DNA of 25,870 nt from a virus. Shown piece after piece: positions 1-25,870 of this stretch. Both the position numbers and the translations under genes were made by a program. The notes under the pieces are model-generated. The model saw only the letters and a program-made list of their open reading frames with translations, did no database searches and had not been told where the DNA came from. How positions within the stretch are numbered: the first letter of the stretch is position 1; the number at the start of each line of letters is the position of its first letter. The stretch covers positions 1-25,870 of IMG/VR virus record IMGVR_UViG_3300003690_000139. The stretch is one strand, 5' to 3'.

Positions 1-103
1 AATAATCGACGTATGGACTGAAATCATGAACCCCTGATTTTACAACATCCACCATGCCGTCGCCGCCGCATTCCTCGCATAAAAAGGTCATGGTCGCTGT
101 CAT
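1..103 (-). CDS. Partial small protein with CxxCxGxG zinc knuckle
   Basis: Only the first 34 codons lie in the window and the frame stays open to the edge. The start is chosen at 103 because its ATG overlaps the TGA stop of the upstream 225-residue gene (ATGA overlap) and a GGAGG ribosome site sits about ten bases upstream. The peptide begins MTATMTFLCEECGGDG, so a CxxCxGxG zinc knuckle of the DnaJ type sits at about residues 9-16. Such knuckles are common in very small phage proteins, where the function is usually unknown. It is the third gene of a minus-strand run (817-1194, 100-777, 1-103) and is probably co-transcribed with them. An alternative ATG four codons upstream has poor ribosome-site spacing. 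Confidence 0.6.
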   Translation of the reverse strand, partial: MTATMTFLCEECGGDGMVDVVKSGVHDFSPYVDY

Positions 104-777
104 TCTCGACATGCCTCCAGATAATTGTCATAGTCGCTGTCGAGCATCGCTTCCGGTTCGCCGGACCAATCGGCCTTGATGACTTTGTCGAAAATATCCT
201 CCGCGGCATCGCTGAACTTAGACTTCGACGAAAATATCACCGTCGCGGACCACGGCTGGTTTGCACACTGCTTACGCGTCACGAGCCGCCAGCCGCCCAC
301 TGATCCCACCTCTCCGCTATCCGCGGTAAAGAGATTGCGCTCCGGGTCCCACTGACCCCAGACCGTGCCCCCGTTTGTAGAAAGTATTGCTTTTTGGCCC
401 CATTCACCGCCAAAAACAGCTAGTTTTATGCTGCCGTCGAGCTCATGACAAACGCTGGCGTCAATCCACATTTCCTCTGTACATTTCCAAAGGTCGGTGA
501 ATTCGACAGCCTCGCCGTCGATGCGCCACTCACCACTGTCATAGGATAAGATCTCGTTGGCGGCTTCGGCCAACGAAAGGCGCCGGTCGATCACCGTCCC
601 TTCACGGTCAATTACAGTGTATTTTTTCTCGCCCGACTCTTCTTTTGGTGGGGTGGTAATCCAATTGGCGGCATCGGCCAATGTGTCGCGGTCTCCTTGA
701 GACATCTTATACCCGCCCGACGATTTACGCTGATCGCGGATAACGATAAGGCGGTTGGTGAGCTCATGTTTCTGCAT
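100..777 (-). CDS. Hypothetical protein, 225 residues
   Basis: A long open frame with coherent composition that I do not recognise. Near the N-terminus is a basic stretch (residues 1-25). Around residues 50-95 there is a segment reading YTVIDREGTVIDRRLSLAEAANEIL, which looks like a short beta hairpin followed by a helix. The remainder is rich in Trp and Gly (FGGEWGQK, GTVWGQWD, VGGWRL), consistent with a beta-rich fold. There is no signal peptide or membrane segment. The ribosome site before the start is weak (GCGAGAACCAG). It lies 39 bases downstream of the 817-1194 gene and overlaps the next gene by four bases, so it is probably in one operon with both. Its role is unknown. Confidence 0.7.
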   Translation of the reverse strand: MQKHELTNRLIVIRDQRKSSGGYKMSQGDRDTLADAANWITTPPKEESGEKKYTVIDREGTVIDRRLSLAEAANEILSYDSGEWRIDGEAVEFTDLWKCTEEMWIDASVCHELDGSIKLAVFGGEWGQKAILSTNGGTVWGQWDPERNLFTADSGEVGSVGGWRLVTRKQCANQPWSATVIFSSKSKFSDAAEDIFDKVIKADWSGEPEAMLDSDYDNYLEACRE

Positions 778-798
778 CTGGTTCTCGCTTTCTTTGAT

Positions 799-831
799 GT
801 TTAAACGTCTTAGTTTCTAAGACCACTCAAT
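799..831 (-). terminator. Small hairpin plus GTTTAAAC downstream of the 817-1194 gene
   Basis: Read on the minus strand, the stop codon of the 125-residue gene is part of TCTTAG-AAA-CTAAGA, a 6-bp stem with a 3-base loop, followed by CGTTTAAACATC. There is no U-run, so this may attenuate or process the transcript rather than terminate it. The 14-mer GACGTTTAAACATC recurs at 6373-6386. Confidence 0.3.
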
Positions 832-1194
832 TTCACGATTAACTGTGAGGAGGTTCTCACATCCATCAGAACTTCGTAGCTCTATGTCCTCATACTCCTC
901 CCCTATGCGTATAAATTCATACGCACATGTATTGGATTTGTTGTTTCGATCAAAACGCTCTAACGCATCTTCCATAGCCACTACTCCGGCATAAGTGTCG
1001 TACCACTTATATTCTTCCAGATCGCAACAAAGCACCCTGTATCCGTCCCCTGGTGCCAACCACACCGGGTTGTTGGCGGACTCCGTAAAATCAAACTCAT
1101 CAGGGACATTCTCATCCACCCACAGTTTGAGGGCTGGAAAATCTTTTTCTTCGTGGGTGTAGAAAATTATCTTCACAACACTTCGGTATCCCAT
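817..1194 (-). CDS. Hypothetical protein, 125 residues
   Basis: The frame can be opened upstream to 1215, but the start at 1194 (MGYRSVVKIIFYTHEEKD) is preferred because GAAGGA lies about eight bases before it. The N-terminal 'MGYRS.V...' pattern is one I have seen in small phage and plasmid proteins of unknown function. The protein is acidic and Trp/Tyr-rich, with a beta-strand start, and has no membrane segment or catalytic motif I can name. It is the first gene of the leftward unit driven by a predicted promoter at 1233-1262. A GTTTAAAC octamer and a small hairpin (TCTTAG aaa CTAAGA) follow its stop codon. Confidence 0.65.
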   Translation of the reverse strand: MGYRSVVKIIFYTHEEKDFPALKLWVDENVPDEFDFTESANNPVWLAPGDGYRVLCCDLEEYKWYDTYAGVVAMEDALERFDRNNKSNTCAYEFIRIGEEYEDIELRSSDGCENLLTVNREIEWS

Positions 1195-1232
1195 TATAAA
1201 TCCTTCGCTTTCCATCAGTGCCCGCCAATACC

Positions 1233-1262
1233 TTCATATCCCATGCGGATGGGGGGTGTCAA
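1233..1262 (-). promoter_or_regulatory. Predicted sigma-70-type promoter for the leftward 817-1 gene run
   Basis: On the minus strand a perfect TTGACA (1257-1262) is followed after 18 bases by TATGAA (1233-1238). The spacer contains CCGCATGGG, related to the CCCATG element in the spacers of other promoters in this region. It lies about 40 bases upstream of the 1194 start and just past the stop of the ATPase gene. Confidence 0.55.
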
Positions 1263-1268
1263 TACTGG

Positions 1269-2723
1269 TCATGGGATATCACATCTCGCGCCAAGGCGTA
1301 TCGCCAGCTTGGCGCTTAACATGCAAATTGCGTCGTGAAACTTGTGGTCGAAGTGGTCTCCGCAGAAGTGATGGGCGAATTCGTGCAGCAGCACGGCAAG
1401 TTGCTTCTGGAAGTTTTCCTCGCGGAACCACGCAGCTCCATTGTTCGCGTTTATGTCCAGGCATCCTTGCCCATATGCCGCTGTGAAGTTGGAGACCTTT
1501 ACAAGACGGACGGACAAGTGATGCCCGATCAGCTCCGTATGTAATTCTTTGGCATAGGCGACGAGCCGCGCTTGGTCCACGGTCCACTCAGACTCTGGCA
1601 CAATAGTCACGGGTTCCGCGTTTGGGTCGTCCGAATATGGTCGAGGAGACGGAGTGACCCGCCCAGCCGGAAGGATCGCCCCGGCGTCTTTGGCATTCGC
1701 CCATAGGCCGCTGGTCATGCTACCCCCCGGTACGACTGTGTAACCCTTCGACACCGCGATCTTATTCGCCTCTGGGTCTGACGGATCGTAAGCAACGCGC
1801 TTTTCGCCGTAGCGGGAAGTAACAACCCGTTCGACAGCCTCATCGGTTACGCGCTCATCGGCTGCGGCGGAGCTAACCCAATCGTCCGTGGCGTCATCGT
1901 CGTCGAGCAGATGCCCGGCCTCATTCAGCACCGCCACGCGGAGCGCCGCCAAATAAGTGGGGGTGACGTTATCGCGGTCCATGTTAAGCGGGATTTTTTG
2001 CTGCACGTTGATATGCCACTTGTCTCCGTCCAGCTCGACAACCGGGATGCCCATCTCGTAAATCGTCGCCGTCTCGCCATCGCGTACCTCGAAAAGCTCG
2101 ACAATGGTCCGGCGCGTCGTGCGCTTCATGTTACCCTCAGCGTCAGAGATGACTGTCGGCAGCGGGATCGTAAACTCACACACCTTATCGTGTGCTGAGA
2201 GCTGGAAACATTCGCCTAATATCTCAATCGAGGTCGAGATGCCTGTGGGTGCCAGAAATGTTCGGACGTAATCCGCGAAGGATCGTACCTCATTGGCGCG
2301 GAGGTCCATTGTGCCGACGAACGATGACCCCTGTTCCCGGCGCTTGCGTAAAGAGTGCCGCCCGCTTGCGTCGAATCTTACCGCGTGGTTGACCGAAACG
2401 ATCTCCGCCTTTTTGCAAAGCGACAGGACGAGCTTCTCGCCCAAGTTAAAGCGACCACGCTTAGTCGGATCGGCCTTTTTTTCGGAGGGTTTGAACAGCG
2501 TGAACGCATCGGCTATGTCGCGCCATCCGTCCGGGTCATCGTCGATGACCTCGACGCGGTACGCGCTGCCCTTTTCTTTGGCGATCTTGACCGACACGCT
2601 GGACACGTTTTGGTCCCACGCGTTCTGAAGTAATTCCGCGATAGCGAAGGTCCGGCTTTTGCCATCGAGAAGTTGGGCGAGCCCAGGCTTGCTGACTTCA
2701 AACCAATTATTTTTTGTAGTCAT
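1269..2723 (-). CDS. GHKL-type ATPase with C-terminal HExxH metallopeptidase-like motif
   Basis: The N-terminal half carries the Bergerat-fold ATP-binding signatures. The N-box is E30-LLQ-N34-AWD37, the G1 box is around DDDPDGW (61-67), and the G2-like box is G90-RFNLGEK (90-97). This places it near the MutL/Hsp90/MORC-like HATPase_c_3 group. The far C-terminus has LLHEFAHHFCGDHFDH, a zinc-metallopeptidase-type HExxH (H447-E448-x-x-H451) with further Asp/His ligand candidates downstream (456-463). The linker between is Asp/Ala-rich. The start at 2723 is chosen over 2765 because GAAAGAAGAA precedes it; the upstream ATG falls within the predicted promoter. It has its own divergent promoter. ATP-driven conformational change coupled to proteolysis or zinc binding is an inference. 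Similar phage proteins are usually annotated only as 'ATP-binding protein'. Confidence 0.8.
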   Translation of the reverse strand: MTTKNNWFEVSKPGLAQLLDGKSRTFAIAELLQNAWDQNVSSVSVKIAKEKGSAYRVEVIDDDPDGWRDIADAFTLFKPSEKKADPTKRGRFNLGEKLVLSLCKKAEIVSVNHAVRFDASGRHSLRKRREQGSSFVGTMDLRANEVRSFADYVRTFLAPTGISTSIEILGECFQLSAHDKVCEFTIPLPTVISDAEGNMKRTTRRTIVELFEVRDGETATIYEMGIPVVELDGDKWHINVQQKIPLNMDRDNVTPTYLAALRVAVLNEAGHLLDDDDATDDWVSSAAADERVTDEAVERVVTSRYGEKRVAYDPSDPEANKIAVSKGYTVVPGGSMTSGLWANAKDAGAILPAGRVTPSPRPYSDDPNAEPVTIVPESEWTVDQARLVAYAKELHTELIGHHLSVRLVKVSNFTAAYGQGCLDINANNGAAWFREENFQKQLAVLLHEFAHHFCGDHFDHKFHDAICMLSAKLAIRLGARCDIP

Positions 2724-2753
2724 ATTTCTTCTTTCTTCTTTAGTCTCCCATCT

Positions 2754-2782
2754 ATGATGGACCATTTAGACCCGGTTGTCAA
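2754..2782 (-). promoter_or_regulatory. Predicted promoter for the GHKL ATPase gene
   Basis: On the minus strand TTGACA (2777-2782), a 17-base spacer, then CATCAT (2754-2759). The -10 region lies in the palindrome CCATC-TAT-GATGG (2748-2760). An exact copy of that palindrome overlaps the -10 region of the divergent plus-strand promoter 84 bases away, so one regulator could act on both. Confidence 0.55.
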
Positions 2783-2814
2783 ACCCCCTTGCTTTCCCTG
2801 TGTTTTTTGGAGGG

Positions 2815-2843
2815 TTGACCTTACCAATCATCCCATCTATGAT
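2815..2843 (+). promoter_or_regulatory. Predicted promoter for the DUF6011-like gene
   Basis: TTGACC (2815-2820), a 17-base spacer ending CATCCCATC, then TATGAT (2838-2843). The palindrome CCATC-TAT-GATGG overlaps the -10 element. The transcript would begin near the conserved leader motif ATCAACAACG, which is shared with other promoters in the window. Confidence 0.6.
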
Positions 2844-2882
2844 GGACCATCAACAACGATGAAGGATGAAGGATTAATTATT

Positions 2883-3737
2883 ATGACTAATACAGACATC
2901 TTCAGCGCCGACTTCGACGACGGGTTCGACGCCACTGTTTCCACGGCCCCCGATAAGCGTGGGGCGTTCGTCGTGAAAGCGCGGTTCGTCGAGCCCTGCC
3001 CATCGTGCCACGGCTCAGGTCGCTTTATCTCATTTCGTGGCCGCGACGTCGGACCCTGCTTTAAGTGCAAAGGTAAAGGCGAACTCGTATTCCGGCAGCA
3101 CAAATCCGTGCGTGTCGCAGCTAAAGCTAAACGCGAAGAACGTAAAATCCGTGACCGCGAAGAAAATATCGAGGCCTTCAAAACCGCGCACCCCGACGTG
3201 TGGGCATGGATGGACGGATCGACTTTTGAGTTCGCCGTCAGCCTCCGGCAAGGCATCGAGAAATTCGGTTCACTGACCGATAAGCAGCTCGCTGCGGCAG
3301 AGAAATGTGCTGCCAAACTCGCTGGGTTCAAAGCAGCCGATGCCGAGCGCGAAAACAACGCTGTCGAGGTCGATCTGGCAAAGATCAACGAAGCTTTCGC
3401 CAATGCGAAGGCCTCCGGCCTCAAGTGGCCGAAAGTGCGTTTCGCGGGCCTTACTATATCGCTTGCAGGAGATCGCTCGCGCTTTCCAGGATCGCTCCAG
3501 GTCAAGGCCGATGGCGTCTGGATTGGCCGTATCGTCGAGGGCAAGTTCTCTCGCGGTCGCGATTGCACCGATGACCTCGCACAGCGCGTCGTAGAGACAT
3601 GTTCCGACCCCAAGGCAGCAGCTACCGCACATGGTGTCGAAACCGGCTCCTGCTCGTGCTGTGGCCGCGAGCTGACGAACACGGTAAGCGTCGAGCTGGG
3701 CATCGGCCCGATCTGCGCTAAGAAGTTCGGATGGTGA
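2883..3737 (+). CDS. Zinc-knuckle protein with DUF6011-like C-terminus
   Basis: A 284-residue protein with two CxxCxGxG knuckles (C39/C42 in CPSCHGSG and C59/C62 in CFKCKGKG), like half of a DnaJ zinc-finger domain. A Lys/Arg/Glu-rich helical segment follows (about 78-105). The C-terminus, CSCCGRELTN..SVELGIGPICAKKFG (residues 257-282), matches the pattern I know from DUF6011, a putative zinc-binding tail found in phage and plasmid proteins. The start at 2883 is chosen over 2860 and longer frames because GAAGGAT lies upstream; longer versions would begin inside the predicted promoter. The zinc motifs suggest nucleic-acid or protein binding. No enzymatic motif is visible. It has its own promoter and is followed by the 308-bp non-coding region. 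Confidence 0.75.
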   Translation: MTNTDIFSADFDDGFDATVSTAPDKRGAFVVKARFVEPCPSCHGSGRFISFRGRDVGPCFKCKGKGELVFRQHKSVRVAAKAKREERKIRDREENIEAFKTAHPDVWAWMDGSTFEFAVSLRQGIEKFGSLTDKQLAAAEKCAAKLAGFKAADAERENNAVEVDLAKINEAFANAKASGLKWPKVRFAGLTISLAGDRSRFPGSLQVKADGVWIGRIVEGKFSRGRDCTDDLAQRVVETCSDPKAAATAHGVETGSCSCCGRELTNTVSVELGIGPICAKKFGW

Positions 3738-3777
3738 AAGGACTAATAGAACAAATAGAGAACCATTTCTACCGTCA

Positions 3778-3799
3778 CTATATACTGGCGTTTTCAAAA
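3778..3799 (+). repeat. Left arm of 22-bp inverted repeat
   Basis: CTATATACTGGCGTTTTCAAAA pairs with the reverse complement of 4013-4034 at 21 of 22 positions. Confidence 0.7.
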
Positions 3800-3905
3800 A
3801 AAAGTTTTGAAAATAGAATTATGGACGTAAAAAAGTGTCAAAGTGTGACGAGATTTATTTCATCACGAATCACTGAACAATAACAACATCTTAGAGCTAT
3901 TTACT

Positions 3906-3956
3906 CGTTACAACCGTCGTAACACATCGTTACACATTTGGGCTATACGTCACACT
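3906..3956 (+). repeat. CGTNACA iteron-like repeats
   Basis: CGTTACAAC (3906), CGTAACACA (3918), CGTTACACA (3928) and CGTCACACT (3948) are spaced 12, 10 and 20 bases apart, close to whole DNA turns. A fifth copy lies on the opposite strand at 3842-3850. Such phasing suits cooperative binding by TerS or a replication initiator. Confidence 0.45.
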
Positions 3957-3977
3957 TTGTTTTCAACTTTCTAGCCG

Positions 3978-4000
3978 AAGGCCCGTTTGACGTGGGCTTT
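3978..4000 (+). terminator. Possible intrinsic terminator
   Basis: AAGGCCC-gtttgacgt-GGGCTTT forms a 6-7-bp stem with a short T tail (GGGCTTTTAG). It could end transcription of the 2883-3737 gene before terS. The U-run is short, so it is modest at best. Confidence 0.35.
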
Positions 4001-4012
4001 TAGCATCGTTAG

Positions 4013-4034
4013 TTTTGAAAACGCTAGTATATAG
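4013..4034 (-). repeat. Right arm of 22-bp inverted repeat, abutting terS
   Basis: Partner of 3778-3799 with one mismatch. It ends only 11 bases before the TTG start of terS and overlaps the region where the terS ribosome site begins (ATAGGGG). Confidence 0.7.
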
Positions 4035-4045
4035 GGGCAGCTAAT

Positions 4046-4630
4046 TTGAAGCGCCGGATTGACACCAAAGCGGAAGAGATCGAGGAAACGCATGGTCGAA
4101 TCCTGACTGTGCGGCAGAAGACATTCGCTCGAAATTATGTGGACGGAACGCATTCAAATGCGGAGTGCGCGAGGGCGGCGGGCTACTCCGACAAAAACGG
4201 CGCAGCGAGGTTTCAGGCGGCGAAGCTCTTGAGCAAAGATCGCTTCCCCCACGTTTCCGAATATATCTCAGAATTACGTGAAGAGCGTGAACGGAAATTT
4301 GGCGTAACTCTTATGGGTCAGCTCAAACGGCTTCGTGAGTTGTCCGAAGGGGCTGAAGAGAGTAACCAATTTTCCGCCGCCATCAACGCAGAAGTTAAGC
4401 GCAGTGCGTTAGGCGGGTTGACGACAGACCGACGTGAAACCTCTCACTTCCACGCTATCGAAAACATGACTAGAGATGAGGTCGAGGACCGGCTTTCTGA
4501 GCTTAGGAAATCTCATCCGACAGTTTTCGAGGCTGATTTTAAGGTGATCGATGACGCAAAAACCGGAGGCTCTATTCTGGAAAAACCTTCGCAAGGCAAT
4601 GCCCCTAAGCTGGAACACGACACGGATTGA
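4046..4630 (+). CDS. terS: Terminase small subunit-like protein
   Basis: A 194-residue protein. Residues 20-50 (LTVRQKTFARNYVDGTHSNAECARAAGYSD) match the N-terminal helix-turn-helix of the Terminase_2 small-subunit family: 'LT.+Q..F...Y....N...AA..AGYS'. The next segment, ending with helices around FGVTLMGQLKRLRELSEGAEE, fits the oligomerisation part. TerS recognises the packaging site and delivers DNA to the large subunit. It starts with TTG, with GGGG about eight bases upstream. Its 3' end overlaps the nuclease gene by 80 bases. Unusually, the large terminase is not adjacent but starts 4.1 kb downstream, beyond a block of small cassette genes. The C-terminal 70 residues are acidic and less conserved-looking. 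Confidence 0.8.
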   Translation: MKRRIDTKAEEIEETHGRILTVRQKTFARNYVDGTHSNAECARAAGYSDKNGAARFQAAKLLSKDRFPHVSEYISELREERERKFGVTLMGQLKRLRELSEGAEESNQFSAAINAEVKRSALGGLTTDRRETSHFHAIENMTRDEVEDRLSELRKSHPTVFEADFKVIDDAKTGGSILEKPSQGNAPKLEHDTD

Positions 4631-5144
4631 AAACCGTTACGGCGGCGGCATTCCTGACGTTCATGTCTGTGCCGAGGGGCACCCGTTCTGGATTGAGCTG
4701 AAAACCACCAAGAACAACCGAATAAATCTATCCGCGCACCAAGTTGCTTGGCTTTTTTCCTATTCCCAATCGGGCGGCGTTGGTTTTATCCTTGTTCGGC
4801 ACCTCGAACACCGTTCGATGTATTTGTTCGACGGGGCCCATGGTCGGGGGTTAGCGGAACACGGTTTTCGGGCCGTTGACCTTGTTTCGGGGCCAAATGG
4901 TTCGGGTTTCGGGGAACCGAACACTGTTCGGGCAGATGGTTCGGGGTCGGGGTTAAATGGTTCGGGGCCGTCCGAACACTGTTCGGGGAAACCGAACACC
5001 GTTCGGTTAAATGATTCGGGTTCGGGTTCGGGGGTAAATGATTCGGGTTCGGGTTCGGGTTCGGGTTCGGGGATAAAGGTTCCTTGCCGGTGGTCCGGCT
5101 CGGATTGGCAGGGGCTGATGGACGCGATGATCCAGACAAAATAG
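4551..5144 (+). CDS. VRR-NUC/Hjc-like PD-(D/E)XK nuclease with repeat-expanded C-terminus
   Basis: The core (residues 1-90) has a nuclease layout: a conserved Glu in EALFWKNL, RIENRYGGGIPDVHV with catalytic Asp, then PFWIELKTT giving the ExK pair, then Gln in SAHQVAW. This is the PD-(D/E)XK pattern of VRR-NUC and Holliday-junction-resolvase-like phage enzymes, which probably cut branched DNA before or during packaging. From about residue 113 to 172 the protein becomes Gly/Ser/Asn linker encoded by TTCGGG repeats and CCGAACA-type palindromes. It then ends with WSGSDWQGLMDAM, which looks like the original C-terminal motif. The repeats therefore seem inserted in frame. Its start overlaps terS by 80 bases; a start at MPLSW (4599) would lose the conserved Glu. 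A palindrome follows the stop. Confidence 0.75.
   Translation: MTQKPEALFWKNLRKAMPLSWNTTRIENRYGGGIPDVHVCAEGHPFWIELKTTKNNRINLSAHQVAWLFSYSQSGGVGFILVRHLEHRSMYLFDGAHGRGLAEHGFRAVDLVSGPNGSGFGEPNTVRADGSGSGLNGSGPSEHCSGKPNTVRLNDSGSGSGVNDSGSGSGSGSGIKVPCRWSGSDWQGLMDAMIQTK
4804..5006 (+). repeat. Palindromes of the CCGAACAC(T/C)GTTCGG family inside the nuclease gene
   Basis: Near-identical 15-bp palindromes occur at 4917-4931, 4972-4986 and 4992-5006, with a diverged TCGAACACCGTTCGA at 4804-4818. Within the frame they encode PNTVR, EHCSG or related peptides. They alternate with GGTTCGGGG units and the recurrent 'AAATGGTTCGGG' phrase. Confidence 0.7.
4886..5072 (+). repeat. G-rich TTCGGG repeat tract, locus 1 (coding)
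   Basis: GTTCGGG/TTCGGGG units occur throughout. The end is an uninterrupted run in which five G-tracts start at 5045, 5051, 5057, 5063 and 5069, each separated by TTC. This meets the standard G-quadruplex pattern on the plus strand and encodes SGSGSG. Confidence 0.75.
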
Positions 5145-5180
5145 GCCGGACTGTTTAAACAGCCCGGCCCTTGTTTCTAA
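5144..5180. terminator. Palindromic terminator centred on GTTTAAAC between convergent genes
   Basis: A 26-bp palindrome (5144-5169) with one mismatch has GTTTAAAC at its centre and begins on the last base of the nuclease stop codon. It is followed by CCTTGTTT. It sits between the nuclease gene and the convergent 5204-5437 gene, so it could terminate in both directions. Confidence 0.55.
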
Positions 5181-5203
5181 TTGCCGCGTTTATTTTTTGA
5201 TGG

Positions 5204-5437
5204 CTACCTCTTTATCATGGTTTTCAGCTCAGCTTTAATCTGGCGCGCTTTTTCGCCGCGCCAGGTAGTCGCATTGCTGAGAAAATAAAGCACAATGCTT
5301 TTGCCGCTATCAAAGATAAAATTATCTCGTACGGATGATAGTTCGTGCATCGCTTCGAGATATGGCTTTGCGGCGTAGTTTACTTTGCTCCAATCGTTCT
5401 CGATTTCGTTGGCTATTTCAAATAGTGGTCTAGTCAT
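5204..5437 (-). CDS. Conserved small phage/plasmid protein, 77 residues
   Basis: The sequence MTRPLFEIANEIENDWSKV, followed by YAAKPYLEAMHEL, then DSGKSIVLYFLSNATTWRGEKARQIKAELK, matches a small, strongly conserved family I recall in many phages and actinobacterial and proteobacterial plasmids. Its function is not established. It appears mostly helical and soluble. The start at 5437 is chosen because GGAAAGGGAATGAA precedes it; the frame can be opened further upstream but through a likely promoter region. It faces the nuclease gene tail to tail and the 5516 gene head to head, with the intervening 78 bases holding regulatory sequence. A TTGACT on its strand (5493-5498) may be its -35, but no good -10 at the usual distance is visible. 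Confidence 0.75.
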   Translation of the reverse strand: MTRPLFEIANEIENDWSKVNYAAKPYLEAMHELSSVRDNFIFDSGKSIVLYFLSNATTWRGEKARQIKAELKTMIKR

Positions 5438-5459
5438 TTCATTCCCTTTCCTGTCGCTG

Positions 5460-5488
5460 TTGCGTTCCACCTTCTCCCATGTTAGACA
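5460..5488 (+). promoter_or_regulatory. Candidate promoter for the 5516-6265 gene
   Basis: TTGCGT (5460-5465), a 17-base spacer ending CTTCTCCCATGT, then TAGACA (5483-5488). Both hexamers are weaker than in the other modules, but the spacer closely matches those at 7909-7925 and 8215-8231. Confidence 0.4.
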
Positions 5489-5515
5489 GACTAAGTCAAT
5501 TGCGGGAGGGAAAAA

Positions 5516-6265
5516 ATGCAAAAAAACAGAACTACTAGCGCGATCATTTACGAAGGTCCGTCATTAATCGATGGCGGCCCGATTGTAGTTATTGCAATTG
5601 TGTCAAAACGCAATCGCAAAACGGGCGATATGCTTCAAACCTATATCCAGCGCGCGGACGTTCCGCCCGTCGAGGCCTCGCGTTTAGGCCTTGATGCCTC
5701 ACAATGTGGAGCCTGTCCTTTGCGCGGTATTGCCAACCTTGAAAAAAAGACCGGACAAGCTGATAAACGCGCGTGCTACGTGCTTTTAGGACAAGGCCCG
5801 ACGGGCGTTTACAAAACGTATAAGGCAGAAAAATACCGCCACGCGGTAGGTCACGCTGATATTGCCGCGCTGGGTGCTGATCGCATGGTCCGAATTGGAA
5901 CTTACGGCGACGGGGCAGCCGTTCCGTCTTACATTTGGGATTCGCTTCTGTCCGAATCGATAGGGCATACCGCCTATACTCATCAGAGCGCGAATTGCGC
6001 GACTAGCTTTGACGGCTCGCGTTATATGGTCTCAGCCGACAGTGAGCAGGCCGCGCGCGCTGCATGGTCCCAAGGATACCGCACGTTTCGCGTTATCGCG
6101 TCGGTGAATGAGCTGGCAAGTGAGGAGATCCTCTGCCCAGCGAGCAAAGAAGCGGGGCGGCGTACACAATGCGCGAGCTGTAAGCTTTGTGGGGGCGCGA
6201 GCGTCAAAGCTAAGAGCATTGCCATAGTGGCTCATGGCGCGGGCGCTAGGCATTTCGGGGCTTAG
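5516..6265 (+). CDS. Conserved phage protein with Cys clusters (DUF7227-like)
   Basis: A 249-residue protein. Its order of motifs matches a phage family I recall as DUF7227: GLDASQCGACPLRG (about 59-71), CYVLLGQGPTGVYKTY (about 87-102), RIGTYGDGAAVP (about 126-137), GHTAYTHQS and MVSADSEQAA, then CPASKEAG..TQCASCKLCGG near residues 207-226. The paired CxxC clusters at both ends suggest a zinc or iron-sulfur site. No function is established that I know of. The start at 5516 has GGGAGG about six bases upstream. Its last three codons (TTC GGG GCT) already belong to the G-rich repeat that continues beyond the stop, so the repeat tract abuts or has invaded the gene end. Confidence 0.75.
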   Translation: MQKNRTTSAIIYEGPSLIDGGPIVVIAIVSKRNRKTGDMLQTYIQRADVPPVEASRLGLDASQCGACPLRGIANLEKKTGQADKRACYVLLGQGPTGVYKTYKAEKYRHAVGHADIAALGADRMVRIGTYGDGAAVPSYIWDSLLSESIGHTAYTHQSANCATSFDGSRYMVSADSEQAARAAWSQGYRTFRVIASVNELASEEILCPASKEAGRRTQCASCKLCGGASVKAKSIAIVAHGAGARHFGA

Positions 6266-6347
6266 GGTTCGGGGCTTTCGGGTTCGGGGCTTTCGGGTTC
6301 GGGCCTTGGGGTATTAGGGTATTAGGGTATTAGGGTATTAGGGTATG
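6254..6347 (+). repeat. G-rich repeat tract, locus 2 (TTCGGG, then TATTAGGG units)
   Basis: Begins in the last codons of the preceding gene. It contains GGGTTCGGGGCTTTC units, followed by four exact tandem TATTAGGG octamers (6312-6343). The G-tracts are spaced so that quadruplex formation on the plus strand is possible. Confidence 0.7.
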
Positions 6348-6372
6348 TAGGCAGTGTAAACATTATATAGGG

Positions 6373-6419
6373 GACGTTTAAACATCGCCCCTTGCCAAGT
6401 TAGGCGGCGTCTTTTTATT
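6373..6419 (+). terminator. Possible terminator with GTTTAAAC
   Basis: GACGTTTAAACATCGCCCC is followed by CCAAGTTAGGCGGCGTC and TTTTTATTT. GACG/CGTC with inner CGCC/GGCG pairing could form an imperfect hairpin before the U-rich stretch. The downstream TCTTTTTATTTCTTGCTGGC block is repeated exactly at 7880-7906. Confidence 0.4.
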
Positions 6420-6435
6420 TCTTGCTGGCGGTTGA
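6410..6435 (+). repeat. 26-bp direct repeat, copy 1 (terminator tail to -35)
   Basis: The segment running from TCTTTTTATTTC to GGCGGTTGA is identical to 7881-7906. Each copy leads straight into the promoter of a small cassette gene. Confidence 0.75.
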
Positions 6436-6459
6436 TATCCATCATATTCCATGTATGAT
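6432..6459 (+). promoter_or_regulatory. Predicted promoter for the 55-residue cassette gene
   Basis: TTGATA (6432-6437), a 16-base spacer containing ATTCCATG, then TATGAT (6454-6459). An inverted repeat CATCATA/TATGATG spans spacer and -10. The leader then reads ATCGACAACAAGGGAG, matching the other cassette promoters. Confidence 0.6.
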
Positions 6460-6488
6460 GTCATCATCGACAACAAGGGAGATGGAAA

Positions 6489-6656
6489 ATGAACTTTTTC
6501 AAAGATACGAAAGACTACGCAGACGAGCTACTAGTAGCGAAAGGTGGTGACATTGAGGCCGCTCAGGAGGCTCTGTTCCTCGCCGCGCCCATGCATAAAC
6601 CAACGCCCAACGCTTTTTGGCGCGCAGTTTTTCTAGACTTAGAAGCATTAAAATAA
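6489..6656 (+). CDS. Small cassette protein, 55 residues
   Basis: A short frame missed by usual length cut-offs. It encodes MNFFKDTKDYADELLVAKGG, then DIEAAQEALFLAAPMHKPTPNAF, then a C-terminal helix ending DLEALK. It is amphipathic and helical, with no membrane segment, and I do not recognise it. Support comes from context. A near-consensus promoter lies 30 bases upstream, the shared leader motif and a GGGAGA ribosome site precede it at normal spacing, and a strong hairpin lies just after the stop (6670-6697). It is thus a complete promoter-gene-terminator unit within the terS-terL insert. Small independently expressed genes in such places often turn out to be host-takeover or anti-defence proteins, but nothing in the sequence proves that here. 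Confidence 0.65.
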   Translation: MNFFKDTKDYADELLVAKGGDIEAAQEALFLAAPMHKPTPNAFWRAVFLDLEALK

Positions 6657-6669
6657 GAAAGCCTCGCCT

Positions 6670-6697
6670 AGGCCCTCACTCTATCGGGTGGGGGCCT
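6670..6697. terminator. Strong hairpin after the 55-residue gene
   Basis: A 12-bp stem with two wobble pairs and a TATC loop. The core CCCTCACTCTATCGGGTGGG closely matches the hairpin at 8486-8511. No U-run follows; it leads directly into the G-rich repeat tract. Confidence 0.5.
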
Positions 6698-6850
6698 TAG
6701 GGCTTTCGGGCTTCGGGTTCGGGCCTTTCGGGTTCGGGCCTTAGGGCTTTCGGGTTCGGGTTCGGGTTCGGGGCTTTCGGGTTCGGGGCTTTCGGGTTCG
6801 GGGCTTTCGGGTTCGGGGTTCGGGCCTATAGGCATTAGGGGTATGGGGTA
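6695..6850 (+). repeat. G-rich repeat tract, locus 3 (non-coding)
   Basis: A dense array of CTTTCGGGTTCGGGG and CTTAGGG units lies between the 3' ends of two convergent genes. Positions 6752-6773 read GGG-TTC-GGG-TTC-GGG-TTC-GGGG, a textbook quadruplex pattern. Stop-free frames across it are artefacts of the repeat. Confidence 0.75.
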
Positions 6851-6857
6851 TATGCCT

Positions 6858-7061
6858 CTAATCAAAATAATTGCGGCTTAGGAATTTTCCAAAAAATGTA
6901 GCCACGCCGATGGCAGCAAGCCCAATTCCGTAAATCACAGGCCTAACATCATCCGTTTGCAATCCGTAGACCATAATCTCGGTGCCTATGACTGTGACTA
7001 GCGCCGCGGCTATCATCCACAGGTGGCAGCGTTTTTTATGGCGCTGGCTGAGTGTTTTCAT
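6858..7061 (-). CDS. Small membrane protein with two predicted transmembrane helices
   Basis: A 67-residue protein with a very basic N-terminus (MKTLSQRHKKRCHLW). Two hydrophobic segments follow, at about residues 16-34 (MIAAALVTVIGTEIMVYGL) and 42-60 (VIYGIGLAAIGVATFFGKF), separated by a short Asp/Arg turn. This is a hairpin topology compatible with a class II-type holin or another inner-membrane phage protein. Short length and charge also fit superinfection-exclusion proteins. No lysis enzyme is adjacent, so a holin role is only a possibility. The ribosome site is GGAG nine bases upstream. A 14-codon frame with a stronger ribosome site overlaps its start (7036-7080). It is probably co-transcribed with 7127-7417 upstream. 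Confidence 0.65.
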   Translation of the reverse strand: MKTLSQRHKKRCHLWMIAAALVTVIGTEIMVYGLQTDDVRPVIYGIGLAAIGVATFFGKFLSRNYFD

Positions 7062-7126
7062 GCGAGGTCTCCGTGTTCATTTTCTATCTCCTTCTTGGCA
7101 ATACTCAATCAGGGTTTTCGCTATTC

Positions 7127-7417
7127 TCAGCGCCGCACCATATTTAAGATGTCTTCGGCGGTAAAAGCGACAGAAACGTCACTGAAGTTCTTGCTTTCAG
7201 CGGAGGGTATCGGATCTTCCAGCCATTTATGAGGGGATCCTCCTGCAATCTTGACGCTATAGCCCAGGCTCTCTTTGATAACTTTGAGATCAAAGGGGCT
7301 TAATGTTTTCTTCCCCATAAGCTGAGCAAAAGCCCTAGCTTTTTCGCATGCGGGGTAGACTAACTCGTTACCGTACACGGTTCTGCCTATGACTGTAATT
7401 TCAAGTTCTGAGCTCAT
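7127..7417 (-). CDS. Hypothetical protein, 96 residues
   Basis: The frame could open at 7606, but the start at 7417 (MSSELEITVIGRTVYG) is preferred because GAGGAGGAG lies about seven bases before it and a hairpin and non-coding DNA lie upstream. The product is soluble, with a helical middle (ACEKARAFAQLMGKK) and the C-terminal sequence FTAEDILNMVRR. I do not recognise the family. A segment reading IPSAESK resembles IPSTKSK in the neighbouring 7603-7809 product, and the underlying DNA is similar there (about 20 of 23 bases), hinting at distant duplication or shared ancestry. It lies upstream of the two-helix membrane protein on the same strand. Confidence 0.6.
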   Translation of the reverse strand: MSSELEITVIGRTVYGNELVYPACEKARAFAQLMGKKTLSPFDLKVIKESLGYSVKIAGGSPHKWLEDPIPSAESKNFSDVSVAFTAEDILNMVRR

Positions 7418-7468
7418 ACTAGTCTCCTCCTCATATGTTTCGCCTTCCCTTAGTTTTTTGCGCCCGTA

Positions 7469-7503
7469 AAGCGGCTCAGCGGTAAGGAAAAGACCACTGA
7501 GCC
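7469..7503. terminator. Hairpin between two minus-strand cassette genes
   Basis: GCGGCTCAG and CTGAGCCGC, with flanking GGT/ACC pairing, form a stem of about 12 bp around a 9-base loop rich in T (on the minus strand). It could separate transcripts of 7603-7809 and 7127-7417. A wider inverted repeat, CGGACTGT/ACAGTCCG, encloses the adjacent GTTTAAAC copy at 7549-7556. Confidence 0.4.
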
Positions 7504-7602
7504 GCCCGACGGACTGTCTCGTTATGGATGAATGTCGAGAAACATCCCGTTTAAACAGTCCGCCGCCGCGCAGTTTATCAACAACGGGCGCGGTTAGTCG
7601 GT

Positions 7603-7809
7603 TCATTCCTCATCAATTGTAGACCAGTCCGGCTTGCTTTTAGTGGAGGGTATCAGGAACTTCACATGCACGGCACTGGATGACATTGACGAAATGCCGT
7701 ACTCGGTCGGGCAGGATTCCAGCCAGTCTAAGATCACCACCGTCCAAAACCTTGCAAAAAGTTGCTTAGTTGATAGCTCTAGCGGTTTCAAATCATCAAC
7801 TTCAATCAT
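7603..7809 (-). CDS. Small cassette protein, 68 residues
   Basis: The start at 7809 (MIEVDDLKPLELSTKQLF) follows GGAAGGAATTCGAG at good spacing. A longer version from 7860 would begin close to the predicted -10 and is unlikely. The sequence has an aromatic central helix (FARFWTVVILDWLESC) and an acidic C-terminus. I do not recognise it. It has one of the best promoters in the window (7840-7868, TTGACA-17-TATAAA), followed by the shared leader ATCAACAACAGGAAGG. It is transcribed away from the plus-strand cassette at 7964, so the two promoters are back to back. A GTTTAAAC copy lies 46 bases past its stop. Confidence 0.65.
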   Translation of the reverse strand: MIEVDDLKPLELSTKQLFARFWTVVILDWLESCPTEYGISSMSSSAVHVKFLIPSTKSKPDWSTIDEE

Positions 7810-7839
7810 CTCGAATTCCTTCCTGTTGTTGATGATCCC

Positions 7840-7868
7840 TTTATATCCCATGGACGACATCGTGTCAA
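7840..7868 (-). promoter_or_regulatory. Strong predicted promoter for the 68-residue cassette gene
   Basis: On the minus strand TTGACA (7863-7868), a 17-base spacer containing TCCATGGGA, then TATAAA (7840-7845). The leader ATCAACAACAGGAAGGAAT matches the plus-strand cassettes almost exactly. Confidence 0.7.
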
Positions 7869-7880
7869 TGGAAAATTAAA

Positions 7881-7906
7881 TCTTTTTATTTCTTGCTGGC
7901 GGTTGA
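7881..7906 (+). repeat. 26-bp direct repeat, copy 2
   Basis: Identical to 6410-6435, running from a T-rich stretch into the -35 of the next promoter. Confidence 0.75.
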
Positions 7907-7931
7907 CACCCATTATCTCCCATGTTATAAG
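7903..7931 (+). promoter_or_regulatory. Strong predicted promoter for the 61-residue cassette gene
   Basis: TTGACA (7903-7908), 17 bases, TATAAG (7926-7931), with CTCCCATGT in the spacer. Positions 7903-7934 are identical to 8209-8240. The leader TATCGACAACAGCGGAAGG follows. Confidence 0.75.
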
Positions 7932-7963
7932 GGACTATCGACAACAGCGGAAGGAATAAATGT

Positions 7964-8149
7964 ATGTCTACATGGATTGATGATTTAAAAAAACGTGATC
8001 CCGCATTGGCGGAAGATTACGGTCTTGTCGGGAATTGTCCCAACTGGGCACTCAAAAATATGATCGTAGCTTTGAGCATGCACTATTGGCTTAACACGCC
8101 AGAAGAAAATGCGCGTTTGGCAGCGGCTAAGCGTATATTGAGCCGGTAG
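7964..8149 (+). CDS. Small cassette protein, 61 residues
   Basis: Encodes MSTWIDDLKKRDPALAEDYG, then CPNWALKNMIVALSMHYWLN and a basic C-terminal helix (AAAKRILSR). It is soluble and mostly helical, and I do not recognise it. The unit is complete: strong promoter, conserved leader, GGAAGG ribosome site, gene, then a GTTTAAAC octamer one base after the stop and a clear intrinsic terminator. Its promoter is a near-perfect duplicate of the one serving the next gene, so the two cassettes share regulation although the proteins are not obviously similar. A role in host takeover or counter-defence is plausible from context only. Confidence 0.7.
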   Translation: MSTWIDDLKKRDPALAEDYGLVGNCPNWALKNMIVALSMHYWLNTPEENARLAAAKRILSR

Positions 8150-8158
8150 CGTTTAAAC

Positions 8159-8194
8159 ACCCCCCGTCCTGGTCGGTCGGGGGGTTTTCTTTTA
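8159..8194 (+). terminator. Intrinsic terminator after the 61-residue gene
   Basis: ACCCCCCG (8159-8166) pairs with CGGGGGGT (8178-8185) around an 11-base loop and is followed by TTTTCTTTTATTT. GTTTAAAC (8151-8158) sits immediately upstream. Confidence 0.8.
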
Positions 8195-8208
8195 TTTCCC
8201 TGTAAAGC

Positions 8209-8237
8209 TTGACACCCATTATCTCCCATGTTATAAG
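8209..8237 (+). promoter_or_regulatory. Strong predicted promoter for the 80-residue cassette gene
   Basis: TTGACA (8209-8214), 17 bases, TATAAG (8232-8237). It is an exact copy of the 7903 promoter and its spacer. The leader GTATCGACAACAGAGGAAGG follows. Confidence 0.75.
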
Positions 8238-8272
8238 GGATGTATCGACAACAGAGGAAGGAATTACAGACC

Positions 8273-8515
8273 ATGCTTACACAAAAAGAAAAGTCAGAAT
8301 TATTTCAAGGCGCACTTCGTACAGCATCAATTCAATACATAAACGAAGGCAACATGGAAGACGCTCAGAAGATGCTTTCCTTGCTTGAATCCCTTTGCAG
8401 GTACTCATCCCCCGATGTTACGGAGGAAAGGGGAGCGCGGCTTTATGATATTCTCGCGGATAGCATCCATCAATATCTTAGCGATACCCCTCACCCCATC
8501 GGGTGGGGGGTCTAG
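8273..8515 (+). CDS. Small cassette protein, 80 residues
   Basis: The start at 8273 (MLTQKEKSELFQGALRTASI) is chosen because an earlier ATG at 8240 would lie at or before the expected transcription start. The GAGGAAGGAAT ribosome site is somewhat distant (about 12 bases). The protein is strongly helical, with a coiled-coil-like middle (NEGNMEDAQKMLSLLESLC) and no membrane segment. I do not recognise it. Its last ten codons (DTPHPIGWGV) are encoded by a strong hairpin (8486-8511) very similar to the one at 6670-6697. The structure therefore doubles as coding sequence and probably as an attenuator or 3'-end protector. A second, U-tailed terminator follows at 8547-8576. Confidence 0.7.
   Translation: MLTQKEKSELFQGALRTASIQYINEGNMEDAQKMLSLLESLCRYSSPDVTEERGARLYDILADSIHQYLSDTPHPIGWGV
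8486..8511. terminator. 11-bp hairpin within the gene's 3' end
   Basis: ACCCCTCACCC pairs with GGGTGGGGGGT around loop CATC, with one wobble. It overlaps the last codons of the 8273-8515 gene and resembles the 6670-6697 hairpin. Confidence 0.5.
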
Positions 8516-8546
8516 GTACTTAGGTCATTTGGGGGTTGTCCCGGTT

Positions 8547-8576
8547 CGTGGTCGGTGGATGCCGCCCACGTTTTTT
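8547..8576 (+). terminator. Intrinsic terminator closing the cassette block
   Basis: CGTGGTCGG pairs with CCGCCCACG (one mismatch) around loop TGGATG and is followed at once by TTTTTT. It would insulate the late operon from the upstream cassettes. Confidence 0.75.
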
Positions 8577-8737
8577 CGCGTCCCCTTCTTAGGGAGGAGG
8601 AGTGTAGATAGGGTTATAAAAATATAATCATGGTCAGTTTTCATTGGACCACGGTACAACCATCATTTACCATGACCCACCCCTTATGTTTTGAACAGGA
8701 ATCGGCCACAATTTTTTACACATATAATTTCATTTGA
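8577..8737 (+). other. Leader region upstream of terL, possible late promoter
   Basis: No gene. TATAAT hexamers occur at about 8623-8628 and at 8723-8728, but neither has a good -35 at the normal distance (TTGAAC at 8691 is 26 bases from the second). Short inverted repeats TCATGGT/ACCATGA (about 8628 and 8669) and TGGTC/GACCA are present. This suits an activator-dependent or phage-specific late promoter, but it is not proven. Confidence 0.3.
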
Positions 8738-10201
8738 ATGTTGAGCGCCCCTGACGAAATTGTCCGTGAGGTTTTCGCTTTGGAGCAGGCGAAGCGGACT
8801 CTTTCTATTCGCGAGACTGCCCAAGAAGACTTCATGGTTTTTGCGAAGCATGTGTATGACGGTTTTATTGAGGGTTCACATCACAAGCAGGTTGCGAAGA
8901 AGTTTGAGCATTTGGCCGCGAACCGCGGTTCACGGATCATTATCAACATGCCTCCTCGTCATACGAAGAGTGAGTTTGCGAGTTATCTTTTACCGGCTTG
9001 GTTAATTGGCAAGAATCCTAAGTTAAAGATCATTCAGACGACGCACACTGCGGAGTTAGCGGTACGGTTTGGCCGCAAGGTCCGTAATCTTATGGCGCTT
9101 GACGTATACAAGCAGATTTTTCCTGACGTTGATTTACGGATTGATTCTAAGGCTGCGGGTCGTTGGGAGACGGGCCAGGGCGGCGAGTATTACGCTGCGG
9201 GCGTTGGCGGGGCGATCACGGGCCGTGGTGCGGATTTGCTGATTATTGATGACCCTCATTCTGAGCAGGATGCGTTATCCGAGACGGCGATGGAGGGGGC
9301 GTATGAGTGGTATACGTCTGGCCCTCGTCAACGGCTACAGCCTGGCGGTTCGATAGTTATTGTCATGACGCGGTGGTCATTGAAGGATTTGACGGGCAAG
9401 TTGATCCGCGCTCAGGGTTCGGATTCCATGTCGGACCAGTGGGATTTGGTTGAGTTTCCTGCGATATTACCGAGCGGGAACTTACTTTGGCCGGAGTTTT
9501 GGGACAAGGACGAGTTATTACGTGTCAAGGCTTCATTATCTCTTAGCAAGTGGAATGCTCAGTGGCAGCAGAACCCTGTTGCTGAAGAGGGTGCGATTAT
9601 CAAGAAGGAGTGGTGGAACAAGTGGGAAAAGGATGAAATTCCTCCTGTAACGTACATTATGCAGTCATATGACACGGCATTTTCTAAGAAGGAGACGGCG
9701 GATTACTCGGCGATTACGACGTGGGGGATTTTTAAGCCTGTAGAGGGTGGTCCTGACAGCATTATTTTAATGGATGCGAAGCGTGGCCGCTGGGATTTTC
9801 CGGGTTTGAAATCCATGGCGATGGAGGAGTACAAGTATTGGGAGCCGGACATGGTATTGATAGAGGCGAAGGCGACGGGGACGCCTCTTACGGATGAGTT
9901 ACGTTCGATGGGGATACCTGTTGTGAATTACACGCCGTCGCGGGGCAATGACAAGCACACGAGGATGCATTTAGTTGCGCCGATTTTTGAATCCGGCAAG
10001 GTTTGGGCTCCTGACAAGCGTTTTTCGGAAGATGTCATTGACGAGTGCGCGGCGTTTCCCAATGGGGATTACGATGATTTTTGCGATTCGATGTCGATGG
10101 CTTTAATAAGGTATCGCAAGGGTGGTTTTGTACATCTTGACAGTGACCCAGAAGACGAGGATTCTGTTTCGTATATAGGGTCTCCTAGACAGTATTATTG
10201 A
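8738..10201 (+). CDS. terL: Terminase large subunit
   Basis: A 487-residue packaging motor. The ATPase half has a Walker A-like loop NMPPRHTKS (residues 70-78), a Walker B strand LLIIDDPH (167-174) and the coupling motif MTRW (210-213). The nuclease half shows the RNase H-like acidic residues in SYDTAFS (D312), LIEAKATG (E376) and DDFCDSM (D447/D450). The length is normal for the family. It pumps DNA into the prohead through the portal and cuts the concatemer. No convincing ribosome site precedes the ATG; an AT-rich leader does. It opens the late operon, with the portal gene starting 20 bases after its stop. The small subunit is 4.1 kb upstream rather than adjacent. Confidence 0.95.
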   Translation: MLSAPDEIVREVFALEQAKRTLSIRETAQEDFMVFAKHVYDGFIEGSHHKQVAKKFEHLAANRGSRIIINMPPRHTKSEFASYLLPAWLIGKNPKLKIIQTTHTAELAVRFGRKVRNLMALDVYKQIFPDVDLRIDSKAAGRWETGQGGEYYAAGVGGAITGRGADLLIIDDPHSEQDALSETAMEGAYEWYTSGPRQRLQPGGSIVIVMTRWSLKDLTGKLIRAQGSDSMSDQWDLVEFPAILPSGNLLWPEFWDKDELLRVKASLSLSKWNAQWQQNPVAEEGAIIKKEWWNKWEKDEIPPVTYIMQSYDTAFSKKETADYSAITTWGIFKPVEGGPDSIILMDAKRGRWDFPGLKSMAMEEYKYWEPDMVLIEAKATGTPLTDELRSMGIPVVNYTPSRGNDKHTRMHLVAPIFESGKVWAPDKRFSEDVIDECAAFPNGDYDDFCDSMSMALIRYRKGGFVHLDSDPEDEDSVSYIGSPRQYY

Positions 10202-10221
10202 TATCACAGGATAGTTTTATA

Positions 10222-12780
10222 ATGGCTAGAGAACCAACCTCACTTATTTCCGATTCCATCCCTGCGTCTGGCGATCCGCTTGAGGACGGGGAAGAGGTTA
10301 TAGTTGAGGAGGCGGTTGATCCTGAAGAGCGAACAGGTCTTGACGAACTTTTTGAGGACGAGGACGGGTCCGTTGTTCTCGGACGCCTTGAGGATCTTGT
10401 TCAAGAGCAGGTTGAGTCAGAGCCGGATGCCAATCTTGCGGAGATTATTGACGAACGTGTTTTGATGGACATTTCGTCTGAGCTGCTAGGGTATTACGAG
10501 GACGACCGCAGCAGCCGCCAGGAGTGGGAAGATGCGTACACGGATGGTCTTAATCTTTTAGGTGTTAAATACGAGGAGCGGTCGGAGCCTTTTAGGGGTT
10601 CCAGCGGTGTTACGCATCCGATTATTGCGGAAGCGGTGACGCAGTTTCAGGCACAGGCATACAAGGAGCTTCTTCCCTCATCTGGTCCTGTAAGGACGCA
10701 GGTTGTGGGCGCTGCCACGCCGGAGGTTAAGGCACAGGCGCAGCGCGTTCAAGAATTTATGAATTACCAGATCATGCACCGGATGGATGAGTACGATCCT
10801 GAGATGGACCGATTACTTTTCTATTTACCTCTTGCGGGTAGCGCGTTTAAGAAAGTTTATTTTGACGACATGCTGGACAGGGCGGTGTCGAAGTTTGTTC
10901 CGGCGGACGATCTTCTTGTTCCGTATAACGCAACGGACCTTCAGAGTGCTTCGCGGATTACGCATGTCATTCGCATGAACACAAACGACATTCGCAAACA
11001 GCAGGCGGCTGGTTTTTACAGGGACGTAGAGCTTACGCCGTATCAGCAAGACGACGAGGTTCGTGAAAAAGAACGTAGCCTCATAGGTGTTGAGAAAACA
11101 TCTTCGGATGATCAGGACTGCACGATCTTGGAAGTTCACACGGACTTGGACATTCCCGGTTTTGAGCATCTTAATCCGATTGATAATGAAGAGACGGGAA
11201 TTAAGCTTCCGTACATTGTCACGATAGACGAAGGAAGTTCCAAGGTCTTATCGGTACGCCGCAACTGGGTTGAGGGCGACGAGCTTTACCGCAAGGTAGA
11301 ATATTTTTCGCACTACAAGTTTTTACCGGGTCTAGGGTTTTACGGCTTCGGTCTGTTGCACATGATTGGCGGCTTAGGTCGTTCTGCTACTTCTATTTTA
11401 AGACAGCTTATTGACGCGGGCACGTTAGCAAATCTTCCTGCTGGATTTAAGGCAAGAGGAATTCGTATTCGCGATTCGGACGAGCCTTTATCACCGGGAG
11501 AGTTCCGCGACATCGATGTTCCTGGTGGGTCATTAAAAGAAAGCATTATGCCTCTCCCCTACAAGGAGCCGAGCCAAACGCTAATGGCGTTACTTGGTTT
11601 TGTAGTGGACGCTGGGCGGCGGTTCGCGGCGATTGCGGATATGCAAGTTGGCGACGGAAATCAGAACGCTGCGGTAGGAACAACGGTTGCACTTCTTGAG
11701 CGCGGCTCAAAGGTTATGTCTGCGATACACAAGCGTCTTCATTACGCGCAGAAAAAAGAGTTTAAGATGTTGGGGCGTGTGTTCTCCGAATCGCTTCCAC
11801 CTGTTTACCCGTACAGTGTGTATGGTGCGGAGGCGACTATTAAACAAATGGACTTTGACGAACGCATAGATGTTCTTCCCGTTTCTGATCCTAATATTTT
11901 TTCGATGTCGCAACGGTTGGCTTTAGCGCAAACGCAATTGCAACTCGCGCAGGCCAGTCCGCAGATGCATAATATGTATGAGGCTTACCGCAGAATTTAC
12001 CAGGCAATTGGCGTTCACAACATAGAAGAGTTGTTACCTGCGCCCAAACAGCCGGAGCCTGTTGATCCTAGCATGGAAAATGCCAACTCACTTAGCCAGC
12101 TACCGTTGAAGGCGTTTGCCGGGCAGGATCACGATGCTCACATGACGGCGCATATTTTATTTATGAAGACTCCACTTCCTGGTTCGACACCTCCTCTCGC
12201 GGCTGTTTTGCAGGCTCATTTATGTGAGCACATTGCTTTAAAGGCCCGTGAGCAAGTACAATCGCAAATGCAAGCGCAGCAGCAACAAGCCATGCAAACG
12301 GACCAACTCCCCCTCGGTATAGGAGGGCCCCCCGGAATGAACCAACCGCCTCCGGGAATGGGCCAACCGCCTCCAGGAATGGGCCAACCGCCTCCAGGAA
12401 TGGGCCAACCGCCTCCAGGAATGGGCCAACCGCCTCCAGGAATGGGCCAACAGATGCCACAACAGAATGATCCAGAAGCTATGGTTGCTGTCTTGATTGC
12501 TCAGTACACAGAGGAAGTTATGGCTGCGCTTATGCCGCCGGAAGAAGGACAGGTAGATCCTCTGGTGGAGCTTAGGTCTAAGGAGCTTGATATAAAGGCG
12601 GCTGATTTAGAACGTAAAGCTAAAGAATTCTCTGAGAAACTTATGTTTGAGGAGAAAAAAGAGCTTAACAAGGAGGAGATGGCTGCGGAGAAGATAGATT
12701 CCCAGGAAGACATTGCCTTACTCCGGGCCGAGGTTAACCGGGAGCGCATACAACGCACTCCCGCGGGGAGAGGAAACTAG
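10222..12780 (+). CDS. Portal protein, large type
   Basis: An 852-residue protein directly after terL. A segment around SEPFRGSSGVTHPIIAEAVTQFQAQAYKELLPSSGPV is typical of the large portal proteins of marine podovirus-like phages and P22-like portals. It forms the dodecameric gate through which TerL packages DNA. The start at 10222 (MAREPTSLIS) has AGGA about ten bases upstream; a TTG start at 10198 is possible but less likely. The N-terminal 60 residues are very acidic. The C-terminal part has a Gln-rich stretch, five tandem PPPGMGQ repeats, and then a long charged helical tail (about residues 770-850), like the barrel region of P22-type portals. The repeats are unusual and look like recent slippage. 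Confidence 0.85.
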   Translation: MAREPTSLISDSIPASGDPLEDGEEVIVEEAVDPEERTGLDELFEDEDGSVVLGRLEDLVQEQVESEPDANLAEIIDERVLMDISSELLGYYEDDRSSRQEWEDAYTDGLNLLGVKYEERSEPFRGSSGVTHPIIAEAVTQFQAQAYKELLPSSGPVRTQVVGAATPEVKAQAQRVQEFMNYQIMHRMDEYDPEMDRLLFYLPLAGSAFKKVYFDDMLDRAVSKFVPADDLLVPYNATDLQSASRITHVIRMNTNDIRKQQAAGFYRDVELTPYQQDDEVREKERSLIGVEKTSSDDQDCTILEVHTDLDIPGFEHLNPIDNEETGIKLPYIVTIDEGSSKVLSVRRNWVEGDELYRKVEYFSHYKFLPGLGFYGFGLLHMIGGLGRSATSILRQLIDAGTLANLPAGFKARGIRIRDSDEPLSPGEFRDIDVPGGSLKESIMPLPYKEPSQTLMALLGFVVDAGRRFAAIADMQVGDGNQNAAVGTTVALLERGSKVMSAIHKRLHYAQKKEFKMLGRVFSESLPPVYPYSVYGAEATIKQMDFDERIDVLPVSDPNIFSMSQRLALAQTQLQLAQASPQMHNMYEAYRRIYQAIGVHNIEELLPAPKQPEPVDPSMENANSLSQLPLKAFAGQDHDAHMTAHILFMKTPLPGSTPPLAAVLQAHLCEHIALKAREQVQSQMQAQQQQAMQTDQLPLGIGGPPGMNQPPPGMGQPPPGMGQPPPGMGQPPPGMGQPPPGMGQQMPQQNDPEAMVAVLIAQYTEEVMAALMPPEEGQVDPLVELRSKELDIKAADLERKAKEFSEKLMFEEKKELNKEEMAAEKIDSQEDIALLRAEVNRERIQRTPAGRGN
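12343..12447 (+). repeat. Five tandem 21-bp repeats in the portal gene
   Basis: Units of CAACCGCCTCCAGGAATGGG(C) recur five times with only a G/A difference in the first. They encode QPPPGMG. Confidence 0.9.
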
Positions 12781-12848
12781 GACAATTGGCTAATCTACAT
12801 AATCATTACTTCAAGGATGGCACCAGACACCATGGGGAGGCCCATGAA

Positions 12849-12965
12849 ATGCCAAACGGGGACACTCATTCCGGGGCAAGACATACGAAAAGCAGTAAAA
12901 AGCTTTTTCATTACAGAGAACTTCCCTCCGAAGCGGCAAAGAAAAATGCGAGGAAGAAAACATAA
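12849..12965 (+). CDS. Short basic protein, 38 residues
   Basis: The frame MPNGDTHSGARHTKSSKKLF, then HYRELPSEAAKKNARKKT, starts eight bases after GGGGAGG, which is a good ribosome site. It is preferred over an overlapping 72-codon frame (12817-13035), whose start has AAGG almost touching the ATG and whose sequence looks less protein-like. It is highly basic (many Lys, Arg and His) and could bind DNA or the acidic portal surface. The MPNG..H.G..HTKSSK opening resembles small proteins I recall beside portal genes in marine phages. Its stop codon TAA forms the left end of the 22-bp palindrome containing the parS site. Confidence 0.5.
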   Translation: MPNGDTHSGARHTKSSKKLFHYRELPSEAAKKNARKKT

Positions 12966-12984
12966 TGTTTCACGTGAAACATTA
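12963..12984. promoter_or_regulatory. parS: Perfect parS (ParB-binding) site within a 22-bp palindrome
   Basis: Positions 12966-12981 read TGTTTCACGTGAAACA, identical to the canonical bacterial chromosomal parS recognised by ParB. The palindrome extends three bases on each side. It lies between a 38-codon gene (sharing its stop codon) and the 13007 gene, inside the late operon. As RNA it could fold with an ACGT loop, but no U-run follows, so a terminator role is unlikely. No parA or parB gene is visible in the window, so any binding would be by host ParB or by a protein encoded elsewhere on the phage. Confidence 0.85.
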
Positions 12985-13006
12985 CGGATAAAAGGCGGAA
13001 TTACTG

Positions 13007-13303
13007 ATGAAAAAAAGGTCTGGGGGGATGGTTAAACAGATGTCTAATCAAATGGACATCACTAAGGAGAGGGCGGGTAATCTTATGTCCAAGGCAAAAA
13101 AGATGAACTCAAAGGCGAGTTATAAAAAAGGCGGCACGGTTGTTCTTATGAGTTTTGGGGCGCTTGCACCCTACATGGGTATGACGCGGCGCAAAGACGA
13201 TGATGATAATCGTGAAGAAGAAGACGAGTCGTTAATACAGAGCACAGAGAACCAGGTTCGTGCTCGTCATTTTAATAATAACGATGGAAAGGGGACTTTC
13301 TGA
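13007..13303 (+). CDS. Hypothetical protein in the head gene block, 98 residues
   Basis: A Lys/Met/Ser-rich N-terminal half (GNLMSKAKKMNSKASYKKGG), a short hydrophobic patch (TVVLMSFGALAPYMGM), then a strongly acidic stretch DDDDNREEEDE and a polar tail. The hydrophobic patch is too short to be a certain membrane helix. The start at 13007 has AGGCGG upstream; an internal start at MVKQMSNQ, after GGGGGG, is a possible alternative. It lies just downstream of the parS site and overlaps the next gene by one base. I do not recognise it; the position suggests a minor head or portal-associated protein. Confidence 0.6.
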   Translation: MKKRSGGMVKQMSNQMDITKERAGNLMSKAKKMNSKASYKKGGTVVLMSFGALAPYMGMTRRKDDDDNREEEDESLIQSTENQVRARHFNNNDGKGTF

Positions 13304-13626
13304 TGCCTCATGCAATGTCTAAGGCCATAAGAGAGAAGTTTAGTAAGTTTCTAAGCCCTGATCAATCGGCTAATACAATATCTGACGCCGACCTAGAAAA
13401 GTTTGGGAAGGCTATAGGTTATGATGATCAATCGGCTAATACAATATCTGACGCCGACATAAAGAAGTTTAAGAACTTATTCGATCAAGGCGGGATGAAC
13501 ATGGGCGGCGTTGTCCATGACGAGCTTGGCTATATGGGCGGTGGGGTGAGCTATTCCCCTCGTGGTCCCATCAAATATTCTAAAGGAGGAGCGGTTAAGG
13601 GGAAAAAATTCAAAGGATCTTATTAA
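13303..13626 (+). CDS. Hypothetical protein with duplicated 22-residue segment, 107 residues
   Basis: Residues about 19-62 are a tandem duplication. Both copies contain DQSANTISDAD followed by L/I-x-KF, with a period of 22 residues. The spacing of D, S, N and D side chains resembles a calcium-binding dockerin or EF-hand loop but is one residue short and lacks the usual Gly, so calcium binding is only a thought. The C-terminal half is Gly-rich (GGMNMGGVV, GYMGGGVSY) and ends in a basic KGGAVKGKKFKG tail. GGGG lies upstream of the start, and its ATG overlaps the preceding stop. It is probably a minor virion protein, but I do not recognise the family. Confidence 0.6.
   Translation: MPHAMSKAIREKFSKFLSPDQSANTISDADLEKFGKAIGYDDQSANTISDADIKKFKNLFDQGGMNMGGVVHDELGYMGGGVSYSPRGPIKYSKGGAVKGKKFKGSY
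13359..13458 (+). repeat. Exact 34-bp direct repeat (period 66 bp)
   Basis: 13359-13392 and 13425-13458 are identical. The intervening sequence is only partly conserved, so selection or gene conversion has kept the 34-bp part. Confidence 0.85.
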
Positions 13627-13821
13627 ATGGCCGATCCAACGACCTTCGCCCATTCCTTGCTAAGGAATATTAGAGGTCGCATAGAATTAACGCAGGACGC
13701 TATTCTTCACGGCTCTCCATCTAATATGGAATCGTACAAACTTCTTGTAGGGGAGCTGCGTGGGTTAGAGTTTGCTGAACAAGAGATTAAGGATCTCTTG
13801 CAATCTTCGGAGGAAGAATGA
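13627..13821 (+). CDS. Small helical head-region protein, 64 residues
   Basis: A compact acidic protein, MADPTTFAHSLLRNIRGRIE, then helices ending AEQEIKDLLQSSEEE. The pattern resembles small phage proteins of unknown function found between portal and scaffold genes. It has AAAGGA upstream, begins right after the previous stop and overlaps the GroES-like gene by four bases, which suggests translational coupling. No enzymatic or membrane features are seen. Confidence 0.65.
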   Translation: MADPTTFAHSLLRNIRGRIELTQDAILHGSPSNMESYKLLVGELRGLEFAEQEIKDLLQSSEEE

Positions 13822-14273
13822 CACAAACCTTATACGTGCCAGACCATATTGCCGCATCTAAAAAAGCTTCGGCACCATATGTCCCTAAAAATGACAGGGT
13901 CCTAGACCCTTCGCTAGTTAGTAAGGCCCTTAAAGAACGCCTCCCTCAACCTACGGGATGGCGTCTTTTAGTTATGCCCTACATGGGCAAGGCCGTTACG
14001 CAAGGCGGCGTCCATATTCCTGATGCAGTTGTTGCTAGAGAAGCTTTGGCTACGGTTGTCGCTTATGTTCTCAAGGTCGGCCCTTTGGCTTACCGCGACA
14101 GTGCAAAATTTGGGGACGACGAAGACACCACTTGGTGCAAAGAGGGCGATTGGATCTGCATAGGGCGGTACGCTGGCGCTCGTTTTAAAATTGATGGTGG
14201 TGAAGTCCGTATAATCAATGATGATGAGGTCATAGCGACTATCGCTGACCCTGATGACATTGCTCATGTGTAG
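13818..14273 (+). CDS. GroES-like co-chaperonin (Cpn10 fold)
   Basis: A 151-residue protein. From about residue 47 it follows the GroES beta-barrel pattern: GWRLLVMPYMG, then KAVTQGGVHIPDAVVAREALATVVAYVLKVGP, and EGDWICIGRYAGARFKIDGGEVRIINDDEVIATI. The first segment corresponds to the 'P..DRVLV' strand of GroES. GGVHIPD aligns with the mobile loop that contacts GroEL, and the last with the 'Y.g.ei..dg.eylil.e.dila.i' strands. Phage GroES-like proteins (T4 gp31 type) change host GroEL so that the capsid protein can fold. Its place just before the scaffold and capsid genes fits. The N-terminal 45 residues are an extension beyond ordinary GroES. Confidence 0.8.
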   Translation: MTQTLYVPDHIAASKKASAPYVPKNDRVLDPSLVSKALKERLPQPTGWRLLVMPYMGKAVTQGGVHIPDAVVAREALATVVAYVLKVGPLAYRDSAKFGDDEDTTWCKEGDWICIGRYAGARFKIDGGEVRIINDDEVIATIADPDDIAHV

Positions 14274-14318
14274 AAATTAACTTTTATAGAAAGAAGAAAG
14301 AAACCATGGGGATATACC

Positions 14319-15233
14319 ATGCAAAGTGATCTAGATGAGGCCGCTGTAGATGTTGGTGATGCAGAGGAGTCTCCCACCGACGTTAATGTTTCCGCTGAAG
14401 GGGAGAAAGATGTTTCTCCCCCCTCAAGTCCTAATAAGGACGCCCCTTCCGTAGAAGTTGAAGATTCTACAAAAGAGTTAGAGGAATATAGCTCCGGGGT
14501 AAAAGGTAGGATTAATGATCTTACCAAGCGGTTTCGTGAAGAAGAGCGGCAGAAGCAAACTGCCATTCAGTTCGCTGAAAATGTTAGAAAAGAGAATGAT
14601 GACCTAAAGTTTCGGTTAACGAATCTAGATAAGGGTTATATCCAGCAGTTTGAGGGTCGTGTCGACGGCCAGCTTCAGGCGGCGAAAAGAGCTTTAAAAG
14701 AAGCCCATGAAAACGGTGACGTTGATCGGATTGTTGAGGCCCAAGAAGTATTGTCCAACATTTCTCTTGAAAAATCTCGGCTGAACGTGGCAAAGAATAA
14801 CCAACCCCCTCCTCAGCAGGAGGTTCCTCAACAGGCTGCTCCTCAATACGCCCCTGCTAGGGCTCCTGCGCCGCAGCCTCGTCCCGACCCTAGAGCGGAG
14901 TCTTGGGCAGGAAAAAACGAGTGGTTTGGTCAAGATGAAGTTATGACATACGCCGCTTTCGGGCTTCACAGAAAATTAATTGAGGATGAGGGGTTTGACC
15001 CAACCTCAAATGATTATTATGATGAACTTGACACAAGAATGCGACGAGAATTTCCACATAAATTTCAGTCTAATTCTAGGTCAAACGGGGGGAGAAAAGT
15101 CGCGTCGGCTGAATCTTCCAAATCCCGCAATAAAGGTGGACGAAAAACTGTGCGGTTAACGCCCTCCCAGGTTGCTATAGCAAAAAGGCTTAATGTGCCG
15201 CTTGAAGAATATGCAAAATATGTGAGGGACTGA
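14319..15233 (+). CDS. Scaffolding-like capsid assembly protein
   Basis: A 304-residue protein. It has an acidic disordered N-terminus and a long coiled-coil region (about residues 50-155, with heptad-like KGRINDLTKRFREEERQ and LQAAKRALKEAHENG). A Pro/Gln/Ala-rich hinge (QPPPQQEVPQQAAPQ) follows, then a Trp-containing segment (WAGKNEWFGQDEVMTYAAF) and a basic C-terminus. This organisation and its place between portal and major capsid genes are typical of internal scaffolds, whose basic C-terminus binds the capsid protein. The 'W...N.WFG.D..MT..A...H..L' segment is recurrent in marine-phage scaffolds as I recall. GGGGA lies seven bases before the start. Confidence 0.75.
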   Translation: MQSDLDEAAVDVGDAEESPTDVNVSAEGEKDVSPPSSPNKDAPSVEVEDSTKELEEYSSGVKGRINDLTKRFREEERQKQTAIQFAENVRKENDDLKFRLTNLDKGYIQQFEGRVDGQLQAAKRALKEAHENGDVDRIVEAQEVLSNISLEKSRLNVAKNNQPPPQQEVPQQAAPQYAPARAPAPQPRPDPRAESWAGKNEWFGQDEVMTYAAFGLHRKLIEDEGFDPTSNDYYDELDTRMRREFPHKFQSNSRSNGGRKVASAESSKSRNKGGRKTVRLTPSQVAIAKRLNVPLEEYAKYVRD

Positions 15234-15235
15234 CC

Positions 15236-15739
15236 ATGAACACTGAGAACACTGAGAACACTGAGAACACAGCTCGCCAAAAGTCTACGAGAACGCTTAA
15301 AGCCAACCAAACCCGCGCAGGGCAAGCGCGCAGAGAATCTTGGAAGCCACCGTCCATGTTGGACGCGCCTCCCGCCCCAGAAGGTTATGTACATCGATGG
15401 ATTAGGGCTGAAGTAATGGGTTTTGATGACCGCAAAAATGTAGCCGCTCGTTCCCGTGAGGGTTGGGAGTTGGTTCGCGGTGAAGAATACCCTGATTTTC
15501 AGATCCCCACCGTTGATGATGGCAAACATTCTGGTGTTATTGGTGTAGGAGGACTTCTGCTTGCAAGAATTCCGATTGAGATCGTTGAGGAACGTAGTAA
15601 ACACTTCCAAAATATGACTCACAATCAAATGGCGGCTGTTGATAACGAGTTAGCTCGTGAGCAACATCCAGCAATGCCGATCAACAAACCTGATCGGCAG
15701 TCTCGTGTAACTTTTGGAGGTCCTCAAAACGAGGACTAG
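15236..15739 (+). CDS. Conserved structural-block protein, 167 residues
   Basis: The N-terminus is a triple NTE repeat (DNA AACACTGAG three times) and a basic stretch. The core contains YVHRWIRAEVMGFDDRKNVAARSREGWELVRGEEYPDF, followed by GGLLLARIPIEIVEERSKHF. I recall this 'RWIRAE..G..D..NV..R..EGWE.V..EEYP' core from many uncultured marine phages, always next to the capsid gene, with unknown function. A capsid-associated or assembly role is inferred from position only. A ribosome site (GAGGGACTGACC) overlaps the end of the scaffold gene. Confidence 0.7.
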   Translation: MNTENTENTENTARQKSTRTLKANQTRAGQARRESWKPPSMLDAPPAPEGYVHRWIRAEVMGFDDRKNVAARSREGWELVRGEEYPDFQIPTVDDGKHSGVIGVGGLLLARIPIEIVEERSKHFQNMTHNQMAAVDNELAREQHPAMPINKPDRQSRVTFGGPQNED

Positions 15740-15749
15740 GAGATAGGAA

Positions 15750-16394
15750 ATGGCTAATAGTAACGGAAGCTTTGGCCTTCGCCCTCTCAGTAAGATGGGC
15801 GGCGGGGCCAACTCCACTGCTACTTCCAACTACTCGTTATATGAAATCGCGAATGGCAATACCGATAAGCTTTATCACGGCGAAGCCGTGATTCCACTTT
15901 CCACTGGCTATATTGGCGCTCCTGGCGCTGCGGCTGGCGGCACCGTGGGGCTTTTGGGTGTCTTTCAGGGTTGCGAGTATGTTTCAAGTACCACTGGAAA
16001 AACCATCTGGAGTAACTACTGGCCCGGTTCCGGGGCAGATAGTAATCACCCCGTAAAAGCGTATATCAACGATGATCCGATGCAGCTTTATGTTATTGCA
16101 ACGGATGCTACGTGGACAAGTAAAGCTACGGCTCGCGCCGGAGTCTTTGCTAACGCTAATTTCTCAACTGGCATTACAGGGACGGACGCCACAGGCGTTT
16201 CGTTGGGTCGGTTGGCAATCAGCACGATTGCTACCACGGCTGCTCTGCAAATGAGGGTTTTGGGTTGGGTAGATGACCCGGAGAATGCAGATTTTACGGC
16301 TGCGGGAATTGGCGCAATTGTTCGGTTGAACAACCACTTTAATAGCAACAACGGCGCTATTGCTGCGGGCACACCTTCAACCACTGGTGTATAG
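15750..16394 (+). CDS. Putative capsid decoration/structural protein
   Basis: A 214-residue protein of small and polar residues (Ala, Gly, Thr, Asn), predicted to be all beta. It opens MANSNGSFGLRPLSKMGGG and includes YSLYEIANGNTDKLYHGEAVIPLSTG. Proteins with this opening ('N..G..GLRP....GG...') precede the major capsid gene in many marine phages and are usually called structural or capsid-decorating. No catalytic motif is seen. A strong AGGAGA site precedes the start and the capsid gene follows after 12 bases, so high expression is expected. Confidence 0.65.
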   Translation: MANSNGSFGLRPLSKMGGGANSTATSNYSLYEIANGNTDKLYHGEAVIPLSTGYIGAPGAAAGGTVGLLGVFQGCEYVSSTTGKTIWSNYWPGSGADSNHPVKAYINDDPMQLYVIATDATWTSKATARAGVFANANFSTGITGTDATGVSLGRLAISTIATTAALQMRVLGWVDDPENADFTAAGIGAIVRLNNHFNSNNGAIAAGTPSTTGV

Positions 16395-16406
16395 GAGGAT
16401 TGAAAA

Positions 16407-17315
16407 ATGGCTATTAGTAGAGCCCAACTAGCAAAAGAGCTAGAACCCGGCCTCAACGCCCTTTTCGGCCTTGAGTATGCCAGGTACGACAACGAAGCAT
16501 CGGAAATCTACGACACTGAAACTTCAGAACGTGCTTTTGAAGAAGAGGTTATGCTTTCCGGTTTTGGTGCGGCCCCAGTTAAAGCTGAGGGTTCGGCCAT
16601 TTCGTTTGATGACGCGCAAGAGGCGTACACCGCAAGGTATACGCATGAGACTATCGCTCTTGCCTTCTCCATTACGGAAGAAGCAATTGAAGATAATCTC
16701 TATGACCGTCTAGCTTCGCGTTATACGAAAGCTCTGGCACGTAGTATGGCTAACACCAAACAGGTTAAGGCCGCAGCTACGTTGAATAATGCTTTTGATA
16801 GCACGTTTACTGGCGGTGACGGCAAAGAGCTTTGTGCAACGGATCACCCTCTTGTGAATAATAATGATCTTCGTAACGAGCCAAGCACAGCAGCCGACCT
16901 GAACGAAACCAGCCTTGAAAATGCCCTTATCGACATTGCAGCTTTTGTTGATGAGCGCGGCCTCAAGGTTTCGGTTCGTGGCCAAAAGTTGGTTATCCCA
17001 CCGGCACTTCAATTTGTCGCGGATCGCCTTCTTGAGTCCACTCTTCGTCCAGGGACTGCGGACAATGACATCAACGCTACGCGGAACATGGGTATGCTCC
17101 CGCAGGGTTATGTTGTTAATCACTATCTGACGGACACGGATGCATTCTTCGTTAAGACGGATGCACCTCGCGGTTTCGTTCACTTTGAACGTATGCCGAT
17201 GTCTACGAAGATGGAAGGTGACTTTGATACAGGTAATGTACGGTACAAGGCCCGTGAGCGTTATAGCTTCGGTTACTCGGACCCACGTTGCGTGTATGGG
17301 TCTCCTGGAGCGTAA
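16407..17315 (+). CDS. Major capsid protein, Mu gpT-like
   Basis: A 302-residue protein with an N-terminal LEPGLNALFGLEYARYDNEASEIYDTETSERAFEEEVMLSGFG segment. The rest resembles Mu-type gpT major head proteins: the YTARYTHETIALAFSITEEAIEDNLYDRLASRYTKALARSMANTK helical region, LCATDHPLV, LVIPPALQF and the C-terminal RYKARERYSFGYSDPR strand. It forms the HK97-fold icosahedral shell. It carries the best ribosome site of the region (AGGAGGATT) and is followed by a strong hairpin at 17330-17353, both usual for the most abundant phage protein. Pro-capsid cleavage is not obvious from the sequence. Confidence 0.85.
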   Translation: MAISRAQLAKELEPGLNALFGLEYARYDNEASEIYDTETSERAFEEEVMLSGFGAAPVKAEGSAISFDDAQEAYTARYTHETIALAFSITEEAIEDNLYDRLASRYTKALARSMANTKQVKAAATLNNAFDSTFTGGDGKELCATDHPLVNNNDLRNEPSTAADLNETSLENALIDIAAFVDERGLKVSVRGQKLVIPPALQFVADRLLESTLRPGTADNDINATRNMGMLPQGYVVNHYLTDTDAFFVKTDAPRGFVHFERMPMSTKMEGDFDTGNVRYKARERYSFGYSDPRCVYGSPGA

Positions 17316-17329
17316 GACAAATAAGAAAA

Positions 17330-17360
17330 AGGAGGAGAGGAAACTCTCCTCCTACTTTCT
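17330..17360 (+). terminator. Strong GNRA-loop hairpin after the capsid gene
   Basis: AGGAGGAGAG pairs perfectly with CTCTCCTCCT around a GAAA tetraloop, then ACTTTCT. The U-run is weak, so partial termination or 3'-end stabilisation of the capsid mRNA is likely. Confidence 0.65.
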
Positions 17361-17440
17361 GGGAATCATAGCCCTAGCGACTGTCCCAGCAGACGCTTAC
17401 GAAGACTCTAGGGCACATCTCTCGTAAGGAGGATAGCCAA

Positions 17441-17989
17441 ATGGCTAACACGACCTTTAGCGGTGCCGTCCGTTCAGAAAACGGCTTCAAGGTTATAAAT
17501 ATTGCCGCGACTACCGGGGTAGTCACAGAAACTTCTTCTGTTGCATCTACTGGTATTTTCACCAACAAGTACATTAAGCATGTTGGTTACGCTACGGGCG
17601 TTACTGTGAATAGCACTGCTGGCGACAGCCCTGCGATTGGTGAGTTCACGCAACCCGCCAACACCATCATGACTAACATCAAGATTTTCTGTGCGACGGC
17701 CCCGGTGATCGGGACGGGCGACATTGGTTACGAAGTTGGGACTTCCAGTTCGGGAGCGCAGATTGTGGCGGCTGTTACCGATCAGATTCTTGATGGTGGC
17801 ACTACTGTTGTGGTTGGCAATGTGACACTGCCTTCTCTGGTTGCTCAAACTGAGAGCGGAACCACCGCCCCAGCTTCTGTTCAATACACGTCCTCAGCAA
17901 GAACCATTTACTGCAACATCACTAATACGGTGGATGCCACCACGGCAGGCTCCTTTACGTTCATTATTGAATACGTGCAGATTGCATAG
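17441..17989 (+). CDS. Structural protein, beta-rich, 182 residues
   Basis: A Thr/Ser/Val/Gly-rich sequence from MANTTFSGAVRSENGFKVIN onward with no charged enzymatic motifs. The predicted all-beta content suggests a head decoration or tail-associated protein. The opening ('NTTFSG.VRSENGF') is one I recall in marine-phage virion proteins near the capsid gene, often repeated in several paralogues. A strong AAGGAGGAT site precedes the start. It follows the hairpin after the capsid gene by 80 bases and is followed by a weaker hairpin. Confidence 0.65.
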   Translation: MANTTFSGAVRSENGFKVINIAATTGVVTETSSVASTGIFTNKYIKHVGYATGVTVNSTAGDSPAIGEFTQPANTIMTNIKIFCATAPVIGTGDIGYEVGTSSSGAQIVAAVTDQILDGGTTVVVGNVTLPSLVAQTESGTTAPASVQYTSSARTIYCNITNTVDATTAGSFTFIIEYVQIA

Positions 17990-18020
17990 AGTAGAGTTGG
18001 GGGAGCTACTCGCTCTTTCT
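17989..18020 (+). terminator. Weak hairpin
   Basis: GAGTAG and CTACTC (17989-17994, 18006-18011) around an 11-base loop, then GCTCTTTCT. It may attenuate transcription between two structural genes. Confidence 0.3.
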
Positions 18021-18034
18021 GAAAGGAGGATATA

Positions 18035-18439
18035 ATGGCGGACGCTGTAACTGCTACCACTGTAGAAGACGGGGTTGCAAAGGCTATTATCTACTGTACA
18101 AACACAAGCGACGGGTCCGGGGAGGCTGCCGTTACAAAGGTAGACGTTTCGGCACTTTCGTCTTTGCAAGACGGGACGGCCTGCACAGGGGTTCGTATTG
18201 AGAAGATTACGTTCACCAATGTCGGCATGGGTGCCAAAATTCTTTGGGACGCCTCTACTGATGTTATTGCAGCGGAACTCCCAGCGGATTATTCAGATAC
18301 CTTAGACTATTCCGACATAAGCGGTCTTCCTAATGTCGCGGCCTCTGGCGGCAAGACCGGAGATATCCAGCTTACAACGGTGGGGCATACCAGCGGGGAT
18401 ACTTATTCAATAGTCCTTTACTGTTTGAAAGAATATTAA
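18035..18439 (+). CDS. Structural-block protein, 134 residues
   Basis: Begins MADAVTATTVEDGVAKAIIYCTN and continues with a beta-rich sequence containing VRIEKITFTNVGMGAKILWDAS and YSIVLYCLKEY at the end. I recall the 'V.I.KI...T..M...ILWDA..D.....LP' pattern from virion proteins of many marine phages. The function is not known; it may be a head-completion or decoration protein. An AAAGGAGGA site lies seven bases before the start. It sits between the previous structural protein and the XhlA-like gene. Confidence 0.6.
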   Translation: MADAVTATTVEDGVAKAIIYCTNTSDGSGEAAVTKVDVSALSSLQDGTACTGVRIEKITFTNVGMGAKILWDASTDVIAAELPADYSDTLDYSDISGLPNVAASGGKTGDIQLTTVGHTSGDTYSIVLYCLKEY

Positions 18440-18453
18440 TAGGAGCTTGAGAA

Positions 18454-18666
18454 ATGGCTGAAGATCTAGGACGCAAAAACGAGTTGGAGATCCTGGAGAT
18501 TCGGGGGGATATAAAGCTGCTGGACCAGAAGCTGGATACTATAAAGAACAACGACTTATCCCACATACAGAAGTCGGTGGACGGTGTTCAGAAGGTTATG
18601 TGGGCTGTAGGGTTGATGGTTCTGGGCCACTTGGGAGTTTCTATAAAGACTGCTCTTTGGGGCTAA
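18454..18666 (+). CDS. XhlA-like small protein with coiled coil and C-terminal membrane helix
   Basis: A 70-residue protein. It has a charged helical N-terminus (LEILEIRGDIKLLDQKLDTI), an amphipathic coiled coil ending HIQKSVDGVQ, then a single hydrophobic segment KVMWAVGLMVLGHLGVSI near residues 48-64. This layout is that of haemolysin XhlA-type proteins, often linked to holin function in phages. It is a plausible holin or holin partner, but no endolysin is visible in the window. Genes of this type also occur in phage structural blocks with unexplained roles. TAGGAG precedes the start. Confidence 0.6.
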   Translation: MAEDLGRKNELEILEIRGDIKLLDQKLDTIKNNDLSHIQKSVDGVQKVMWAVGLMVLGHLGVSIKTALWG

Positions 18667-18686
18667 CATGAAAGGTTTCTCATACC

Positions 18687-19577
18687 ATGGCTGTTTCCGG
18701 GTCTAAGGACTTTGAACCTAATGTAGCAGACTACGTGGAGGAGGCCTTCGAACGTTGTGGCCTCGAATTCCGTACAGGTTATGACGGAGAAACGGCCCGC
18801 CGGTCTATGAACTTTCTGTTCTCAGATTGGGCTAATCGCGGCCTAAACCGCTGGACTATTGACCAAGTCAGCCAGACCGTTGCCTCCGGTATCTCGTCGT
18901 ATCCCGTAGGGGTTATAACGGCCACTGTAGGGTCTTCTGCGAGCTTGACTCTTGGGGAAACCATAACAGGTGGAACCAGCGCCGTAACTGCATCCATCAT
19001 AACGAAGCCGAGCGCCACGACGATAACTCTGACCGTACCCTCGGGTACTTTCACGTCGGGGGAGACCATAACAGGTGGAACCAGTTCGGCTAGTACAACG
19101 ATTAGCGCAAGTCCGAGCCTTGATGATGTTCAGTCTACCATTGATATCTTGTCTGCCGTGGTTCGCCGTAGCGACTCTGATATCTCCATCAGCCGGATTA
19201 GCCGGGACGATTATCTAAGCATTCCCACAAAGTCGTCTACGGGAAGGCCTATACAGTTCTATGTAGATCGGCAGATAACACCGGTCGTTAAGGTATGGCT
19301 TACCCCTGAGAACAACACGGATATTATAATTTATGACCGCCTTGTCCGGATAGATGATGCGGATGCGTCAGTAAACACCGTCGAGGTCCCCTTCAGGTTC
19401 TACCCCTGTCTGGCAGCGGGTCTGGCTTATTATATTTCAATGAAAAGAGCCCCCGATAGGATGCAGTTCCTGAAGGCCGTCTATGAGGAGGAGTTCCTCA
19501 GAGCCGCCGAGGAAGATAGAGATCGGGCAAGCTTCAGCGTTGTTCCTTCATATAGTTATCTGAGCGCGACATCATAA
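18687..19577 (+). CDS. Head-to-tail adaptor-like protein (P22 gp4/T7 gp11-like) with inserted beta repeats
   Basis: A 296-residue protein. Its helical N-terminus (DYVEEAFERCGLEFRTGYDGETARRSMNFLFSDWANRGLNRWTIDQ) and C-terminal region (VPFRFYPCLAAGLAYYISMKRAPDR and a helical tail) resemble gp4-type tail accessory factors that extend the portal in short-tailed phages. Between them, residues about 70-150 carry two copies of the SGETITGGTSSAS motif, a small beta repeat also seen in phage fibre-like proteins. The inserted repeats look like an added domain exposed on the virion. AAAGG lies before the start; its stop overlaps the next gene by one base. Confidence 0.65.
   Translation: MAVSGSKDFEPNVADYVEEAFERCGLEFRTGYDGETARRSMNFLFSDWANRGLNRWTIDQVSQTVASGISSYPVGVITATVGSSASLTLGETITGGTSAVTASIITKPSATTITLTVPSGTFTSGETITGGTSSASTTISASPSLDDVQSTIDILSAVVRRSDSDISISRISRDDYLSIPTKSSTGRPIQFYVDRQITPVVKVWLTPENNTDIIIYDRLVRIDDADASVNTVEVPFRFYPCLAAGLAYYISMKRAPDRMQFLKAVYEEEFLRAAEEDRDRASFSVVPSYSYLSATS
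18957..19085 (+). repeat. Repeated 20-bp ACCATAACAGGTGGAACCAG within adaptor gene
   Basis: The same 20-mer occurs at 18960-18979 and 19065-19084. It encodes TITGGTS in both copies, the core of the beta repeat. Confidence 0.7.
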
Positions 19578-20080
19578 TGGCACGGTTTGCTTCAAATAAG
19601 TATGCCTTGGGCATTTCGGACCGTTCCGGTGCCGCATACCGTTTGAGGGACATGCGGAAAGAGTGGACCGGAATGCTCGTCGGAAAGGACGAATGGGAAT
19701 CCAAGCAACCTCAGTTGATGGTCTTAAAGACTCCCGCAGACCCGCAGGCACTGCGCAACCCACGACCCGATAGGACGGAACCGGCGGTTACCGTGCTTCT
19801 CCCCTTCGACTCTTTTCGTTCTGGAAGTAGTGGATCTGCGGTCATAACAGTCACGGAACCGGGGCACGGAAGAAGCACGGATGATACGGTTCGGTTCCGC
19901 GATGTAGACCCCTTCGACGGGTTCTCCTCGGCAACTATCGAAAGTTCTGTTGGATATTCTATAACTAAAGTTGATGATGATAGTTACACGTTTAGCGCCA
20001 GCAGTGGAACCGCAACAACGGGTGATGTAGAAGGGGGCGGTGGGGTCTCGTCTGCGGGCCCGGTAACCGTGAGCGCATAA
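19577..20080 (+). CDS. Conserved virion protein, 167 residues
   Basis: The N-terminus MARFASNKYALGISDRSGAAYRLRDMRKEW, followed by PQALRNPRPDRTEPAV, matches a family I have met repeatedly in marine-phage structural blocks. The second half, VTVTEPGHGRSTDDTVRFRDVDPF, then GYSITKVDDDSYTFSASSGTA, is a beta domain like those found in tail and baseplate proteins. The N-terminal part likely binds an adaptor and the C-terminal one lies on the surface; this is an inference. There is no clear ribosome site; the ATG overlaps the upstream stop by one base, so translation is probably coupled. Confidence 0.65.
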   Translation: MARFASNKYALGISDRSGAAYRLRDMRKEWTGMLVGKDEWESKQPQLMVLKTPADPQALRNPRPDRTEPAVTVLLPFDSFRSGSSGSAVITVTEPGHGRSTDDTVRFRDVDPFDGFSSATIESSVGYSITKVDDDSYTFSASSGTATTGDVEGGGGVSSAGPVTVSA

Positions 20081-20081
20081 A

Positions 20082-20726
20082 ATGGCTTTTACTTTTACAA
20101 CATTAAAAACCGCCATTCAGGATTATACGGATAATACGGAGACGACCTTCGTAAACCAGCTACCCCGATTTATCCTGAACGCGGAAGAACGCATCCTGAA
20201 AGAGTGCCAGTTAGACGACTTCAGGAAGAATGTGTCGGGTACGGTCACGCAATCGGTGAAGTTCCTGACGAAGCCGACAGACTTCCTGGCCCCTTTCTCC
20301 CTGAGTGTTGTGAACAGTTCCAATAACGAGTTCCTTTTGTACAAGCACGTGACCTTCATTCAGGATTACACACCAGACCCGGCCACCACGGGTGTGCCCC
20401 GATATTACGGAGATTGGGACGAAGATAGTTTTATCATGGCCCCTACGCCTGACGGCAACTATGCAGCCGAATTGCACTATTTCTACCGCCCCCAGTCCAT
20501 CACTGCATCTGACGACGGGACGAGTTGGCTTGGTACAAATGCGGAGCTATGCCTCTTATACGGTAGCTTGATGGAAGCCTATACCTTTATGAAAGGTGAG
20601 ACGGACCTACTGACGCTTTATAACAGCAGATTCCAGGAATCCATCGAATGGCTGAAGAATTTAGGGGAAGGTGAGCAGACTCAGGATCAGTACAGGTACG
20701 ATGTCGTCAGAAAAGGTGTCCAGTGA
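20082..20726 (+). CDS. Phage adaptor-like protein, 214 residues
   Basis: Begins MAFTFTTLKTAIQDYTDNTETTFVNQLPRFILNAEERI, continues with FLAPFSLSV and PRYYGDWDEDSFIMAPTPDGNYAAELHYFYRP, and ends in helices (GSLMEAYTFMKGETDLLTLYNSRFQESIEWL). This arrangement is that of the family usually annotated as phage adaptor or tail-tube-A-like proteins in podovirus-like phages, which join portal to tail. It follows the previous stop after one base without a strong ribosome site. Its 3' end overlaps the next gene by four bases (GTGA). Confidence 0.7.
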   Translation: MAFTFTTLKTAIQDYTDNTETTFVNQLPRFILNAEERILKECQLDDFRKNVSGTVTQSVKFLTKPTDFLAPFSLSVVNSSNNEFLLYKHVTFIQDYTPDPATTGVPRYYGDWDEDSFIMAPTPDGNYAAELHYFYRPQSITASDDGTSWLGTNAELCLLYGSLMEAYTFMKGETDLLTLYNSRFQESIEWLKNLGEGEQTQDQYRYDVVRKGVQ

Positions 20727-21451
20727 TAGATAGGGATTTAAACGGTGCGGAGGTCGCCATTGTAGGTCTCGGTGGGACACAGGGCACTTTCACCTCCTCT
20801 GCCGCAAACGGCAAGATCTACGACGAGGTTTGGGCTATCAACTCCATGATGGTCCCGATCAAGCATGATCGCGTTTTTATGATGGATCCAGCATCAAGAT
20901 TCTTGGATACTGAAAATGCGGGTGCCCAGACTGATGCAATGCGGGTAATCTTGGGAGAGCACCCCGGACCAATCTACACCTGCACTCTGGATGAAAGGGT
21001 TCCCGGCGCTGTTCTTTATCCTCTCGAAGAAGTGGTTAAGGATACGGGACTTTGCTATTTTAACAACACGGTTCCCTATGCCATAGCTTTCGCTATTTAT
21101 CACAAGGTCAAGAAGCTCTATCTGTACGGGATCGACTATTCTTATAAGTCGAATCTGGTTATGGCGGAGGCAGGAAGGGCCTGTGCCGAGTTCTGGCTTT
21201 CCGCAGCTATTGCACGAGGTATGAAGGTGGAAGTTGCCCACGATTCTACCCTCTTGGACACCAACGTCCCAGAGGCAGAGAAGCTTTACGGGTATCATCG
21301 GCTGGATGATCCTCTGGTTTTGTCTATCTCAGAGGGTTCTCTAACGGTGGCAAAGAAGTCCGAAGCCACTCCTCCAGAGCCGACAGATGAGTCTGTCCTG
21401 TATGGTAGACACGACAAGGTGGTTTTATTAAAAGAAGCCGTAAATGTTTGA
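20723..21451 (+). CDS. Rossmann-like protein resembling DUF115/GT42 glycosyltransferases
   Basis: A 242-residue protein starting with GTG that overlaps the upstream stop; AAAAGG is the ribosome site. It opens with VAIVGLGGT, followed by VWAINSMMVPIKHDRVFMMDP, then CYFNNTVPYAIAFAIYHKVKKLYLYGIDYSY, and ends with a helical region ending GMKVEV. The glycine loop, the 'D.v..~N..' strand, 'N.~.~A~~~A~..g.k.iyLyGiDy' and the order of these parts resemble DUF115 and GT42 sialyltransferase-like folds. Equivalent genes occur in marine-phage structural blocks. It may add a sugar to a virion or host surface component. The similarity is from motif order only and could be superficial. Confidence 0.5.
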   Translation: MIDRDLNGAEVAIVGLGGTQGTFTSSAANGKIYDEVWAINSMMVPIKHDRVFMMDPASRFLDTENAGAQTDAMRVILGEHPGPIYTCTLDERVPGAVLYPLEEVVKDTGLCYFNNTVPYAIAFAIYHKVKKLYLYGIDYSYKSNLVMAEAGRACAEFWLSAAIARGMKVEVAHDSTLLDTNVPEAEKLYGYHRLDDPLVLSISEGSLTVAKKSEATPPEPTDESVLYGRHDKVVLLKEAVNV

Positions 21452-21734
21452 TGTAGGTGTTTCACTCTCTGTAGGTGACGTTGAGGTAGTGACAACGAAT
21501 AACAGGGGTCTTTCGGTGGAAGAAGCCGCTCAAATGGCTGTAAACAAGATACTTTATGTGTCTAAAGACGCTCCGGAGCCTCTTCGTGAACAGGCAATAG
21601 CCTTTAAAGATACAGTGCATGAGGTTATAGTCCATTACATGAAATATGCTGTGGACCAGGATAGAGCGACTATTGCCGCCAAGTTAAGGGAAGCTGGTTT
21701 CCCCGAACTGGCGAATAATTTAAGGAGCCTTTGA
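21444..21734 (+). CDS. Small conserved virion-block protein, 96 residues
   Basis: A mostly helical protein with an N-terminal strand (MFDVGVSLSVGDVEVVTTN), then SVEEAAQMAVNKILYVSKDAPEPLREQAIAFKDTVHEVIVHYM. I recall the 'A.~A~~ki~~vsd.AP.pir~QA~afk~~~..v~~~Ym..A' pattern from small proteins in marine phage tail blocks, function unknown. Its start lies eight bases inside the previous gene, without a strong ribosome site, which indicates coupled translation. It precedes a beta-rich structural gene. Confidence 0.65.
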   Translation: MFDVGVSLSVGDVEVVTTNNRGLSVEEAAQMAVNKILYVSKDAPEPLREQAIAFKDTVHEVIVHYMKYAVDQDRATIAAKLREAGFPELANNLRSL

Positions 21735-21735
21735 G

Positions 21736-22191
21736 ATGGCAATTACAACAGCGATGTGTACATCATTCAAGGGTGAGCTACTGTCTGCCACCCATGATTT
21801 TGATGCCTCTGGTGGAAACAGTTTCAAACTGTCTTTGTATGCCATAGGAAGTGGCGGCAAGAGTTCCACTACGGCAACCTTGGGCGCGGCTACTACAGCT
21901 TTCACCACTACGGGGGAAGTTGCGTCTAGTGGCAGCTATGTTACCGGAGGAACCGCATTAACTAATATAAATCCCGCTACTTCAGGGACTACCGGGTACA
22001 CCGATTTCGCTGACCATAGCTACACAACCGCTACCATTACAGCCAGGGGTGCCTTGATCTATAACGACACGAACGGTGATAAAGCCGTTTGTGCCCTGGA
22101 TTTTGGCGGAAACAAGACCAGCACTGCTGGCACGTTTACGATAGCGTTTCCTGCCGCCGCCGCTAGTACGGCGATTATCCGGATTGCGTAG
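21736..22191 (+). CDS. Structural protein, beta-rich, 151 residues
   Basis: Opens MAITTAMCTSFKGELLSATHDFDASGGNSFKLSLYA, then a Thr/Ser/Ala/Gly-rich beta sequence with FADHSYTTATITARGALIYND, and ends TAIIRIA. The opening ('MCTSFK.ELL...HDF....~.FK~~LY') is a motif I recognise from many phage structural-block proteins, probably tail or head surface components. The AAGGAGCC site precedes the start. It is followed by the repeat-rich 22203 gene after 11 bases. Confidence 0.7.
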   Translation: MAITTAMCTSFKGELLSATHDFDASGGNSFKLSLYAIGSGGKSSTTATLGAATTAFTTTGEVASSGSYVTGGTALTNINPATSGTTGYTDFADHSYTTATITARGALIYNDTNGDKAVCALDFGGNKTSTAGTFTIAFPAAAASTAIIRIA

Positions 22192-22202
22192 GGGGTAATG
22201 CT

Positions 22203-22772
22203 TTGGCAAACATCACAGGCTGGGGAAGGGGCACCTGGAATGAGGGTGCGTGGAACTCCCCTATTGCCGTCGATGTTACGGGCGTTGCGGGTACGGGCGC
22301 GGTTGGCACTGTTACAATCACAGGCACAAGCACCCTCACTCTTACGGGCGTTGCGGGTACGGGTGCCATTGGTACGGTCGTTCCCACGGCGGGTGCTAGT
22401 GTTACGGTTACGGGTGTCGCGGCCACGGGGAGCGTCGGCACTGTTACAATCACGGGCACCGCAAGCGTCGTTCCTACGGGTGTTGCGGGAACAGGAGCCC
22501 TTGGCACTGTTACTATCACCGGCAATGCGCCCAGTGTTGCGGTTACGGGTGTTGAAGGGACAGGAAGTGTTGGCACCGCCACAGTTACGGCAGGTGCGAA
22601 GGTCATTCCCACGGGCGTATCGGCCACGGGCGCGACGGGAGAAACAAACGTCTGGGGTATTATTGATGCTTCACAAACACCTAGCTGGTCTGCGGTTGAT
22701 AACTCACAAACACCTAGCTGGTCTGCGGTTGACGCTTCACAAACCCCTGACTGGACAGATATAGCGGCATAG
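22203..22772 (+). CDS. Repeat-rich virion surface protein, 189 residues
   Basis: Starts with TTG (MANITGWGRGTWNEGAWNSP); GGGGG lies seven bases upstream. The GWGRGTWNEGAWN opening is characteristic of small virion proteins in marine phages as I recall. Residues about 23-140 consist of roughly seven repeats of 18-20 residues with consensus VTGVAGTGAVGTVTITGTA, a beta-solenoid- or fibre-like composition. The C-terminus has three tandem 11-residue repeats, DASQTPSWSAV (33-bp units at 22665-22763). Alternative frames on both strands are stop-free across the repeat but have no support. It probably forms a fibre or surface decoration and lies just before the long fibre gene. Confidence 0.7.
   Translation: MANITGWGRGTWNEGAWNSPIAVDVTGVAGTGAVGTVTITGTSTLTLTGVAGTGAIGTVVPTAGASVTVTGVAATGSVGTVTITGTASVVPTGVAGTGALGTVTITGNAPSVAVTGVEGTGSVGTATVTAGAKVIPTGVSATGATGETNVWGIIDASQTPSWSAVDNSQTPSWSAVDASQTPDWTDIAA
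22665..22763 (+). repeat. Three tandem 33-bp repeats (DASQTPSWSAV)
   Basis: The first two units are identical over about 29 bases (TCACAAACACCTAGCTGG onward). The third is diverged. The Trp-containing repeat may be a trimerisation or binding segment. Confidence 0.8.
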
Positions 22773-22781
22773 GAAAAGATC

Positions 22782-24890
22782 ATGGCTTCTACATACACAA
22801 CCGGCTTCGGTATTGAGAAAATTGGCACTGGCGAACAGGCCGGTGCCTGGGGCACGACTACGAACCATAATGCCGATATTATTGATCGGTTGGCTTCGTA
22901 TAAGGCTGTGGCTTTGTCTGGGACAACGCATACCCTCACGGTTCGAGAAGCCTCTCCGGGATCCGGAACTGAAAATCTTCAGGACGGCATGTACCGGGTA
23001 ATTAAGTTTACCGGTGCTCTTGGTGCTAACAATACGGTTACGATAGCGCCGAACACGTCACCGGCTTGGTTCATCATTGAGAATGCGACCACGGATTCCG
23101 GTTCAAGCGGGCCTTACTCGGTGATCCTGACACAGGGTTCCGGGGCTAATGTCACGGTTCAGAACGGCAAGAATGCGATCATCTACTGCGACGGGGCGGG
23201 TTCCGGGGCAGTGGTTTATGATGCACTGGCGGATATTCAGGTTGGAACCCTTGAAGTTACCGGGGCTGCGGCCATTGACGGCGTTACAACCCACGGCGGG
23301 AATGTAGTCTCAGACACTGACAGTACAGATGATCTCGGCACCACAGGCGTCCGATGGGCTAACTTATTTGTGGACGCAATTACCGCGACTGACCAGATTA
23401 CTGCCACCGGCTTTACCGGCACCTTAGACGGTATACTCGGTTCCGGCACGGCGGCGGCTGCTACCGTCACTACTCTTTCTCATTCTGGGGATATCACTGC
23501 GACCAATGCCGCCGGTCCTACCGTCCTGAATGAGGCTGCTACTTCCACAAATCCAACTCTTGTTCCTGATAAAGCAGATGGCGATACGGGCGTTGGTTGG
23601 GTATCTGCGAATAAAGGTGCGCTGGTTGCTGCTGGCGCTAATTCTATGTCATGGCACACTGATGGGATAACCATTCACGGGTCTGACAAGAACATCACCG
23701 TCGATGCAGGGCAGAGGCTCGACATAGACGCAAGCGGGCTTTATTTGAATGCCACTACGGCTGCGGCAGTAACTGTTGGCGGCATCCTCAGTATCGACGA
23801 CACCACCGACAGCACGTCAGCCACCAGCGGCAGCATCCACACGGACGGCGGACTCGGGGTCGCTAAAGCTTACGTCGGCACTGGGGCCATGAAGGTATCT
23901 ACTGGCAGCACCATTATACCCATGAACCCAGTACAATCTGCCAATCATGCTGCCATGTATATCCAACAAACAGGTGGATCGGCGTTCACCGGCAGCAATG
24001 GTCTGGGTGCCTTGCATGTCGCGGTTTCGGCTTCAGCGACAGGGACGGCGGCCATTATTGCCAACGCTGGTAACGGTGGTGCGCTCACAATCACCAACGG
24101 TGTAATGTCTCAAGACGATACCACCGATAGCACCAGCACCACCAGCGGCTCTATTCACACGGATGGCGGGCTTGGGGTGGCGAAAGATGTGTTTATCGGT
24201 GGCGACACTATCATTTCGGTTGGTGGTGAAATCATCATGGGTCGTGCGGCCACCCACGCAGCACCAGCAATAATACAGGTCCATGACGATACCGTATCAC
24301 AGTATGGGCAGTATATAGGCGGCAATGCTAGTGGTTCCTCATGGATGTGGGGCCGAGACAACACTTCAACCGGTGATTTCGTTCTAGGCGAGTTGGCGAA
24401 CAGTACTGTCGCAACACCGACCAACAGACTGCGGGTTGCAGCATCTACCGGCGCAGTCACGATGCCCTCGCAACCCGCCTTCCTTGCCTATCCCAACGCT
24501 ATTGCAAATGTAACGGGCAACGGCACTGTCTATACGGTTGTATGGGCAAATGAAGTGTACGACCAAGGCAGTGACTTTGACGGAACAAGCACCTTCAATG
24601 CGCCGGTGACGGGGAGATACACCATTACTGCAATGATTGAAATGACCAACTTGTCAGCCACGACCAACGCCACCCTCAACATCGTTACATCAAACGGTAC
24701 ATGGACAAAAAGGCAGATTGGTACCGCCGCCGAACAAACCACCACCCACGATGTCAGCTTAACCATCAATGCTGACATGGACGCAAGTGACACCTGTACA
24801 ATCTCCACAGCCTTTACCGGCAATGGTGCAGACACGGCAGACATATCAGCGGGAAGGTTCTCGCAGTTCTCAGCTTGCCTCTTAGCCTAA
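22782..24890 (+). CDS. Tail fibre/appendage protein with C1q-like tip
   Basis: A 702-residue protein. The N-terminus (MASTYTTGFGIEKIGTGEQAGAWG, NHNADIIDRL) is the marine-phage fibre attachment-type opening. The shaft contains repeated DDTTDSTSxTSGSIHTDGGLGVAK segments (about residues 340-375 and 447-480), a motif common in phage fibres. The last 140 residues (AFLAYPNAIANVTGNGTVYTVVW..EVYDQGSDF..TSTFNAPVTGRYTITAMIEM) match the C1q/TNF-like jelly-roll pattern, a trimeric receptor-binding domain. It is therefore the likely host-recognition fibre. AGGAAAAG lies before the start. The central shaft is Ala/Gly/Thr-rich and probably fast-evolving. Confidence 0.8.
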   Translation: MASTYTTGFGIEKIGTGEQAGAWGTTTNHNADIIDRLASYKAVALSGTTHTLTVREASPGSGTENLQDGMYRVIKFTGALGANNTVTIAPNTSPAWFIIENATTDSGSSGPYSVILTQGSGANVTVQNGKNAIIYCDGAGSGAVVYDALADIQVGTLEVTGAAAIDGVTTHGGNVVSDTDSTDDLGTTGVRWANLFVDAITATDQITATGFTGTLDGILGSGTAAAATVTTLSHSGDITATNAAGPTVLNEAATSTNPTLVPDKADGDTGVGWVSANKGALVAAGANSMSWHTDGITIHGSDKNITVDAGQRLDIDASGLYLNATTAAAVTVGGILSIDDTTDSTSATSGSIHTDGGLGVAKAYVGTGAMKVSTGSTIIPMNPVQSANHAAMYIQQTGGSAFTGSNGLGALHVAVSASATGTAAIIANAGNGGALTITNGVMSQDDTTDSTSTTSGSIHTDGGLGVAKDVFIGGDTIISVGGEIIMGRAATHAAPAIIQVHDDTVSQYGQYIGGNASGSSWMWGRDNTSTGDFVLGELANSTVATPTNRLRVAASTGAVTMPSQPAFLAYPNAIANVTGNGTVYTVVWANEVYDQGSDFDGTSTFNAPVTGRYTITAMIEMTNLSATTNATLNIVTSNGTWTKRQIGTAAEQTTTHDVSLTINADMDASDTCTISTAFTGNGADTADISAGRFSQFSACLLA

Positions 24891-24901
24891 AGGAAAAAAC
24901 A

Positions 24902-25162
24902 ATGGCTTTAACTATTACGGTAAACATAAGTGACGACGATAAACTCGCTCTGGATAATGACCTCCTCGACGTTGACGATTGGGTGCAAAAGGCGGTCGTT
25001 GGCAAGATCAGCAACTGCAAAAAGCGCATGGCCCAAGAAGCCACACAGGTTCTCAAGGCTGACGCAAGCGTAACAGACATGCCAGCGGATGACGATGGGC
25101 TGATCGCTGCTCTGGCAGCACGGGACGATTATAAGAATCGAGCGGAACGGGAAGAAGAATAA
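24902..25162 (+). CDS. Small conserved protein downstream of the fibre, 86 residues
   Basis: The start at 24902 is preferred over 24875 because AAAGGAAAAAAC precedes it and follows the fibre stop. The sequence MALTITVNISDDDKLALDND, then WVQKAVVGKISNCKKRMAQEATQVL, ending in a charged helix, is a family I recall just downstream of fibres in marine phages. It is of unknown function and might be a chaperone or fibre-associated subunit. It is soluble, acidic and has no membrane segment. The next gene starts one base after its stop. Confidence 0.7.
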   Translation: MALTITVNISDDDKLALDNDLLDVDDWVQKAVVGKISNCKKRMAQEATQVLKADASVTDMPADDDGLIAALAARDDYKNRAEREEE

Positions 25163-25163
25163 A

Positions 25164-25388
25164 ATGGAAATGGAAATAGTAAACATCAACGGCACGGAAT
25201 ACGTGGAGTCGGACCTTAATGAAGAGCAAAGCTACCTGATAAAGCAGCTTCGCTCCTGTAAGGTCAAGACCGCAAATCTGATGTTTGAACTGGATCAGAT
25301 AAGGATGGCCGAACAGGCATTAACGAACGTATTCCTGATATCAATGAAGACTGCGGAAGATGCTCCTTCCGAAGTAGCAGAAGGATAG
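25164..25388 (+). CDS. Small helical protein (DUF6447-like), 74 residues
   Basis: MEMEIVNINGTEYVESDLNE, then EQSYLIKQLRSCKVKTANLMFELDQIRMAEQALTNVF. A short strand precedes the two helices. The 'I..L..K..~~.~~ELDQ~~~A~~A~~..L' pattern resembles DUF6447-type small phage proteins that accompany tail fibre genes. The ribosome site is weak. No function is known; by position it may help fibre assembly. Confidence 0.6.
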   Translation: MEMEIVNINGTEYVESDLNEEQSYLIKQLRSCKVKTANLMFELDQIRMAEQALTNVFLISMKTAEDAPSEVAEG

Positions 25389-25392
25389 AAAA

Positions 25393-25719
25393 ATGACCGC
25401 GACATGGAAAGTTTCCTCGTGCGACCGTTCAATGTCACTGGACGGCGAAGCTGATGTTATAACCCGCGTACACTGGGACATAAAGGACGAAGAAATTATC
25501 GGAGACGATACCCATCATGGCCGACAGCAGGGGTCGGTCGCTATCGATACCGAAGATTTATCGGACTTTATTGCATACGACGCTGTAACGGAAGCCAATG
25601 CAATTGCATGGGCCAAGGCTGCGCTGGGGGCGGATGAGGTCACCCGGTTTGAAGCCGATGTGGCTTCGCAGATTGCGCTATCCAAAGCTCCAGTAACCGG
25701 GACGGGAGTTCCTTGGTGA
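25393..25719 (+). CDS. DUF7936-like protein, 108 residues
   Basis: The sequence ATWKVSSCDRSMSLDGEADVITRVHWDIKDEE, then GSVAIDTEDLSDFIAYDAVTEANAIAWAKAALGADEV, is a pattern I recall from a small protein in T4-like cyanophages and other marine phages, listed as DUF7936. Its function is unknown, with an occasional suggestion of tail-fibre assembly. It begins four bases after the preceding stop (AAGGATAGAAAAATG gives an AAGGA site). It is soluble and ends in GVPW. Confidence 0.6.
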   Translation: MTATWKVSSCDRSMSLDGEADVITRVHWDIKDEEIIGDDTHHGRQQGSVAIDTEDLSDFIAYDAVTEANAIAWAKAALGADEVTRFEADVASQIALSKAPVTGTGVPW

Positions 25720-25728
25720 ATAGATGAT

Positions 25729-25870
25729 ATGCCGCTGACGAAGGTTCAGTTTAGACCCGGAATTAACCGCGAGAGTACTTCTTTCGCGGACCAGCAAGGC
25801 TGGTTTGATTCTGATTTGATCCGCTTCCGGAAAGGTCGCCCCGAGAAGATAGGGGGTTGGTCCAGGGTCA
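25729..25870 (+). CDS. Partial structural tail protein (5' end only)
   Basis: The 47 codons present read MPLTKVQFRPGINRESTSFADQ, then QGWFDSDLIRFRKGRPEKIGGWSRV. This opening ('MPL.K~.~~PG~N~E.T.YA.~GGW.D.~~VRFR.G.PEKIGGW') belongs to a widespread family of podovirus-type virion proteins, often called tail or stabilisation protein. It starts nine bases after the DUF7936-like stop without a strong ribosome site and runs off the window. The full length cannot be judged. Confidence 0.7.
   Translation, partial: MPLTKVQFRPGINRESTSFADQQGWFDSDLIRFRKGRPEKIGGWSRV

Follow-up and report, generated by a model that had tools for sequence, protein, structure and literature searches.

Why does the structural operon of a phage carry what looks like the centromere of a bacterial chromosome? 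The window analysed here is a virus record of 25,870 bases, a genome fragment, and among its head genes lies the 16-mer TGTTTCACGTGAAACA, enclosed by the perfect 22-bp palindrome TAATGTTTCACGTGAAACATTA (Table 1). The first-pass annotation had called this an exact canonical parS within a perfect palindrome, and a sequence match over the whole window finds both again. The 16-mer is identical to the consensus parS of ParB biochemistry (PMC7383237) and to the consensus of chromosomal parS sites of bacteria (PMC7383237, PMC10197239). No other place in the window matches it with three or fewer mismatches, and shuffled sequences give 0.14 such matches on average. The expected count of the exact 16-mer in 26 kb is about 6e-6; the earlier estimate for a chance match was on the order of one in 100,000. 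The annotation had also placed the site between the portal gene and the downstream head genes. The junction itself stands, with the refinement that a small ORF of 59 aa intervenes after the portal gene. Its TAA stop codon (12963-12965) supplies the leftmost three bases of the 22-mer, and a family search with this ORF returned no match.

Table 1. Position of the parS site and of the genes around it in the window.
Feature	Position	Strand	Basis or remark
terL, terminase large subunit	8738..10201	+	phrog_38, E=1.3e-106
Portal / head-to-tail connector	10198..12780	+	57% identical, in the aligned part, to Pelagibacter phage HTVC027P
Small ORF, 59 aa, TTG start, its TAA abutting parS	12786..12965	+	homologues at the same junction in L124, L132, L057
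22-bp perfect palindrome around parS	12963..12984	.	sequence; extension beyond the 16-mer not conserved
parS, TGTTTCACGTGAAACA	12966..12981	.	exact consensus; unique in the window; kept in relatives
ORF downstream of parS, function not assigned	13007..13303	+	homologues in relatives
GroES-like co-chaperonin, marker of the phage group	13818..14273	+	phrog_3188, E=6.8e-13
Major capsid protein	16407..17315	+	phrog_371, E=6.9e-26

The order of the terL, portal, GroES and capsid genes, together with the homologous proteins, assigns the window to the HTVC027P/HTVC023P-like phages. The closest named relatives are Pelagibacter phage HTVC027P (TerL identity 61%), HTVC023P, 023Pt_psg01 and DSL-LC04, and the GroES gene is placed in the same gene order in HTVC027P, DSL-LC04 and RW. 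The cultured HTVC027P (MN698241.1) has a one-mismatch parS, CGTTTCACGTGAAACA, at 16412-16427, 4 kb upstream of terL.

Is the site kept in relatives? Two sets of relatives, chosen blind to parS and independently of each other, answer this question. Among 26 viral contigs with a portal similarity of at least 64%, the exact 16-mer is present in nine and a form with one or two mismatches in six more. These sites occupy gene junctions, often right behind a stop codon; the junctions differ between relatives, and the DNA flanking parS is unrelated in most pairs. The second set comprises 117 loci collected by terminase similarity, and it holds an exact site in 15 loci and a site with up to two mismatches in 20. 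When 300 palindromes made from shuffled half-sites are sought in the same 117 loci, exact matches have a mean and a maximum of 0, and matches with up to two mismatches have a mean of 0.40 and a maximum of 6.

With at most two mismatches allowed, the window and its relatives together give 33 sites, of which 22 are exact and 11 non-exact. Six of the 11 are either TGTTCCACGTGAAACA, which appears in a B. subtilis ParB paper (PMC8299390), or TGTTCCACGTGGAACA, a chromosomal parS in Pseudomonas (PMC7022226). Palindromic extension beyond the 16-mer is absent from 20 of the 33 sites and reaches 3 bp per arm in only two. Column conservation is 0.79-1.00 in the core, values that are partly fixed by site selection, and mostly 0.33-0.5 in the flanks. 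What is conserved is the 16-mer; the 22-mer is not. The first-pass annotation had proposed to look for the same palindrome at the same locus in relatives, and had named its loss or the drift of its core as a sign against parS. The 16-mer is indeed kept in many relatives, with a stable core in drifting flanks, whereas the 22-bp extension and the locus vary and the site is not universal.

The distribution is patchy, and many close relatives have no site in the available DNA. No parS was found in L143 or in L147, the contig of the latter being 55.8 kb long, nor in the SAR11-associated phage contigs of the terminase set, which show about 60% TerL identity. The SAR11 single-cell genome G082, which holds one of these siteless phage contigs, does have an exact parS. 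On a TerL tree of 89 rows the presence and absence of parS requires at least nine changes along well-supported branches; the labelled rows L304 and L199 of this tree rest on untypical two-mismatch sites that are possibly due to chance.

The exact 16-mer is found in at least 120 contigs of a viral collection. In the same collection a reversed palindrome of the same composition is found in one contig and a palindrome with the CACGTG core kept in five. Homologues of window proteins are encoded by 47 of the 120 parS contigs listed, a count that is not blind to parS. Chance is thus ruled out by the shuffles, the control palindromes and the collection-wide controls. In a cultured-phage collection a 30-base query around parS returns 347 records, some of which are artificial-flank matches or chance. 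Two sites each are carried by the Gordonia phages Woes and Kampe, near the right end of the record; Ruegeria phage RpAliso has one exact site and two with one mismatch. Listeria phage A511 has one site, Lactobacillus phage Dionysus two, Bacillus phage BcoS-136 four and Arthrobacter phage Mimi two. The phi29-like B. subtilis phage Goe22 (L398; 19 kb) has four sites of the TGTTCCAC form, all TGTTCCACGTGAAACA, at 10457, 15918, 17258 and 18739, and no ParB_N domain was found in it. A general tie of parS to the genome end was considered and not generalised, as positions vary in the cultured phages. Microvirus records also appear, e.g. PQ006134.1 (bajarodino virus 7), where BLAST marks 10 parS-like places in a 5.8-kb genome, or five sites if both strands count.

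Which ParB could act on the phage site? The first-pass annotation saw neither parA nor parB in the window, and family searches confirm this. ParB_N (PF02195) was found in 0 of 30 contigs or records, mostly fragments, among them the window, seven contigs of 38-62 kb, HTVC027P and HTVC023P. HTH_ParB (PF17762) and the ParA-type AAA_31 (PF13614) gave no match in the window, the seven long contigs and HTVC027P, with control genomes matched. ParB_N is present in 4 of 50 further parS-bearing contigs; in 12 checked cultured-phage records it is clear in Metamorphoo and weak in Pureglobe5. The non-structural proteins of the relatives G005, G020, G021 and G025 include DNA polymerase A, helicase, primase and lysis families, and a partial scan of their proteins of at least 100 residues showed no integrase, phage repressor or partition family. 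By this partial gene scan the long relatives have virulent-type genomes with parS and without their own ParB.

Recruitment of host ParB, the main idea of the first-pass annotation, is well supported, because parS is conserved with drifting flanks and no par genes were found. The palindrome is very probably a parS to which ParB binds, and the ParB acting on it is likely that of the host, both as judged from sequence. SAR11 and Rhodobacteraceae assemblies in which related phage contigs occur also have exact parS, on contigs other than these, and bacteria of these types would therefore be expected to recognise the site.

We suggest the following mechanism. A true parS, the loading site of the chromosome-partition CTPase ParB, would sit in cis on a phage that has no ParB of its own. 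With the entry of the DNA, host ParB-CTP would load at parS and slide onto the adjoining phage DNA. The partition complex formed there would then be handled by host ParA, and perhaps by SMC, like the origin region of the chromosome. The most likely gain would be a phage genome positioned and held at the nucleoid, or inherited by a daughter cell, when the infection is slow or deferred, as with phi29 and Spo0J. ParB covers up to about 18 kb around parS (PMC8299390), so one parS could be enough to mark the greater part of the region with the packaging and structural genes. That the function is positioning or retention of the genome is argued by analogy, and we put it at slightly under an even chance. 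The whole explanation, in which parS stands in cis on a phage without its own ParB, host ParB loads, and the genome is positioned or kept, has in our judgement an even chance of being right. The patchy distribution fits a conditional benefit, but it also counts against the explanation. Against a partition role, a phage with a single site and genes of lytic appearance has no obvious need of partition; against host recruitment, the window is a fragment, and the remainder of the genome could hold parB.

The same putative binding would also serve phage genomes that, as they replicate, titrate host ParB from the chromosome, so that segregation and division are stalled or SMC is redirected to phage DNA. 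The lytic gene set is in agreement with such titration, and so are the three to five sites of some phages. However, the window phage and many relatives have one site only, where selection would favour more, and we consider titration unlikely.

The location of the sites brings up a local late step, in which parS and host ParB would organise phage DNA, for example by condensing or marking concatemers next to the start of packaging, close to terS/terL, or by helping DNA entry. In the terminase set terL is no more than about 400 bp away from 16 of the 20 sites, most of them 17-150 bp upstream of the gene; in the window clade the sites follow the portal gene by about 0.04-1.6 kb, and those of Woes and Kampe are close to the right record end, as noted above. 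However, relatives differ in where parS stands with respect to terL and portal. Depending on the clade, it is found at post-portal junctions, ahead of terL by 17-150 bp, or behind terL; in the sister clade around L083 it is mostly upstream at this distance, with some members having it downstream, and on the TerL tree the upstream and downstream placements fall largely into separate groups. Other cultured phages have their sites elsewhere. Moreover, portal- and terminase-anchored sampling of short contigs favours nearby sites and is blind to distant ones. A packaging or entry role is in our view improbable.

The site might instead serve a partition system of the phage itself, with a diverged ParB-like protein missed by the family models. 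Phages with parABS do exist, Metamorphoo combines parS with its ParB_N protein, and the window is only part of a genome. However, phage-encoded ParB usually has its own cognate site rather than the chromosomal consensus, and the ParB_N, HTH_ParB and AAA_31 searches were empty, also in the long contigs. A parB elsewhere on the phage, which the first-pass annotation had held as an alternative, is thus disfavoured, and we regard a separate phage system as quite improbable.

The weakest reading, that the palindrome only resembles parS and acts as an operator bound by a transcription factor of phage or host, as an RNA hairpin or as a terminator, agrees with the location at gene junctions and with the terminator-like stem followed by T that the window 22-mer forms on the minus strand only, but the neighbour genes vary between relatives, the hairpin extension is not conserved, RNA folding gives only z=-1.66, an Rfam search returned no match, the changes are mostly one-sided or known parS forms, and the same 16-mer occurs in unrelated phages of many hosts, so that an operator is very improbable and a hairpin or terminator is rejected. 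An integrated prophage was rejected as well: the close genome-collection matches are phage-like contigs in MAGs and SAGs, and their host labels are contradictory.

How does host ParB recruitment compare with known systems? The use of host ParB by a virulent phage is already known. According to Meijer et al. 2005, as cited in PMC9437464, virulent phi29 enters spores through host Spo0J, the ParB of B. subtilis. Like phi29/Salasvirus, the window group is of virulent type by the partial gene scan and shows no ParB of its own in the genomes searched; phi29 uses host ParB, and for the window group we propose this use. In Goe22, a relative of phi29, the four parS have the form known from B. subtilis. 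However, phi29 exploits the sporulation of a Gram-positive host, whereas the window group is unrelated to it and has hosts not known to sporulate, and its long relatives carry DNA polymerase A replication genes, unlike phi29. P1, N15 and Mic1 (PMC7156551) likewise bear a partition site on the phage genome, but they carry parA/parB with a cognate site, while in the window group the searches gave no par genes and parS has the consensus sequence of chromosomes. Bacterial chromosomal parS (PMC7383237, PMC10197239) are identical in sequence to the phage sites and have similar variants, yet they lie near oriC and the window parS lies in a phage structural operon. Sites for a host cell-cycle protein are similarly present in alphaproteobacterial phages, where the protein is CtrA (lytic deferment, PMC9437464); CtrA, however, is a transcription regulator and ParB a DNA clamp of the segregation machinery.

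New are the occurrence in marine phages without a known sporulating host, the placement beside terL and portal, and the breadth. An open-access library without most subscription papers yielded no report of parS in this phage group, so an earlier report is possible. If host ParB loads, a common class of marine phages makes use of the machinery by which its host segregates the chromosome, the phi29 case extends beyond sporulation, and there is a mechanism for holding phage DNA in slow-growing or dividing cells. More tentatively, and with somewhat less than even confidence, we suggest that host-type centromeres were repeatedly taken up, and then retained, by lytic phages of many bacterial groups, among them abundant marine ones; through these centromeres host ParABS would handle the phage genomes during infection of non-sporulating hosts, and in the window group they would be tied to the packaging module. 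The use of host ParB can be tested in culturable phages that have sites of this type, namely Ruegeria RpAliso, Gordonia Woes and Bacillus Goe22.

Several further observations concern the region around terL. Two contigs, L017 (2657-3444) and L044 (10535-11462), have five exact parS each in a largely noncoding stretch of about 0.8-0.9 kb next to terL; their terL genes are distantly related, the flanks of the five sites are unrelated, and neither contig has ParB_N. Among the loci L222-L298, the contig end lies no further than 500 bp upstream of terL in 23 of 78 cases, against 3 of 78 for the same distance downstream, and the upstream region, often repetitive and variable, is perhaps a genome end, an origin or a packaging site. 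The window itself has noncoding tandem repeats upstream of terL, TTCGGG/GGGCTTTCGGGTTCG and GGGTATTA, at 6254-6351 and 6684-6832. Three promoter-like leaders (about 6412-6490, 7878-7960 and 8190-8265; TTGACACCCATTATCTCCCATGTTATAAG in two of them) precede small ORFs and have sigma-70 spacing of host type. On the minus strand, 1269-2765 encodes a protein whose ATPase domain is of HSP90/histidine-kinase type (PF13589, E=3.4e-07), which is unusual for a phage. At the C-terminus of the portal protein (12327-12451) a 21-bp repeat is present six times and encodes a Gly/Pro-rich (PPPGMGQ) stretch.
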